This document shows, in pieces, positions 1 to 64,000 of a stretch of DNA of 64,000 nucleotides. Source of the DNA: Gilliamella sp. ESL0443. GTDB lineage: Bacteria > Pseudomonadota > Gammaproteobacteria > Enterobacterales > Orbaceae. The notes under the pieces are model-generated. The model did no database searches. It was not told where the DNA came from and saw only the letters and a program-made list of their open reading frames with translations. The stretch's first letter is position 1; each line of letters starts with the position of its first letter. A program made the translations under genes and the position numbers. The DNA lies in NCBI RefSeq assembly GCF_019469165.1, contig NZ_CP048263.1, positions 1,798,001 through 1,862,000 of the forward strand, in the 5' to 3' direction.

Positions 1-1
1 G

Positions 2-490
2 AATAATTACGATGTTTCTTTTGACGATTCAAAAAATATTATTGGTATGAAAGATGATAATGGTGACATTGTTGCCATTAATGAATTTGATGAACAAGGT
101 CATTTAGTTGAAACAACCTTATCCAACTTTGCCGATAATAATATTGTTTTTAATAGTAAAATTATTTATAACGGCGATCTGGTTGAACAAGTTTTATATA
201 ATGCTTATATAAAATCAGATGAACGAACTAAACTGCCCGTTTTAGTGAGAGAGAAAGATATAGTTTATAACACTAATAATCAGCTCGAAAAAACAATTAC
301 TAGAACATATAAATTATCAGCAAAAGGTAATGTAATCATCAATGATAAAAATGAACAAGAGTTAGAATCAACTGAGACTTGTACCTATTTCGCTTATAAC
401 GAAAATAACGACTGGACTAAAGCTGTTTGTGAAACAGTAGGAGAAGGTTCAAGTAAAATTGATTTAACCAGAACCATTGAATATTTATAA
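2..490 (+). CDS. Hypothetical protein, 5' end cut by window edge
   Basis: The frame is open from the first bases of the window to a TAA at 488-490, giving 162 visible residues. The ATG at 47 is internal to this open frame and is probably not the start. The visible part is rich in Asn, Asp, Lys and Thr and has short beta-strand-like stretches ending in 'YN' and 'EY' (for example IIYNGDLVEQVLYN), similar in feel to YD/RHS-type beta-rich repeats. I see no transmembrane segment in the visible part. The gene converges on nudC with only 28 bases between the stop codons. I do not recognise a family; a secreted protein or lipoprotein is possible but the N-terminus that would show this is outside the window. 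Confidence 0.7.
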   Translation, partial: NNYDVSFDDSKNIIGMKDDNGDIVAINEFDEQGHLVETTLSNFADNNIVFNSKIIYNGDLVEQVLYNAYIKSDERTKLPVLVREKDIVYNTNNQLEKTITRTYKLSAKGNVIINDKNEQELESTETCTYFAYNENNDWTKAVCETVGEGSSKIDLTRTIEYL

Positions 491-518
491 ATTGTTAATT
501 AAGTGAATATGATGAATT

Positions 519-1322
519 TTACTCACCAAACTCATCATATTCACGACAAAGTATAATTGTATCTTCAATCAAACGTCTTGCTATCGTGCCATATTCGGGT
601 ATTTTAGGTAATTGAGAATAATGATACCAATTTGCCTCGACTAACTCATTTTTATCGATAGTAATTTCACCACTCTCATAATCAGCTAAATAGGCCATCA
701 TCATGGAGTTAGGAAACGGCCAAGGTTGTGAACCAATATAACGAATATTTTTAATTTTTATTTTTGACTCTTCGTACACTTCTCGGGCAACCGTCATTTC
801 CATTGTTTCACCAATCTCTGTAAAACCAGCTAAAACGGTATATAAATTTTCTTGATTATGCCTAACATGCTTTGCCAATAAAATTTTATTTTTATCTCGA
901 ATAGCAACGATAATTGAAGGGGAAATTTGTGGGTAATAACGTTGGTGACAATTACTGCATAAACAACACCACTCTGTTTTACTAATATGCATCTCATGAC
1001 CACAATAACCACAATATTTATGAGAACGATAAAACTCAGACAATTGTACCGCCCTGCCAGCCATATTAAATAATGATTGATCAGCATTATTAAGTAAGGG
1101 GCGAATCGTTGACATAGAGTTTTTCATTTCTTGGCAAATCAACCAAGCGGTTTGCCCATTCCACTCACCAATTGGTTGAGCTAGTTTGTTGGTAAAACCT
1201 AATTCACTAGCAATACCATGAGGAACTTCGCCATTTGGCAACCATAATCGCCAATTTTGACTAACAAACCAATAACCTTTTTCGTTACCAATTAAATTAA
1301 ATTGTTGTTGTATATTCATCAC
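519..1322 (-). CDS. nudC: NADH pyrophosphatase / NAD-cap hydrolase NudC
   Basis: A Nudix hydrolase of 267 aa. It is expected to hydrolyse NADH to NMNH and AMP and, as in E. coli, to remove NAD caps from RNA. A zinc-ribbon is visible with C104, C107, C122 and C125 (E. coli spacing). The Nudix box runs over about residues 166-188 (GFTEIGE, then REVYEES), followed by the family-specific SQPWPFP motif at 198-204 that separates NADH pyrophosphatases from other Nudix enzymes. Length is close to E. coli NudC (257 aa). It lies downstream of yidC and is read in the same direction, but a strong hairpin at 1346-1373 separates the two. The cytosolic assignment is secure by motif. Confidence 0.93.
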
Positions 1323-1345
1323 ATCAATACCAAAAAATAACTATT

Positions 1346-1373
1346 AAAAAGGAGGATCTTAATCCTCCTTTTT
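1346..1373 (-). terminator. Rho-independent terminator of the yidC operon
   Basis: A perfect 12-bp stem (1346-1357 with 1362-1373) and a 4-base loop, GC-rich at the core (GGAGGAT/ATCCTCC) with an A-run on one side and a T-run on the other. It starts 8 bases after the yidC stop codon. Symmetry means it could stop transcription in both directions, but nudC on the far side is read the same way as yidC. Confidence 0.85.
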
Positions 1374-1380
1374 GGCAATA

Positions 1381-3009
1381 CTATTTCTTTTTCTTTTCGT
1401 GTAGACCTTTTTTCTCAAGCTCCCAGTAAATTATACGTTGCTGAGCAATCGTAAATAAATTACTTACAATATAGTATAAAACTAAACCTGATGGGAACCA
1501 TAAGAAGAATACCGTAAAGATTAATGGCATATAAGTCATTAATTTTTGTTGTAAAGGATCGGTAACCGGTGTTGGTGACATCTTCTGAATTAAGAACATA
1601 GTTGCACCCATTAACAATGGGAAAACATAATATGGATCTTGTGCAGATAAGTCATGGATCCAAAGAGCGAATGGAGCATGACGTAGCTCAACCGTATTAC
1701 CTAACATGTAAAATAATGACAAAAAGATAGGCATTTGAATCAATAATGGTAAACAACCACCAAGAGGATTAACTTTCTCTTGTTTATAAAGTGCCATTGT
1801 TTCCATACTCATTTTTTGTCTATCATCACCATAACGCTCTTTTAATGCTTGTAAACGAGGTTGCAATAACTTCATTTTAGCCATTGAACGATATTGTGCT
1901 CGTGTTAATGGGAATAAAATACCACGCACAATAAAAGTGATCACAATGATCGAAAAGCCCCAGTTTCCAATAAAACTATGGATAAATTTCAATAAGTAAA
2001 AGAGTGGTTGAGATAAGAACCATAACCAACCATAGTCAACGATTAAATCAAGATGATTAGCTGTTTCTTTTAATTCACTTTGAATTTCAGGACCTAACCA
2101 TAATTTGGCATTAATTAATTTCGTTTCACCTGGTTGAATAACTGTTGTTTCACCTTTAAAACCAATTGTTGCTTGTGAATTGTTAGCTGTTGCACGTGAA
2201 TAGAATAAATTATTTTGTTCCTGCGTAGGAATCCAAGCTGAAGCAAAATAGTGTTGCAACATAGCAATCCAGCCAGTTTCAGTTTTGACTTCTAAAGCAT
2301 CATCTTTGATATCACTGAAACTATATTTACTATAATTAGTGTTGGCACTGGAATAAGCTGTACCGCGAAATGCGCTTAGTCCTAATCCGCCACCGCCTTC
2401 AGTAACGGCATCTTTAGGGAGTTCAATAGTCTGCTTCAACTGACCATACATTGATACTTCTAACGGACTTTGGGTTTGATTGTTCACGTCATACTGTACA
2501 TCAACAGCATAATTACCACGATGTAAGATGTAATATTTAGTATAAGTTACACCATTAACTTGATAGGTAAATGGAACCTTCAACTCATCTTGACCATCAG
2601 CTAAAACATATTCAGATTGATCAGTTTGATATAATGGTCTTTTTGAGCCTTGAGTTGCATTGTCTGGACCATCTTTACCTGTTAACCCACTTTCAGCAAT
2701 GTAAATAAAATCAGGTTTAGAAGTAAGTAGTTGGAAAGGTGTACCTGAATGAAGAGACTGCTCATATTTCAACAATTGAGCAGATTGCACATCGCCACCA
2801 TAGGTATTAACCGTTAATGACAATACATCAGATTTTATTGTGATAGTTTTACCTTGCACTGAATCCGCTGTTGAACTATCTTCACCTATTTGTTGTGTCA
2901 ATTGGTTAGCAACTGGGGGTTTTGGTGCATGATCATCTACCCACGCTTTCCAAATCAGGAAAGAAACGAAAAGTAAAGCAATGACTAATATATTACGTTG
3001 AGATCCCAT
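1381..3009 (-). CDS. yidC: Membrane protein insertase YidC (542 aa)
   Basis: YidC/Oxa1-family insertase of the inner membrane, working alone or with SecYEG. The N-terminal helix (about residues 5-22) is followed by a large periplasmic beta-rich domain (about 50-330) typical of Gram-negative YidC. The conserved C-terminal membrane core follows, including the segment [21 protein letters not shown] (read in pieces: [10 protein letters not shown], then [10 protein letters not shown]), whose Arg lies in the hydrophilic groove. The basic tail ([11 protein letters not shown]) is typical for ribosome contact. Length matches E. coli (548 aa). Its ATG overlaps the yidD stop as TAATG, so translation is probably coupled. 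It is last in rpmH-rnpA-yidD-yidC. Confidence 0.97.
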
Positions 3010-3329
3010 TAGTGTTTTTCTCTATTGGTTTTAGTTTTCTTAGGAGGAACAAAATCTTCACCTCCTTCATGTAAAGGGTGACATTTTAATACACGTTTGA
3101 CCGTTAGCCAACCACCTTTTATCAATCCGAATCGCCTTAATGCGATTATGGCATACTGTGAACAGCTGGGAGTAAAGCGACATTTAGGACCAAATAACGG
3201 ACTAATGATACGTTGATATAAACTAATAATAAAAACAAAAACATTAATAATCAAAGCTTTAACCGCATAAACATGCTGTTTGATAATTAATATTAATTTA
3301 CTTAGTTTTTTTTGATGATTTGCTGACAT
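3009..3329 (-). CDS. yidD: Membrane protein insertion efficiency factor YidD
   Basis: Small membrane-associated protein that aids YidC-dependent insertion. The family core is clear: [23 protein letters not shown], quoted in parts as YQRIISP and [10 protein letters not shown], then [25 protein letters not shown]. At 106 aa it is about 20 residues longer than E. coli YidD (85 aa). The extra part is an N-terminal hydrophobic/basic stretch (about residues 8-36). The start overlaps the 3' end of rnpA by 28 bases and has no clear Shine-Dalgarno sequence; it may rely on coupling with rnpA. No alternative ATG lies nearer the conserved core. Confidence 0.92.
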
Positions 3330-3652
3330 AGTTTATCTAATGTCTCAACTAATTGTTGATTATTCAATTGTATAACAGGCTGTTTAGCCATCAAAATAAA
3401 ATCGATATTAGGAAACTGATGTTGGTGGTGACGAAAATATTCTTTGACTAACCGTTTAATACGATTACGCTCATGGGCTCTTTTAACCTGTTTTTTAGCT
3501 ATAGCGAAGCCTAATCTGGGATGACTTAGATTATTTTTACGTGTAACTAGAGTCAGGAAAGGCGAACCTGCACGAATAGATTCTTGAAATACATGATTAA
3601 AATCAAAGGGAGTTAACAAGCGTAACTCCCGAGGAAAAGTGAGTTTAGTCAC
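3302..3652 (-). CDS. rnpA: Ribonuclease P protein component RnpA
   Basis: Protein subunit of RNase P, which helps the catalytic RNA cleave 5' leaders from pre-tRNAs. The family RNR motif is visible ([14 protein letters not shown], about residues 58-71), preceded by the conserved N-terminus [10 protein letters not shown]. Length is 116 aa (E. coli 119). The start codon is GTG at 3650-3652, as in E. coli rnpA; the reading [10 protein letters not shown] lines up with MVKLAFPREL. It follows rpmH by 11 bases and overlaps yidD at its 3' end, so the block is one transcription unit. Confidence 0.95.
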
Positions 3653-3663
3653 TCAACTTTAAA

Positions 3664-3810
<147 letters not shown>

Positions 3811-3880
3811 TTATATCCAAATCTAATTTATCAACAAGTTGTAGAGTATAAACTCCACAGCATTAATTAAAGAGGTCCGA

Positions 3881-3909
3881 ATTATAGAGTCTATTTTATT
3901 TTTCGTCAA
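3881..3909 (-). promoter_or_regulatory. Sigma-70 promoter of rpmH operon
   Basis: Read on the minus strand, a TTGACG -35 box (3904-3909) and a perfect TATAAT -10 box (3881-3886) are separated by exactly 17 bases. This is a near-consensus strong promoter, fitting a ribosomal-protein gene. It leaves a 5' leader of about 70 bases before the rpmH ATG. Confidence 0.88.
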
Positions 3910-3952
3910 CGGGATTTTGAAACATAAATTGTAAGGACCTTTTCAAATTTCA

Positions 3953-4978
3953 TTAATCACTAATAGCTAAAACTCGCTTACTTGCTTCACCACCAACTTC
4001 ACGCGCTAATTTTGGAACTAAATAACCTGATAGTTTTTTTGTCAATTGCCGCATGATTTTTTTGGCCTCATCATCATCGACTAAAAAATGAGCCGCACCT
4101 TGTACTTTATCTAATAAATGGATGTAATAAGGTAAAATACCAATTGAAAATAACTTATTACTTAACTTCGCTAGCACATCAGCATCATCATTAATATTTT
4201 TTAATAAAACACTCTGATTTAGTACTGTTACCTCACTTTTCTTTAAATCTTTGATGGCATGAGCTACATTATTATCAATTTCATTCGGATGATTAATATG
4301 GGTAACTAACACAACTTGTAAACGTGTTTTTGCAAATAATCGACACAGCTCAGAAGTAATACGATTAGGTATCACCACCGCTAAACGACTATGAATACGT
4401 AAACGCTTAATATGACGAAATTTCTCTAATTCAGCTATTAAAAAAGCCATTTCATGATCTTTTGCCATTAAAGGATCGCCCCCCGAAAGAATAATTTCAT
4501 CAAGTTCGGTATGCTGTGCAATATACTCTAATGCGAAACTAATATTCTTTTTGTTACTTTGATTATCATGATAAGGAAAATGTCGCCTAAAACAATAACG
4601 GCAATTAATCGCACAAGCAGTTTTAGTCATTAATAATGCGCGATTATGATATTTATGTAGTAATCCTGGAATATTGTTATGTTGCTCATCAAGAGGATCT
4701 TTAGTAAAACCCTGTACGTTTATTAATTCCTGTTCATCACAAAGTACTTGAAGCAGTAAAGGATCTTGAGGATCACCTTTTTTCATTCGATTTATAAAAG
4801 CCATAGGCACACGAAGTGGAAATTGCTTTCTTGCCTGTAACATGGGTAAAGAAATTTCCTCAGAATCTAAATCCAGACAATGATAAAGCTTTTTGATATC
4901 TGTCACTACATTAGCGAGATCAAAAATCCACTCATCTTTATTTGGTTGTTCAACATTTTGCTGTATAATATGACCCAT
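3953..4978 (-). CDS. epmB: EF-P beta-lysylation protein EpmB (lysine 2,3-aminomutase)
   Basis: Radical-SAM, PLP-dependent aminomutase that converts (S)-alpha-lysine to (R)-beta-lysine for attachment to elongation factor P. The iron-sulfur cysteines form CxxxCxxC at C122, C126 and C129 (CAINCRYC). The glycine-rich SGGDPL motif and a C-terminal LVPKLAREVGGE segment with the likely PLP-binding lysine are present. Length is 341 aa (E. coli 342). It is divergent from efp, the gene for its substrate protein, with only 32 bases between start codons, so the two promoters must reach into the opposing coding regions. EpmA, which attaches the beta-lysine, is not in this window. Confidence 0.94.
   Translation of the reverse strand: MGHIIQQNVEQPNKDEWIFDLANVVTDIKKLYHCLDLDSEEISLPMLQARKQFPLRVPMAFINRMKKGDPQDPLLLQVLCDEQELINVQGFTKDPLDEQHNNIPGLLHKYHNRALLMTKTACAINCRYCFRRHFPYHDNQSNKKNISFALEYIAQHTELDEIILSGGDPLMAKDHEMAFLIAELEKFRHIKRLRIHSRLAVVIPNRITSELCRLFAKTRLQVVLVTHINHPNEIDNNVAHAIKDLKKSEVTVLNQSVLLKNINDDADVLAKLSNKLFSIGILPYYIHLLDKVQGAAHFLVDDDEAKKIMRQLTKKLSGYLVPKLAREVGGEASKRVLAISD
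4942..4969 (+). promoter_or_regulatory. Likely efp promoter inside the 5' end of epmB
   Basis: A perfect TATAAT (4964-4969) lies 41 bases before the efp ATG. A partial -35 box, TTGGTT (4942-4947), sits 16 bases upstream of it. Both elements lie inside the first codons of the divergent epmB gene, where the divergent spacing forces the promoter to be. The -35 match is only partial. Confidence 0.55.
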
Positions 4979-5010
4979 TTTTGTAATTCAGAATGATAGT
5001 TGGAGCTTTT

Positions 5011-5577
5011 ATGGCATCTTATAGTACTAATGAGTTTAAAGCTGGTCTTAAAATAATGCAAGATGGCGAGCCGTGTGTAATTGTTGAAAATGAATTTTAC
5101 AAGCCAGGTAAAGGACAAGCAATTAACCGTGTAAAAATTAAAAAATTACTTTCTGGTAAAACTGTTGATAAAACATTTAAATCAGGAGAATCTGTTGAAG
5201 CGGCTGATGTCGTTGATATGAACTTAACTTATCTTTATACCGATGGTGAGTTTTGGCATTTTATGAATAATGATACATTTGAACAACTTTCTGCTGATGC
5301 AAAAGCTGTAGGTGACAATGCTAAATGGTTAGTCGATCAAGCGGAATGTATTTTAACCTTATGGAATGGTCAACCAATTGCTGTTACTCCACCAAACTTT
5401 GTTGAATTAGAAGTTATTGAAACTGATCCAGGATTAAAAGGTGATACAGCGGGAACTGGTGGTAAACCAGCTACATTATCAACTGGTGCAGTTGTACGTG
5501 TTCCTTTATTTGTGCAAATTGGTGAAGTACTTAAAGTTGATACACGTTCAGGTGAATACGTTTCTCGCGTTAAATAG
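5011..5577 (+). CDS. efp: Elongation factor P
   Basis: EF-P rescues ribosomes stalled at polyproline stretches. I chose the ATG at 5011 rather than the in-frame ATG at 4993 because it gives exactly 188 aa, the E. coli length, beginning MASYSTNEF, and has GGAG at 5002-5005. The modified lysine is K34 in the PGKGQ loop, so this is the beta-lysylated type, consistent with the adjacent epmB. The three OB/KOW-like domains are complete, ending in the conserved [14 protein letters not shown] terminator follows 30 bases after the stop. Confidence 0.97.
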
Positions 5578-5606
5578 TAATTCATCAAAATAATTATTTA
5601 AATAAT

Positions 5607-5631
5607 GAGGTCTATATGACCTCTTTTTTTT
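5607..5631 (+). terminator. Rho-independent terminator of efp
   Basis: GAGGTC (5607-5612) pairs with GACCTC (5618-5623) across a 5-base loop and is followed by eight T residues (5624-5631). The stem is short but GC-containing and the T-run is long. Confidence 0.85.
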
Positions 5632-5738
5632 AAGTAAAAAAATTTAAGTTAAATTTTTGAGTTGAGGAACGGGGTTTTTGAGTTAAAAATCTGCAAAAAT
5701 TTTTCATTTATTTGGTAATTAAAAATCAAAATTTGAAT

Positions 5739-6224
5739 TTATTTAGCCCCGATATAATTAAGCTGTCGCCATGACTCATAAACAACTACTGCAACTGAAT
5801 TAGACAGATTCATACTTCGGCTATTAGCAACCATTGGAATCCGAATTTTTCTATCTTGCGGCAATGCATCAAGAATTTTTGCTGGTAAACCTCTCGTTTC
5901 TGGGCCAAACATCAAAAAGTCAGCCGGTTTATAATTTACTTCACTGTGTGGTTTTTGACCTTTTGTCGTTAAGGCATAAACTTGAGAAGCTAAATCAAGT
6001 TGGTTCTCATCTAAAAAGCACTCAATATTTTTATAACGTTTTACATCAACAAATTCTTGATAATCTAATCCTGCTCGTCTCAATTTTTTATCATCCCAAT
6101 AAAATCCCATTGGCTCAATAATATGTAAATTAAAACCAGTGTTAGCACACAAACGAATGATATTACCAGTATTAGCAGGAATTTCAGGTTCAAATAAAAC
6201 AATATTTAAAGATGCATCTGACAC
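5739..6224 (-). CDS. trmL: tRNA (cytidine/uridine-34-2'-O)-methyltransferase TrmL
   Basis: SPOUT-class methyltransferase that 2'-O-methylates the wobble base of tRNA-Leu species (CAA/UAA anticodons in E. coli). The trefoil-knot motifs are visible: an N-terminal [24 protein letters not shown] (in parts), then FGPETRGLP at about 106-114, and the C-terminal RIPM...[16 protein letters not shown] that binds S-adenosylmethionine. Length is 161 aa (E. coli 157). It is read in the same direction as cpxA, 18 bases upstream, so it may be the last gene of the cpxRA transcript; that link is inference from spacing. Confidence 0.94.
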
Positions 6225-6242
6225 AATTATTTCTCTTAGCTG

Positions 6243-7622
6243 TTAATATTTTTGAAGAGGTAATACTATCACAATTCTAAGTCCACCTAAGTGGCTTTTC
6301 TCTGCTTTAACAGTGCCATTATCTCGAGTAATAGCGTTAGAAACAATGGCTAAACCTAAACCTGTGCCACCTGACTCACGATCACGAGCTTCATTAGTAC
6401 GATAAAACGGTCTGAATATTTGCTCTAACTCACTATCAGCAACACCTGGCCCATCATCATCAATAGTGATAATTGCAGTTTGTTGTTGAATAACAAAATT
6501 AACATCAATTCGCTGATTTGAATAACGAAATGCATTCCTTACTACATTTTCAAGCGCGCTACATAACGCCGTTGGATAACACAAAATTGTATTATTAGTT
6601 GGGGGAGTAAGAATTGAAAATTGTTTTGAAATTTGATTAGCTTCAAAAGTCGCATTATCTAAAACATTTTTAAATAATTGATCTAACTGTTTATATTCAC
6701 GAACTTCGTTATTATCATGCTGATTCCTTGCTAATGACAATAAATCACCAATCATTGAATCAAGCTTTATCGCTTCATCACTTATTCGTAAAACTTCGTT
6801 ACTTTCACCTTGTTTACGACGTAGCAGTGAAGTTGCTAATTGCAATCGAGTTAATGGTGTCCGCAATTCGTGAGAAATATCAGAAAACAATTGTTGCTGT
6901 AACTCTTGCATCCTTTTCAACTCTCGAAGCATGCGGTTAAAACTTGCCCCCACGGCTTTATATTCATATGATCCAACTTTTTCAAGTTCAGGCCACTGTT
7001 GTAGATTACCTTTGGCTACTTGCTCAGCAGCCAACCGCAATCCACGTGCTGGCCTAGCAATACTCCAAGATAGCCACAACAAGAATGGCGTACTTGCCAA
7101 CATGGTTAATGTCAAAAGCAAGAAAGGATGATCAAATATTAAATTAACAAATTGAGACTGAATATCCGATGCAGGTTGTAATAAAAATAATTGATAGTCT
7201 TCATTAGCATAATGAAGCAAGAAAGGACCAATAATTTCTTGGTTATCATAGATTTTCTTAGCTGGATCATCAACATCGTGGGATTTTTCACTAAAACTTT
7301 TTACTAAATCAATATTATTAGTATCTGCTGTAATAATTTGTTGATTGGGTGTAACAATAAATAATAGCTGCCCAGCTTTTTGATGATTATCCATTACAAC
7401 AATGAATCTCATCCACCAACGGAAACTATCTTTAGGAATCTTGGTTAAATCTTTTTCGATTTCTTTAGCCAATAGATTACCACTTTCTTTATCTTTATTG
7501 GCTAAATAGGTTAAATTTCGGGAGTCTAGCTTTGGCAAGGCCATTACCAGAATAAGAAAGAAAGCAATAGTAAGTAAGAATATTGTGAAAATTCTAATTG
7601 TTAGACGATCAAAGATCCACAT
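6243..7622 (-). CDS. cpxA: Envelope-stress sensor histidine kinase CpxA
   Basis: Inner-membrane sensor kinase of the Cpx envelope stress response. There is an N-terminal TM helix (about 9-30), a periplasmic sensor domain (about 31-163), a second TM helix (about 166-188), a HAMP segment beginning ARPARGL, and the dimerisation box DISHELRTPLTRLQ with phospho-accepting H251. The ATPase N box (NVVRNAFRYS), G1 (DDDGPGV) and G2 (GGTGLGLAI) follow. Length is 459 aa (E. coli 457) and the PFYRT...EARDRESGGTGLGLAI block is shared with E. coli CpxA. It lies 25 bases after cpxR. Confidence 0.94.
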   Translation of the reverse strand: MWIFDRLTIRIFTIFLLTIAFFLILVMALPKLDSRNLTYLANKDKESGNLLAKEIEKDLTKIPKDSFRWWMRFIVVMDNHQKAGQLLFIVTPNQQIITADTNNIDLVKSFSEKSHDVDDPAKKIYDNQEIIGPFLLHYANEDYQLFLLQPASDIQSQFVNLIFDHPFLLLTLTMLASTPFLLWLSWSIARPARGLRLAAEQVAKGNLQQWPELEKVGSYEYKAVGASFNRMLRELKRMQELQQQLFSDISHELRTPLTRLQLATSLLRRKQGESNEVLRISDEAIKLDSMIGDLLSLARNQHDNNEVREYKQLDQLFKNVLDNATFEANQISKQFSILTPPTNNTILCYPTALCSALENVVRNAFRYSNQRIDVNFVIQQQTAIITIDDDGPGVADSELEQIFRPFYRTNEARDRESGGTGLGLAIVSNAITRDNGTVKAEKSHLGGLRIVIVLPLQKY

Positions 7623-7647
7623 ATATTCTTACCATATAAAGAAATAG

Positions 7648-8367
7648 CTAGTTTTGTAATACATCATCATTTTGATCTACAACAAACAGATATCCTTTTG
7701 AACGTAATGTTTTAATCCATGGTAAACCATCACTACGAGGAGGAAGTTTTTTACGCAAATTAGAAACATGAACATCAATTGAACGAGCTAATGGTAAAAA
7801 TTCTTTACCTAATACGTTTTCACTTAAATCATCTCTTGATATGATTTTTCCCGCATTTTCTAAAAGTTGTAATAATATTTGGAATTCAGTACCCGTTAAT
7901 TCAATATATTTATCATCAAATGAAACAGATTGCTGTTTTCGATTAACGGTGAGTTTATCAATGGTATATTGAACTGACTTCTCACCAGAAGTTACAGCCA
8001 TATTATCCCAACGTTTCCTACGTAATAATGCATTAATTCGAGCAATAAGCTCCCGATCATTAAACGGCTTTAAGATATAATCATCAGCACCAAGCTCAAG
8101 CCCAATGATTTTATCAAATTCGTTATCTTTAGCTGTTAAGAAAATTACTGGAACAGTATATTTATTTCTAAGTTGAGATAATACACTTAACCCATTCATT
8201 TCTGGCATCATAATATCAAGTAAAATAAGATCAATGCTATCATCAAATTTATCTAAAGCCTGAACACCATTATTAGCTATTACGACTTCAAACCCTTCTA
8301 ATTCTAATAATTCACATAACATTGAGGCAATTTCTGGATCATCATCAACTACGAGCAATTTGTTCAT
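7648..8367 (-). CDS. cpxR: Response regulator CpxR
   Basis: OmpR-family transcription factor, partner of CpxA. I place the start at the ATG at 8365-8367 (MNKLLVVDDD), which has GAGG 6-7 bases upstream and matches the E. coli N-terminus; the next ATG upstream (8379) has no such site. The receiver domain shows DDD at 8-10, phospho-acceptor D51 (LLDIMMPEMNG) and the conserved T/K positions (FLTAKD, LKPFNDREL). A winged-helix DNA-binding domain follows (TGTEFQILLQLLEN, SRDDLSENVLG, SIDVHVSNLRKKL). Length is 239 aa (E. coli 232). cpxR precedes cpxA as in E. coli. Confidence 0.94.
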   Translation of the reverse strand: MNKLLVVDDDPEIASMLCELLELEGFEVVIANNGVQALDKFDDSIDLILLDIMMPEMNGLSVLSQLRNKYTVPVIFLTAKDNEFDKIIGLELGADDYILKPFNDRELIARINALLRRKRWDNMAVTSGEKSVQYTIDKLTVNRKQQSVSFDDKYIELTGTEFQILLQLLENAGKIISRDDLSENVLGKEFLPLARSIDVHVSNLRKKLPPRSDGLPWIKTLRSKGYLFVVDQNDDVLQN

Positions 8368-8493
8368 TACTACCCTCATTAATTAACAAATTTATAATTT
8401 TTCTATTGGTTTTTTATTATTGTAAATTTATTTTATATTTTTAGAAATATTATATAGGTAAAATGCAATAATGTCGTAAATAATTGTTAAGAT

Positions 8494-9942
8494 TTATAGT
8501 TTAAACACTTTTATATTACTAAATCCTTGTTCAATAAGATAAAGTGCTTGTAATTTACTCATAATACCTTTCGCACAATACAATAAATATTGTTTTGATT
8601 GATCTAGATCGCCAAATTGTGTCGCCAATTTATAAAAAGGGATGAGCTTAACATCGACATTTTCAATTTCTAATGGGTTATCCTCTTGTTCCTCAGGTGA
8701 ACGAATATCAATTATAATTTGATTCTCTTCTAATGTTGAAACCATATCGACTTGTGTAATTGTGTCATCAGTCTGTTTAGCAATTTCACGAATATCAATA
8801 TTTTCGGCTTCTTCAACTGCTTTATTTAATATAGAGAAATCAAAATTTTGTTCTTCCTCTTCTATTTTTTCTTTCACCGCTTTTACAGTAGGATTTTTTG
8901 ATATCACGCCACAAAATTCTGGCATTGTCTTAGCGATGTCTTCAGTACCGATTTGACGAGCAAGATTAATTATAGTTTCTTTATCATACGTTATTAGTGG
9001 GCGTAAAACTAAAGTATCACTCACATTATCGATTAAACGTAAATTAGTTAAAGTTTGGCTTGATACTTGCCCCAATGCCTCGCCAGTAATCAACGCTTCA
9101 ACATTATAACGTCGAGCAACCATAGAAGCAGCACGAATCATCATCCGTTTTAAAATAACGCCCATTTGTCCATCGTCAATTTTCTCAAGAATCTCACCTA
9201 CTACATTCGAAAAATCAATGGCGATAAAACGAACTTTATGAGAAGAACCAAATCTCTTCCATAAATAATGAGCCATTTGTTTAACGCCAATTTCATGAGT
9301 TTTTCCACCTAAATTAAAGAAGCAATAGTGGACTCGGCAGCCTCGTCGAATAAACATATAGCTCGACACGCCAGAATCAAATCCGCCAGAAATAAGAGAA
9401 ATAACATCTTCTTGAGTTCCTGTCGGAAAACCACCAATTCCTGCATGACGTTCTTTAACTAATAATAGCTTGTCTTTATCTATTTCAAGATTAACTGTTA
9501 CATCCGGACGAGTTAATTTTACTTTAGCTGTCGAAACATGCTGATTCAGCCCTCCACCAACATAACGCTCTACATCAATTGAAGTAAACTCATGCTTACC
9601 TCGACGTTTTACTCTGACACAAAATGTTTTATTCTCAATTAAAGGGGCAAAATGATTAAACGCTTTTTCATATATATCATGCAGATCGACAAAACTAAGC
9701 TCTTCAACTACTAATATATGGTGAATACCAGGAATTCGAGTTAATAGTTCTAAGATTTGACTTTCACTATTAATAACTTTAGGGCGAACTTCAATAAAAT
9801 CCCAATGACGAATAACGGCAACATCATCAATTGAATGTTTTAAAATATTACGAATGTTACTCGTTAATATTTTAATAAAACGTAAACGAACAGATTCACT
9901 TTTGATCGTGATTTCAGGAAAAAGTTTAACTATAAATTTCAT
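8494..9942 (-). CDS. thiI: tRNA 4-thiouridine synthetase ThiI with rhodanese domain
   Basis: ThiI makes 4-thiouridine at position 8 of tRNAs and, with its rhodanese domain, passes sulfur into thiamine thiazole synthesis. The order is N-terminal ferredoxin-like and THUMP domains (about 1-170), PP-loop ATPase with the [10 protein letters not shown] motif, the catalytic Cys in [11 protein letters not shown], and a C-terminal rhodanese domain with its cysteine in [12 protein letters not shown]. Total length 482 aa, identical to E. coli ThiI, which also carries the rhodanese extension (many bacterial ThiI proteins do not). It is divergent from secG, with 175 bases between. Confidence 0.95.
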
Positions 9943-10117
9943 ACAACAGAATTTGCGAGACTAAAAATGGCGACATTATACTTATTTTTCCCTAAAAACG
10001 TACAATTGATTATGATAAATACAGAAAATAACAAAATATACTTGCTTGTTGCTCACTCTTTCGCTAATATTTCGCATCAATAAATTCTGTTCTATAACAT
10101 AAAATTGACAGGTTGAA

Positions 10118-10498
10118 ATGTACGAACTATTAATTATAGGTTATTTAATTATCGCACTTGCGATAATCGTTTTAGTGTTAATACAGCGCGGAAAAGGCGC
10201 TGACATGGGCTCATCTTTTGGTGCAGGTGCATCTGCGACTCTATTTGGCTCATCAGGTAGTGGAAACTTCCTTACACGTACAACGACAATATTAGGTGTC
10301 TTATTTTTTGCATTAAGTATTATTTTGTCCAATATTGGTAGTTCAAAAACAACTAATATCAGCGATGATTTCAAAAATATTGGCGATAATACACAGCAAA
10401 GTACAGATGAATTAAACAGTAATAGACAAGTAATTCCAACTACTGATCCAGTTATACAGCCACAGAGTATTAATCCGACTTCAGATATTCCAGAATAA
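10118..10498 (+). CDS. secG: Preprotein translocase subunit SecG
   Basis: Small subunit of the SecYEG protein-conducting channel. Two TM helices are visible (about residues 3-21 and 56-74) separated by the conserved cytosolic loop QRGKGADMGSSFGAGASATLFGSSGSGNFLTR, quoted in parts as GKGADMGSSFGAG and ATLFGSSG. The C-terminal tail (about 75-126) is long, polar and Asn/Thr-rich, longer than in E. coli (110 aa total there). It is followed after 7 bases by tRNA-Leu(GAG), the same arrangement as secG-leuU in E. coli. Confidence 0.95.
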   Translation: MYELLIIGYLIIALAIIVLVLIQRGKGADMGSSFGAGASATLFGSSGSGNFLTRTTTILGVLFFALSIILSNIGSSKTTNISDDFKNIGDNTQQSTDELNSNRQVIPTTDPVIQPQSINPTSDIPE

Positions 10499-10505
10499 AA
10501 ACAGC

Positions 10506-10591
10506 GCCGTGGTGGTGAAATTGGTAGACACGCTATCTTGAGGGGGTAGTGCTCTAAGGGCATGCGGGTTCAAGTCCCGCCCACGGCACCA
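10506..10591 (+). tRNA. leuU: tRNA-Leu (anticodon GAG)
   Basis: An 86-base tRNA with encoded CCA (10589-10591). The 7-bp acceptor stem pairs GCCGTGG (10506-10512) with CCACGGC (10581-10587). The anticodon stem CTATC/GGTAG encloses a loop with GAG at 10540-10542. A class II long variable arm (TGCTCTAAGGGCA) and the T-loop GGTTCAAGTCCC are present. The sequence closely resembles E. coli leuU, and it follows secG as there. Its 3' end is the integration site of the degraded element described downstream. Confidence 0.97.
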
Positions 10592-10700
10592 ATTTAATAA
10601 ACAGGAACATTCTTTAAAATCCTTTAAACCACACCAAAACCAGTATAAACAAGGCTTATAGCCTATTTTACTATTCTATAAGCATCAGTAAGATACATTT
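10577..10700 (+). repeat. attL-like repeat at the 3' end of tRNA-Leu
   Basis: The tRNA 3' end plus about 110 bases of flank recurs in degenerate form at 12613-12718. Shared blocks include CACCAATT, CATTCTTTAAAATCCT (16 bases identical), GTATAAA and TAGCCTATTTT. A tRNA 3' end duplicated on the far side of a segment carrying integrase remnants is the usual signature of att sites. The distal part (GCCTATTTTACTATTCT, then CATCAGTAAG and TACATTTA) recurs a third time at 11683-11751. Confidence 0.7.
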
Positions 10701-10710
10701 ACATTCATAT

Positions 10711-10769
10711 TTTTGGGGACTATATTAAGGACTACGTGAACATAGTCCTATAATTTCATAGTCCCAAAA
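10711..10769. repeat. Nested inverted repeats with GGACTA motifs before integrase start
   Basis: An outer dyad pairs TTTTGGGGACTAT (10711-10723) with ATAGTCCCAAAA (10758-10769, one base shorter). An inner dyad pairs AGGACTA (10728-10734) with TAGTCCT (10743-10749). So the core GGACTA occurs four times, two in each orientation, ending 9 bases before the integrase-like ATG. G-rich repeats directly before an integrase gene often serve as integrase arm sites or autoregulatory operators; that role is inferred here. Confidence 0.6.
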
Positions 10770-10778
10770 GGTGAAAGT

Positions 10779-10823
10779 ATGCCTAAAAGAATAGCTCCAA
10801 TGACTGATACACAAATTTTGTAG
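10779..10823 (+). pseudogene. Truncated tyrosine-integrase start (14 codons)
   Basis: The ATG at 10779 opens a frame reading MPKRIAPMTDTQIL and then TAG at 10821. This resembles the first residues of P4-family tyrosine integrases, which commonly begin MPxxxAPLTDTQI before the DUF4102 arm-binding domain. Its position, about 190 bases past the tRNA and pointing away from it, is the usual place for such an integrase. Everything after residue 14 is missing and replaced by primase-like sequence. The match is short, so the identification leans on context. Confidence 0.55.
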
Positions 10824-10824
10824 T

Positions 10825-11114
10825 TATCTTGATGCGCTTGATTATCCTAATGGGATGTTTATGGGAGGTTTGGGGATGATCACCCCTTTAACCCAAGAAG
10901 ATATTTGTATCATGCTTATATTGAATATATACGCAATACAGGCTTAAACAACCTTTTATCGCTCACACAATTTGGTACATCACTTAATTATGCAATGAAA
11001 GAAAACGGTAAAAATTATATCCGCAAAAGATCAAATAAAGGAATGAGTACAAACGTAGAGATTAATACCTATACTAGTCAGGATTGGCTACCAAGAGCAG
11101 AAGAACCTAGTTAG
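10825..11114 (+). pseudogene. C-terminal remnant of P4-type phage/satellite primase
   Basis: The frame from 10825 reads YLDALDYPNGMFMG...MITPL. After a frame change near 10880-10895 it continues PRRYLYHAYIEYIRNTG, LSLTQFGTSL, YIRKRSNKGMSTN and DWLPRAEEPS to a TAG at 11112-11114. The RYLYHAYIEY...LSLTQFG...KG..TN...WLP pattern is what I recall of the extreme C-terminus of P4 alpha-like primase/helicase proteins. There is no upstream primase or helicase domain, so only about 95 codons of the tail survive and one frameshift splits them. The fragment from 10905 could still be translated from a TTG but is unlikely to be functional. Confidence 0.6.
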
Positions 11115-11203
11115 TTGTTATTATTTGTTATCATATAAATCGCTTAATTTTGGCGTTTTTTTGTTACAATTAACGAAATAAATAATAATGGCTTTTCTCT
11201 ATA

Positions 11204-11599
11204 ATGAAAAAAATAACTAGTTGTATTTTTATAATTTGTTTAATTATTCCTAATATTCTTTTTGCAAACGATAGAAATAAAAGCGTTGAACTTAGAATAA
11301 AAGTATTCAATGAACATAAAAATATTACGACTTGTATTTGGGGATATGCATCTGAACAGATTAAAAAAACTCAACATTCATCAGAACAAATCGCTTTTGA
11401 AGCTATTGTTTCTTGTGATGATGTTATAGAAAAAATGAGGCTATATAATCGAGAATACATTAAATTAGCTTATAAGGATGATCTGAGAAGTAAAGGATTG
11501 TTGTTATACAGTGCGGAGAAGCAACTTTGGGAGCAAAAACAAGCATGGATAAATAACATCCAAAATTATATTGATCTTAAAAGAAAAAATGGTGATTAA
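11204..11599 (+). CDS. Small exported protein of unknown function (island cargo)
   Basis: A 131-aa protein with a clear signal peptide: a Lys-rich start, hydrophobic core about residues 5-19, and likely cleavage after LFA at position 21. The mature part is helical, charged, and has two cysteines (C44 and C71), which could form a disulfide in the periplasm. I do not recognise a family. It lies inside the leuU island remnant, on the same strand as the primase fragment, with 89 AT-rich bases in front. It may be cargo of the element; the length and composition argue for a real gene. Confidence 0.65.
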   Translation: MKKITSCIFIICLIIPNILFANDRNKSVELRIKVFNEHKNITTCIWGYASEQIKKTQHSSEQIAFEAIVSCDDVIEKMRLYNREYIKLAYKDDLRSKGLLLYSAEKQLWEQKQAWINNIQNYIDLKRKNGD

Positions 11600-11682
11600 T
11601 TACTAATATTGGGCTAAGTCATAAGTTCTATTTCCAACTAAAATAAAAAAGTGAATACCTAAAGTGAACACTAGTTAATAAC

Positions 11683-11751
11683 AAATCCTAAAGTGTTAAC
11701 CGCCTAAAGCCTGTTTCACTATTTTGCAAGTATCAGTAAGTTACATTTATA
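11683..11751 (+). repeat. Third, partial copy of att-flank repeat
   Basis: The stretch containing AAATCCTAAAG, GCCTGTTTCACTATTTTGCAAG, TATCAGTAAG and TACATTTAT (in parts) matches the distal half of the repeat at 10577-10700 with scattered substitutions (GCCTATTTTACTATTCT, CATCAGTAAG, TACATTTA). It sits between the two small exported-protein genes. The rest of the gap (about 11600-12004) holds nothing else I can identify. Confidence 0.6.
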
Positions 11752-12004
11752 ACCACGTTTTTAATTATATGCTTATTTATGTGAATCTTGTATAACTAAA
11801 AATTTTATAACGATAGAAAGAACCGTCAAATAAAGATAGGAATAAATCAAATCACTAGAAATACCCTTTGACTGAAATTGAAAGTCTACATAGTTATATT
11901 GATAAGGTTTGATAGAAAATGAAAATTTCATTAATGCAAAGTCTAACATATAATTGATATTGAATAATAATTCTCATATTATTATTCAAAAACAAAAGAA
12001 TGTT

Positions 12005-12445
12005 ATGAAAAATTTTATTCTTAGCATGGTTAGTCTAATTCTATTCGGTTGTGGTGAGAGTGATAATAAAGTTCTCAAAGAATATCTTGTGGGCGATTGG
12101 CAATGCACTATGATATATAGTATAGGGCTAAATGTATCCCCAGAAGAAGAGCTTAAACATACCACTGAGCCTGAAGATTTTACAATTAAATTTAGAATAT
12201 TAGATGATAAGCTTTATGAAATTAAAAATGATGGAACAAAACAAGCTATCGATGTCAACGGCTTTAACAGTACAGTAAATGAAATATGTTATGAAGCAAA
12301 TTGTACTCTGAAACAATATTTAGAAATCAAGGATGACGACTCATTTAACAACATAATAACGAAACGCTTAAAAAAACTCAATAATCACACAGATACTATT
12401 GATTTTAGATCTAAAATCGAAACAGTTTGTAATAGAATAAAATAA
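12005..12445 (+). CDS. Small lipoprotein of unknown function (island cargo)
   Basis: A 146-aa predicted lipoprotein. I chose the ATG at 12005 because it begins MKNFILSMVSLILFGCGES, a lipoprotein signal with lipobox LFGC and lipidated Cys at residue 16. The longer frame from 11954 adds a polar segment that would bury the signal. Ser/Asp-free positions after Cys (GE) do not clearly mark inner-membrane retention, so outer-membrane anchoring is possible. The mature part starts YLVGDWQCTM, a pattern seen in small lipocalin-like proteins, and has four more cysteines. I cannot name a family. It is the last gene of the island remnant. Confidence 0.65.
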   Translation: MKNFILSMVSLILFGCGESDNKVLKEYLVGDWQCTMIYSIGLNVSPEEELKHTTEPEDFTIKFRILDDKLYEIKNDGTKQAIDVNGFNSTVNEICYEANCTLKQYLEIKDDDSFNNIITKRLKKLNNHTDTIDFRSKIETVCNRIK

Positions 12446-12612
12446 GTATCAGAAATAACACTTTATTTGCTTATAGATACTTTAATATTTATTAGTAACA
12501 AATTTTGTGCAACTATTATTAATAGATAGGATACATACACTAGTAAAAAATTTGGCCATTGGCTAATTATGCTGCATATGTTATTGTTCTGAAGTATTCA
12601 TGAGATTTAAAA

Positions 12613-12718
12613 GATCCGCCACCCATTCACCAATTCAATATTCAGCAGCATTCTTTAAAATCCTGTAAAGCACATCAAAAAGAGTATAAATAGTTTGTAG
12701 CCTATTTTGTTATTTTAA
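12613..12718 (+). repeat. attR-like degenerate copy of tRNA-Leu 3' flank
   Basis: GATCCGCCACCCATTCACCAATTC (read as CCGCCA, CACCAATT) corresponds to the leuU end CCCGCCCACGGCACCAATTT. It is followed by CATTCTTTAAAATCCTGTAAA, AGTATAAA and TAGCCTATTTT in the same order and spacing as at 10577-10700. The tRNA part has decayed and could not form a stem. Apart from this repeat, the 364-base gap between the lipoprotein gene and mukB holds only the mukB-end hairpin. Confidence 0.65.
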
Positions 12719-12770
12719 ACGAGGCAAATACCAATCATACTTTTTGATTAGATTGAACGCTACCATATAT

Positions 12771-12789
12771 CGCCGACATAAAGTCGGCG
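12771..12789 (-). terminator. Hairpin downstream of mukB
   Basis: CGCCGAC (12771-12777) pairs with GTCGGCG (12783-12789) across a 5-base loop, 21 bases beyond the mukB stop. The stem is GC-rich but the minus-strand sequence after it is ATATATGG rather than a T-run, so it is at best a weak intrinsic terminator. Confidence 0.5.
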
Positions 12790-12809
12790 AATTAGTTTGT
12801 TAAATTAAA

Positions 12810-15800
12810 TTATGCAAAACCTTTTAAACCAACCACATGAACATGTTCTTGGTTATTAATGACTTTCCGTACTAATTTATACGTTGTGCCTTTTTCCGGA
12901 CTGATATTTTCTGGCGCTGCAATAATAAGTTGCATTTCCAATCTTTCGCAAAGTTCAAAGAGCGTTGCAATTGATTTAGCATCAAGTCGGGCTGCTTCAT
13001 CTAGGAATAATAAGCGACAAGGTGATATGTCTTTATTACGCAAGCGTTTAGATTCTTCTTCCCAACTTTGAATCACCATCAATAGGATCGACATACCTGT
13101 ACCGATTGCTTCACCTGTTGATAATGCACCACTTTCAGCACGTAACCAGCCATCAGCGCCACGATTAACTTCAACATCCATTTCCAGATAGTTTCGATAA
13201 TCAAGCAATTCTTCACCTATATTTTGCGCAGTTCGCTGCCCCATATCAATATGAGGATTCAAGCGTTGATAAAGTTTAGCTAATGCTTCTGAGAAAGTAA
13301 TACGATTATTACTAAACAGATCTTGATGCTCGTTTTGATCATCAGCTAATGCTGCTAATAATGAAGAGTGAGCTTCCCGGATACTAACATTAAGACGTAC
13401 ACCATTTACCTGACCAAATGCCACCGCTTGCAGACCTTGATTAAGCATACGAATACGGTTTTGCTCTCGTTGAATAGTTTTACGAATAATATTAGCCACA
13501 CTTTTTGAGCTAATTGCCAATTGCTGTTCACGTGAGGTAAGTTCTTCAGTTAATCGTGATAACTCAATTTCCATTTGCTCAATAGCTTCAATTGGGTCAT
13601 CCGTTTTAACAATATCTTGACGAATTCGTTCACGAAGATGTTTATAAACCGCAATATAAAATTGTATTTTACGTTCTGGTCGTTTTGGATCTTCGGATAA
13701 TCTTAATACATCACGTAAATGTTCATTATCATTTACTGCTAGACGCAATGAACCGAGTGCCTTATCTGACATAGAGCGCAATTCATCAGCACTTAGATAA
13801 GCTAATTCTCGACGATGTAACCTTCGTTCAACGCTATTTTCTTTAACTAATCGTAAAACTAAACACCACCCTGCTTTCGCTTCCACAACTTGTTCACGTA
13901 ATTGTTTATAATCACGTAGTGTTTGTGCTAAACGTTTTTGCATTTGTGTCATTTCGCTTTCGCACATAATAAGTTGTTTTTCAAGCGATGTGCATTGTTG
14001 CCGATTAGTGTTAAGTTTTTGATGAATTTCATCACGACGAATACGTGCTCGTTCTTCGGTTGCTGCATCCGCTTTAACACCTATTTGTTCAACCTCTTTA
14101 TGCAACTCATTGAGCATGTCACGTTTAGTTTCAAATGCACTTTTTAAAGAAGCAAAAGTTTGATTATATTGATTGTATTTATCTTGGTACTGTTGCATCT
14201 GGCTACGTGCTTCAGTACGCTGTGCTTCAACCACCTCAAGTCGAGAACGTAGTTTTTCATTCAAATCACTATTTTCATTTAGCATTCCAGCCGAATCTTC
14301 ATAGCTAAAATGCGCACGGCGTTGCATGACTTCGGTTAAGGCAAAAACTTGTTGACGAATAGTTTGTTGCTGAGCTTTGATAGTATTATATTGCTCACGT
14401 AGTGAATCATTCTGTTCAGGATCACTTTGTAACACAGCAATAATTGGTTCTAATTCCGAAACAGTATGGCGATGACGACTCACATATTGCGCAGCTTCTT
14501 GCGCTTCAGCCACTTGTTCACGTAAATCATCAACTCGATCGGCTAAATCATCATCAGCCAATAAATGCATCTGAGCAACTAATCGATTAACTGTAGCTAG
14601 CTGCTCTTTACACATTGCCACTTGCTGTTGGTTTTGTTTATCAATGCTTTCTTGTGCTAATAATTGGCGTTCGATTTCATTGCGTCGTGTTGTTAGTTTT
14701 TGTACTTCGGCTTCTGGATCGATATCAAAAGCTACAGATAAATATTCACCAATAAACTGCCCAACATTTTGCTCAATACGTTGCAATTTTTGAAGGTCAA
14801 ACGAAATTGTTGCATAAAGTTCATGTAGCTCATCACGTTCAGCTGATAATTTCTCAAGATGTATTTCACGTGCAGCTCGACCAAACAAAGGAACTTTAGG
14901 AAAACTTGAGAAACGCCATTGACGATCACCTGTTTTAACAAGAACCGATTTATTCATCTCTTCACAATCAAATACGCTATCATCAAATGATGATGGATCA
15001 CCTTCGATAAAATAGATATCTTCTGGATAATCTTCTTCACTGCTAGTAAGGCTTTCGAGTTGTGCTTTGACTAATGATAAATCCGGTACCACAATGGCTT
15101 GCCTTGACGGACCATACAATGCTGAAAAATAAGGTGCATCATCAATTGTTACGTCTTCATAAATTTCAGAAAGTAAAACACCATTGAATCGTTCAGCTAA
15201 AACAGATAAACGTCCGTCATCAACACCACTTGGTTGATTAAGTTGTTCTATTTGCGTATCAAGTTGATTTCGTTTGAAGTTTATTTGATCACGCTGAGTA
15301 ACTAAAGCACGTTCCTGTTCAAGCAGTTGTTGCATATGCTGAGTAACTGATTGACTATTAGTAAAAGTTTGTTGTGTTTGTTCTTGCAATACTATAAGTG
15401 CATCTTGAGCTTTTAACCATAATGGGGCTTTTTGACGATAGTCACTTATTTTTGTTTGTATTTGCTCAAACTCTTGCCTAAATTCAATTCGTTTTTCACT
15501 TGATTCGTTAGCAAGCTCGGCATTTTGATCCAATTGAACTTCAAGTTCTTGTTTTAATTCATCAAGTTCATCATAATTGATTTGACGACCAAAACGCTTA
15601 CAGAATTGAGTTAGTAATGATTCAGCTTCTTTTTGTTCAAAAAAGCGTTGTTCTAATTCATCTAATTGTAGCTGTAAATGTTCTGCTTGCTCAGCTTGAT
15701 AACATTGTGAAGGCCATTGTTTTAATGCTTCTCTAGCAGCACTCCATGCTTCACTTCGTACTACATCGCCAACCAACTTAACAACTAGTTGATACGCTCT

Positions 15801-17231
15801 ATCAAATTGACTTATTGCAGCATCAGAAACACTAACTCTCTGTTCCAATTCTAATAATTTTTCAGTAACTTCTTTTTGTTTTTCTTGAAAAACTTCATAG
15901 TGATTTTCAACATTGCTTATACCTAATTTAGGCAATTGGCATAGTTGTTGGGCATTTTTCAGAGCTTGAATTGCTTGCTGATATTGAATAGCTCGAGTTT
16001 GTTGTACATCTAAAGCTTGTTGATAATCTGCCAATTGAGTTTTAATCTCATCAACTTCTTGTTCTGTCTGTTCAACTTGATCTCGGTAAGTTTGATACTG
16101 TTCATTTGCTTCAAATACAACTTCATTTTGCTCTTCAAGTTTTATATTAAGATCATCTAAATCTGCTTGATAGCGGTCAATTTTTTCTTGTTGACGCAAA
16201 GCAGTTTGTGCAAGATTAAGATGATCATTTGCTGCCTGAAGGTCGGTCTCTAAATCGCCTTGAGCATCTTGATATTCTTTAAGCTCTTTTGCCATCTCAA
16301 CTTGTCGATACTGATTACTGATAAGCAGATCTTGCGTTTTGAACATATCTCGACGTAGTCCTAAAACTGATTCGATATGAACTCTACGCTCATTAGCATG
16401 ACGCATATAATCAGCAGCCACATAGTTTGTAGATTCAGTAATGAGATGTTTGAATAAATCGCGATCTGATTGTGTAACTCGAATAGCTTCAAGTGTCATC
16501 CGATTTTCACGAAGTGCTGCTTCCATATCTTGGAATGCTTTTCTAACACCACTATTTTCTGGTAATAAATAATCACGTAATGATCGCGTGATAGCACTTG
16601 AAATTCCACCATAAAGAGAAGCTTCAATTAAACGATAATATTTACTTCGATCAGATGAAGAACGTAATCTTTTAGGTAAAATACCAAAATCAAACATGAC
16701 TGAATGATAATCAGTAATGGAATTAAATTGCTTAAAGATAACCCCTTCCATTGATTCAATCTTATCTTTTAATTCCGGTAAAGATAAAATTCTAGCCTGT
16801 TTTTCATTTAAGCGCTCTGTTACTAATTCTGTTGGAGTAATATTGACAGGCAAACCTTGTATTAAAAAAGGTTTAATATCAACTTTTTTATCACGACCAG
16901 CAACCTGCTGTAAACGCACACCACAGATAATCCGTTGATTACGAGAATTAATTACATCCAGCATCGAGTAACACACGCCTGGCTTTAATTTACCATGTAA
17001 ACCTTTATCCCTAGAACCCGAAGTTGCTCCTGCTTCAGTTGTATTTCTAAAATGTAATAAGGTTAAATCTGGGATTAATGCAGTGACAAATGCTGCCATA
17101 GTGGTTGATTTACCAGCACCATTACCACCAGAAAGTGTGGTAACAAGCTGATCAAGCTCAAACGTTCGAGCAAAAAAACCGTTCCAATTAATTAAGGTTA
17201 ATGAGTGAAATTTACCGTGTCCCATTATCAT
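12810..17231 (-). CDS. mukB: Chromosome partition protein MukB (SMC-like condensin)
   Basis: The 1473-aa ATPase subunit of the MukBEF condensin, which compacts and segregates the chromosome. Walker A ([11 protein letters not shown], about residues 34-44) lies in the N-terminal head. Long coiled coils full of Gln/Glu/Leu flank a central hinge (about 640-790), and the C-terminal head carries the ABC signature ([10 protein letters not shown]) and Walker B ([11 protein letters not shown]). Length matches E. coli (1486). The ATG overlaps the mukE stop as TAATG; a second ATG two codons later could also serve. MukB is restricted to part of the gammaproteobacteria, which supports the placement of this genome. 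Confidence 0.97.
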
Positions 17232-18019
17232 TATTCAATCTCCTCATTAACATCTTCATCATCACTATTATCATCATCTAATATAAGTGATGATTCAATT
17301 TTAATCGCTTCACCATCGCGAATCAGGCGTAATTGTGCTTCTTGAGCATCATCACTGCTACGCACATCAGCTCCAAATCGGAATATAGATTCATTAATAC
17401 GAAAACGGCTACTATCATTACCTACAATAAAGAAGATCATACCAAGTCGACGTAATCGATTTAATGCAGTTTTTACTTTATCAAATAATTTTTGGCGATC
17501 TAAATCCGAGCCTGTAGAACGCTGATTGACTAGTTTCAATAATTTACTTTCATCCGCTAATGAAACAAGCTCATCAAAAAGTTCTTGTAAGGTAAAAATG
17601 CCTTCATGTGCTAATCGCTCTGGACTTAAATAGAGATAACAAAGCACTTTACCGACTAACATATCAAGTTCAGATAATACTGAACGTGGAATCAGAGTAG
17701 TTGAACGAGGACGCAGATAGAAAAATCCTTCCGGTGCGCGAATAAGCTCGACATTATAACGTTGATAAAACTGTTCAAGCTCAAGTTGGAAATCCATTAA
17801 AAAAGCATGATTATCAAGCTCATCGATACCAATATGACGACCTGACCTTAATAGACTGTCAAGTTCCGGAAATATTGGATTGGCAATAGCTTGAGCTAAT
17901 TTTACCGGCATAAACTTATCTATCGACGCTTGAGAGCTTGCTGCAATGCGCCCCATAACCTCATCAAGATGATAGGAAGTTTGTTCTATTTCTAAATCAT
18001 TAATATCTGTTGATGACAT
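17231..18019 (-). CDS. mukE: Condensin subunit MukE
   Basis: Winged-helix (KITE) subunit that bridges MukB and MukF. I chose the ATG at 18017-18019 (MSSTDIN, as E. coli MSSTNIE), with AAGG about 9 bases upstream, instead of the longer frame from 18097. The core [27 protein letters not shown] (in parts), [25 protein letters not shown] and [12 protein letters not shown] are conserved. About 28 residues separate MSSTDIN from MPVKLAQ, an insertion absent from E. coli MukE; initiation nearer MPVKLAQ would also be possible. The tail is acidic ([15 protein letters not shown]). It overlaps mukF by 20 bases. Product 262 aa (E. coli 234). Confidence 0.94.
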
Positions 18020-19322
18020 GTGCTTGTACCTTAGCTCCATAATCGTTAATAGGTTTCCATTCGGCTGGGATACCGAGTAAATCGCTTTCGGCAACACCTA
18101 ATCGAATAGCCTGATCAATAAACAATCTTGCAATATCAAAATGTTGTTCACGTGGGAACTGTGCTAAATAACTATGAATTGCATTACTCATATCAAGTGG
18201 TTTATTTTCTTGTTTAAAGATCAATAAATTTTGTTCTATATGCGAAATAATATGTTCTTGAATTTCTTCAATCATTTCAAACTCAAGCTCGGATGGTAAT
18301 TCACCCGTCACTTCTGCTTCATGCAGTGCTAACTCTTCATCACGCATATCAAGTAAACGCTCAGCATTAGCAAAAGTGAGTGACCATGGTAAATCAAAAT
18401 AGCTTTGAATCGATTTACGTAATCGCTGAGAAAAAACTCGATTCTTATCTAAATCGATTGCTGTACGAATAAATTTATGAACGTGTCTATCATAACCAAT
18501 CCATAGGTCTATTGCTTTTTGTCCCCAGCCAATAATTCGGTCTAGTTTTCCTTGCAGATCCATAACAACATTGTTAATTTTATCAAGATCTGGATTATCT
18601 AATGTGGCATCTTGTATCAGAAGCAAACTGGCTTGTAGCTTATCACCTGCAGCTGCCAACGTATCTTGCAGCTCACGCAATGTTTGTGATGTTTCGGTAA
18701 GTAAACCTTCACAACTACTGATGGCTGCTTGCCAATCTTGACTTAACAATGCTGAAATATTTTGTTTAACTTCAGCTTGTTGTTCATCCATTACTCTCTG
18801 TGTGATATCAATACTGTCAAAAATTTCTGCAACAGAATATTTTAATGGAGCAAAAACATTTCGATGCCAATGTAAATCATCGCCACCTTCAAGGGCCGCA
18901 TCTGCTGCACGCTTTAATTCTTGTGCAACAATAGAAAGCTGAATAGATAAGCGTAAAGTTGAGAATTCTCGTTGGCGTATATAGTAATCAGAAATGCCAA
19001 TTCCTAGTGGAGTCAAACGATAAATAGAATAACCATCGGTCATTTCGCTAGCAAAGCGAGTAATTAAACGTTGGCGAACTAGATCATTAATGGCATTATT
19101 AGCCCGAACGGTAATAGTATCTTCACTTTGCTCAAAGATCTGAGAGACATGTCTGAATCCGTCAATTAATTCAGATTCAGTCATTTCACCATCAAAGCGC
19201 TCACTGTTTAATACAGCAATTGCTAATAAAAAGGCTAATCGCTCAACAGGTAGAGCAATCGAAAAATCATTCTTTTTTGCCCAAGAGACCAGTTCTGGCA
19301 CTGATTGGGAAAAATCCATCAT
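18000..19322 (-). CDS. mukF: Condensin kleisin subunit MukF
   Basis: The 440-aa kleisin (E. coli also 440) that dimerises by its N-terminal winged-helix domain and links MukB heads. Visible landmarks are the N-terminus [19 protein letters not shown] and [25 protein letters not shown] (in parts), the central helical bundle (about 120-290), and the C-terminal winged helix ending in [26 protein letters not shown] (in parts). It is the first gene of mukF-mukE-mukB. In E. coli cmoM (smtA) precedes mukF; it is absent here, and 298 bases of AT-rich sequence separate mukF from the divergent DUF4198 gene. Confidence 0.96.
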
Positions 19323-19557
19323 AGTGATTCCTTAATTAAAGATGCACAATATCGCGACATCTTAAAATAATATGAGAAACACAATATATTGTGTTATGGA
19401 CAAAATTTTATCGATTATATAACAAATTGTAGTAGTTAAAAATAGCTAAGTTTAGGATTTATTATTAGATGTGATAACCAATATTTAATTTTCTTAAATA
19501 AACTTGTTACCAAGACAAAAAAGACCATTTTATTAGCCAATTAACTTTATATTTAAA

Positions 19558-19599
19558 TTGACTTATATAAATATAAAAATGATAATAATTATCGTTTTC
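19558..19599 (+). promoter_or_regulatory. Sigma-70 promoter overlapped by a Fur box
   Basis: TTGACT (19558-19563) and GATAAT (19581-19586) are separated by 17 bases. The 19 bases 19581-19599 match the Fur consensus GATAATGATAATCATTATC at 15 of 19 positions. The Fur site covers the -10 box, so iron-loaded Fur would block RNA polymerase. The gene downstream starts at 19621 with GAGG about 9 bases ahead of its ATG. Confidence 0.75.
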
Positions 19600-19620
19600 A
19601 TTTAAAATATTGAGGTATCT

Positions 19621-20346
19621 ATGCGTAAAGTATTATTATCAGTTTTATTGGGGACTTTAATGGGTTTAATTTCACAATCCGTGACAGCTCATGGTATATG
19701 GATTACTGATCGAGTCGATCAAAAGCAGATTATTTTAGGTGAAGGAGCTTTAGATAATGGCTATCAACCTGAAATGGTGAAAAAAGTTAAAGCTTATAAT
19801 AATGATTGGTCGGTACTACCCGTTTCAAAAATAGCACATAATAACTTTGTGACCATCGAACCTGCAAAAGATACAGCTGTAGTAACAGTTGATTTTGATT
19901 ATGGTTATTGGACCAAAAATTCGGATGGTAAATACGTTAATTTGCCAATGAATCAAGTTAAAGGTGCAGATAAGGGCACTCATGCCATAAAATATAGTGT
20001 CAACTATTTATCATCCGTTAACAAACCCAAAATAATAGAAGATATTCCACTACAAATTGTTCCTTCTATTGACCCAACAAAATTAAAACGAGGCGACAAT
20101 TTACCGATAACCGTTTTCAAAGATGGTAAACCACTAACCAATACACCTGTCATCATTGATGTTGTAAATAATTTAGACAAAACAGTGAAAACTGATGATA
20201 AAGGCCAGGCTACTATTATTGTGCCAAATCAAGGTTTAAACGTTATAGGTGTTGAAATTGGTTTCCCGCTTAAAGATAATCAATTAGCTACCCAAGACAA
20301 ATTTTTTACTACATTAGTTTTTACATTAATTCCTGAAGAAGATTAA
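19621..20346 (+). CDS. DUF4198-family periplasmic protein, iron (Fur) regulated
   Basis: A 241-aa exported protein with a signal peptide (hydrophobic core about 5-20, cleavage after VTA at 23) whose mature N-terminus begins HGIWITDRVDQKQIILGEG. This HG-W/L start and the beta-rich C-terminal Ig/transthyretin-like domain (LPITVFKDGKPLTNTPVIIDV, then VKTDDKGQATIIVPNQGLNVI, in parts) fit DUF4198, a family often found with metal-uptake systems. The mature N-terminal histidine could bind metal. The overlapping Fur box argues for induction under iron limitation. A role in periplasmic metal handling is inferred. No transporter gene is linked in the same direction, and a terminator follows at once. 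Confidence 0.75.
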   Translation: MRKVLLSVLLGTLMGLISQSVTAHGIWITDRVDQKQIILGEGALDNGYQPEMVKKVKAYNNDWSVLPVSKIAHNNFVTIEPAKDTAVVTVDFDYGYWTKNSDGKYVNLPMNQVKGADKGTHAIKYSVNYLSSVNKPKIIEDIPLQIVPSIDPTKLKRGDNLPITVFKDGKPLTNTPVIIDVVNNLDKTVKTDDKGQATIIVPNQGLNVIGVEIGFPLKDNQLATQDKFFTTLVFTLIPEED

Positions 20347-20355
20347 TTTATATAT

Positions 20356-20383
20356 AAAAAACGGGATCATTATCCCGTTTTTT
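20356..20383. terminator. Bidirectional terminator between DUF4198 and MFS genes
   Basis: A perfect 12-bp stem, AAAAAACGGGAT (20356-20367) with ATCCCGTTTTTT (20372-20383), around a 4-base loop. A-runs on one side and T-runs on the other make it work for both converging genes. Confidence 0.9.
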
Positions 20384-20395
20384 ATAATTATCTTT

Positions 20396-21784
20396 TTAAA
20401 CTTCAGCACTAATCGGACGAGGTATAAGAAAACTACAAAATAGAGCTAACACCGTAATGATTAAACCAAACAACATACCATTAAAGTAACCATCAATTGT
20501 GTTTCCATTTATCATCTGAATTGCTGGTAATAAAGCAAAACTCAAACCAGCACCTAAATTAAATGCCCCTGCATTCATACCAGGTAAAAATCCTGGATTA
20601 TCAGTAGGAGATAAGACGATACCTAATCCATTTAAAATGATATTAGCCATTCCAGCATAAAAAATACCTAAAACAATCACGCCAACCGATAAAATAGGTA
20701 AAGAATGAATGCCATAAAACATAATAACCAAAATACCAATAATACAACCCACTAAACCTAACTTGAGCACTTTATTATAGCCCATTATTGGTGCCAATCT
20801 TCCTGAAAATGGCCCAACAAACCAACCAATTAAAGCATAAGGCGTGAGAAAAATTAATGATGCCCAATCTGCATCTAACCCAAAACCTATTTCATGATTT
20901 TGGGCAATTGACATCACTAAACCATTAACGATGGCAAAGATCCCAGTCATGGTTAATGTGGTTGTTAATAACAACGCCCAGGTGGCACGCTTTTTCAAAT
21001 GATTGATAGTGACTAAAGGTTGCTTACTTCTTTTTTCTACATTCCAAAATAAAATAAAACATAAAAAAGCCAATAAACTTAATCCAGTAACAATCAGCCA
21101 ATTGGCATTGTCAAGTTTACCGGCTTCATTAAGTGCAAGTAATAACGCAGCTATTGTTAAAACAATTAACAAAACGCCTAGCCAATCCATCTTGGTACCT
21201 TTAGAGGGCTGAGATTCTGACGCAAAACGATGAACAAAAAAAGTCGAGATTGCTGCAACAATAGCTATAATCCAAAATACTGACCGGAAGCCAAAATGCG
21301 TAGCAAGTAAACCTCCCGCAATAGCATCAACACCAGCAATACCACCATTTACTGCTGTTATGATACCCATTAACATACCATATTGCTTAACGTCTTTTAC
21401 TTCAAAACTTAACATTAACAAACATAATGGAACCACTGGCCCTGATACACCTTGAATAATGCGAGCAACATACAAAACTTCAATATTCGGCGCAATAGCA
21501 GCAATGACTGTACCTAAAGTCATTATAATCAACATGGCTGTTAATACTTTTTTTCGCCCTTTTATATCACTTAATCGGGGCAAGAATAGTGAAAATAGTG
21601 CAGCTGCTGTAAAAAAAGAAGTTTGAGATAGTCCGACAGCTGCATCATTAGTTCCTAATTCTTTCGCTATAGTAACTAACACTGGGCTTAACATACTTGC
21701 ATTGAGTTGGAAAGCAACACATGCAGCAAGCAAAGCAACCATTAAAGCCAAGATATTATTTTTTTTCTGGCTTAGATCTGCCAT
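20396..21784 (-). CDS. MFS drug/metabolite exporter, 14 TM (DHA2-like)
   Basis: A 462-aa major facilitator superfamily protein with 14 predicted TM helices, the DHA2/EmrB-like topology. The loop 2-3 signature is seen as RLSDIKGRKKVL (about 69-80), and helix 4 carries YVARIIQGVSGPVVP. The substrate cannot be told from sequence. The gene stands alone on the minus strand, converging on the DUF4198 gene. Its upstream region (21785-22340) contains a dyad that could be an operator, but no linked regulator gene or membrane-fusion partner is present, so it is not an obvious tripartite pump. Confidence 0.85.
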   Translation of the reverse strand: MADLSQKKNNILALMVALLAACVAFQLNASMLSPVLVTIAKELGTNDAAVGLSQTSFFTAAALFSLFLPRLSDIKGRKKVLTAMLIIMTLGTVIAAIAPNIEVLYVARIIQGVSGPVVPLCLLMLSFEVKDVKQYGMLMGIITAVNGGIAGVDAIAGGLLATHFGFRSVFWIIAIVAAISTFFVHRFASESQPSKGTKMDWLGVLLIVLTIAALLLALNEAGKLDNANWLIVTGLSLLAFLCFILFWNVEKRSKQPLVTINHLKKRATWALLLTTTLTMTGIFAIVNGLVMSIAQNHEIGFGLDADWASLIFLTPYALIGWFVGPFSGRLAPIMGYNKVLKLGLVGCIIGILVIMFYGIHSLPILSVGVIVLGIFYAGMANIILNGLGIVLSPTDNPGFLPGMNAGAFNLGAGLSFALLPAIQMINGNTIDGYFNGMLFGLIITVLALFCSFLIPRPISAEV

Positions 21785-21874
21785 ATATTTACCTCATTAA
21801 ATGTTTTAATTGATCGGCATTTGAATATCATTAGTAACTATACTCAAATGAGATGATTCTTTATTTGTATCTAT

Positions 21875-21896
21875 TTGATATATAATTAAATATCAA
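21875..21896. repeat. Inverted repeat upstream of the MFS gene
   Basis: TTGATAT (21875-21881) and ATATCAA (21890-21896) form a perfect 7-bp dyad with an 8-base spacer, about 90 bases before the MFS start codon. Spacing and symmetry would suit a dimeric repressor. Nothing else is evident in the 556-base gap between the MFS gene and pntA apart from AT-rich sequence and the pntA leader. Confidence 0.4.
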
Positions 21897-22340
21897 TAAT
21901 TTTATTTTCTCACGTATAAAACCAATAAAAGGTTATTATCAGAGATCGTGCTGTCGTTGATGTTTTCAGCTGACTATGAAATATTAATTAAAGTTCAAAT
22001 TAACCTTGTTGAATTATCAGATAATTGCAAAACTTAGTCTGATAACTCACTCACCAATTGAAATATCTAATTAATATTTAACCATAGGTAGAAAAACAAT
22101 TTTTTGGCAAACAGAGGTGTTCTTAATGGCGATTAAGATAGTTCACTTTTAAAACAAACTATTCACACTGATTACAAGAGAAATATTCTAATTTCAATTC
22201 TCAGATTTAAAATCCACTTATTATTAAATTTAATATTAAGATTTCGATAATAAAAAATAAATTACCTACTCGCACTGTCGCTAATTTGTGCTAAAATCGG
22301 GAGACATGAATAATCTTTTTTAACATAAGGATGTAACGTA

Positions 22341-23873
22341 ATGCATATCGGTATACCAAAAGAACGGTTAGCCAATGAAGCTAGGGTTGCAGCAACACCT
22401 CAAACTGTTGGACAACTATTAAAACTTGGATTTACAGTTTCAGTAGAACAAGGTGCTGGACACGCTGCTCATTTTGAAGACCAAGCTTTTATTGATGCTG
22501 GGGCCACTATTCAAAACACAAAGGATATTTGGCAAAATGATCTTATTTTAAAATTTCACGCGCCAACTGATGATGAAATCGCTATGATGAAAGAGGGATT
22601 AACACTCATTAGTTATATTTATCCAGCTCAGCATAAAGATCTTTTAGAAAAACTTGCCACTAAAAATATTACTGTAATGGCAATGGATTGTGTGCCTCGT
22701 ATTTCACGAGCTCAATCACTAGATGCATTAAGTTCTATGTCTAACATTGCAGGTTATCGCTCTGTTATTGAAGCTGCGAACCAATTTGGTCGATTTTTTA
22801 CCGGTCAAGTCACTGCTGCAGGTAAAGTACCACCAGCAAAAGTATTGGTAATCGGTGCTGGTGTTGCTGGTCTTGCAGCAATTGGTGCAGCAGTTAGTTT
22901 AGGTGCTATTGTTCGTGCATTTGATACACGTCCAGAAGTTGCTGAACAAATCAATAGTATGGGTGCTGACTTTTTAGAATTAGATTTCGAAGAGGAAGCT
23001 GGTTCTGGAGATGGCTACGCAAAACAAATGTCTGCAGCCTTTATTGAAGCTGAAATGGCTTTATTTGCTGAACAAGCAAAAGATGTTGATATTATTATCA
23101 CTACAGCATTAATTCCAGGTAAACCTGCGCCAAAACTTATCTCTAAAGAGATGGTTGAGTCAATGAAACCAGGTAGTGTTATTGTTGATTTAGCAGCCTT
23201 AACTGGTGGTAACTGCGAATTAACCAAACCGGGTGAAGTATTCGAAACAGATAATAATGTTAAAATAGTTGGTTACACAGATTTAGCTAACCGAATGCCG
23301 GCACAAGCATCACAACTATATGGAACTAACATTGTTAACTTATTAAAATTACTCGCCAAAGAAAAAGATGGTAACATCGACATTAATTTTGACGATGTTG
23401 TGATTCGTGGCGTAACTGTCGTTAAAGATAAAGAAATAACATGGCCAGCTCCACCAATTCAAGTTTCTGCACAACCACAGAAAAAAGCGGTTGAACCTAT
23501 CGCCAAACCAGAACCAACACCAATACAACCTGCAAAAAAATTTGGCATTTTAGCTTTATTGATTATTGCTTATTTCTGGTTAGCTAATGTGGTTCCTGAA
23601 ACCTTTTTAGGACACTTCACTGTATTTGCTTTGTCTTGTGTAGTAGGGTATTACGTAGTATGGAATGTAACTCATTCATTACATACACCATTAATGTCAG
23701 TTACTAATGCTATCTCTGGTATCATATTAGTAGGTGCAATACTGCAAGTCGGTGATGATAATGGCTTAACTACGGCAATTGCCTTTGTTGCTATTTTAAT
23801 TGCTAGTATCAATATTTTTGGTGGATTCTTTGTTACACAAAGAATGCTAAAAATGTTTCAACGTGGCAAGTAA
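22341..23873 (+). CDS. pntA: NAD(P) transhydrogenase subunit alpha PntA
   Basis: Alpha subunit (510 aa, same as E. coli) of the proton-translocating transhydrogenase, which reduces NADP+ with NADH at the cost of the proton gradient. Domain I (about 1-380) has the alanine-dehydrogenase-like fold with MHIGIPKER, the mobile-loop region and the dinucleotide motif [15 protein letters not shown] (about 171-185). A Pro/Lys-rich linker (about 374-400) leads to four C-terminal TM helices. It forms an operon with pntB, 15 bases downstream. The soluble transhydrogenase sthA is not at its usual place near oxyR, so PntAB may be the main transhydrogenase. Confidence 0.96.
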
Positions 23874-23888
23874 AGGAGATTATTGATA

Positions 23889-25283
23889 ATGTTTAGTCAT
23901 GGAATAATTCAAGCAGCCTATGTACTTGCTGCATTACTTTTTATATTTAGTTTACGAGGACTATCAAATCAAGAATCAGCCAAATCTGGAAACATTTATG
24001 GCATGGTTGGTATGGTAATTGCACTTATTGCTGCTATTGCAAGTATTAAAGGCGGACTACACTGGATCATTATTGCTATGGTCATTGGTGCAGCTATTGG
24101 TCTTTATCTTGCTAAAAAAGTAGAAATGACACAAATGCCAGAGCTTGTTGCACTACTCCACAGTTTCGTTGGTATGGCTGCAGTTCTCGTTGGTTTCAAT
24201 AGCTTCTTAGATTCTAATATTATGGTTTTCACTGGCAGCGAACTTACTGTACATTTAGTAGAAATTTTTATTGGTATCTTTATTGGTGCAGTTACTTTTT
24301 CTGGCTCAGTCGTTGCATTTGGAAAACTAAATGGCCGCATTAGCTCTAAACCACTTTCTATTCCTTATAAACACTACTGGAACTTAGCGGCAATCGTTGT
24401 TTCAGTAATTTTGATGTTTACTTTTATTGGTGTGAAAAGTGGCGCAGGCGCACTTGTTAGTCTACTTGTTATGACTATCATCGCATTAGTATTTGGCTTC
24501 CATCTTGTGGCATCAATTGGTGGTGCAGACATGCCTGTAGTTATTTCAATGCTTAACTCATATTCTGGATGGGCAGCAGCTGCAGCAGGATTTATGTTAG
24601 GTAATGATTTACTTATTGTAACCGGTGCTTTAGTTGGTTCTTCAGGGGCAATTCTTTCTTACATCATGTGTAAAGCAATGAATCGCTCATTCATCAGCGT
24701 CATTGCCGGTGGTTTTGGTAGCGATGGTAGCGCATCAAGCTCTTCAGAAGAAGAACAAGGTGAATACCGTGAAATGCAGCCAGCAGAAGTTGCTCAAACA
24801 TTAAAAGAAGCACGTTCAGTTATTATCGTACCAGGTTATGGTATGGCTGTTGCTCAAGCACAAGGTGCTGTAAGCAATATTACTGAAAAGCTTCGTGGTA
24901 TGGGTATAGAAGTCCGTTTTGGTATTCACCCAGTTGCAGGGCGTTTACCTGGTCACATGAATGTATTATTAGCCGAAGCAAAAGTACCTTACGATATTGT
25001 ATTAGAAATGGATGAAATCAATGATGACTTCCCTGATACAGATGTTGTTTGGGTAATTGGTGCAAATGATACAGTTAACCCGGCAGCGGAAGAAGATCCA
25101 AACAGCCCTATCGCAGGTATGCCTGTTCTTGAAGTTTGGAAAGCAAAAACGGTTATTATATCCAAACGCTCAATGAATACCGGATATGCTGGAGTACAAA
25201 ATCCACTATTCTTTAAAGAAAATAGCTATATGTTATTTGGTGATGCTAAAGATAGTGTTGAAAAAGTGCTACAAAATCTTTAA
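23889..25283 (+). CDS. pntB: NAD(P) transhydrogenase subunit beta PntB
   Basis: Beta subunit (464 aa; E. coli 462) with eight or nine TM helices (about 1-260) and the NADP(H)-binding domain III at the C-terminus ([15 protein letters not shown], then the [14 protein letters not shown] and [18 protein letters not shown] motifs, quoted in parts). I start it at the ATG at 23889, which follows AAGGAGA at 23873-23879; a TTG two codons earlier is less likely. It is translated right after pntA, and the pair ends at the hairpin at 25307-25335. Confidence 0.96.
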
Positions 25284-25306
25284 TAACGTTATGTTGTTAA
25301 AAACAA

Positions 25307-25335
25307 AAATTACTGCGGTTTAACCGCAGTAATTT
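25307..25335 (+). terminator. Terminator of pntAB
   Basis: A 12-bp stem, AAATTACTGCGG (25307-25318) with CCGCAGTAATTT (25324-25335), around a TTTAA loop, 23 bases after the pntB stop. The core is GC-rich; the trailing T-run is short. Confidence 0.75.
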
Positions 25336-25498
25336 AATAAAAAATGAATTATGTTCATTCAAATTTTGTTTAGCTAGAAAATCCGATATTAAGCTTATTC
25401 TTTCATGATGTATTTCGTTTCTACTTTTATTCCCACCATCCATACAAATAATGTCTTCTCCTTTTTAATCTTTCTCTAAATTATCTATTGCGCCTGAT

Positions 25499-25675
25499 TT
25501 ACAAACTTGTATGAAGCTCAAGTGCATTGCATCTGAAATGATAAGATGATAAAGGCTTTGTTAAAAATCGTTGTAAATAGCCAGATTGTAGATTTACATC
25601 CATATCTCCAACATCAATGCCAGCACCAATAATTAAAGAAGGAAATTGAATATAACAAATAGTGTACTTTAGGCA
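25499..25675 (-). pseudogene. Possible decayed coding fragment (58 codons, no start)
   Basis: The minus strand has an open frame with no usable start between 25675 and a TAA at 25499-25501. It reads in part PSLIIGAGIDVGDMDV and LQSGYLQRFL, which looks like real protein rather than random AT-rich translation. It lies in the 488-base gap between pntB and fabR. I cannot name a parent gene. The rest of the gap holds the pntAB terminator and nothing else I recognise. Confidence 0.25.
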
Positions 25676-25771
25676 TTATCTTAACCCTTATTTAAAAGTA
25701 CAAATATAATCTAGATTAATCAAGAAAATACCTTTATGGTAAGTTAAAATGTCAATATCAACCTACCATAA

Positions 25772-26416
25772 TTATTCATTATTATTTTTGATTTTTTCTT
25801 TATGATAAAGGTAATAAGCGCCACGAGAAACCATACGAAGTTGAAATATAAGATCTTCAATTAGTTTTTGGCGTTGTACTATGTCGAAATCAATTGCTTC
25901 CGCGCCAGCATTAAATGCGATAGTCACCATTGCTTCGGCTTGAGCTTCATTATAATGATGTGGCATTTGATTGGCATTGTCTAAATAATCAACAAGCTCC
26001 ACAATAAAGTGCTGAATTTCGCGTGCAATTGCCGATCTGAATGCTGAAGAAGTTCCGGCTTTTTCTCTGAGCAACAATAAAAATACTTTAGGGTTTTTAT
26101 CAATAAATTCAATAAAGGTGGTTACCGAAGTTCGAAGAACACTCCCTCCCTTTTCAATACGTTTTCGAGCTTGGCGCAATAATTGACGAAGAGTTAAACC
26201 GCTCTCATCAACCATCGCTAAACCTAACTCATCCATATCACGAAAATGGCGATAAAATGATGTAGCAGCTATACCTGCCTCACGGGAAACTTCGCGCAGA
26301 CTTAAACTTGCAAAACCTTGTTCCGCGTTGAGTTGATGAAATGCAGCATCAATTAAACTTCGACGAGTTCTCTCCTTTTGCTGCGCTCTAACTCCACAGG
26401 TTTTAACATTTTTCAT
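25772..26416 (-). CDS. fabR: TetR-family repressor FabR (unsaturated fatty acid synthesis)
   Basis: FabR senses the saturated/unsaturated acyl balance and represses fabB and fabA. The N-terminal helix-turn-helix is visible as [13 protein letters not shown]..., [29 protein letters not shown] (in parts), almost the same as E. coli FabR. The C-terminal half holds [16 protein letters not shown] and [20 protein letters not shown] (in parts). Length is 214 aa. It follows oxyR on the same strand with a 31-base gap, probably one transcript. In E. coli sthA lies between oxyR and fabR; here it does not. Confidence 0.92.
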
Positions 26417-26447
26417 TTTTTAAATTCTGCGCTATAAGAAATATAAA

Positions 26448-27371
26448 TTATTTCTGGCCTAACAGTCGTTCTTTTTCAGCAAAGACTTTTGGCATATGGT
26501 CACGAATAGTTTTAGCGATAGTTTCATAACGAGAACGTAATGGAGAACCAGGTCGATAAATTAAAGCGATGCTTCGTGTTGGGACAGGATCAGTACATGG
26601 AATATAGCAAATATTATCACGAGTACGTTCATTTGGAGCCGCTAACTCTGGAAATAAAGTAATTCCACGTCCTGCTGATATCATACTACGCAATGTTTCT
26701 AAACTCGTCGCTTTAAATTGTTTATCTTCATCAATTCCTACCTGAAAACAATACCCCATAGCATGTTCGCGTAGACAATGACCATCCTCCAACATTAAAA
26801 ATTTCTTCCCTTTCAGACTAGAAAGCTTAACTGTCTGTTTACTAGCTAATTCATCATTTGCAGGAACGGCTAAAAACATAGGTTCATTGAATAAAGGTAG
26901 TTCAATAAATTGTGAGGTTTCTTTTACTTGAGCGATAATAGCACAATCCAATTTTCCACTTTCAAGTTGAGCAACAATATTGGCAGTTTGCGCTTCATGT
27001 AAATAAAGTTCTAGTTGAGGAAAGGATTCATGTAATACGGTAATCACATGTGGTAATAAATATGGAGCGATAGTCGGAATTAATCCAATATGCATAGGAC
27101 CAGCCATCTCTTCCCCCTGACGACTAGCCATCTCTTTTAAAATCTGTATATTACGTAAAATTTCTTTAGCTTGCTCAACAAGCATCATGCCAGTTTGAGT
27201 AAATAACACTTTACGACTAGTACGTTCAAGTAACATTACGCCTAATTCGTCTTCAAGTTTTCTGATTTGACCACTTAGTGTTGGTTGACTAACATTACAA
27301 GCATCAGCTGCTTTACGAAAGTGCCGGAATTCAGCTAATGATACAAAATATTCCAAATCTCGAATATTCAT
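26448..27371 (-). CDS. oxyR: Hydrogen peroxide sensor OxyR
   Basis: LysR-type activator of peroxide defence. The N-terminal helix-turn-helix is MNIRDLEYFV...FRKAADACNVSQPTLSGQIRKLEDELG (in parts). The redox pair is conserved at the exact E. coli numbers, C199 and C208, in EDGHCLREHAMGYCF. Oxidation to a disulfide switches the protein on. Length is 307 aa (E. coli 305). The 376 bases upstream, to the pcnB start, are very AT-rich and hold the pcnB promoter; no catalase or oxyS-like gene is evident. Confidence 0.96.
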   Translation of the reverse strand: MNIRDLEYFVSLAEFRHFRKAADACNVSQPTLSGQIRKLEDELGVMLLERTSRKVLFTQTGMMLVEQAKEILRNIQILKEMASRQGEEMAGPMHIGLIPTIAPYLLPHVITVLHESFPQLELYLHEAQTANIVAQLESGKLDCAIIAQVKETSQFIELPLFNEPMFLAVPANDELASKQTVKLSSLKGKKFLMLEDGHCLREHAMGYCFQVGIDEDKQFKATSLETLRSMISAGRGITLFPELAAPNERTRDNICYIPCTDPVPTRSIALIYRPGSPLRSRYETIAKTIRDHMPKVFAEKERLLGQK

Positions 27372-27673
27372 AGAGTCCCCAATAAGTTATCAGTTAATAT
27401 TTTTATACTCTTAATTGTAAACCAAATTAATAATTATTTTTATCAAAAATCTTTTTTTAAAAGAGTATAAGTTTAATTAAATCAATTAGTCATTAATAAA
27501 ATAAATAAGATAATCTATTTTGAATTAATTTTTATTAAGTTAAAAAATAATCTAACTAATTGTACTATATAAATTACTATTGTTGATAATTATGTTCAAA
27601 AAATCAAATAAAATATTTAATTAATATAAAGAAATTTCCTTTATTTTGCTTGGTATAACTATTTCAAGAAAAA

Positions 27674-27702
27674 TGGAAAGTTAGATTTAATTGCGATATA
27701 AT
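27674..27702 (+). promoter_or_regulatory. Likely pcnB promoter
   Basis: TATAAT (27697-27702) preceded after 17 bases by TGGAAA (27674-27679), a 4-of-6 match to the -35 consensus. It lies 47 bases before the predicted AUU start of pcnB. Confidence 0.6.
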
Positions 27703-27748
27703 CGCGCGCTATATTTTAGTATAGACCATTATTGATTCGAGGTGCGCT

Positions 27749-29083
27749 ATTTTTAAACAAGTTTCTCGCTTTTATCGTAAAATGTTCCATCATAAAGAGC
27801 GACAAGAGTCGCATTATATTTCCATCTCACGTAATGAGCATAATATTTCTCGGAAAAATATAAGCGAAAATGCGTTGAAAGTACTTTATCGATTGAATAA
27901 ACAAGGATATGAAGCCTATCTCGTAGGTGGTTGTATCCGCGATCTTCTTTTAGGTAAAAAACCAAAAGATTTCGATATTGCGACAAATGCTACACCAGAA
28001 CAAATTCAAAAGATTTTTCGAAATTGCCGCTTGATAGGTAAACGCTTTCGTTTAGCTCATATTATGTTTGGAAAAGAGATAATTGAGGTTGCAACGTTCC
28101 GAGGTGATCATGATGATCAGAGTGAACAAAAGAACATATCAAAACGATCACAAGCAGGTATGTTATTACGAGATAATGTCTATGGAACGATAGAGCAAGA
28201 TGCCGTTCGTCGTGATTTCACTATGAATGCGCTTTATTATAGCGTCAAAGATTATACAATTCGTGATTATTGTGGTGGACTAAAAGATTTACAAAATGGC
28301 ATTATTCGATTAATTGGTGAGCCACAAACAAGATATCGTGAAGATCCAGTCAGAATGTTAAGGACAATCCGTTTTGCAGCAAAACTTAACATGAAAATTG
28401 ACCCTGCTACTGCTGAACCAATAAAAAAACTGGCTCCATTATTAAATAATATTCCTTCTGCCCGCCTTTTTGATGAATCTTTGAAATTATTACAATCAGG
28501 ATATGGTTACGATACTTATATATTATTAAAGCAGTATCATTTATTTAAACAATTGTTTCCAGTGGTTGAACGTTTATTTACACATGACCATGAAGGAAAT
28601 ATGGAAAAAATGATTGCTCAAGTGTTAAAAAATACTGATTACCGTATAGCAAATGAGCAACGCATAAACCCTGCTTTTTTATATGCAGCATTTTTTTGGT
28701 ATCCAATTATAGAACAAACTCAATTAAACTGCATTGAGAGCGGTTTGCAATATTATGATTCTTTTTCTATGGCAATTAATGATGTACTAAATGAGCAATG
28801 CCGTATTATCGCTATACCAAGACGTTTGACAGCGGTTATGGGTGATATGTGGCGATTACAATTAAGAATGAAAAAACGAGAAGGAAAACGTGCATTTATC
28901 ATCTTAGAGCATCAAAAGTTCCGAGCAGCTTATGATCTATTAGAAATGCGAGCTTCTATCGAAAAAGGTGAGCTTTTAGATTTAGCTAAGTGGTGGGATG
29001 AATTTCAACAAGTATCGACTGAAAAGAAAATAGTCATGGTAAGACAACTTGGTAAAACGAATAAACGACGGACTAAACGTTAA
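27749..29083 (+). CDS. pcnB: Poly(A) polymerase I PcnB, probable AUU start
   Basis: Adds poly(A) tails to RNA 3' ends and promotes decay. The nucleotidyltransferase core is [21 protein letters not shown] (GG...R and the DFD metal ligands), followed by the [11 protein letters not shown] and [16 protein letters not shown] motifs. The first ATG is at 27782, but the frame upstream reads (ATT)[10 protein letters not shown] into MFHHKER. This matches the E. coli PcnB N-terminus MFTRVANFCRKV, which itself starts at the rare AUU codon. GAGGTG at 27739-27744 is spaced for the ATT at 27749, not for the ATG. From ATT the protein is 444 aa. The C-terminus is basic (KTNKRRTKR). Confidence 0.93.
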
Positions 29084-29157
29084 TTTTCATTCGCACTTTT
29101 ATAAATAACCGCTATAATGTTTCAATTAAAATAATCATAATCATATTCTAATCATTA

Positions 29158-31545
29158 ATGAAAAAATTATCGCTTTCTCGTATTGCTATAGCTATAACAT
29201 TTTCTTTGTACAATTATAGCAGCCCAAGTTATGCAATAGATTTACCAAAAAATGACACTACTAATCCGCAGTGTCTTGTTGGTGTACCTAAATTTGAGCG
29301 ACCAATTGTTAATGGAGATATAAATACATTACCTATTAATGCAGAAGCAGATGAGTTTGAAGGACTTTATCCTAATTTAGCTATTTACAAAGGTCGTGTT
29401 TATGTAGAGCAAGGCAATCGTACAGTTTTAGCTGATAAAGTGACGATTGACTCAAAAGATGCAAATAATCGGATGGTTACACTCGATGGTGATATCACTT
29501 ATCAAGATAATATGATACAAACCAAAGGTAACCACGCATCAATGAATCTAAATAGCAATGATGCGAATATAAATCCAAGTGAGTATCAATTAGTTAATAG
29601 ACTTGGACGAGGTGAAGCCGATGAGATCAAACTTGAAAAGAATCGCTATGTAATTCTTAAAAATGGTAGTTTTACCTCCTGTCCTGTAGGAGATAGTGCT
29701 TGGAATATTACAGGTTCAACAATTATTCACGATAATGAAGAACAGTTGTTGGAAGTTTGGAATGCGGTATTTAGAATAGAGAAAGTACCTGTTCTTTACT
29801 CACCTTATTTACAATTGCCTACAGGCAATAAAAGACGATCAGGATTGTTAATTCCTAATTTTGGTTACGATAGTGTTGATGGTATCGATTTTTCATTACC
29901 GTATTATTGGAACATTGCTCCAAATTATGATGCAACTATAACACCACGAATACTACAACACCGTGGTGTACAGTTACAAACTGAGTTTCGCTACTTAAAT
30001 CAATTAGGATTAGGGACTTTCGCTTTTGACTGGTTACAGCATGATAATCAATACAGTGACGATAGAAAAAAATCAACAAATGGCAACAGATACGATAACA
30101 ATCGTAATCGATGGTTATTCTATTGGAAAAACGACGAATTAATTAACTACAATTGGCGTTTTATAGCTGATACTACACGAGTCAGTGACAATCAATATTT
30201 AACAGATCTCAGTTCTAAATATGCGTCTCAAACAGCTGGATATCTGACTCAGTTTTATAAATTAGCATACAATGATGAAAATTGGGATGTTGCTTTAGGT
30301 TACAAACACTTCCAACCATTCCACTATGATATTCTTTACCAAACTCAGCCTCAATTAGATATCAACTATTATAACTACGAGCTGGGACCATTAAAATTTA
30401 AGACTTTTTCACAACTTTCTCATTTTATAAATTCAACAGATAATGAACCCGAAGCTTGGCGAGTCCATATAGAACCAACTATCAATTATACAGTTACAAA
30501 TTCTTGGGCAAATTTATCTGCAGAAACTGGTTTTATGGCAACTCATTACAACCAGAAAAACATATTTAAATATAATAATAATCTTGAACACATAAAAGAA
30601 GGGATAAAGTTAGATCGCACAGTAAATCGTTTTATACCGAGATTTAGTATTGATGGTAAAGTAATTTTTGAAAGAGACTTTGATCTAATCGATGGGTATA
30701 GCCAAACACTCGAACCTAGAGTGAAATATACTTATAACCCTTATCGTAACCAATCAAATATTGGAAATTACGATTCCACACTCTTACAAGCTGATTACAT
30801 TGGTTTATTTAGAGATCAAACATATAGTGGTTTAGACCGTATTGCATCAACAAATAAACTTTCAACGGGTGTAACTACACGTTTTTATGATAGTAACAAA
30901 GTTGAAAAATTTAATATGTCCTTAGGGCAAATTACCTATTTTACAAAATCTAAAACCGGTGATCACAATAATGAATTAGATAAAAATTCTGATACAGGTA
31001 GTGTCACTTGGGCAACAGATAATTTCTGGCGAATTAGTGACGATATTATTTTCCGAAGCGGGATTCAATACGACACCCGTATTGATACTATTTCGCTAGC
31101 CAATACAACGTTTGAATATCGACCATCGGGTGACAAATTAATTCAATTATCTTATCGTTATGCCAATCGTAACTATATTGACACTGTAGATGACAGGTAT
31201 AAGTATTCCGCATATAAAGGTTACAAACAAGATCTTTCTCAAGCCGGCATTATGGTTAGTTGGCCACTATCTGAAAAAGTGAGTGCTGTGGGATCTTATT
31301 ATTATGATATTAAGCAAAAACAGATTTCAGACAGTTTTATTGGGGTAAATTATAGCGACTGCTGTTGGGGAGTAACCGTACAATATGGACGCAAATTAAC
31401 CGACTGGGATAACACAGAACATATAAGTAAATACAAAAACAAACTGTCAATTAACTTTGAACTTAAAGGTTTAGGAAGTAATCGTGACACGCAAGCCAAA
31501 ATGTTAAACTTTGGTAAATTACCTTATACAACAACATTTGAATAA
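29158..31545 (+). CDS. lptD: LPS-assembly protein LptD
   Basis: Outer-membrane beta-barrel that inserts lipopolysaccharide at the cell surface with LptE. A signal peptide ends near SYA at residue 26. The periplasmic OstA jellyroll follows (about 50-190; NADEFEG-like and VYVEQGNRTVLADK stretches), then the large C-terminal barrel. The four cysteines needed for the interdomain disulfides are present: C39, one in FTSCPVGD, and the pair in YSDCCWGV. Length is 795 aa (E. coli 784). A TATAAT lies at 29113-29118. surA follows 62 bases downstream, as in E. coli, so lptD heads lptD-surA-rsmA-apaH. Confidence 0.96.
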   Translation: MKKLSLSRIAIAITFSLYNYSSPSYAIDLPKNDTTNPQCLVGVPKFERPIVNGDINTLPINAEADEFEGLYPNLAIYKGRVYVEQGNRTVLADKVTIDSKDANNRMVTLDGDITYQDNMIQTKGNHASMNLNSNDANINPSEYQLVNRLGRGEADEIKLEKNRYVILKNGSFTSCPVGDSAWNITGSTIIHDNEEQLLEVWNAVFRIEKVPVLYSPYLQLPTGNKRRSGLLIPNFGYDSVDGIDFSLPYYWNIAPNYDATITPRILQHRGVQLQTEFRYLNQLGLGTFAFDWLQHDNQYSDDRKKSTNGNRYDNNRNRWLFYWKNDELINYNWRFIADTTRVSDNQYLTDLSSKYASQTAGYLTQFYKLAYNDENWDVALGYKHFQPFHYDILYQTQPQLDINYYNYELGPLKFKTFSQLSHFINSTDNEPEAWRVHIEPTINYTVTNSWANLSAETGFMATHYNQKNIFKYNNNLEHIKEGIKLDRTVNRFIPRFSIDGKVIFERDFDLIDGYSQTLEPRVKYTYNPYRNQSNIGNYDSTLLQADYIGLFRDQTYSGLDRIASTNKLSTGVTTRFYDSNKVEKFNMSLGQITYFTKSKTGDHNNELDKNSDTGSVTWATDNFWRISDDIIFRSGIQYDTRIDTISLANTTFEYRPSGDKLIQLSYRYANRNYIDTVDDRYKYSAYKGYKQDLSQAGIMVSWPLSEKVSAVGSYYYDIKQKQISDSFIGVNYSDCCWGVTVQYGRKLTDWDNTEHISKYKNKLSINFELKGLGSNRDTQAKMLNFGKLPYTTTFE

Positions 31546-31607
31546 ACATACTAATAAATTTATTGTGGGAAATTTAATACCGCAACAACATAATGAGTTG
31601 AGTAAAT

Positions 31608-32921
31608 ATGAAATTATTAAAACTTTTTATTGCATTAAACTTGAGTGTTAATTTAGTGCTCTTTACACCTTTTTCAGCAAATGCAGCTCCAAAAGTGGTA
31701 GAACAGGTTGCAGCTGTTGTGAATAACAACGTCATTTTAGAAAGTGATGTTAGTGACATGCTCAAAACGATTAAAGCGAGCGCCGATCCTAAATCTTTAC
31801 CTAATGATAAAATACTTAGAAAACAAATTATTGATCGCCTTGTTGTTGAAAAATTAATTTTACAAAGAGCGGCTAAAGCAAAAATTACTATTAGTGATGA
31901 TGAAGTTACCGCCGCAATCGATAGAATAGCTGCTGAAAATGGTATGACAATAGATCAACTAAGAAGCAGATTATCAACTATGGGCATGAGCTATAGCACT
32001 TATCGTGATCGTATTCATACTGATATGCTAATAGAACAAGCGCGCTTGCATGAAGTTCGACCTAGAATCAAAGTCTCTAACAGAGAAGTAGAACATTTAA
32101 CCAAAACAATAGCTAACCAACCAACTAACAATATTGATGTTAAAATTAGTCATATTCTCATTACTATTCCAGAAAAAGCGTCTAAACAACAAGTTGATAG
32201 TGCTACCAATAAAGCGATGGACATCATCAATCGTGCAAAAAAAGGGGAAAATTTTGCTAAATTAGCCGCGTCATACTCAAATGATGATCTTGCTTTAAAA
32301 GGTGGATCAATGGGCTGGAAAAAGTTAAATGAGTTACCTACTATTTTTGAGGAACGACTAATTCGAGCGCCAAAAGGAAGTATTATAGGACCAATTCGCT
32401 CTGGAGTTGGGATTCACATATTAAAAGTTGACGATAACCGTTCTGAAACACCACAAAAAATTACACTTCAAGAAGTTAATGCTCGTCATATTTTAATTAA
32501 AACCAACGTATTAGTTACCGATCAGGTGGCTAAACAAAAATTAATTAACATTCGCAAAGCCATTACCAGCGGAGCAACAACTTTTGCTGCAGCAGCAAAA
32601 GCTAACTCAGAAGACACTGGTTCAAAAGATAGTGGTGGTAATTTAGGATGGAATAGGCCAGAAGTTTATGATGAAGGTTTCAGGACTGCATTATCACAAT
32701 TGAAAAAGGGTGAAATCAGTCAACCAATAAAATCATCTTATGGTTGGCATATAATCCAACTAATTGATACCAGACAAACTGACGGTACAAACTTAGTTAA
32801 AAAAGATCAAGCTTATCGTATGATTTTCAATAGAAAATTTGCTGAAGAAGCACAAGTTTGGATTCAAGAGTTAAAAGGTGATGCATATATCAAAATTACA
32901 GGTGACGGTAAGAATGAATAA
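31608..32921 (+). CDS. surA: Periplasmic chaperone/prolyl isomerase SurA
   Basis: Main chaperone delivering outer-membrane proteins to the BAM complex. There is a signal peptide ending in NAAPK (about 25), the N-terminal chaperone domain with [15 protein letters not shown], then two parvulin domains: the first from [11 protein letters not shown] to [10 protein letters not shown] (about 180-285), the second from [11 protein letters not shown] to [10 protein letters not shown] (about 292-390), and a C-terminal helix. Length is 437 aa (E. coli 428). Its 3' end overlaps rsmA by 8 bases. pdxA, which follows surA in E. coli, is missing. Confidence 0.96.
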
Positions 32922-33711
32922 TCGTGTTCATCAAGGTCATTTTGCCCGTAAACGATTTGGTCAAAACTTTCTACATGATAATTATATTATTGAAAGTATT
33001 GTGGCAGCCATACAACCTAAGAAAGGAGAAGCACTGGTTGAAATAGGACCAGGGCTTGCCGCATTGACAGTACCTGTAAGTAAATTGGTAGATCATTTAA
33101 CTGTTATTGAGATTGATAGAGATTTAGCTAGCCGATTAGTTGAAAATCCTTTTTTACAAAATAAAATCAGTGTGATTGAACAAGACGCACTAAATTTTGA
33201 TTTCAACAAATTGTCCGATACATTAGGTCAACCTCTGAGAGTTTTTGGTAATTTACCTTATAATATTTCAACACCATTGATGTTTCACTTATTCGAATAT
33301 GCACCAATCATTACTGATATGCATTTTATGCTGCAAAAAGAGGTTGTTACTCGTTTAGTTGCTGCACCTAACAGCAAAAGTTATGGTCGATTGAGTGTTA
33401 TGGCACAATACTACTGCCAAATCATCCCTGTTTTAGAAGTACCACCTACAGCTTTTAAACCAGCACCTAAAGTTGATTCAGCTGTAGTTAAACTAATACC
33501 TTACAAAGAAAAGCCCTATTTAGTTAATGATATTAAAGTACTATCACGTATTACTACCGAAGCTTTTAACCAAAGACGTAAAACAATTCGTAATAGCTTA
33601 AGTAATTTATTTAACAGTGAGCAAATAGCTGAATTAGGTATTGACCCGAATTTACGTGCGGAAAATTTGACAGTACAACAATATTGTCTGTTAGCAAACG
33701 CTTGGAAATAA
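32914..33711 (+). CDS. rsmA: 16S rRNA dimethyladenosine transferase RsmA (KsgA)
   Basis: Dimethylates A1518 and A1519 of 16S rRNA late in 30S assembly. I start it at ATG 32914 ([20 protein letters not shown]), which overlaps the surA stop; the longer frame from 32878 runs through surA coding. Motifs are QNFLHD, the SAM-binding [16 protein letters not shown], and the catalytic NLPYNIST. Length is 265 aa (E. coli 273). apaH follows after 4 bases; apaG, usual between them, is absent. Confidence 0.96.
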
Positions 33712-33715
33712 CCTT

Positions 33716-34528
33716 ATGGCAAATCTAATAATTGGTGATATTCACGGCTGTTATGATGAGTTTATGCGACTATTAGAGAAAGCTGATTTTTCATCATCAG
33801 ATACCTTATGGCTTACTGGAGATTTAGTTGCTAGAGGACCAAAATCACTTGAAGTTCTTAGATTTGTAAAACAAAACAGCGAACAAACAAGATTAGTTTT
33901 AGGTAACCACGACTTACATTTACTCTCAATTTACGCCAATGTTACACCATCAAAAAAGAAGGATAATCTTGACGAACTCATCCACGCTGATGATTTCGAT
34001 GAACTAATGAATTGGTTGCGTAAACAACCATTAATTCAAATAGATGAAAAATTAAAACTTATTATGACTCATGCCGGAATATCTCCACAATGGGATCTTG
34101 AAACATTGAAAAAATGTGCTAATGATCTTCATCAGGTTTTAAGTAGTGACTCATATCCCCTCTTTCTTGACAAAATGTATGGTAACTTTCCTGATGAATG
34201 GTCATATGAATTACAAGGGTTAGATCGATTACGCTTCATTGCTAATGCTTTAACAAGAATGCGTTACTGTTACGAAGATGGACGGCTTGATTTTTATTGT
34301 AAAGATCAACCAGATGAGGCTCCATCGAAACTTAAACCATGGTTTTCATTACCAAGTAAAATTCCATCAGAATATAGTATTGCTTTTGGTCATTGGGCAG
34401 CATTGAATGGAAAAGGAACACCTGAAAATATTTACGCACTCGATACAGGGTGCTGTTGGGGTGGCAAATTAACATGTTTACGATTTGAAGATAAAAAATA
34501 TTTCAAAAAGAAAAACATGAAAAATTAA
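33716..34528 (+). CDS. apaH: Symmetrical diadenosine tetraphosphatase ApaH
   Basis: Hydrolyses Ap4A to two ADP and also removes Np4 caps from RNA in E. coli. It shows the metallophosphatase signature GDIHGCYDE (7-15), GDLVARGP (36-43) and LGNHDLHLL (62-70), plus a later [10 protein letters not shown] and FGHWAAL. Length is 270 aa (E. coli 280). It is the last gene of the lptD operon; sppA follows 32 bases later and could be read through. Confidence 0.95.
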
Positions 34529-34560
34529 AAATAAAAGAATAATTAAAGGGTTATTTTATT

Positions 34561-36378
34561 ATGTCTGTACTAACTGTTATAAAAGCAATATGGAAAGGTA
34601 TCAATTTAATTAGAGAAATATTTCTTAACCTAATTTTCTTAATCATAATCCTATTGATCTTTAGTGGTATTGCATTATTTAAAGAATCACAAAAGCAAGA
34701 CATCATTCCTCAATATGGCACATTAGTTATAAATCTTGAAGGCGTTATTGTCGACAACTCGCTTTATAGTGATGAATTGTATGAAATACAAAATAAATTA
34801 TATGGTAAAAGAGTAAATCTATCACGCGAAAATAGTTTATTCGATTTAGTGCAAAAAATATCACAAGCTACATCAGATCCTAATATAAATAGCATAGTCC
34901 TAAAATTGGACAACTTTGTCGGAGCAGACTTAAGTTCTTTGCAATATCTTGGTAAATATTTAAACAAATTCAAAGAGGCAAATAAGCCTATTTACGCTAT
35001 CGGTTCAAGCTTCAATCAAAGCCAATATTATTTGGCCGCTTATGCTAATAAAATCTATTTAACTCCATTAGGTGCAGTTAATGTTTTTGGATTATCCGCC
35101 AATAATTTGTACTACAAAACATTACTAGACAACTTAAAGATTAATACTCATGTTTTTCGTGTAGGAACTTATAAATCAGCTATTGAGCCATTTATCAGAG
35201 ATAATATGTCAGAAGAAGCAAGAAGTAACACATCTCGATGGTTAAACTTAATGTGGAATAACTACCTTAATGACATTTCTGCAGAACGCAAAAAAGCACC
35301 AACACAACTAGTTCCCCCAACTGGTAAAATGTTATCAGAACTAAAATCTGTTAATGGTAATATGGCCCAATACGCTTTAGCAAACGGTTTAATTGATGCT
35401 ATAAGTGATGAATTTGATTTTGAACTTGAACATAAAATAAAGCAAAAAGTCAGTATCTATGATTATAGACTTAAGGAAGATGCTGAAGAATCAAACAAAG
35501 AACCCAAAATAGCTGTTATTTTTGTGAATGGAACTATTACTAACGGCGCAAATAGCAGTAATGTAGCCGGTAGCCAAGATATTGTTAAACAATTAAGAGA
35601 TATTCGTAATAAATTACAAAGAAATAATATACAGGCTATCGTACTCAGAGTAAATAGTCCAGGAGGAAGTGTCGAAGCTTCAGAAGCAATTCGCAGTGAA
35701 CTAGAAACTTTACGTCGTTACCAAATCCCGGTTGTTGTTTCTATGGGTGGTATGGCTGCTTCTGGAGGATACTGGATATCAACTGCATCTGATTATATTA
35801 TCGCTAGTCCGAATACGATTACAGGTTCTATAGGTATTTTTGGCATTTTACCAACCTTTGAAAACTCACTTTCTCATATTGGTGTTTATAACGATGGGGT
35901 TTCAACCTCACCATTGGCAAATAACAGCCTAACTCAAAATTTATCCGATGAAATGAATCAATTCATTCAACTGAATATTGATAATGGTTACTTGAATTTC
36001 ATCTCTTTGGTAGCAAAAGCTCGTAATATGACGCCAGAACAAGTAGATCATATAGCTCAAGGGCAAGTTTGGCTCGGCTCCGAAGGAAGTAAAAATGGCT
36101 TAGTGGATAAATTAGGGGATTTTGACGATGCGGTTGACATGGCTGCAACATTAGCCAATATTTCTAATTATAAAATAGATTGGCAAAAGCCTGAAGGAAG
36201 CTGGTTCAATGCACTTTACTCAGATATGCTTGCTATGATGCCAAAATCAACAGCAGAGGTATTTTTTGAGCATATCCCAGAAGTAAAACAAATCAAGCAG
36301 CAAGTTTCACTATGGGATAAGTTCCAAGATTCACAAAACCGTTATATCTACTGTCTAAACTGTGCTGATGTTCGATAA
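34561..36378 (+). CDS. sppA: Signal peptide peptidase SppA (protease IV)
   Basis: Inner-membrane serine protease that digests cleaved signal peptides in the periplasm. An N-terminal TM helix (about 21-43) anchors the protein. The tandem domains carry the catalytic dyad: Lys in VGTYKSAIEPF (first half) and Ser in GGMAASGGYWI (second half). Length is 605 aa (E. coli 618), so this is the long, two-domain form. AAAGGG lies just upstream of the ATG. The gene ends at the convergent hairpin shared with the yejM-like gene. Confidence 0.95.
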   Translation: MSVLTVIKAIWKGINLIREIFLNLIFLIIILLIFSGIALFKESQKQDIIPQYGTLVINLEGVIVDNSLYSDELYEIQNKLYGKRVNLSRENSLFDLVQKISQATSDPNINSIVLKLDNFVGADLSSLQYLGKYLNKFKEANKPIYAIGSSFNQSQYYLAAYANKIYLTPLGAVNVFGLSANNLYYKTLLDNLKINTHVFRVGTYKSAIEPFIRDNMSEEARSNTSRWLNLMWNNYLNDISAERKKAPTQLVPPTGKMLSELKSVNGNMAQYALANGLIDAISDEFDFELEHKIKQKVSIYDYRLKEDAEESNKEPKIAVIFVNGTITNGANSSNVAGSQDIVKQLRDIRNKLQRNNIQAIVLRVNSPGGSVEASEAIRSELETLRRYQIPVVVSMGGMAASGGYWISTASDYIIASPNTITGSIGIFGILPTFENSLSHIGVYNDGVSTSPLANNSLTQNLSDEMNQFIQLNIDNGYLNFISLVAKARNMTPEQVDHIAQGQVWLGSEGSKNGLVDKLGDFDDAVDMAATLANISNYKIDWQKPEGSWFNALYSDMLAMMPKSTAEVFFEHIPEVKQIKQQVSLWDKFQDSQNRYIYCLNCADVR

Positions 36379-36380
36379 TA

Positions 36381-36407
36381 AAAATCCACCTTACGGTGGA
36401 TTTTTTT
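36381..36407. terminator. Terminator between sppA and yejM-like gene
   Basis: AAAATCCACC (36381-36390) pairs with GGTGGATTTT (36395-36404) around TTAC, followed by T residues to 36407. The T-run overlaps the stop codon of the convergent gene (36406-36408), so the compact gene end doubles as terminator for sppA. Confidence 0.88.
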
Positions 36408-38220
36408 ATTTTTGTGCCTGGAAAAAATAACGCATATTATTCATTGCCGACTGGATCGTTTTATAATCAGGTGTCTTATCGACCTGATTATTATGGCAAT
36501 CAAAATAGTGGCTTATACCAAGACGATTAACAAAATAGATGTTATCTGTGGTCCGAACTGCATAAGAACTATAATTTGACATTAATAGCCAATCTCGATC
36601 GATTATTGGGCTAAATAAATCATAACCTGTTGAATAATCTGAAATATCATTTTCCACATGCAAATAATGTCGCATTATTGTTGGAACGACATCTTCATGG
36701 CTGGTAAATTTATTTATATTATCTGTGATATATTTAAGATCTTTTGCTCCAACTATGATAAAAGGCACTTTAGTTTGAGCATCAGTATAGTTACCATTAT
36801 GTCCCCAAAAACCCAGTTTATTGTCATTCATTTCTTGTGAATGGTCACCGGTTATAAAAATTAACGTATTATCTAGCGAGCCTGATCGCTTAAGTTCATC
36901 ATAGACTTTTTGAAGTAAATAATCATCATAGTAGACACTTTGCTTATAACGATTAAAAATGGGAACAGGATCAGTATTATTGCTTAATGTCATATAATTC
37001 AGCTCGCCAATTGGGTTGAATTTAACTTCAAAATAATTGGGAAAATCATAAGCATGTGGTGCATCAAAAAATAAAAATGAAAAACTTGGTTTAGATGTAT
37101 CTCTACTCTTATACCAGTTTAGCCAATCATCAGTTAACTGTTTATCTCGACTCGATGCAGATCCATCTTTACTACTAATTCTTAAGTTTTTAATGGTTAA
37201 AAATGCCGTACGATCGAATTCTGGCGCAGTAACTTTGGCTGAAGTAAATATACCTATATTATAATTTTCTTTTTGCAATGTTGTTACGAATAACGAGGGA
37301 ACTCTATTTCTTAAAAAAGCATCCCAATACGTGCCGGGGATACCATAAAAAAGTCCAAAAATACCAGTTCGAGTTGCATTCCCTGTTGAGTAATGATTAT
37401 TAAAAATTATTCCTTTATTCTGTTTCACAAAATGGTAAGTATTGGGTGAAATTTCTTGACTAAAAGTATCATAACGCCAAGAATCTAAGACAATAAACAT
37501 AATATTGGGTGTTGTAGTATTATGAGGGTTAATCATCAGCTCATTTTTAGGATAATAGATAGTTGCGTGTTGGTTCTCCTTTTCTATAAGTGTCTTACGT
37601 TGCCCTGATTTATCAAACAATCCCATTATCTTTTTCGAGGTAAATGGACGATATAATGGAATATATTCTTTAACAATCATGATGGGGGAATAGGCATAAT
37701 AAAACGCAACCATATGGATTAAATGACTAATAAAAAAACAACCGAAAAGAAATACTGTCGATACGATTAATATTCTTGAACGTTTTTGGCTAAATTTTTT
37801 ATCTAACAAATAAAGAATTAAATATTCTGCTCCAAAAGATACTAATATTAACAAAAACATCAAAACATAAGTGATCGTTGAAAAATCGACAACTTGCCCC
37901 GAGAAAACCATTGATAGCACAGATTCATTGATATGAAATCGATACTGCTGAAAAACAATAGTATCAACATACAGCACAATCTGTAACAAACTAAATAAAG
38001 CAGCTAAACAAATATTACTCAACGTTCTCTTCACCCAAATAAACGGAAAACATAAAATAAAAAGTAATAAATAAACAGAGAAAAAATGGCCTAACACGGC
38101 AAATAGAGAAAAAAAACTTCCATCCCAACTAAACGATGAACCCGGCACCAAAAAATATCGGATAGTAATGATAGACGAAATAAAAATATTTATTAATACG
38201 AACGAATAGAGTTTTTTCAT
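36406..38220 (-). CDS. yejM: YejM/LapC-like inner-membrane protein (DUF3413, sulfatase fold)
   Basis: Resembles E. coli YejM (PbgA/LapC), which senses LPS at the periplasmic face and adjusts LpxC degradation through LapB. Five N-terminal TM helices (about 5-25, 35-60, 66-90, 112-140, 150-178) are followed by a linker and a periplasmic alkaline-phosphatase/sulfatase fold (about 235-600) with IMFIVLDSWRYDTF, NHYSTGNATRTGIFGLFYGIPGTYW (in parts), FLFFDAPHAYDFP and FITGDHSQEMND. Length is 604 aa (E. coli 586). In E. coli the domain lacks catalytic activity. Here a Thr stands in NATRTGIF where active sulfatases have their nucleophile. The gene stands alone, with 192 bases upstream to moaE. Confidence 0.88.
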   Translation of the reverse strand: MKKLYSFVLINIFISSIITIRYFLVPGSSFSWDGSFFSLFAVLGHFFSVYLLLFILCFPFIWVKRTLSNICLAALFSLLQIVLYVDTIVFQQYRFHINESVLSMVFSGQVVDFSTITYVLMFLLILVSFGAEYLILYLLDKKFSQKRSRILIVSTVFLFGCFFISHLIHMVAFYYAYSPIMIVKEYIPLYRPFTSKKIMGLFDKSGQRKTLIEKENQHATIYYPKNELMINPHNTTTPNIMFIVLDSWRYDTFSQEISPNTYHFVKQNKGIIFNNHYSTGNATRTGIFGLFYGIPGTYWDAFLRNRVPSLFVTTLQKENYNIGIFTSAKVTAPEFDRTAFLTIKNLRISSKDGSASSRDKQLTDDWLNWYKSRDTSKPSFSFLFFDAPHAYDFPNYFEVKFNPIGELNYMTLSNNTDPVPIFNRYKQSVYYDDYLLQKVYDELKRSGSLDNTLIFITGDHSQEMNDNKLGFWGHNGNYTDAQTKVPFIIVGAKDLKYITDNINKFTSHEDVVPTIMRHYLHVENDISDYSTGYDLFSPIIDRDWLLMSNYSSYAVRTTDNIYFVNRLGISHYFDCHNNQVDKTPDYKTIQSAMNNMRYFFQAQK

Positions 38221-38344
38221 ATAGCTCCACGAGCAATAGGATTAAAAATTTTTAATAATAGCGATTTTTCTACTTAAAATTAATACTTTCCTCAAAATTT
38301 TTAACAAAAAAAGATAAATATGAAGAGATTAATATAAGCTTAAC

Positions 38345-38366
38345 AAAAAAGGCTCATTTTTGAGCC
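38345..38366 (-). terminator. Terminator of moaCDE
   Basis: GGCTCA (38351-38356) pairs with TGAGCC (38361-38366) around TTTT, and on the minus strand is followed by six T residues. It lies about 46 bases beyond the moaE stop. Confidence 0.82.
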
Positions 38367-38412
38367 TCTGAAGACATTTTGATGATGAAATCTATTATAG
38401 ACTAAATAAATA

Positions 38413-38856
38413 TTAATACCATTTCTTCAATGCATTTATATCGGATTGCTTGGCTTCTACCCAATTTTCGCCACTAGAGGTCTGTTCCTTCTTCCAAAAT
38501 GGTGCCTCATTTTTTAGTACATCCATAATAAACTCCGCAGAAGCAAAAGCATCACTGCGGTGTGCTGCACTAACACCAACAAAAACAATACTTTCATTTG
38601 CATAAATTTGACCGACACGATGGACTATTGCAACACGATTAATCGACCATCTATCTCTGGCTTGATTAATAATATTGCACAGCACCTTTTCAGTCATTTC
38701 TGCATAATGCTCTAACGTTAAACTTATAACTTGGTTTTCAAAACTACGCACCTTACCCATAAAAGTCACTACAGCACCATCTATAGGCGATTGATACAGC
38801 CAAGTTATTAATGAATTCACATCAATGGGCGATTGATTAACCTGAATAATGTTCAC
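38413..38856 (-). CDS. moaE: Molybdopterin synthase catalytic subunit MoaE, GTG start
   Basis: Large subunit of molybdopterin synthase, which adds the dithiolene sulfurs to cPMP. The core is DGAVVTFMGKVR, LTLEHYAEMTEK, IVHRVGQI, FVGVSAAHRSDAF, LKNEAPFWKKEQT and WVEA, with catalytic lysines in the KNEAPFWKKE region. The longer frame from 38928 runs through the end of moaD. I choose the GTG at 38854-38856 (MNIIQVNQSP), with AGGTGG 8 bases upstream, overlapping the moaD stop region. This gives 147 aa against 150 in E. coli. Confidence 0.93.
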   Translation of the reverse strand: MNIIQVNQSPIDVNSLITWLYQSPIDGAVVTFMGKVRSFENQVISLTLEHYAEMTEKVLCNIINQARDRWSINRVAIVHRVGQIYANESIVFVGVSAAHRSDAFASAEFIMDVLKNEAPFWKKEQTSSGENWVEAKQSDINALKKWY

Positions 38857-38860
38857 GCTG

Positions 38861-39106
38861 TTAACCACCTGTAACGGGAGGGAAAAAAGCAATTTCATCA
38901 CCCTTTTCAATGACATAGTCATAGTCAACTAAAGTCTGATTAACTGCACACAATACTGTTTTTTCTTTTAAAGCTAATACCCACTTATCACCATGCAAAC
39001 TAAGGTGATCTAAAAGTTGATTTATTGACATTTGCTCTACCGATAATTCAAGTTTATCAACCCCAATTAATTCTCTAATTTGTGCAAAAAAAATAATTTT
39101 GTTCAT
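38861..39106 (-). CDS. moaD: Molybdopterin synthase sulfur carrier MoaD
   Basis: Ubiquitin-like sulfur carrier of molybdopterin synthase. It ends in the required PPVTGG, whose C-terminal Gly is thiocarboxylated. I start at the ATG at 39104-39106 (MNKIIFFAQIREL), giving 81 aa exactly as in E. coli; the upstream ATG at 39154 lies inside moaC. It sits between moaC (7-base gap) and moaE (4-base gap). Confidence 0.94.
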   Translation of the reverse strand: MNKIIFFAQIRELIGVDKLELSVEQMSINQLLDHLSLHGDKWVLALKEKTVLCAVNQTLVDYDYVIEKGDEIAFFPPVTGG

Positions 39107-39113
39107 AGTAGTA

Positions 39114-39599
39114 TCACTGCTCTGCTGCATTAAATTCGCCCGATTTACCACCAATTTTATTCAGTAAACGAACTTGATTAATAACCATATCTTTTTGATT
39201 AGCTTTACACATATCATATATCGTTAATGCAGCAACTGAAGCAGCAACTAAGGCCTCCATTTCGACACCAGTTTGCCCCCTTAGCCGACAAATTGATTCA
39301 ATCCTAATGCTGTGATTTTCAAATACAGGTTCAATATTAACTTCAATTTTACTTAGAAGTAATGGATGACAAAGTGGAATCAAATCCCATGTTCGTTTAG
39401 CCGCTTGAATACCGGCAATTCTCGCTGTTGCAAAAACATCACCTTTATGATGTTTCCCTTCAATAATTAGGTTAAATGTTTCAGCATTCATTAATACTAT
39501 TGACTCGGCTCGAGCTTCTCGTAAAGTTAACTTTTTTTCAGAAACATCAACCATATGTGCATCACCATGTTGATTAATGTGTGAAAATGATGCTGACAT
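39114..39599 (-). CDS. moaC: Cyclic pyranopterin monophosphate synthase MoaC
   Basis: Converts the MoaA product (3',8-cyclo-GTP) to cPMP in molybdenum cofactor synthesis. Conserved parts are [34 protein letters not shown] and [26 protein letters not shown] (in parts) with catalytic Lys residues. Length is 161 aa, identical to E. coli. It is the first gene of moaCDE; moaA and moaB, which precede moaC in E. coli, are not here, and the region upstream to priA holds no other gene. Confidence 0.96.
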
Positions 39600-39787
39600 T
39601 TTTAACTACCTTTAAATATTATGCTTTAACTTGCTGTTCAAGATAACAAATTTTGTTTATGGATACTACTATCATATAAATAAAGTTTTTAGATAGTTAA
39701 CTCAAAAATAATTAATTTCTCTATGTAACTTTTGCGAGTTAAATAAAATCTGCGTACAATATCAATTTTTAATAATAGTGATTGTTA

Positions 39788-41944
39788 ATGCTGATTGCCC
39801 ATGTAGCCTTACCGGTACCCCTTTATCGACTGTTTGATTACAAACTAACAGTACCTGCTGAAATTGGTGCGCGGGTTAGAGTGCCTTTTGGTAAAAGGGA
39901 AATGATTGGAATAATCATTAAAATTGATCAGCAATCGACCTTTGATAGCGAAAATTTAAAATCAATTACCGCAATTATTGATACCAAAAACCCCTTTCCT
40001 CAACCAATTTGGCAGTTATTGAATTGGGCAACAAGTTATTATCACTTTCCAATTGGCGAAGTCATATTTCATGCCATGCCAGTTCTATTAAGGCAAGGTC
40101 GTCAAGCTATCAAGGATGATATAAAACAGTGGCACTTAACATCTCTAGGGCAACAAATTGATTTAAGCTTATTATCACGTGCACCAAAACAAAAGTTATT
40201 ATTATCTTCACTTAGAAACAACTGTTTAAATGAAGACGAATTTAGTTCAAATTTATATCAAGAATTACAAAAAAAACAGCTTATAGAATTAGTTTATCAA
40301 CAACCTGACAATATTTGCTGGCAATACTCGACCAACCCAACATCGATCCAATTAAATGATGAACAATCTAATGCCATAGAGACTATTAATAAACAGAATA
40401 AACAATTTGGTGTATTTTTGCTTGATGGTATAACTGGTTCAGGAAAGACTGAAGTTTATTTAAATATCATTGCAGATGTGTTATCACAAGGTAAGCAAGC
40501 TTTAGTTTTAGTTCCTGAAATTGGTTTAACACCTCAAACAATAAAGCGTTTTAAACAGCGCTTTAATGCCCCGATTGATATTTTACATTCAGGCTTAACA
40601 GACAAGGAACGTTTAGATGTTTGGTTAAGAAGTAAAGATGGTGAAAATGCCATTGTCGTAGGTACTCGTTCTTCGCTTTTTACTCCCTTTAAAGATTTAG
40701 GTATCATTATTATCGACGAAGAGCATGATAGTTCTTACAAACAACAGGAAGGATGGCGTTATAATGCTAGAGATCTAGCAATTATCCGAGCTAGAATTGA
40801 AAATATACCTATAGTTTTAGGTTCCGCAACGCCTTCTCTTGAATCGATTAATAATGCACAAACTCATAAGTACCAGCACCTCAAGCTTACTCAAAGAGCG
40901 GGTAACGCCCAATTAGCCAAACAATCTATTTTAGATATTCGAGGCATGGCTTTAGCTTCAGGTTTATCTCAACCACTTATAGAAAAAATAAAAACGCATT
41001 TAAATAACAATAACCAAGTGATGTTATTTCTTAACCGTAGAGGGTTCGCACCATTAATAATTTGCCATGATTGTGGTTGGATAGCGGAATGCCCACGTTG
41101 TGATCGCCCTTATACTTATCATAAAAAGCAGAATAAACTGATTTGTCATTATTGTGATACGCCAAGAGAAGTACCTAAACAGTGCCCTAAGTGTGGTTCG
41201 ACCCAGCTACTACCAATTGGATTTGGGACGGAGCAACTTGAAAAACAACTCAATATTCTGTTCCCAAATATAAAAGTTACTCGTATTGATCGCGATACGA
41301 TCACTAAAAAAGAAGCATTGAATACCTATTTAAATGATATTCATAAAGGCGGAGCTCATATTTTAGTCGGTACACAAATATTGGCTAAAGGTCATCACTT
41401 TCCTGATGTGACGTTAGTTGGCATAATTGATGTTGATGGCGCCTTATTTTCAAGTGATTTCAGAGCAACTGAAAGATTTGCTCAGATTTATACTCAAGTA
41501 TCAGGCCGAGCTGGTCGTGAAACAAAAGCTGGCGAAGTGATTCTACAAACCTATCATCCAGAGCACCCATTATTAAATACTTTATTAAATGAAGGTTATC
41601 AGGCATTTGCAAAACAAACATTAATTGAACGTCAACAAACTTTACTGCCACCATTTAGCTATCAAGTGTTAATTCGTGCTGCTGACCGTAATAATTTACA
41701 GGCACCAAAATTTTTACAGCGTATCCATGATTGGTTAAAGTCTAATTATGACCATAACTTATGGCAACTTGGTCCAATGCCTGCTAGTCAACCTAAAAAA
41801 GCGGGTTATAATCGTTGGCAATTATTGTTACAACATACGAACAGACAATTATTACAACAAATATTAGATAATCTTATAGCTGAACAGTGGAGTGAAGCAT
41901 CAAATGTAAGATGGAGTATTGACGTTGATCCAATTGATAATTAG
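39788..41944 (+). CDS. priA: Primosomal replication restart helicase PriA
   Basis: 3'-5' DNA helicase that restarts collapsed replication forks. The N-terminal 3' DNA-binding domain (AHVALPVPLYRLFDY; ATG at 39788, GTGATTG region upstream) is followed by the helicase core with Walker A GITGSGKTEVY, DEEH box IIIDEEHDSSY, and motif VI QVSGRAGR. A zinc-binding insert has eight cysteines from CHDCGWIAECPRC through CHYCDT to CPKCGS. The protein is 718 aa (E. coli 732) and ends VDVDPID as in E. coli (DVDPIEG). A TTG two codons before the ATG is a less likely start. Confidence 0.96.
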   Translation: MLIAHVALPVPLYRLFDYKLTVPAEIGARVRVPFGKREMIGIIIKIDQQSTFDSENLKSITAIIDTKNPFPQPIWQLLNWATSYYHFPIGEVIFHAMPVLLRQGRQAIKDDIKQWHLTSLGQQIDLSLLSRAPKQKLLLSSLRNNCLNEDEFSSNLYQELQKKQLIELVYQQPDNICWQYSTNPTSIQLNDEQSNAIETINKQNKQFGVFLLDGITGSGKTEVYLNIIADVLSQGKQALVLVPEIGLTPQTIKRFKQRFNAPIDILHSGLTDKERLDVWLRSKDGENAIVVGTRSSLFTPFKDLGIIIIDEEHDSSYKQQEGWRYNARDLAIIRARIENIPIVLGSATPSLESINNAQTHKYQHLKLTQRAGNAQLAKQSILDIRGMALASGLSQPLIEKIKTHLNNNNQVMLFLNRRGFAPLIICHDCGWIAECPRCDRPYTYHKKQNKLICHYCDTPREVPKQCPKCGSTQLLPIGFGTEQLEKQLNILFPNIKVTRIDRDTITKKEALNTYLNDIHKGGAHILVGTQILAKGHHFPDVTLVGIIDVDGALFSSDFRATERFAQIYTQVSGRAGRETKAGEVILQTYHPEHPLLNTLLNEGYQAFAKQTLIERQQTLLPPFSYQVLIRAADRNNLQAPKFLQRIHDWLKSNYDHNLWQLGPMPASQPKKAGYNRWQLLLQHTNRQLLQQILDNLIAEQWSEASNVRWSIDVDPIDN

Positions 41945-41947
41945 AAA

Positions 41948-41982
41948 TATCTTCCAACAGATAGATTATCTGTTGGAAGATA
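41948..41982. terminator. Long perfect hairpin between priA and ComEA-like gene
   Basis: A 16-bp perfect stem (41948-41963 with 41967-41982) around a 3-base GAT centre, sitting four bases after priA and seven bases before the stop of the convergent gene. There is no T-run, but the stem's length and its place between converging genes suggest bidirectional termination or a 3'-end stabilising structure. Confidence 0.7.
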
Positions 41983-41988
41983 GAATAT

Positions 41989-42288
41989 TTATAAAGTGAT
42001 TTTTCCTATATTTTTATCCAGCGTTGCTTGACCAATACCAGAAACTTCCTTTAATTGTTCTATCGAGACAAAAGGACCAAATTTTTCTCGATACTCAATA
42101 ATTTTCTTAGCCTTACTCATCCCAATACCAGTTAATACTTTACTTAGCTCTTCAGCTGTTGCCGTATTAATATTGACTTGTACAATTTGCTCTTCTTTTA
42201 TAGTGACATCTGTTTTCGAATCAGCAAAACTAACTGTTGAAAAAAGTAAAGATGAAAATAAAAGGCATAATAGTGTAAAAATTTTCAT
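41989..42288 (-). CDS. ybaV: ComEA-family helix-hairpin-helix protein (YbaV-like)
   Basis: A 99-aa exported protein: I start at the ATG at 42286-42288 (MKIFTLLCLLFSSLLFSTVSFA), a signal peptide cleaved near SFA at 22. The mature protein has two helix-hairpin-helix motifs (VNINTATAEELSKVLTGIGMSKAKKI and FVSIEQLKEVSGIGQATLDKN, in parts), the ComEA DNA-binding fold. In E. coli ybaV likewise follows ppiD. ComEA proteins pull DNA into the periplasm during natural transformation; whether this one does so is unknown, and no other competence gene is nearby. Confidence 0.88.
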   Translation of the reverse strand: MKIFTLLCLLFSSLLFSTVSFADSKTDVTIKEEQIVQVNINTATAEELSKVLTGIGMSKAKKIIEYREKFGPFVSIEQLKEVSGIGQATLDKNIGKITL

Positions 42289-42383
42289 GTAAATTAACTC
42301 CAAAATAATTATGCAACTAAATTTGCTTCATAACTATCTCATGGAATTAATTTTCTAAATTTTAATATTCATAAAAATGCGAA

Positions 42384-42401
42384 AAGCCACAAAAGTGGCT
42401 T
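42384..42401 (-). terminator. Hairpin between ppiD and ybaV
   Basis: AAGCCAC (42384-42390) and GTGGCTT (42395-42401) pair around AAAA. On the minus strand four T residues follow; on the plus strand a longer T-rich run follows. It lies 40 bases beyond the ppiD stop, so ybaV probably has its own promoter. Confidence 0.65.
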
Positions 42402-42440
42402 CTCTTTTTTTGATTTATCACCAAAATTTTTCGATCTTTA

Positions 42441-44315
42441 TCACAAATTTGCATCTGGCATGATTTCAATCTTCGCTTTAGAACGAATATCATCAGCAAA
42501 GTAATAATGAGTATCAGCTATAGATAATGGTAATAATTCGGCAGAAATATCTTGATATTCTTTAGGCGTATCAACATCAGTTATGACTACAATATAAGCG
42601 GTATTATCCTCTAAAAATTCCGCATTAAAACGATTAGATTTTCGCCCCGAAATTGATGGTTCTAAATTAAAGACCATATCTACGACTTTTTTGTCTAAAT
42701 CTGTCGAATCTCTATGTAAAACATATTTATTACTAAAGCTTATTTTATCTGATTTTCCAGTAGTATTTAACTCATTTAAAAGATTTTCAACATTAGCTTT
42801 AAAACGATTCTCAGAGATGTCTTTAGATAGTTTTCTATTAATGTCTTCTTTAACCTCATCAAAAGGAGCTACCCCTTCGGGGCGATAGTCAGTAACTTGA
42901 ATAATAAAATCATAACTACCATTAGATCTTTCAACAGGAATTAAGTCTGATATATTAAGAGTCGATTGTCCATTAGCGATCATTTCTTCGCTAAAGACTA
43001 AATCACTAATTTCAGGATGAATCATGATTGTAGATATCTCTTTATAACTTGTCCAATCAGTTGTTTGAACTGGAAGACCTGTTTTTTCAGATAACTCTTC
43101 AATAGATTTAGGCGATTGAGATAAGGCATTTTTCATTTTATCTTCAATAGCATTAAATTCATTTTGTAATTTTTGTTTGCTTAAATTCTCGTAAATTAAA
43201 ATTGAAGCATAATCAAAATCCATAGTCTTTGATGGTACCTCACCATCAAGTTTAATTATAATAAAGCCATCATCAGTAGGAATGGGTTTTGAAATTTGGT
43301 TAACTTTTTTCAATTTTGCTTTTTTAAAGAACTCAGGCAGAGAATCATCATCAACAAACCAACCTAAAGAACCATTCTTACCATAGGCTGAAATATTATT
43401 ATTATTTTGATTTAGACTTTCAGCTGTATTTTGAAAATTTGCGCCTGAAGATAACTCTTTAACGATCTTGTCTGCTTGCTCTTTGTCTGTAACAAAAATA
43501 GCACTAAACTCTTTTTTTGCTGGGTAAGAATATTTTTTTAAATTTTGTTCATATTCTTTTTTGATATCATTATCAGTTACCTTAATGGTTTTAACGATGT
43601 CATCTTTTGAATTATAGATATATTTTAATTTTACTCGATCTTTCTTTAAAAATTCATTTTGATGTTCATCATAATACTTTCTTTCATCTTCTTCAGTGAT
43701 ATTAACATCTTTCATATCATCTATTGAGGAGTCAACTTTAGCAGCATAAATTTTTCTTGTTTGATTTTGTAACAAATTGATTTCAGAATCAGATGGTAAA
43801 ACAAAACTAGTTTTAACTAATGCATCAATAACTTGTTCTTGTTGTAATGATGTTTTTAATATTTCTGCATAACTATCTGGAGTAAAACCGTTTTCAGCAA
43901 GTAGATTTAAATAATTTTGATTATCAAATTTACCATTTACAAAAAATACTTTTTGCTGTTTAATGAAATTTTTTACCCGTTCATTACTAATTGCTGCATG
44001 AATTTTTTGTGAAAATTGATAAGCTAAATAGTTATCTATTTGCTGAGCTAAAACACTTCGTCGGACCATTTTAATAAACGAAGCATCACCACCCTTGATA
44101 TTATTTAATTGTTGTTTTACTTGAGTCTCAAATTGAGCTCGACCAATACCTTCTCCGTCAACTTTAGCAATATATAATTGCTCATCATTTACATTTCTAC
44201 TACTGCCACCAAAGCCTAAGAATCCAACACCAGTAAAAATAAAACATAAAATAATAATAGCAAAGATTATTTTAACAACAAGACTGTTTGCAGCTGTTCG
44301 AATTTTTTCCATCAT
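42441..44315 (-). CDS. ppiD: Periplasmic folding chaperone PpiD
   Basis: Inner-membrane-anchored chaperone at the Sec translocon exit. The N-terminus MMEKIRTAANSLVVKIIFAIIILCFIF (in parts) gives a cytosolic stub and one TM helix (about 14-34), nearly identical to E. coli. A SurA-like N-terminal chaperone region follows (about 45-230). One parvulin-like domain (about 265-360, GSLGWFVDDDSLPEFF...IPTDDGFIIIKLDGE) comes next, and then a long C-terminal helical part. Length is 624 aa (E. coli 623). It follows lon; hupB, which lies between lon and ppiD in E. coli, is absent. Confidence 0.95.
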   Translation of the reverse strand: MMEKIRTAANSLVVKIIFAIIILCFIFTGVGFLGFGGSSRNVNDEQLYIAKVDGEGIGRAQFETQVKQQLNNIKGGDASFIKMVRRSVLAQQIDNYLAYQFSQKIHAAISNERVKNFIKQQKVFFVNGKFDNQNYLNLLAENGFTPDSYAEILKTSLQQEQVIDALVKTSFVLPSDSEINLLQNQTRKIYAAKVDSSIDDMKDVNITEEDERKYYDEHQNEFLKKDRVKLKYIYNSKDDIVKTIKVTDNDIKKEYEQNLKKYSYPAKKEFSAIFVTDKEQADKIVKELSSGANFQNTAESLNQNNNNISAYGKNGSLGWFVDDDSLPEFFKKAKLKKVNQISKPIPTDDGFIIIKLDGEVPSKTMDFDYASILIYENLSKQKLQNEFNAIEDKMKNALSQSPKSIEELSEKTGLPVQTTDWTSYKEISTIMIHPEISDLVFSEEMIANGQSTLNISDLIPVERSNGSYDFIIQVTDYRPEGVAPFDEVKEDINRKLSKDISENRFKANVENLLNELNTTGKSDKISFSNKYVLHRDSTDLDKKVVDMVFNLEPSISGRKSNRFNAEFLEDNTAYIVVITDVDTPKEYQDISAELLPLSIADTHYYFADDIRSKAKIEIMPDANL

Positions 44316-44400
44316 AGCTTGTCATTCTCCATATACCTGAATTTTAATTTCGCAAGTATATCATATTTGCCAAAATTGGCTATTATCTAATTAAAAGTCG

Positions 44401-44430
44401 AAAAAAAAGCCAACATAAAGTTGGCTTTTT
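44401..44430 (-). terminator. Terminator of lon
   Basis: AAAAAGCCAAC (44404-44414) pairs with GTTGGCTTTTT (44420-44430) around a 5-base loop; the minus-strand transcript continues into a T-run of eight (through 44401). It lies 12 bases beyond the lon stop, so ppiD downstream needs its own promoter. Confidence 0.9.
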
Positions 44431-44442
44431 GATTTGTTTATT

Positions 44443-46878
44443 TTAGTTTAATCGAGTTGAAATGTTAGCTGTGTTTTTAATTTTTTTAACAGATTTTTTA
44501 ACAGGCGACTTTATTTTAACTTTTTCCTTAACTTGCTCGATACCAAACGGATTATTTTGCAATGCAATCGTCAATACGTCATCTATCCATTTAACAGGTT
44601 TTATATCAATTTCAGCTTTAACATTTGCTGGAATTTCTTCGAGATCTTTAGCATTATCAATAGGAATTATAGCTGTTTTTATACCACCTCGATGAGCAGC
44701 CAATAATTTCTCTTTTAATCCACCAATTGGTAATACTTCACCTCGTAGAGTAATTTCACCTGTCATGGCAACATCTGCACGAACAGGGTTACCCGTTAAA
44801 GTAGATACTAATGAGGTACACATTGCAATGCCTGCACTTGGACCATCTTTAGGTGTAGCACCATCAGGAACATGCACATGTATATCACGCTTTTCATAAA
44901 AATCGCTATTAATACCCAATTTTTCAGCGCGCGAACGAACAACAGTAAGTGCCGTTTGAATGGATTCTTGCATAACGTCACCAAGTGAGCCGGTATAAGT
45001 TAATTTTCCTTTACCAACAACACTCATTGATTCAATGGTTAGCAAATCACCACCAACTTCTGTCCATGCCAGACCATTCACTTGACCGATCCGATTTTCA
45101 CTTTCGGATTTACCATAATCAAAACGCTGTACACCCAAGTAATCTTTTAAGTTAGTTTGAGTTACACTTACTTTACGCAAACGCTTATTTAAAGCCAATT
45201 GTTTAACAACCTTACGGCAAATTTTAGCAATTTCTCTTTCTAAGCTTCGAACTCCAGCTTCACGAGTGTAATAGCGAATAATGCCAATTACAGCTGAATC
45301 ATCAATATCAATTTCATTTGCTTTTAGGCCATTATTAGCAATCTGTTTAGCGATTAAATGTTGTTTAGCAATGTTCAATTTCTCGTCTTCCGTATAACCA
45401 GATAGCCGAATAACTTCCATTCTATCAAGTAGTGGTGCTGGAATATTCATTGAATTAGCTGTCGCAACAAACATTACATCAGATAAATCATAATCCACTT
45501 CTAAATAATGGTCATTAAATGCATTATTTTGTTCAGGATCCAGAACTTCCAATAATGCCGATGCAGGATCACCACGCATATCAGAAGCCATCTTGTCAAT
45601 TTCATCTAATAAAAATAGCGGGTTTTTTACGCCAACCTTTACCATACGCTGAATTAATTTACCTGGCATTGAACCAATGTAGGTTCTTCGGTGTCCTCGT
45701 ATTTCGGCTTCATCACGCACACCACCTAAAGCCATACGAACATATTGTCTTCCCGTAGCTTTAGCAATAGATTGACCTAATGATGTTTTACCAACACCTG
45801 GGGGCCCGACTAAGCATAAAATTGGGCCTTTAATTTTATTTACTCGACTTTGTACGGCCAAATACTCTAAAATTCGGTCTTTTACGCGATCCAACCCATA
45901 ATGATCTTTATCTAAAACTTTTTGTGCAGAATTGATATCTTTTTTTACTTTACTGCGTTTATTCCAAGGAACTTGTAACATCCAATCAATATATCCGCGA
46001 ACAACAGTTGCTTCGGCAGACATAGCGGGCATCATCTTAAGCTTATTAAGCTCAGATAGTGTTTTTTCCTTTGCCTCTTTTGGCATTTTTGCTTTAGTAA
46101 TTTTTGAGTTTAGCTCTTCAAATTCATCAGGTTTATTATCTATATCACCTAGCTCTTTATGAATAGCTTTGATCTGTTCATTTAGATAATATTCCTTTTG
46201 CGCTTTTTCCATTTGTTGTTTGACGCGTTGACGGATGTTTTTTTCAACTTGCAACAAGTCAATTTCTGATTCCATTAATGAAATAAGCAACTCGAAACGT
46301 TTTTCTAAATCAGCAGTAACTAAAATCTCTTGTTTTTGTTCAACTTTTATATATAAGGTAGCAGCTATGGAATCTGCTAATTGAGATGATTCTTTAATTA
46401 AATGAATAGAATCAACAACCTCTTGAGTGACTTTTTTATTAAGTTTCGCATAATCATCAAAATTTGATAATAAGACTCTTATCATCGCTTGACTAATACT
46501 ATCTGCTTTTTTAGGTTCTTTTAGTGGCTTAATATTTGCGATTAAAAAATCTTCTTCTTTTCGCTCAATAATATCAACAATTTTAGCTCGCGCGACACCC
46601 TCAACCAGAACTTTAACTGTACCGTCAGGTAATTGAAGTAATTGTAAAACATTGGCTATAGTACCAACTTCATACAAATCCTCTACATCAGGTTCATCTT
46701 GTGAAGGATATTTTTGTGTTACAAGAAAAACTTGTTTATCCATCTCCATTGCACTTTCCAAACAACGGATTGATTTATTACGACCAACGAAGAGAGGAAT
46801 TACCATATGTGGAAATACAACAACATCACGCAATGGTAAAATAGGCATAATCATTTGTTTAGTTTGTTTTGTCTTCAT
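44443..46878 (-). CDS. lon: ATP-dependent protease La (Lon)
   Basis: AAA+ protease degrading misfolded and regulatory proteins. Start chosen at the ATG at 46876-46878 (MKTKQTKQ), with GAGAG upstream. The N-terminal substrate domain (MPILPLRDVVVFPHMVIPLFVGR, in parts) is followed by the AAA+ module with Walker A GPPGVGKTSL and Walker B FLLDEIDK, then the protease domain with catalytic Ser in KDGPSAGIAM and Lys in GGLKEKLLAA. The protein is 811 aa (E. coli 784); the extra length is a Lys-rich C-terminal tail (KVKIKSPVKKSVKKIKNTA). A sigma-32-type promoter lies directly upstream. Confidence 0.97.
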   Translation of the reverse strand: MKTKQTKQMIMPILPLRDVVVFPHMVIPLFVGRNKSIRCLESAMEMDKQVFLVTQKYPSQDEPDVEDLYEVGTIANVLQLLQLPDGTVKVLVEGVARAKIVDIIERKEEDFLIANIKPLKEPKKADSISQAMIRVLLSNFDDYAKLNKKVTQEVVDSIHLIKESSQLADSIAATLYIKVEQKQEILVTADLEKRFELLISLMESEIDLLQVEKNIRQRVKQQMEKAQKEYYLNEQIKAIHKELGDIDNKPDEFEELNSKITKAKMPKEAKEKTLSELNKLKMMPAMSAEATVVRGYIDWMLQVPWNKRSKVKKDINSAQKVLDKDHYGLDRVKDRILEYLAVQSRVNKIKGPILCLVGPPGVGKTSLGQSIAKATGRQYVRMALGGVRDEAEIRGHRRTYIGSMPGKLIQRMVKVGVKNPLFLLDEIDKMASDMRGDPASALLEVLDPEQNNAFNDHYLEVDYDLSDVMFVATANSMNIPAPLLDRMEVIRLSGYTEDEKLNIAKQHLIAKQIANNGLKANEIDIDDSAVIGIIRYYTREAGVRSLEREIAKICRKVVKQLALNKRLRKVSVTQTNLKDYLGVQRFDYGKSESENRIGQVNGLAWTEVGGDLLTIESMSVVGKGKLTYTGSLGDVMQESIQTALTVVRSRAEKLGINSDFYEKRDIHVHVPDGATPKDGPSAGIAMCTSLVSTLTGNPVRADVAMTGEITLRGEVLPIGGLKEKLLAAHRGGIKTAIIPIDNAKDLEEIPANVKAEIDIKPVKWIDDVLTIALQNNPFGIEQVKEKVKIKSPVKKSVKKIKNTANISTRLN

Positions 46879-46912
46879 TTTATTCTCTCGGTAGTACAAA
46901 CTTATCTGTCTT

Positions 46913-46940
46913 ATATTGGGGTGATTTTAAGATATTCAAG
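46913..46940 (-). promoter_or_regulatory. Sigma-32 (heat-shock) promoter of lon
   Basis: On the minus strand CTTGAA (46935-46940) is followed, after 13 bases, by CCCCAATAT (46913-46921). This matches the RpoH consensus CTTGAA-N(13-15)-CCCCATNT closely. It lies about 35-60 bases before the lon ATG. E. coli lon is RpoH-controlled, so the arrangement is expected. Confidence 0.8.
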
Positions 46941-46953
46941 CTTATCCTGTTTT

Positions 46954-46987
46954 AAATACGTAGTACAATAAATGTACATACGTATTT
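46954..46987. repeat. Near-perfect dyad between clpX and lon
   Basis: AAATACGTAGTACA (46954-46967) and TGTACATACGTATTT (46973-46987) are reverse complements except for one inserted base. The dyad lies between the clpX stop and the lon promoter. It could be a weak terminator for clpX or a binding site for a dimeric regulator. Confidence 0.55.
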
Positions 46988-47040
46988 CATTTTTTACATA
47001 AATGCTACTTACCAATTTGAATAGGATAATTGCTTATCTA

Positions 47041-48306
47041 TTATGCAGATAGTTCTGTATCTTCACGAAAAATCAATTTAGGTGATTGCAAATGATTTAC
47101 CGTATCTTTCTCAATAAGTACTTTTTTGACGTTTTGCATTGATGGTAAATCATACATTGTATCTAACAGTATATTTTCGACAATTGAACGTAATCCTCGA
47201 GCACCTGTTTTACGTTTCATCGCTTTAATTGCAATGGCATCTAAAGCTTCTTTAGTAAATTCCAGTTCTACACCATCCAATTCTAATAACGCATTAAACT
47301 GCTTGGTCAAAGCGTTTTTGGGTTCAGTTAGGATATTAACTAAAGCATCTTTATCTAGCTCTGATAACGTTCCAATAACAGGTAATCTACCAATAAATTC
47401 AGGTATAAGACCAAATTTGACCAAATCTTCAGCCTCTATTTGAGCTAATAACTCAGACTCAGTCGCTTTATTTTTAGTACTTTTCACATCAGCACCAAAA
47501 CCAATACCCGTATTAGTAGAGACTCGATTTTCAATAACTTTATCTAATCCACTAAATGCCCCTCCACAAATAAAGAGGATTTTAGAAGTATCAACTTGTA
47601 AGAATTCTTGTTGAGGATGTTTACGTCCGCCTTTAGGAGGAACGGATGCAACAGTGCCTTCAATAATTTTTAATAAAGCTTGCTGAACACCTTCACCAGA
47701 AACATCTCGAGTAATAGATGGATTATCTGATTTTCTAGAAATTTTATCAATTTCATCAACATAAATAATGCCACGTTGCGCTTTTTCTACATCATAATCA
47801 CAACTTTGTAATAATTTCTGGATAATATTTTCTACATCTTCACCCACATATCCTGCCTCAGTCAATGTGGTTGCATCAGCCATGGCAAAAGGGACATCGA
47901 GAAAACGCGCTAATGTTTCAGCTAATAATGTTTTACCGCTACCCGTAGGGCCAATTAATAAAATATTGCTTTTACCTAATTCAACATCACTACGGTTAGA
48001 ATAGCTACGTAAACGTTTATAATGATTATAAACAGCAACTGATAATACTTTTTTAGCCCGCTCCTGACCAATAACATATTCATCAAGATGAGCTCGTATT
48101 TCGTGCGGTGTCGGTAATGGTTTACTAATAAATTCTTCATGAGAAAGAAAACTTTTCGTTTCTTCTTTTAGAATATCATTACATAGTCCAATACATTCAT
48201 TACAAATATAAATAGATGATGGCCCAGCAATTAGCTTACGGACTTCATGCTCACTTTTGCCACAAAAAGTACAATAGAGTAATTTTTCTGAGTTTTCTTT
48301 ATCCAC
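47041..48306 (-). CDS. clpX: ClpXP unfoldase ClpX
   Basis: Hexameric AAA+ unfoldase that feeds proteins to ClpP. The N-terminal C4 zinc domain ([10 protein letters not shown]...CNEC, about 12-38) binds adaptors and substrates. Walker [16 protein letters not shown], pore loop GYVGEDVE, Walker B YVDEIDKI and the ClpP-docking IGF loop (TGIGFGADV) are all present. Length is 421 aa (E. coli 424). It follows clpP after 19 bases, one transcript. Confidence 0.97.
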
Positions 48307-48325
48307 TTTCTTTACCTATTTATTA

Positions 48326-48934
48326 TTAAGATCGTTTACTGTATATGGCGTCAACTAATCCATATTCAACTGCTTTCTCGGCTGACATAAAGTTATCACG
48401 ATCTGTATCTTTTTCAATTACACTAATATCCTGACCAGTATGCATTGATAAAATATTATTTAATCGGCTTTTAACCTGTAATATTTCTTGAGCATGAATT
48501 TGAATATCTGACGCTTGTCCTTGAAAACCACCTAATGGTTGATGGATCATGACGCGTGCATTAGGCAGGCAAAAACGTTTACCTTTAGTACCAGCAGTTA
48601 AAAGTAATGAGCCCATTGAACATGCTTGTCCAAGACAAATAGTACTAACATCTGGTTTAATAAATTGCATCGTATCATAAATAGCCATACCAGCAGTCAC
48701 TACTCCACCAGGAGAATTGATATATAAATGGATATCTTTTTCAGGATTCTCTGCTTCAAGAAAAAGCATCTGAGCAATAATCAAATTTGCCATATTGTCT
48801 TCAACTTGCCCAGTTAAAAATATAATTCTTTCTTTTAATAATCGTGAGTAAATATCATAAGCTCTCTCGCCACGAGAACTTTGCTCAACAACCATTGGAA
48901 TCACACTCATGTATGGTTCTAAAGGCATTTTCAT
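48326..48934 (-). CDS. clpP: ClpP protease proteolytic subunit
   Basis: Serine peptidase forming the tetradecameric chamber used with ClpX/ClpA. Catalytic Ser in [11 protein letters not shown], His in MIHQPLGG and Asp in DTDRDNF. Length is 202 aa (E. coli precursor 207); a short N-terminal propeptide is probable before [13 protein letters not shown] lies upstream of the ATG. It follows tig with an 83-base gap containing a hairpin. Confidence 0.97.
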
Positions 48935-48952
48935 CTCCTAATTAAACAAAAT

Positions 48953-48981
48953 AGCCCAAACAATTGATCCTTATTTGGGCT
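48953..48981 (-). terminator. Hairpin between tig and clpP
   Basis: AGCCCAAA (48953-48960) and TTTGGGCT (48974-48981) form an 8-bp stem with a 13-base loop; the minus-strand sequence after it is ATTTTGTTTAA. It may partly terminate tig transcripts, leaving some read-through into clpP. Confidence 0.6.
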
Positions 48982-49017
48982 TATAATGAATTTTAATTAA
49001 ATAAAGTGACAAGCTGC

Positions 49018-50319
49018 TTAAGCAACTTGTTGATTCATTAATTCTGAGAATGAATAAGTCTTATCTGTTACTTTTGCACTAGCTAATAATAAATCAACTA
49101 CTTGATCTTCAAGTGCAACAGAACGGATATTATCCATTGCTTTCTTATCTTTACGATAATAATCAACCACTTCTTTAGGATCTTCATAAGCAGTTGCAAT
49201 TTCATCAATTAAAGATTGTACTTTTGCTTCGTCAGCCTTTAACTTGTTACTTTCAATGATTTCGCTAAATAATAGTCCAACTAATACACGGCGTTTAGCT
49301 TCTGCTTCGAATAACTCTTTAGGTAGATCCATTGATTGTTTAACATTACCACCAAAACGAGTTAAGGCTTGTTGACGTAAGACATCAATTTCTCGATCAA
49401 TTAAAGCAGATGGAACTTCAATATCATTATTTTTTACTAAACCATCAATGACTTGTGTTTTGATTTTATTGCGAATTGTTGCATTAAGTTCACGTTGCAT
49501 ATTTTTGCGTACTTCTGCTCGTAAACTTTCAACTGTGCCATCAGCAATACCAAATCTTTTCACTACTTCTTCAGTTAGTTCTGGTAACTCAAGTTCTTCA
49601 ACTTTTTTAAGTGAAGCAGAAAATACTGCTGGTTTACCTTTTAAATTCTCAGCATGATAATCTTCTGGGAATGTAACATTAATATCAAATTCATCTCCAG
49701 CTTTGTGACCGATGATTGCATCTTCAAAACCAGGGATCATTCGACCTTGTCCTAATACAAGCGCAAAATCATCAGCTTTGCCGCCTTCAAATTCAGCACC
49801 ATCAACTTTACCTAAAAAGTCAAGCGTGACACGATTTTGTTCTTTCGCTGTCTTTTTAACAACTTTCCAAGTACCTTGTTGTTTACGTAAGGTTTCAATC
49901 ATTGTTTCTACATCAGCATCAACAACTTCAGCTACTGGTTTTTCAACTTCGATTTTATCTAAATCTTTGATTTTAATTTCCGGATAAACTTCAAATTCAA
50001 CAGTGAAAGTATAATCTTCACCATTTTTATATTCTGTTGGAATATATGTTGGCGCACCAGCTGGATTTAATTTTTCTTGGATAATTGCATCGATGAAATT
50101 ACGTTGCATCAAATCACTTAAAGCGTCTTGTAAAATAGAAGCACCATAGCGTTGTTCAACAATTTTTAAAGGTACTTTTCCTTTACGGAAACCATCAATA
50201 CGAACTTTCTTTGCTGTATTGATAAGTTCTTTATCAACTGCTTTGGTAATATCTTCTGATTTAATTGTAATTGATAAACGACGGCCTAAACCTTCTGTTG
50301 TTTCTACCGAAACTTGCAT
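49018..50319 (-). CDS. tig: Trigger factor
   Basis: Ribosome-bound chaperone and prolyl isomerase for nascent proteins. The ribosome-docking signature GFRKGKVP (about 44-51) is present. The FKBP domain spans about 150-245 ([36 protein letters not shown] in parts), and the helical C-terminal substrate cradle follows. Length is 433 aa (E. coli 432). It heads the tig-clpP-clpX-lon order shared with E. coli. Confidence 0.97.
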
Positions 50320-50404
50320 CTTTATACCTCGGAATTATTGAATATATTTGCTCATAATTATAAATTGATTAATTGAGCTAATTAAATTTATAAAATAGGG
50401 AAGC

Positions 50405-50433
50405 ATTATACCGACCGTAATCGTCTACGTCGA
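50405..50433 (-). promoter_or_regulatory. Likely tig promoter
   Basis: On the minus strand TATAAT (50405-50410) follows TCGACG (50428-50433) by 17 bases. The -35 box matches 4 of 6 and overlaps the last codons of lpxD, so tig has its own promoter although the two genes run in the same direction. The leader is about 85 bases. Confidence 0.6.
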
Positions 50434-51453
50434 GACATTTAATAGCTTCTTCTCAAGTGCTTTCAAACGTTTATTCATTTCATCAATATGTAAAACTAAT
50501 GAAGCTGTTTTACGCCATACTTTATTTTGTTGTAATGGAATACCCGATGAATATACACCCGGCTCAGTAATTGGTCTCATAACCATACCCATTCCAGTCA
50601 CAGTTACTTGATCACAAATTTCCATATGGCCGTTAATAACACTCGCACCACCAATTAGGCAATGGCGTCCAATCTTTAAACTACCAGCCATAATAACACC
50701 ACCAGCAACAGCAGTATGATCACCAATAACATCGTTGTGCGCAATTTGACATTGATTATCAATAATGACGCCATTACCGATGACAGTATCATCTAAAGCA
50801 CCACGATCGATTGTTGTTGATGAGCCAATTTCAACGTTATTACCAATTACTACCCGGCCAAGCTGAGGGATTTTTATCCATTTACCTTTATCATTTGCAT
50901 AACCAAATCCATCTGCACCTATTACTGTTCCTGATTGGATCAAACAGTTTTCACCAATAATACAGTTATGGTAGATAGATACATTAGACCATATTTTTGT
51001 GCCTGCACCGATTTGAGTATCTTTCCCAATAAAACAGCCAGCACCAATACAACAGTTATCACCAAGATTTACACCACTTTCTATAACAGCATTTGGACCA
51101 ATTGAGACATTTTGTCCAAGCTTAGCAGTAGAATCAATCACCGCTGATTGTGCAATGCCTTTAGCTGGTAACGGTGTCGTATCTAAAAGTTGTGCTAATT
51201 TTGCATAAGTAAGATAAGGATCTTTAACAATCAAAGCAGCCCCATTCCAATATTTAAGGCTATCTTCTGTCATAACAACTGCTGAAGCGTTACAAGTTAA
51301 TAAATTGTTTTGGAATTTTTTATCCGACAAAAAAGTGATTTGGCCTTTTGTGGCACTTTTCATTGATGCTACACCGGTGATAGTTAATTCACCATCACCA
51401 TATAATGTAGCATCAAGCTTGTCAGCTAATTGCTCTAGACGAAAAGCAAACAT
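50425..51453 (-). CDS. lpxD: UDP-3-O-(3-hydroxyacyl)glucosamine N-acyltransferase LpxD
   Basis: Adds the second acyl chain in lipid A synthesis. The N-terminal uridine-binding domain (about 1-100) is followed by a left-handed beta-helix of hexapeptide repeats (about 105-300; [22 protein letters not shown] in parts) with catalytic His in [10 protein letters not shown], and a C-terminal helix ([19 protein letters not shown]) for acyl-carrier binding. Length is 342 aa (E. coli 341). Its ATG overlaps the skp stop (TAATG). fabZ and lpxA, next in E. coli, do not follow. Confidence 0.96.
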
Positions 51454-51950
51454 TATTTTTTAACCTTCTCCAAAACTTTGTCAGTAATATCTACAGCGTC
51501 AGAGGCATATAAAACGGTATCTACTCTTAAAATAAGATCATATTTTTCTTCAGCAACGATGGTTTTGACTGCTTCTTGAATTTTGGTTAGTAATTTACCA
51601 GCTTCTTTTGTTTCGCTTTCACGATATTCATTTGCGAAAGCTGTGGCTTTATTCTGAAAATCTGCAATAGTTTTATTTAATTTAGTTTTTTCGGAAGATG
51701 ACAAAGTTAGACCTTCTTTCTTTAAACGTGCAGCAGCTGCATCAGCAAGCTTTTCTTCTTTTTCTAATGCTTTAGCTCTCGCTTCAAATTTTTGGTTCAA
51801 TTCTTTACCGATTGCTTCTCGTTCTGGCATACGATCCATTACGGATTTAATATCGATAACACCAATTTTAGTTTCAGCGTTTGCAAAGCCTGTAAAAAGT
51901 AGAGCAATACTGATGCCAATAACAGATATAATTTTTTTCACTTTATTCAC
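51453..51950 (-). CDS. skp: Periplasmic chaperone Skp (OmpH)
   Basis: Jellyfish-shaped trimeric chaperone holding unfolded outer-membrane proteins. The signal peptide ends at NAE (about 25). The mature part begins [17 protein letters not shown] and has a long Lys/Glu/Ala-rich coiled coil (about 50-125), with the closing strand [24 protein letters not shown] (in parts). Length is 165 aa (E. coli 161). It lies between bamA and lpxD as in E. coli. Confidence 0.94.
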
Positions 51951-51982
51951 CTATGTGTATTTTAGTTATTAACAACATGGCA

Positions 51983-54412
51983 TTACCATGTTGAACCTAT
52001 ATTAAATTGGAATTGCTGCGCTGAATCACCATGATATTTCTTTAACGGCTGTGCATAAGAAAATACCAATGGCCCTAATGGGGACATCCATTGAACAGCA
52101 AGACCAGCAGACATTCTAATATCAGATGGGGAACTATAATCAGGAATATTTTTGCCTTTTAGATCCCATTCACTATCCCAAACCGTTCCTGCATCAAAAA
52201 ATACTGATGTCCTAATACTATCTGCATATTTTTCACTTGCAAATGGTGTTGGGACTATTAGCTCCGTACTTCCGAATGCTAAGGCATTACCACCTATTGC
52301 ATCTTTAGAACTAGTACATTGAGCTGTATCGCCTAAGGTTCTACATCCATCTACGCCTGTTTTAAAATATACTGCTTTAGGGCCGACAGTGTTTGTTTTA
52401 AAGCCACGCAATACAGTTGAGCCACCTGCATAGAAATTTTCATAGAATGGTAATTCTTTTCCACCAAATCCGCCACCATAACCTAATCGGCCTCGAGCTA
52501 AAAATACCCATTTATGATCGGCATCAATTGGATAATAATAAGAAGCATCACTAACCATTTTATAGAATCTATTATCAAATACTGGCACTGTCGCTTTTAA
52601 ATTAGCGGTTAGTTTTAACCCATCTGTTGGGAAGTAACCACGATCTAGTGAGTTATATGTCCAATAAGCGTTCAATAACAAATCATTGGTGTCATATGAA
52701 TAAGACTTATCTTTATTTTTCATATTTTCACCCATTGATTCAAAATAGCGCCACATATTATACTGAGGTTTCATATCAGCTAATTTATGATTAGCGTATT
52801 CTGTACCAAAACGAACAAAATTATTTTCACTAATCGGGAAGCCTAGGTCTAAATTAGCCCCCCAAGTTTTACTTGAATACTCAGATTCATCATCATCACT
52901 ATCAGTTTTATAAGTATTGTAGTAAACGCTACCACCTAAACTAACACCATCAACAGTAAAATAAGGATTAACAATCGAAACAGATGCACTTTTATCACTA
53001 CTGGTTGTATTAATATCAAATGAAACGCTATTCCCCGTTCCTAACCAGTTATCTTGAGAAATTCCAGCATTAAAACTTATACCACTGTCTGAGCCAATAC
53101 CCACGCCAAATTTAATACTACCCGTATTACGTTCAGCTACTTTATAAATAATATCAACTTGATCATCAATGCCAGGAACTCGTTCAGTATTCGCTTCAAC
53201 ACTTTCAAAGAAACCTAATCGATTTAAACGTTCTTTACCAAGTTCAACCAAACCATTGCTCAACCATGATCCTTCCATTTGACGAAGTTCACGACGAACC
53301 ACACTTTCACTTGTAATTGTATTGCCGACAATTTTAATATTGCGTACGTAAAAACGTTGCCCTACATCAACTAATACTACTAATTTAACAGTATGTGATG
53401 AGTCATCCATTTCAGGCTGAATAGCTACTTGAGGATAAGCATAGCCAAAATTAGCCAACAATCGCTTAATATTATCCTCAATATCAGTTATTTTTTTACC
53501 ATTATAAAGTTCACCTACAGTAAGCTTTTCTTTGGCTAGTTTTTGGATTGCCTCTTCATGTCCTGCAAAGTTACCTTTAAAATCAAAATCGGCTAACTTA
53601 TATTGTTCACCTTCATGAATATTAATAGTGACATAAATCCCTTTTTTATCTGGCGTTAAGCTAACTTGTGTAGACTCAATATTAAATCGAGCATAACCTC
53701 GATTTAAATAAAAGCTTTGCAACTCATCTAAGTCCGATGCCAATTTTTGCTTTTGATATTTACGATCACCAAGCATATTCCACCAAGGCACTTCATCACG
53801 TAATGAAAACCGTGAAATAAGCTCTTCAGATGAAAAAGCTTTTGCACCCACGATATTGATTTGATCTATTAAAGCAGATTTACCTTCAGCAATAACTAAT
53901 TTTAAATCAACACGATTTCGAGATAATGGTGTTACGACGGCTTTGATTTGAGCATTATATTTACCAACACTATAGTAAAAATCTTCTAGCCCTTTTTCGA
54001 TTCCTGAAAGCATTGTACGATCTAATGCATCACCTTCTCGAATACCGGTACTATCTAAATTCTTTTTCAACATGTCATCTTTGACAGATTTGTTACCAGA
54101 AAAGGTAATACTTGCTATAGTTGGGCGTTCTTGGACATGGATAATTAATCTATCTCCATCACGAGAAACAGTAATATCATCAAAATTACCGCTGGCGTAA
54201 AGTGATTTGATAATGCGACCTAAATCAGATTCATTCACATAGTCACCGACTTGAACAGGCATTTCAAGCATCGCAGCACCGATTGTAACTCGTTGCAAAC
54301 CTTCAAACTTGATGTCCCTAACCACAAAATCATCAACACAAAATGCATTGGAACTATATACTGCTGTGGTACTAAACAGCAAAGATGCTATAAGTAATTT
54401 ATTTATTTTCAT
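51983..54412 (-). CDS. bamA: Outer membrane protein assembly factor BamA
   Basis: Core of the BAM complex. A signal peptide (about 1-24) is followed by five POTRA domains (about 25-420; first begins [14 protein letters not shown]) and a 16-stranded barrel (about 425-809) that ends FNIGSTW, with the terminal aromatic beta-signal. The loop 6 motif VLRGF is visible ([12 protein letters not shown]). Length is 809 aa (E. coli 810). It sits between rseP and skp in the usual envelope operon and is needed to insert the LptD barrel and the adhesin barrel encoded elsewhere in the window. Confidence 0.97.
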
Positions 54413-54437
54413 CGTATATATTTATAACCTCATCCCA

Positions 54438-55748
54438 TTACAATCGTAAAATATCATTAAATAGTGCAATTCCCATTATTACCATTAATAAAACAAATCC
54501 GATACGAAAAAAACGCTCTTGTGCTTTATTCGATAAGGCATTTCCTTTTATTTTCTCAAAAAATAAAAAAAGCAACTGCCCGCCATCTAACATAGGTAAT
54601 GGAACAAGATTGATAACTCCTAAACTTATACTAATAAAGGCTAGAAAATATAAGTAAGGGGTAAATCCATAACTTGCTGTTTGCCCTGCGCTTTTTGCTA
54701 TTGTAATTGGTCCTGATAAATGTTTTAGACCAATCACTCCTGTTACTAATTGATAAAGAGAACGAACCGTTAACTTAGTCGTTAACATTGTTTGTTTCAT
54801 CGCTTTATCGAATCCATTAAAAAAACCATATTGTTTAATTACTGCATCAGATGTCGGATAGAAACCTGCAACACCTTCTCCATTTCTATTTCTTGTTGGC
54901 TCAAGTGTAAGATCTACGTCTTTATTGTTCCTACTTACTTTAAGTTTTATAATTCCAGCTTTTTTTATAATATCTGTAAAATCATTCCAATTTTGATAAA
55001 AATGATCATTATAACTAATTATTGTATCACCTACTTTTAAACCAGCTTGAGCTGCTGCTGAATCGGGTACAATTTTACTTACAATTGGATAAATTTCCAA
55101 TTGTTTAGGTATAAATCCAAATGCTGTAATTGCAGATTCCTTTTCTATATCAAAATACCAATTACTAATATTAACATCTCGACTAACTACTTGTTGCTCA
55201 ATACCAGTACTATAGGTAACATTAATATTGCTTTTACCTAAAGCAGAAATCAATGCTGCATTTACGTCATTCCAAGAGTCTATTTTAGCATTATCAATCA
55301 TTCTTAACTCTGCACCTGCTGGCATATTGATAGATGCAGCTGGAGTTGAAGGTATAATACTTTTTATTCTAACAGGATAATCAACCACACCCGTCAAAAA
55401 AATAACCCAATAAATAATTAAAGCTAAAACAAAATTGGCAAATGGTCCTGCAAAAATAATTGCAGCCCGTTGCAAAATACTTTTTTTATCAAAAGCGCGT
55501 TGTTCTAAATTAGGGGATAATTCACTCGTTCTGCTATCGAGCATTCTAACATATCCGCCAAGTGGAATCATAGCGATAACTAATTCAGTTCCATTTGAAA
55601 ACCTATGCGACCATATTTTTTTTCCAAACCCGATTGAAAAACACTCTACATGTACTTTACATAGCCGAGCAACCAAAAAATGCCCAAACTCATGAACAGT
55701 AACTAATATACTGATAGTAATAATAAATAACAACAGTGACCAAAGCAA
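54438..55748 (-). CDS. rseP: Site-2 intramembrane protease RseP
   Basis: Zinc metalloprotease of the inner membrane that cleaves RseA in the sigma-E response and clears signal peptides. HEFGH (about 19-23) in the first TM helix and the LDGG motif (PLPMLDGG) near the C-terminus bind zinc. One clear PDZ domain (IYPIVSKIVPDSAAAQAGLKVGDTII, in parts) and a degenerate first one lie between. Length is 436 aa (E. coli 450). It lies between cdsA and bamA. Confidence 0.95.
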   Translation of the reverse strand: MLWSLLLFIITISILVTVHEFGHFLVARLCKVHVECFSIGFGKKIWSHRFSNGTELVIAMIPLGGYVRMLDSRTSELSPNLEQRAFDKKSILQRAAIIFAGPFANFVLALIIYWVIFLTGVVDYPVRIKSIIPSTPAASINMPAGAELRMIDNAKIDSWNDVNAALISALGKSNINVTYSTGIEQQVVSRDVNISNWYFDIEKESAITAFGFIPKQLEIYPIVSKIVPDSAAAQAGLKVGDTIISYNDHFYQNWNDFTDIIKKAGIIKLKVSRNNKDVDLTLEPTRNRNGEGVAGFYPTSDAVIKQYGFFNGFDKAMKQTMLTTKLTVRSLYQLVTGVIGLKHLSGPITIAKSAGQTASYGFTPYLYFLAFISISLGVINLVPLPMLDGGQLLFLFFEKIKGNALSNKAQERFFRIGFVLLMVIMGIALFNDILRL

Positions 55749-55761
55749 AATCAGTAACCCT

Positions 55762-56598
55762 TTAGAATAAATGCAAAGATAATATAGTAAATACAGGAAC
55801 TGCCGCGGTTAAACTATCAATACGATCTAAAATACCACCATGCCCTGGGATAAGATTTCCACTATCTTTAATTCCTGCTTCACGCTTAAACATGCTTTCA
55901 GTCAGGTCACCTAATACCGAAGCCAAAACAGCCAATAGAGAGCTAAATAAAAATTGAGTAAAATTAATATTAAAATAACCAGTTAAGTAAGCGATCACAC
56001 AAACTAAAATTGCTAAACTGACACCACCGATAAAACCTTCTACCGTCTTTCCTGGTGAGACTTTAACAGCCAACTTCCGTTTACCAATCGCTCTTCCAGC
56101 AAAATAAGCACCGGTATCGGTTGCCCATACTAACACAAATACATAGAGCAACCAAATAGCCCCCGTATAACTATTAACACCGTAATTAATAGTCCGTAAT
56201 TCAAGCATTCCTATAAAAAAAGGTACTAAGGTAAAAAAAGCAAACAACAGCTTAATTAATGGTGATTTAGACCAGTATTTTGCTGAGTTAGGATAACCTA
56301 CAACTAGTAACAAAGCGGTTAACCACCAAATAACTGATAAGCAAATTATTAAAGCAAATAACTTACTTTTTAGTGTTGACTCAATTGGTATGAAGTAAAG
56401 CAAAACTATTGAAAAAACAATTAAAAACAAAAGAACTGTTTTCTCGGTTCTTTCTGCTAAAAAATTACTCCATTCCCATGCTGCTAATGCACAAATAGCA
56501 ATGATTAAATAAGAAAATATCGATAAAGGTGCAAAAAATAGTGCAATAATAACAAGGGGAATAAGTACGATGGCTGTTAAAATACGCTGGATTAGCAT
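55762..56598 (-). CDS. cdsA: Phosphatidate cytidylyltransferase CdsA
   Basis: Integral membrane enzyme making CDP-diacylglycerol from phosphatidate and CTP. About eight TM helices. The family signature is seen as SPGKTVEGFIGG, LGDLTESMFKREAGIKDSGNLIPGHGGILDRIDSL (in parts), with metal-binding Asp residues. Length is 278 aa (E. coli 285). The start overlaps uppS by 7 bases, suggesting coupled translation. Confidence 0.95.
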   Translation of the reverse strand: MLIQRILTAIVLIPLVIIALFFAPLSIFSYLIIAICALAAWEWSNFLAERTEKTVLLFLIVFSIVLLYFIPIESTLKSKLFALIICLSVIWWLTALLLVVGYPNSAKYWSKSPLIKLLFAFFTLVPFFIGMLELRTINYGVNSYTGAIWLLYVFVLVWATDTGAYFAGRAIGKRKLAVKVSPGKTVEGFIGGVSLAILVCVIAYLTGYFNINFTQFLFSSLLAVLASVLGDLTESMFKREAGIKDSGNLIPGHGGILDRIDSLTAAVPVFTILSLHLF

Positions 56599-57317
56599 GA
56601 AAGGTCCTCATTTAGAACGCCACCAAAACGCCGTTCTCTAGTGTTAAAAATATTTATCGCTTCATCAAATGATGCCTGATTGAAATCAGGCCACAATGTG
56701 TCAGTAAAATACAATTCTGCGTATGCACATTGCCATAATAAAAAATTACTAATTCGGTATTCGCCACCGGTGCGAATAACTAAATCAACTTCAGGTAAAT
56801 CATTCATACAAATAATCGAGCCAAAATATTCCTCATTGATATCCTGTGGCGTTATTTTACCATCTAATGCTTGTGAAGCTATTTTTTTAGCTGATTCAAC
56901 AATATCCCAACGACCACCATAATTAGCTGCAATATTCAAGGTAAGGCCAGTATTATTTTTTGTTAAATGCTGAGCATCAATAATAAGATTTTGAAGATTT
57001 TGATTAAATTTTGATATATCACCAATGATATTTAATCGAACATTATTTTTATTTAAATTTTTAATTTCGCGATTTAACGCATAAATAAACAGTGAAATTA
57101 AAGCAGTAACTTCATTAGCTGGACGTTTCCAATTTTCACTACTAAAAGCATATAAAGTAAGCACTTTTACATCTAATTTTGCTGCATATGTGACAATTTT
57201 ACGCACCGCTTTTAAACCAGCTCGATGGCCTTTAGCGCGTAATTGATTTCTTTGCTTAGCCCATCGACCATTACCATCCATAATAATCGCCACATGATTG
57301 GGAATATATTGTGTCAT
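56592..57317 (-). CDS. uppS: Undecaprenyl diphosphate synthase UppS
   Basis: Cis-prenyltransferase making the C55 lipid carrier for peptidoglycan and O-antigen. VAIIMDGNGRWAKQR (about 9-23) with the catalytic Asp, YAFSSENWKRP (about 66-76) and the late VDLVIRTGGEYRISNFLLWQ region are conserved. Length is 241 aa (E. coli 253). It heads uppS-cdsA-rseP-bamA-skp-lpxD. frr and dxr, which come before it in E. coli, are replaced by crp, only 47 bases upstream. Confidence 0.96.
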   Translation of the reverse strand: MTQYIPNHVAIIMDGNGRWAKQRNQLRAKGHRAGLKAVRKIVTYAAKLDVKVLTLYAFSSENWKRPANEVTALISLFIYALNREIKNLNKNNVRLNIIGDISKFNQNLQNLIIDAQHLTKNNTGLTLNIAANYGGRWDIVESAKKIASQALDGKITPQDINEEYFGSIICMNDLPEVDLVIRTGGEYRISNFLLWQCAYAELYFTDTLWPDFNQASFDEAINIFNTRERRFGGVLNEDLSC

Positions 57318-57364
57318 GTATAATCTCGTTATATATCTATCATATTAATGATAATTTCGATAAA

Positions 57365-57994
57365 TCAACGGGTGCCATAAACAACTATCGTCTTACCATG
57401 TGCTGAAATTAGGTGTTGATCTTCAAGCATTTTTAAAATTCTTCCAACGGTTTCACGTGAACAACCGACAATTTGCCCAATCTCTTGGCGGGTTATTTTT
57501 ATTTGCATACCATCTGGGTGAGTCATCGCATCAGGCTGTTTAGTTAAGTTTAATAGTGTTTGTGCAATTCGACCGGCTACATCCAAGAAAGCTAGATTGC
57601 TTACTTTTTCTGATGTAACTTGTAACCGGCTTGCCATTTGACTAGCTAATCGCATTAATATATCTGGGTTAACTTGCACTAGCTGTTTAAATTTTTTATA
57701 GGATATTTCGGCCACTTCACAGCTTGTTTTCGCTTTAACCCAAGCACTACGTTCTGTACCTTCTTCAAAAAGACCTAATTCACCTAAGAATTGATTTTGG
57801 TTTAAATACGACAAAATCATTTCATTACCTTCATCATCTTTAATCAATACCGCTACAGATCCTTTTAAAATATAATAGAGAGTTTCGGCTTTTTCACCTT
57901 GATGAATAAGGGTACTTTTCGCTGGATATTTATGAATATGGCAATGAGATAAAAACCATTCCAATGTTGTATCTGATTGCTGTTTACCAATCAT
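57365..57994 (-). CDS. crp: cAMP receptor protein CRP
   Basis: Global cAMP-dependent regulator. I start at the ATG at 57992-57994 ([24 protein letters not shown], in parts), with AGGAAGGA just upstream, giving 209 aa against 210 in E. coli. The cyclic-nucleotide domain has [18 protein letters not shown]; the C-terminal helix-turn-helix reads [24 protein letters not shown], quoted in parts, identical to E. coli in the recognition helix, so the target site should be the same. Confidence 0.97.
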
Positions 57995-58029
57995 TATTCC
58001 TTCCTCTCTATTCAAATTACTACAGTAAC

Positions 58030-58038
58030 ACTATAACA
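58030..58038 (-). promoter_or_regulatory. Extended -10 element before crp
   Basis: The minus strand reads TGTTATAGT, an extended -10 (TGN then TATAGT), about 36 bases before the crp ATG. No good -35 box lies at 17 bases, which is acceptable for extended -10 promoters. I saw no clear CRP site around it. Confidence 0.4.
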
Positions 58039-58082
58039 AAGTTACAGAATAAATCATATACTCACTAAAATGATTTTAATCA

Positions 58083-58289
58083 TTATTTAATAAATTTAAT
58101 ATCTACTGTTTCGTGTAATTCAGACCAAAAAATTGCAGCTGAACCATTAATTAAATGAAGTTTTACATCATTCACTTTATCTTCAAGTGATTTTTCTTGT
58201 TCACCATAATCAGTCCCTTCACGTAAAACAAAGTATTCTATTAGATTGTTTAATGTAGTTGAATCAAGAGATTGCCAAGGAATTATCAT
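58083..58289 (-). CDS. yheU: YheU family protein (UPF0270)
   Basis: A 68-aa protein matching E. coli YheU through [29 protein letters not shown] and [10 protein letters not shown]. Its function is not established. It has no signal peptide or TM helix and is probably cytosolic. It lies upstream of crp on the same strand with 88 bases between. Confidence 0.9.
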
Positions 58290-58365
58290 AATTATATTTG
58301 CTAAGTTAACTTACATTAATTTATTTTAACAAGTTAATTGTAAGAAGTGCATACGGAATATTAAA

Positions 58366-58393
58366 TAAAAAAACCACTCAGTTGAGTGGTTTT
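58366..58393 (-). terminator. Terminator of the adhesin/sinI unit
   Basis: AAAACCACTC (58370-58379) pairs with GAGTGGTTTT (58384-58393) around AGTT; the minus-strand transcript ends in a T-run (through 58366). It lies 22 bases beyond the sinI-like stop. Confidence 0.88.
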
Positions 58394-58415
58394 AATTAGT
58401 TTCATTAAATAATGA

Positions 58416-59492
58416 TTAGTTTGCAGTAACTTTAAGTTTGTAGCCTTGAAGACCTGCTTTAGTGCCCATTGAATATTTTGAGTTATGTTTAACTGTAGCA
58501 GAAATATCTCCTAATTCAATTGTTCCATAGCCATGAGTATTATCTCTACCTAATCCAACGTTAATTGCAGCAGCAGGAGCTGCATCTCCCGCATAAGTAC
58601 CATCTAGATGCCATGTATAGTTATATGCTGAAGATTTATTCATATCAGGAGTAGATCCCGTAAAATTAGGGGCATTCGAAATAGTACTACCTGAATTATT
58701 CAACCATACAATAGCCGCTAATTTATCACCATACATTGGAGTTGAAGCTGCATCGGTATTCGCTGTAGTAGCAAGGTTAACTGCTAAATCTACAGAACCA
58801 TCAGACTTATACTTGAAGATACCCAAAGTAGTAGCCCCTGGAAGTTCGACAGGACCAACTGGGTTGTCTGGATCAGGATCACCTGGACCTTCATCGCCCG
58901 TACCTGGATCGTTTGGTTTATCATCATCATCATCAGCCTTAGGAGGATTAGTAGAAGACCAAATATCAGCAACAGTTAACCATTTACCATGGTCTGGACT
59001 ACCAAATTCTGTCCTTTCCTGAAGTTGGAAACCAATTTGTTCAGCCCCTGCCATTGAATTACTAATTTGGAAAGAAATATGACCTTCTTCACCATTAGCA
59101 TCATACGCTATAGCGGTATCAGTGATATCTGTTACTTGTTGCCAAGCACCATTAACACGATCCAATTTCATCCAAACTGTTAATGTACCTGCTACTTTCT
59201 TTGCTGATGTTGGATCTTGATCCCCATCACTATCTTTTAAATTATAAAAAATGTGAATGTAATCACCAACTTTAGCTTTTTCACCATTACCAATAGCAGT
59301 TGCACCAGTAGCATTATTTGAGATACGAACTGTCATAGTATGAGCTGCTGTTCCAGCTTTAGACCACATCACAGGAGCGCTACCTTGAACTGCGTTTGTT
59401 GTAGTTACAGGACTTATTGCATAAGCACTACTTGCAGCATAACCTGCTAAAAACAAGCTTAATGCAATTTTTTTTATTGCTAATTTTTTCAT
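58416..59492 (-). CDS. SinI-family autotransporter-associated protein
   Basis: A 358-aa exported protein encoded directly after an inverse autotransporter, the sinH-sinI arrangement known from Salmonella. The signal peptide ends near AYA (about 25). An N-terminal beta-rich domain (about 26-185) is joined by an acidic Asp/Pro/Gly-rich linker (about 186-218, with DDDDD and repeated PGD/PDP) to a C-terminal beta domain (about 219-358). The last residues GLQGYKLKVTAN echo the end of the neighbouring adhesin, GDQGFKLQVSVN. The function of SinI proteins is not settled; partnership with the adhesin at the surface is inferred. Confidence 0.72.
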   Translation of the reverse strand: MKKLAIKKIALSLFLAGYAASSAYAISPVTTTNAVQGSAPVMWSKAGTAAHTMTVRISNNATGATAIGNGEKAKVGDYIHIFYNLKDSDGDQDPTSAKKVAGTLTVWMKLDRVNGAWQQVTDITDTAIAYDANGEEGHISFQISNSMAGAEQIGFQLQERTEFGSPDHGKWLTVADIWSSTNPPKADDDDDKPNDPGTGDEGPGDPDPDNPVGPVELPGATTLGIFKYKSDGSVDLAVNLATTANTDAASTPMYGDKLAAIVWLNNSGSTISNAPNFTGSTPDMNKSSAYNYTWHLDGTYAGDAAPAAAINVGLGRDNTHGYGTIELGDISATVKHNSKYSMGTKAGLQGYKLKVTAN

Positions 59493-59570
59493 GTTTAACT
59501 TCCTATTTTCTCTAATAAATTAACATGTTATATTTATATGAATACACCATTTTTTGGTGTTGCCTTTTAA

Positions 59571-59596
59571 ATCACCTTCGATAATTCGAAGATGAT
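59571..59596 (-). terminator. Hairpin between adhesin and sinI-like genes
   Basis: On the minus strand, ATCATCTTCGA pairs with TCGAAGGTGAT (one G-T pair) around a 4-base loop, 12 bases after the adhesin stop, with no strong T-run. It may lower rather than stop transcription into the sinI-like gene. Confidence 0.5.
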
Positions 59597-59608
59597 TAAA
59601 ATTTTTCT

Positions 59609-62284
59609 CTAATTAACTGAAACTTGTAATTTAAATCCTTGATCTCCAGCACATGCTACTGGTGATGCTGCTACCTGATTAAGATTTATATACCCTGGAG
59701 CTCCAGCCACAGCAGGAATGCTTGTACCTGTTGTTGCATAACTAGTCATGTTCGTTCTGATAGTGTAAGGTGCATTCGGTCCCATACTTACGTTAAACCA
59801 AGGACCATTAGGATTATCAACATAACTTGGTAATGTTGTCATTGCACTTCCAGGACATGCCAAGTTATTTGAACCAACAAGTGACCATATAATAAATGGG
59901 TTGGTAATTTCCACAGTTTCAGTATCATCAACGTAAGCTTTTACGTTATATTCAGTACCTACATACCATCCAGTAATACCGGGTTCAAAATCAAGTACGT
60001 TTCCATTTTGTCTAGCAACTAAAGTCCCATCATTACGATATACTTTAATGTAACCAGCTCTACCCCCACCAAAATTAACCGAAGCTTTGTTGAAAGACTG
60101 ACCATAACCATCTAATTTGATAGAAAAATCAACTGCTCCATCAAAGTTTGAAGCAACGTCGATAGTGTAAGTATCACCAATAGCTGTTGTACCCGCTGCG
60201 GTAGACGCATTTGCTGAAATGTTATCGCCCATTTTAACTTTTTCAAAAGATTTAACAATGACACAACGTTCTGATGTAGGACAACTTCTTACAGTACCGG
60301 AAGTACCATCAATTAAATTGACTTTTGTACCATTACTGGTTGCTGTCCACAAATCAACCACTGAGGATTTGAATGTATTGCTTACCTTAGACATCAATGA
60401 TTGGTCACTAAAACCATCATAACCATCCCCAAAGCTTCCACTTCCAGTAGGCGTTCCAGGGGTAACCAAACTTGCTAATAGTGTTACTGAAGTCGTACCA
60501 TCAGCTACAGCTTGTACAGACGTTGTTGGATTTCTTAAACTATCAATCGCCCAAACACCTACTTTACGAATATTTAAATTAGGTAGAACTTCAAATGAAA
60601 CTGAATTAGATGTTGCTGATTTTCCTTTGCTATCAGTAACCGTTACTGCTAGGTTATAAACGCCATTTGTACTAATTGGCAATCTGTTCCCATTTCGGTC
60701 TACATAACTAGGTGCAACAATCTTCCAATTCTTAACATCAGCAGGAGGTGTTAACCATGAAGAGCTAGTACACACTCCCACAGCAGAACATAAGAAACCA
60801 CCACCATTATCAATATCTTGCATATTGCCTGACCAAGCTAAACTTGATATACCTTTGGCATTATGAACACCTATAACTAGATCATGAGTAGTACCTTCAA
60901 GTAATCGAAGAGAATCTAACCCTAAATCAACAGTCATTTTCTTTTCTTTATATTCAAGAACAATATAGTTATTACGATCAACTAGATCATATCGACTGCC
61001 TTTTAAAGAACGAGCCGCTTGAACCATATCTGGGTCTAACTGATCTTTTAACGGTGTACCAATACGATAATTCATTGTTAATTCAGCAGATGTGATTTTT
61101 TTACTATCCTGTCCGCGCTTATGTTGAGCTTTAACGGTAAATAAAGGAACTGGGGTATAATCTAATCCGACTGTGATCGCTCTTGGATCTTTTTGTAAAT
61201 TATCCTTACCAAATAAAGCGACCTTATCACCATAGTATTGTTCATACATAAGTGATCCGCCTAAATGAGGATATTGAGGTAAATAGCCCTGAAAGCGAAT
61301 GTCAAAACCTCTAGCTGCTCGTTCTAAATAGTCATCAAAGTCTCTGGAATCTTTCCAGTCAGATAATGGATGATAATAGTTAGCAGCAAACTTCATATAA
61401 TCAGTCCAAGCTTCAGCACCTAGACCTAAACGATTGTGTGAACGTTGGAAATCATGATCAAGAAAGGCGTTATACCCTAATAGCCATGTATTATCAGCAA
61501 CATCCCAACGTTGACCAATACCAAAGTTACCAATATGACGATTATGTTCGTATTCTTGGAATGATAACTGACTAAAAATCAGCGTGCTGTCCGTATCAAT
61601 CAATGGGCTAAATAATTTAACATTAATATTATTGAATTCCCCCTTATCGCTTAAATCAAATTGTAATTGAGCAGTACCAAAACGGCCTAAAAAATTTTGA
61701 GCAGCGCTACGAAGAGGATCTACTACTTGTGAATGAATACCATTACGGACATAATTTTCAGCATAATCTTTACCTTTGTTTTTCAAATGTCCTGAGATAC
61801 CACCATTATCCGCTGAAGTAATACTTTTCCAATCTTGAGTTGCAAGTGTTTGCAAGGTGGTAGCTATTTGGCTTGATAGTGCATCTTTGTCTTTATTTAC
61901 ATCGTAATTATCATCAGAGCCTAGCGAAGGTAAATTTGAGTATTTATCTTTCTTATTATTTTTATTTATTGCTGGTAATAAAGGAGAATTTTCAGGTAAA
62001 ACTAATCGTTCATCGACTTCAACCATATCTTTTTTATCGAAACGACCTGCATTCATAGCACGTAATTCAGAAATTGAAATATTACTTAATAATGCAATTT
62101 GGTACAAACTACGTTTTTGATTATTAATCATTTCTCGAGCTTTAGTACCATTTTTTAATTCAATGATTTTATTGCTATCAACCACATTCGACAATTGCTG
62201 AGTATCAATAGCATAAGCATAATTCCAACTTAATGTAGCCATTACAAATGCTGAGATAACTCTTAAATTAAGATTCTTTCTCAC
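59609..62284 (-). CDS. Inverse autotransporter adhesin (invasin/intimin-like)
   Basis: A large surface protein of 891 aa. I prefer the GTG at 62282-62284 (MRKNLNLRV), with AAGGA 9 bases upstream; the ATG at 62293 sits directly against that AAGGA. A signal peptide ends at AYA. A LysM-like peptidoglycan-binding module follows (SLYQIALLSNISISELRAMN, about 57-95). The inverse-autotransporter barrel (about 185-445) shows NVKLFSPLIDTDSTLIFSQL, IGNFGIGQRW, GYNAFLDHDF, NRLGLGAEAW and YYHPLSDW. The surface part has an Ig-like domain (about 455-580) and further beta domains with several cysteines, ending GFKLQVSVN. It fits Type Ve secretion with BamA. Confidence 0.9.
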   Translation of the reverse strand: MRKNLNLRVISAFVMATLSWNYAYAIDTQQLSNVVDSNKIIELKNGTKAREMINNQKRSLYQIALLSNISISELRAMNAGRFDKKDMVEVDERLVLPENSPLLPAINKNNKKDKYSNLPSLGSDDNYDVNKDKDALSSQIATTLQTLATQDWKSITSADNGGISGHLKNKGKDYAENYVRNGIHSQVVDPLRSAAQNFLGRFGTAQLQFDLSDKGEFNNINVKLFSPLIDTDSTLIFSQLSFQEYEHNRHIGNFGIGQRWDVADNTWLLGYNAFLDHDFQRSHNRLGLGAEAWTDYMKFAANYYHPLSDWKDSRDFDDYLERAARGFDIRFQGYLPQYPHLGGSLMYEQYYGDKVALFGKDNLQKDPRAITVGLDYTPVPLFTVKAQHKRGQDSKKITSAELTMNYRIGTPLKDQLDPDMVQAARSLKGSRYDLVDRNNYIVLEYKEKKMTVDLGLDSLRLLEGTTHDLVIGVHNAKGISSLAWSGNMQDIDNGGGFLCSAVGVCTSSSWLTPPADVKNWKIVAPSYVDRNGNRLPISTNGVYNLAVTVTDSKGKSATSNSVSFEVLPNLNIRKVGVWAIDSLRNPTTSVQAVADGTTSVTLLASLVTPGTPTGSGSFGDGYDGFSDQSLMSKVSNTFKSSVVDLWTATSNGTKVNLIDGTSGTVRSCPTSERCVIVKSFEKVKMGDNISANASTAAGTTAIGDTYTIDVASNFDGAVDFSIKLDGYGQSFNKASVNFGGGRAGYIKVYRNDGTLVARQNGNVLDFEPGITGWYVGTEYNVKAYVDDTETVEITNPFIIWSLVGSNNLACPGSAMTTLPSYVDNPNGPWFNVSMGPNAPYTIRTNMTSYATTGTSIPAVAGAPGYINLNQVAASPVACAGDQGFKLQVSVN

Positions 62285-62689
62285 CGTAATCATTCCTTAT
62301 ATTTCACCAACTTTAATAAAGGCATCGTTTTTATTTACTTTGCTATACTGTTTTTAAAGTTGCTATTATTTAATATGTTGTTTTCATTATGCGACTTTTA
62401 TACTAAATATTATTCGCGTCAAAATTAAAACTTCTTTACAAAACAGCTGTATTTGGAAAGATTTTATTACATAAATGTAATTTATAAAACTATTTTATAA
62501 CTTTTTTTGACATCTTTTTGTAAAGACTATTTTTTTTGATATTAATCAAAGAGTTAATTCATTATATTTTTGTGTAAAACTTACGATTTTTATTAATTAA
62601 TCAACTTAATATTACTTTTTAGTAATAGAAATTAAGCAACAGAGTAATATTTCATATTGTAAAATAGGGAGGCTAATTTATGGGGTAGA

Positions 62690-62721
62690 AATAAGCTTGA
62701 ACTATTCAGGTCAAGCTTATT
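62690..62721 (-). terminator. Hairpin downstream of purF
   Basis: AATAAGCTTGA (62690-62700) and TCAAGCTTATT (62711-62721) form a perfect 11-bp stem with a 10-base loop, 35 bases beyond the purF stop. The minus-strand sequence after it is only moderately T-rich. The rest of the 472-base gap to the adhesin is very AT-rich and presumably holds the adhesin promoter, which I could not place with confidence. Confidence 0.6.
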
Positions 62722-62756
62722 CAAAATTATAGGTTATATTTTAGAAAATTAAATAA

Positions 62757-64000
62757 CTAGTATTGACCTTCATTATAAATTTCAAGATTTTCAGATTCTG
62801 GTATGATTGATTTATTTTCGGCTCTGTGATGCTCTAGAGTATCAAAATAATTATCATCAATTCCTTCAGTAACATATTTTCCATCAAAAACAGAACATTC
62901 TAGATGATGAATATTAGGATTTTGCTCTTTAATACAATCAATTAAATCAGAAAGATTTTGAAATATTAATTTATCTGCTCCAATTTCTTTTGCAATTTGA
63001 CCAACAGAACGGTTATAAGCTATAAGTTCACTAGCCACTGGCATATCAATACCATAAACATTAGGATGTCTAATTTCAGGCGCTGCCGAAGCTAGATAAA
63101 CTTTTTTAGCACCAACTGAACGCACCATCTCAAGTATTTTTTCTGATGTAGTCCCTCGAACAATGGAATCATCAACTAGAAGAACATTCTTACCTTCAAA
63201 TTCAATACGATTAGCATTTAGTTTTCTTCTTACTGAAAGTTTTCGTTCCGCTTGACCTGGCATGATAAAAGTACGCCCAACATAACGGTTTTTAACAAAT
63301 CCTTGTCGATAGGGTTTATTTAGAATTCTGGCAATTTCAAGCGCGGCATCACATGATGTTTCAGGAATAGGAATTACGACATCAATATCAATGTCTTTCC
63401 ATTCTCTAGCAATTTTTTGACCTAGTTTCTGTCCCATTAATATACGAGATTGATAGACTGAAACACCATTCATCAATGAGTCTGGGCGGGCAAAATAAAC
63501 ATATTCAAAAATACATGGGTAATATTGAGGATTATTTGCACACTGTTTTGAATAAAGTTGTCCATCTTGAGTAATATAGATAGCTTCACCGGGTTCTACA
63601 TCACGCATAAATTCAAAATCGAGAATATCTAAAGCAACACTTTCTGATGCAACCATATATTCTGTCTTTTGATTATCAAGCACTTTTTTACCTATCACCA
63701 AAGGACGAATACCAAATGGGTCACGAAATGCGACTAATCCATGTCCAATAATCATTGCAACACATGCATAAGCACCTTTAATGATTTGATGTACCCGATT
63801 GATAGCGGTGAAAATATTTTCTGCAGTTAATGGATAGGTAGGGAATTTATCAAGTTCGCTAGCAAAAATATTAAGTAATACTTCTGAATCAGAGCTTGTA
63901 TTAATGTGGCGTCTTGCTAATTCAAATACTTTATTTCTTAATTGGTCAGTATTAGTTAAATTACCATTGTGTGCAAGTGCAATACCATAAGGTGAATTGA
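62757..64000 (-). CDS. purF: Amidophosphoribosyltransferase PurF, 5' end cut by window edge
   Basis: First committed enzyme of de novo purine synthesis. The frame is open to the window edge, so about 90 N-terminal residues with the catalytic Cys2 lie outside; 413 residues are visible. They include [16 protein letters not shown] and [20 protein letters not shown] of the glutaminase domain (in parts), then [19 protein letters not shown]. The PRPP-binding loop [17 protein letters not shown] marks the phosphoribosyltransferase domain. The ATG at 63755 is an internal methionine, not the start. The C-terminus [11 protein letters not shown] matches E. coli (ENLEMHNEG). Confidence 0.95.

Follow-up and report, generated by a model that had tools for sequence, protein, structure and literature searches.

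Three stacked left ends beside tRNA-Leu(GAG) point to serial insertion and decay of satellite-like elements in Gilliamella

The stretch of Gilliamella sp. ESL0443 DNA analysed here (64 kb, in the following the window) carries three element left ends, with two classes of integrase arm-type sites among them, in the 2,221 bp that separate the tRNA-Leu(GAG) gene leuU from mukB. We consider it very likely that leuU is a recurrent site at which satellite-like elements with P4-type tyrosine integrases piled up head to tail and subsequently decayed. At least two, and probably three, successive insertions would be represented, and the repeats are best read as three stacked left ends, and probably not as the two borders of a single element. 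An earlier sequence-only reading of the same DNA had proposed an old, decayed tRNA-targeted integration; that general proposal is supported by the integrases found at leuU in related genomes and by the variable distance between leuU and mukB. The kind of event is ordinary, namely tandem accretion and decay, and the useful addition is an arm-site code for each integrase type.

The repeat in the 3' flank of leuU is real, the four sequence blocks by which it had been described being present, in order and in place. Positions 10587–10649 and 12628–12690 are 84% identical over 63 nt, with a second block in addition, and a BLAST search of the whole 2.40-Mb genome with positions 10560–10780 returned the distal copy as the one other significant match (E 4.5e-17; next match 0.13). 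A profile of the repeated spacer (about 135 bp) was built from 39 copies in other genomes, each just upstream of a P4-type integrase gene and none from the window's own genome. This profile matches the window exactly three times (Table 1), the best E value among 20 dinucleotide shuffles being 0.95. The middle match (11702–11761, with arm sites that reach to about 11814) was missed in the sequence-only reading, which had counted two copies.

Table 1. Features of the leuU–mukB interval, in window coordinates
Feature	Position	Strand	Evidence
leuU, tRNA-Leu(GAG), integration target	10506..10591	+	ARAGORN; Rfam tRNA
Left-end spacer copy 1	10584..10720	+	Spacer profile, E 9.4e-34
Terminator-like hairpin in copy 1	10652–10664	+	Hairpin scan
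Promoter-like TTTACA-N17-TATATT in copy 1	10698–10726	+	Promoter-like scan
Class A arm-type sites, two direct GGACTA and two inverted TAGTCC	10715..10764	+	Sequence reading; class from 39 loci
Integrase remnant, codons 1–13 (MPKRIAPMTDTQI)	10779..10817	+	Translation; alignment to intact class A integrase genes
P4-type primase C-terminal remnant, one 2-nt frameshift	10816..11114	+	Pox_D5, E 2.6e-8
ORF of 131 aa, signal-like N-terminus, orphan, cargo or passenger	11204..11599	+	
Element right end, first part, truncated	11650..11715	+	Right-end profile, E 9.7e-8
Left-end spacer copy 2, 5' truncated, decayed class C arm sites (TATAACT)	11702..11814	+	Spacer profile, E 4.6e-8
ORF of 163 aa, lipoprotein-like, cargo or passenger of element 2	11954..12445	+	
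Left-end spacer copy 3, arm sites lost	12628..12714	+	Spacer profile, E 1.4e-14
Terminator-like hairpin beside mukB	12770..12790	+	Scan and alignment

The comparison genomes are relatives from species other than that of the window. Across the genus, 80 P4-type (PF13356) integrase loci were examined, and the spacer is present at 39 of them: 16 at leuU, 11 at tRNA-Ala, seven at ssrA and five in tandem or unassigned places. The spacers end about 60–80 bp before the integrase domain and have the orientation of the integrase. The order within the left end is a target-specific core, the common spacer with a terminator-like hairpin, a promoter-like site (TTTACA-N17-TATATT or TATGCT), arm-type sites and int; in almost every copy, the promoter-like site and the arm sites overlap. 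Judged from its sequence, the segment of about 135 bp is the left end of the element, comprising a putative replacement terminator for the tRNA gene, a putative int promoter and putative arm-type integrase sites. In the KplE1 intS system, the int promoter overlaps attL, and tRNA, attL and int are co-directional (PMC2951348). The same co-directional arrangement, with a promoter-like site over arm-type sites, is found here, but unlike KplE1 intS, four classes of arm site occur on one spacer.

These four classes (A, GGACTA; B, AGGTATA; C, AGTTATA; D, GGGGGTA) are defined from the 39 loci, and the arm-binding domains of the corresponding integrases, which would recognize the sites, have a median identity of 95% within an arm class and 69% between classes. 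Arm class follows the arm-binding domain (Mantel r 0.80) rather than the target gene (Mantel r 0.24), and it offers a sequence-only way to read stacked fossils. It is quite possible, if short of probable, that all of these belong to one Gilliamella element family with a common spacer and at least four distinct integrase/arm-site specificities. If so, the four specificities could let related elements share one tRNA in tandem without mutual excision, and fossils that have lost their integrase would become assignable to an extinct integrase type.

The right end of the element is also conserved, with two direct arm sites about 65–70 bp before the core. In arrays of the relatives, a complete right end is followed by the next spacer about 14 bp further on, which shows that tandem arrays exist. 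Both ends have the same arm class in G026 and in the elements at loci L057, L072, L076 and L077. They differ in two leuU islands, those of G008 (L042, A/D) and G023 (L046, B/A), where the mixed ends suggest integrase module exchange or fused composites.

The earlier reading placed integrase and primase remnants between the outer copies, and both are confirmed (Table 1). Like its counterparts in G024 and G016, copy 1 leads on into int; after 13 codons the int start is joined to the primase C-terminus, apparently by a deletion through a short ATT match. The two blocks are separated by about 12 kb in G008 and by about 10 kb in G010 and G026, and the primase remnant has 70% DNA identity to the intact elements of G008, G010, G023 and G026. 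A second fusion is found farther downstream, where the truncated right end, corresponding to positions 51–116 of the 403 in the right-end profile, breaks off where copy 2 begins and is joined directly to this copy of another arm class. The right-end profile has this single match in the window.

These fusions bear on the proposal, also made in the sequence-only reading, that the outer copies bound one element, with attL at 10587, attR at 12613 and decay in between. The int start, the primase end and the distal repeat do follow each other in the order expected of one element, but a third spacer with class C arm sites lies inside, the right end stops short at 11715, and no right-end profile match, and hence neither right-end sequence nor right-end arm sites, was found before 12613. 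We therefore regard a single element as unlikely, and a pair of repeats at a tRNA flank need not represent attL and attR of one element. Even less probable is an origin of copies 2 and 3 from one left end that was duplicated or recombined locally, with no insertions of their own. The copies are similar and close together, as one would expect of such an origin, but copy 2 has more in common with the class C left end at leuU in G007 (80% identity over 114 nt, E 2e-21) than with copy 1 (77% over 61 nt), and arm class differs between the copies. A local duplication of the chromosomal leuU flank itself was also considered and rejected, since the spacer occurs at ssrA and tRNA-Ala as well, and the sister genus (G035) lacks it. 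Ordinary dispersed repeats, which are common in AT-rich intergenic DNA of bacteria and were named in the sequence-only reading as the finding that would speak against integration, can be dismissed almost entirely, since the window's own genome has no further significant copy, the relatives' copies lie upstream of P4-type integrases or in remnants linked to tRNA or tmRNA genes, and the numerous copies remote from integrases and tRNA genes that this reading would need were not seen.

In the stack of successive insertions that we favour, each insertion would involve recombination at the tRNA 3' end, presumably by a P4-type integrase, and would bring in a left end made up of the spacer with its replacement terminator and int promoter, class-specific arm-type sites and int. 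Newcomers would insert between leuU and the older elements and so produce a head-to-tail pile. In element 1 (class A), almost nothing would then have survived between int codon 13 and the primase C-terminus, and a later deletion would have joined its right end to the left end of element 2 (class C). The latter would have been left with one ORF and no int, and a third, older left-end spacer would have survived beside mukB. Copy 3 adjoins mukB, its end lying about 55 bp short of the mukB terminator. It represents the left end of a further element and not attR of element 1; in the insertion order that we infer, it is the oldest remnant. It could also be part of a composite element, and not a separate insertion. 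The terminator-like hairpin beside mukB is the only mukB-side sequence common across the genus. A conserved attR flank on that side was considered and rejected, as the alignment of relatives contains none past this hairpin.

The sequence-only reading held that the leuU 3' end recurs together with its flank, and this is correct for the flank only, since CACCA is the sole part of the tRNA common to the leuU 3' end and the distal repeat. To the left of the distal CACCA (12601–12627), the tRNA-end core score is equalled by 9% of shuffles; with the match beyond CACCA at chance level, a degenerate tRNA core at 12613 was rejected. No readable tRNA core is present at copy 2 or copy 3 in the window, where the attachment sites themselves are not seen. 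Clear TTCAAGTCCCGCCCAC cores, which are duplicated tRNA 3' ends, are found in G002, G008, G013, G023 and G026. In four of these five elements (L068 of G002, L042 of G008, L046 of G023 and L041 of G026), the right core reads CCCACGCACCAA, which is the tRNA sequence CCCACGGCACCAA minus one G. The shorter distal core may be the element's own version of the core, with crossover near CACCA. A free attP form was sought in viral contigs, with one core match; because that contig also has an integrase and a following left-end spacer, it was taken as integrated DNA and not as proof of excision, and the candidate was rejected.

That leuU might be an integration hotspot in related strains is borne out across the genus. 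Ten genomes (G008, G010, G011, G012, G016, G017, G020, G022, G023 and G026) have a full-length integrase of about 415 codons immediately after leuU, and others have broken integrases, integrases cut by a contig end, or left ends without int. Among the 16 genomes with both genes on one retrieved stretch, leuU and mukB are separated by 427 bp (G033) to 13,070 bp (G001), and secG adjoins leuU in all 33 related loci retrieved. A clean empty leuU site, expected to join a single repeat to mukB, was looked for in Gilliamella and not found; the nearest approach, G033, still has one left end and an int-start fragment. The gene order after leuU in the sister genus is rimP-nusA-infB. In G000, rimP is at about 530 kb, about 1.28 Mb from leuU, which indicates that the ancestral leuU–rimP junction has been broken in Gilliamella. 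Integrases with PF13356 and PF00589 domains stand beside the tRNA or tmRNA 3' end in relatives at leuU, ssrA and tRNA-Ala, and 13 int codons are all that is left of one in the window. In bee-gut Gilliamella, the three genes are common hotspots for satellite-like elements; the literature searched gave no earlier description of this.

As in P4-like satellites (PMC8628076) and PICIs (PMC6092414), the intact relatives combine a P4-type integrase with an alpha/D5-type primase. The element of G010 encodes an integrase, a protein similar to gp3 and terminase small subunits, an AntA antirepressor, and a primase of 789 aa that contains Zn-ribbon, Toprim and D5 domains; by its sequence it resembles phage satellites. 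The strict P4-like set consists of psu, delta, sid, alpA, epsilon and alpha in addition to the integrase (PMC8628076). Within that set, a Pfam search of G010 found the integrase and primase only; unlike P4-like satellites, the element has no detectable psu, sid or delta, nor AlpA, and because psu, delta and AlpA were not seen, we do not file it as strictly P4-like. PICIs have int, primase/rep and sometimes terS, without structural genes (PMC6092414), and the terminase-small-subunit-like gene of this one intact relative is a further likeness to them; int, primase and the terS-like gene are all present in G010, and AlpA is absent. Accretion and decay have been modelled for ICEs and IMEs (PMC5704250). 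Both there and here, serial site-specific insertions at one gene end are followed by loss of integrase and other genes, and stacked remnants with attachment-site sequence are left. The known cases, among them CIMEs (cis-mobilizable elements, which lack an integrase but keep both attachment sites and have a further element integrated at the same site), derive from ICEs or IMEs, whereas the relatives here are satellite-like, and the window, in which int loss and stacking are seen, has no intact attachment core: the right attachment site of element 1 is deleted and the cores are unreadable. For the same reasons, the remnants are unlikely to be mobilized in cis. In any case the stack is probably no longer mobile, since no PF13356 integrase was found in the host genome; its tyrosine recombinases are two intact Xer-sized proteins (310 and 320 aa) plus a fragment.

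The two ORFs preserved in the stack had no PADLOC match that would indicate a defence function. No relatives of the 131-aa ORF were found in 35 genomes. The 163-aa ORF, for which no named Pfam domain was found, is part of a diverse family, of which 24 of the 35 Gilliamella genomes contain one to four members each. Other genes also occupy the leuU region in relatives. A 603-aa lepA-like gene lies between leuU and mukB in G002, G006, G030 and G032 only. Downstream of leuU in G029 (L059), 11 similar ORFs (about 275 aa) stand in tandem beside an ORF of 1,318 aa, a row that by its sequence resembles an amplified immunity-gene array.
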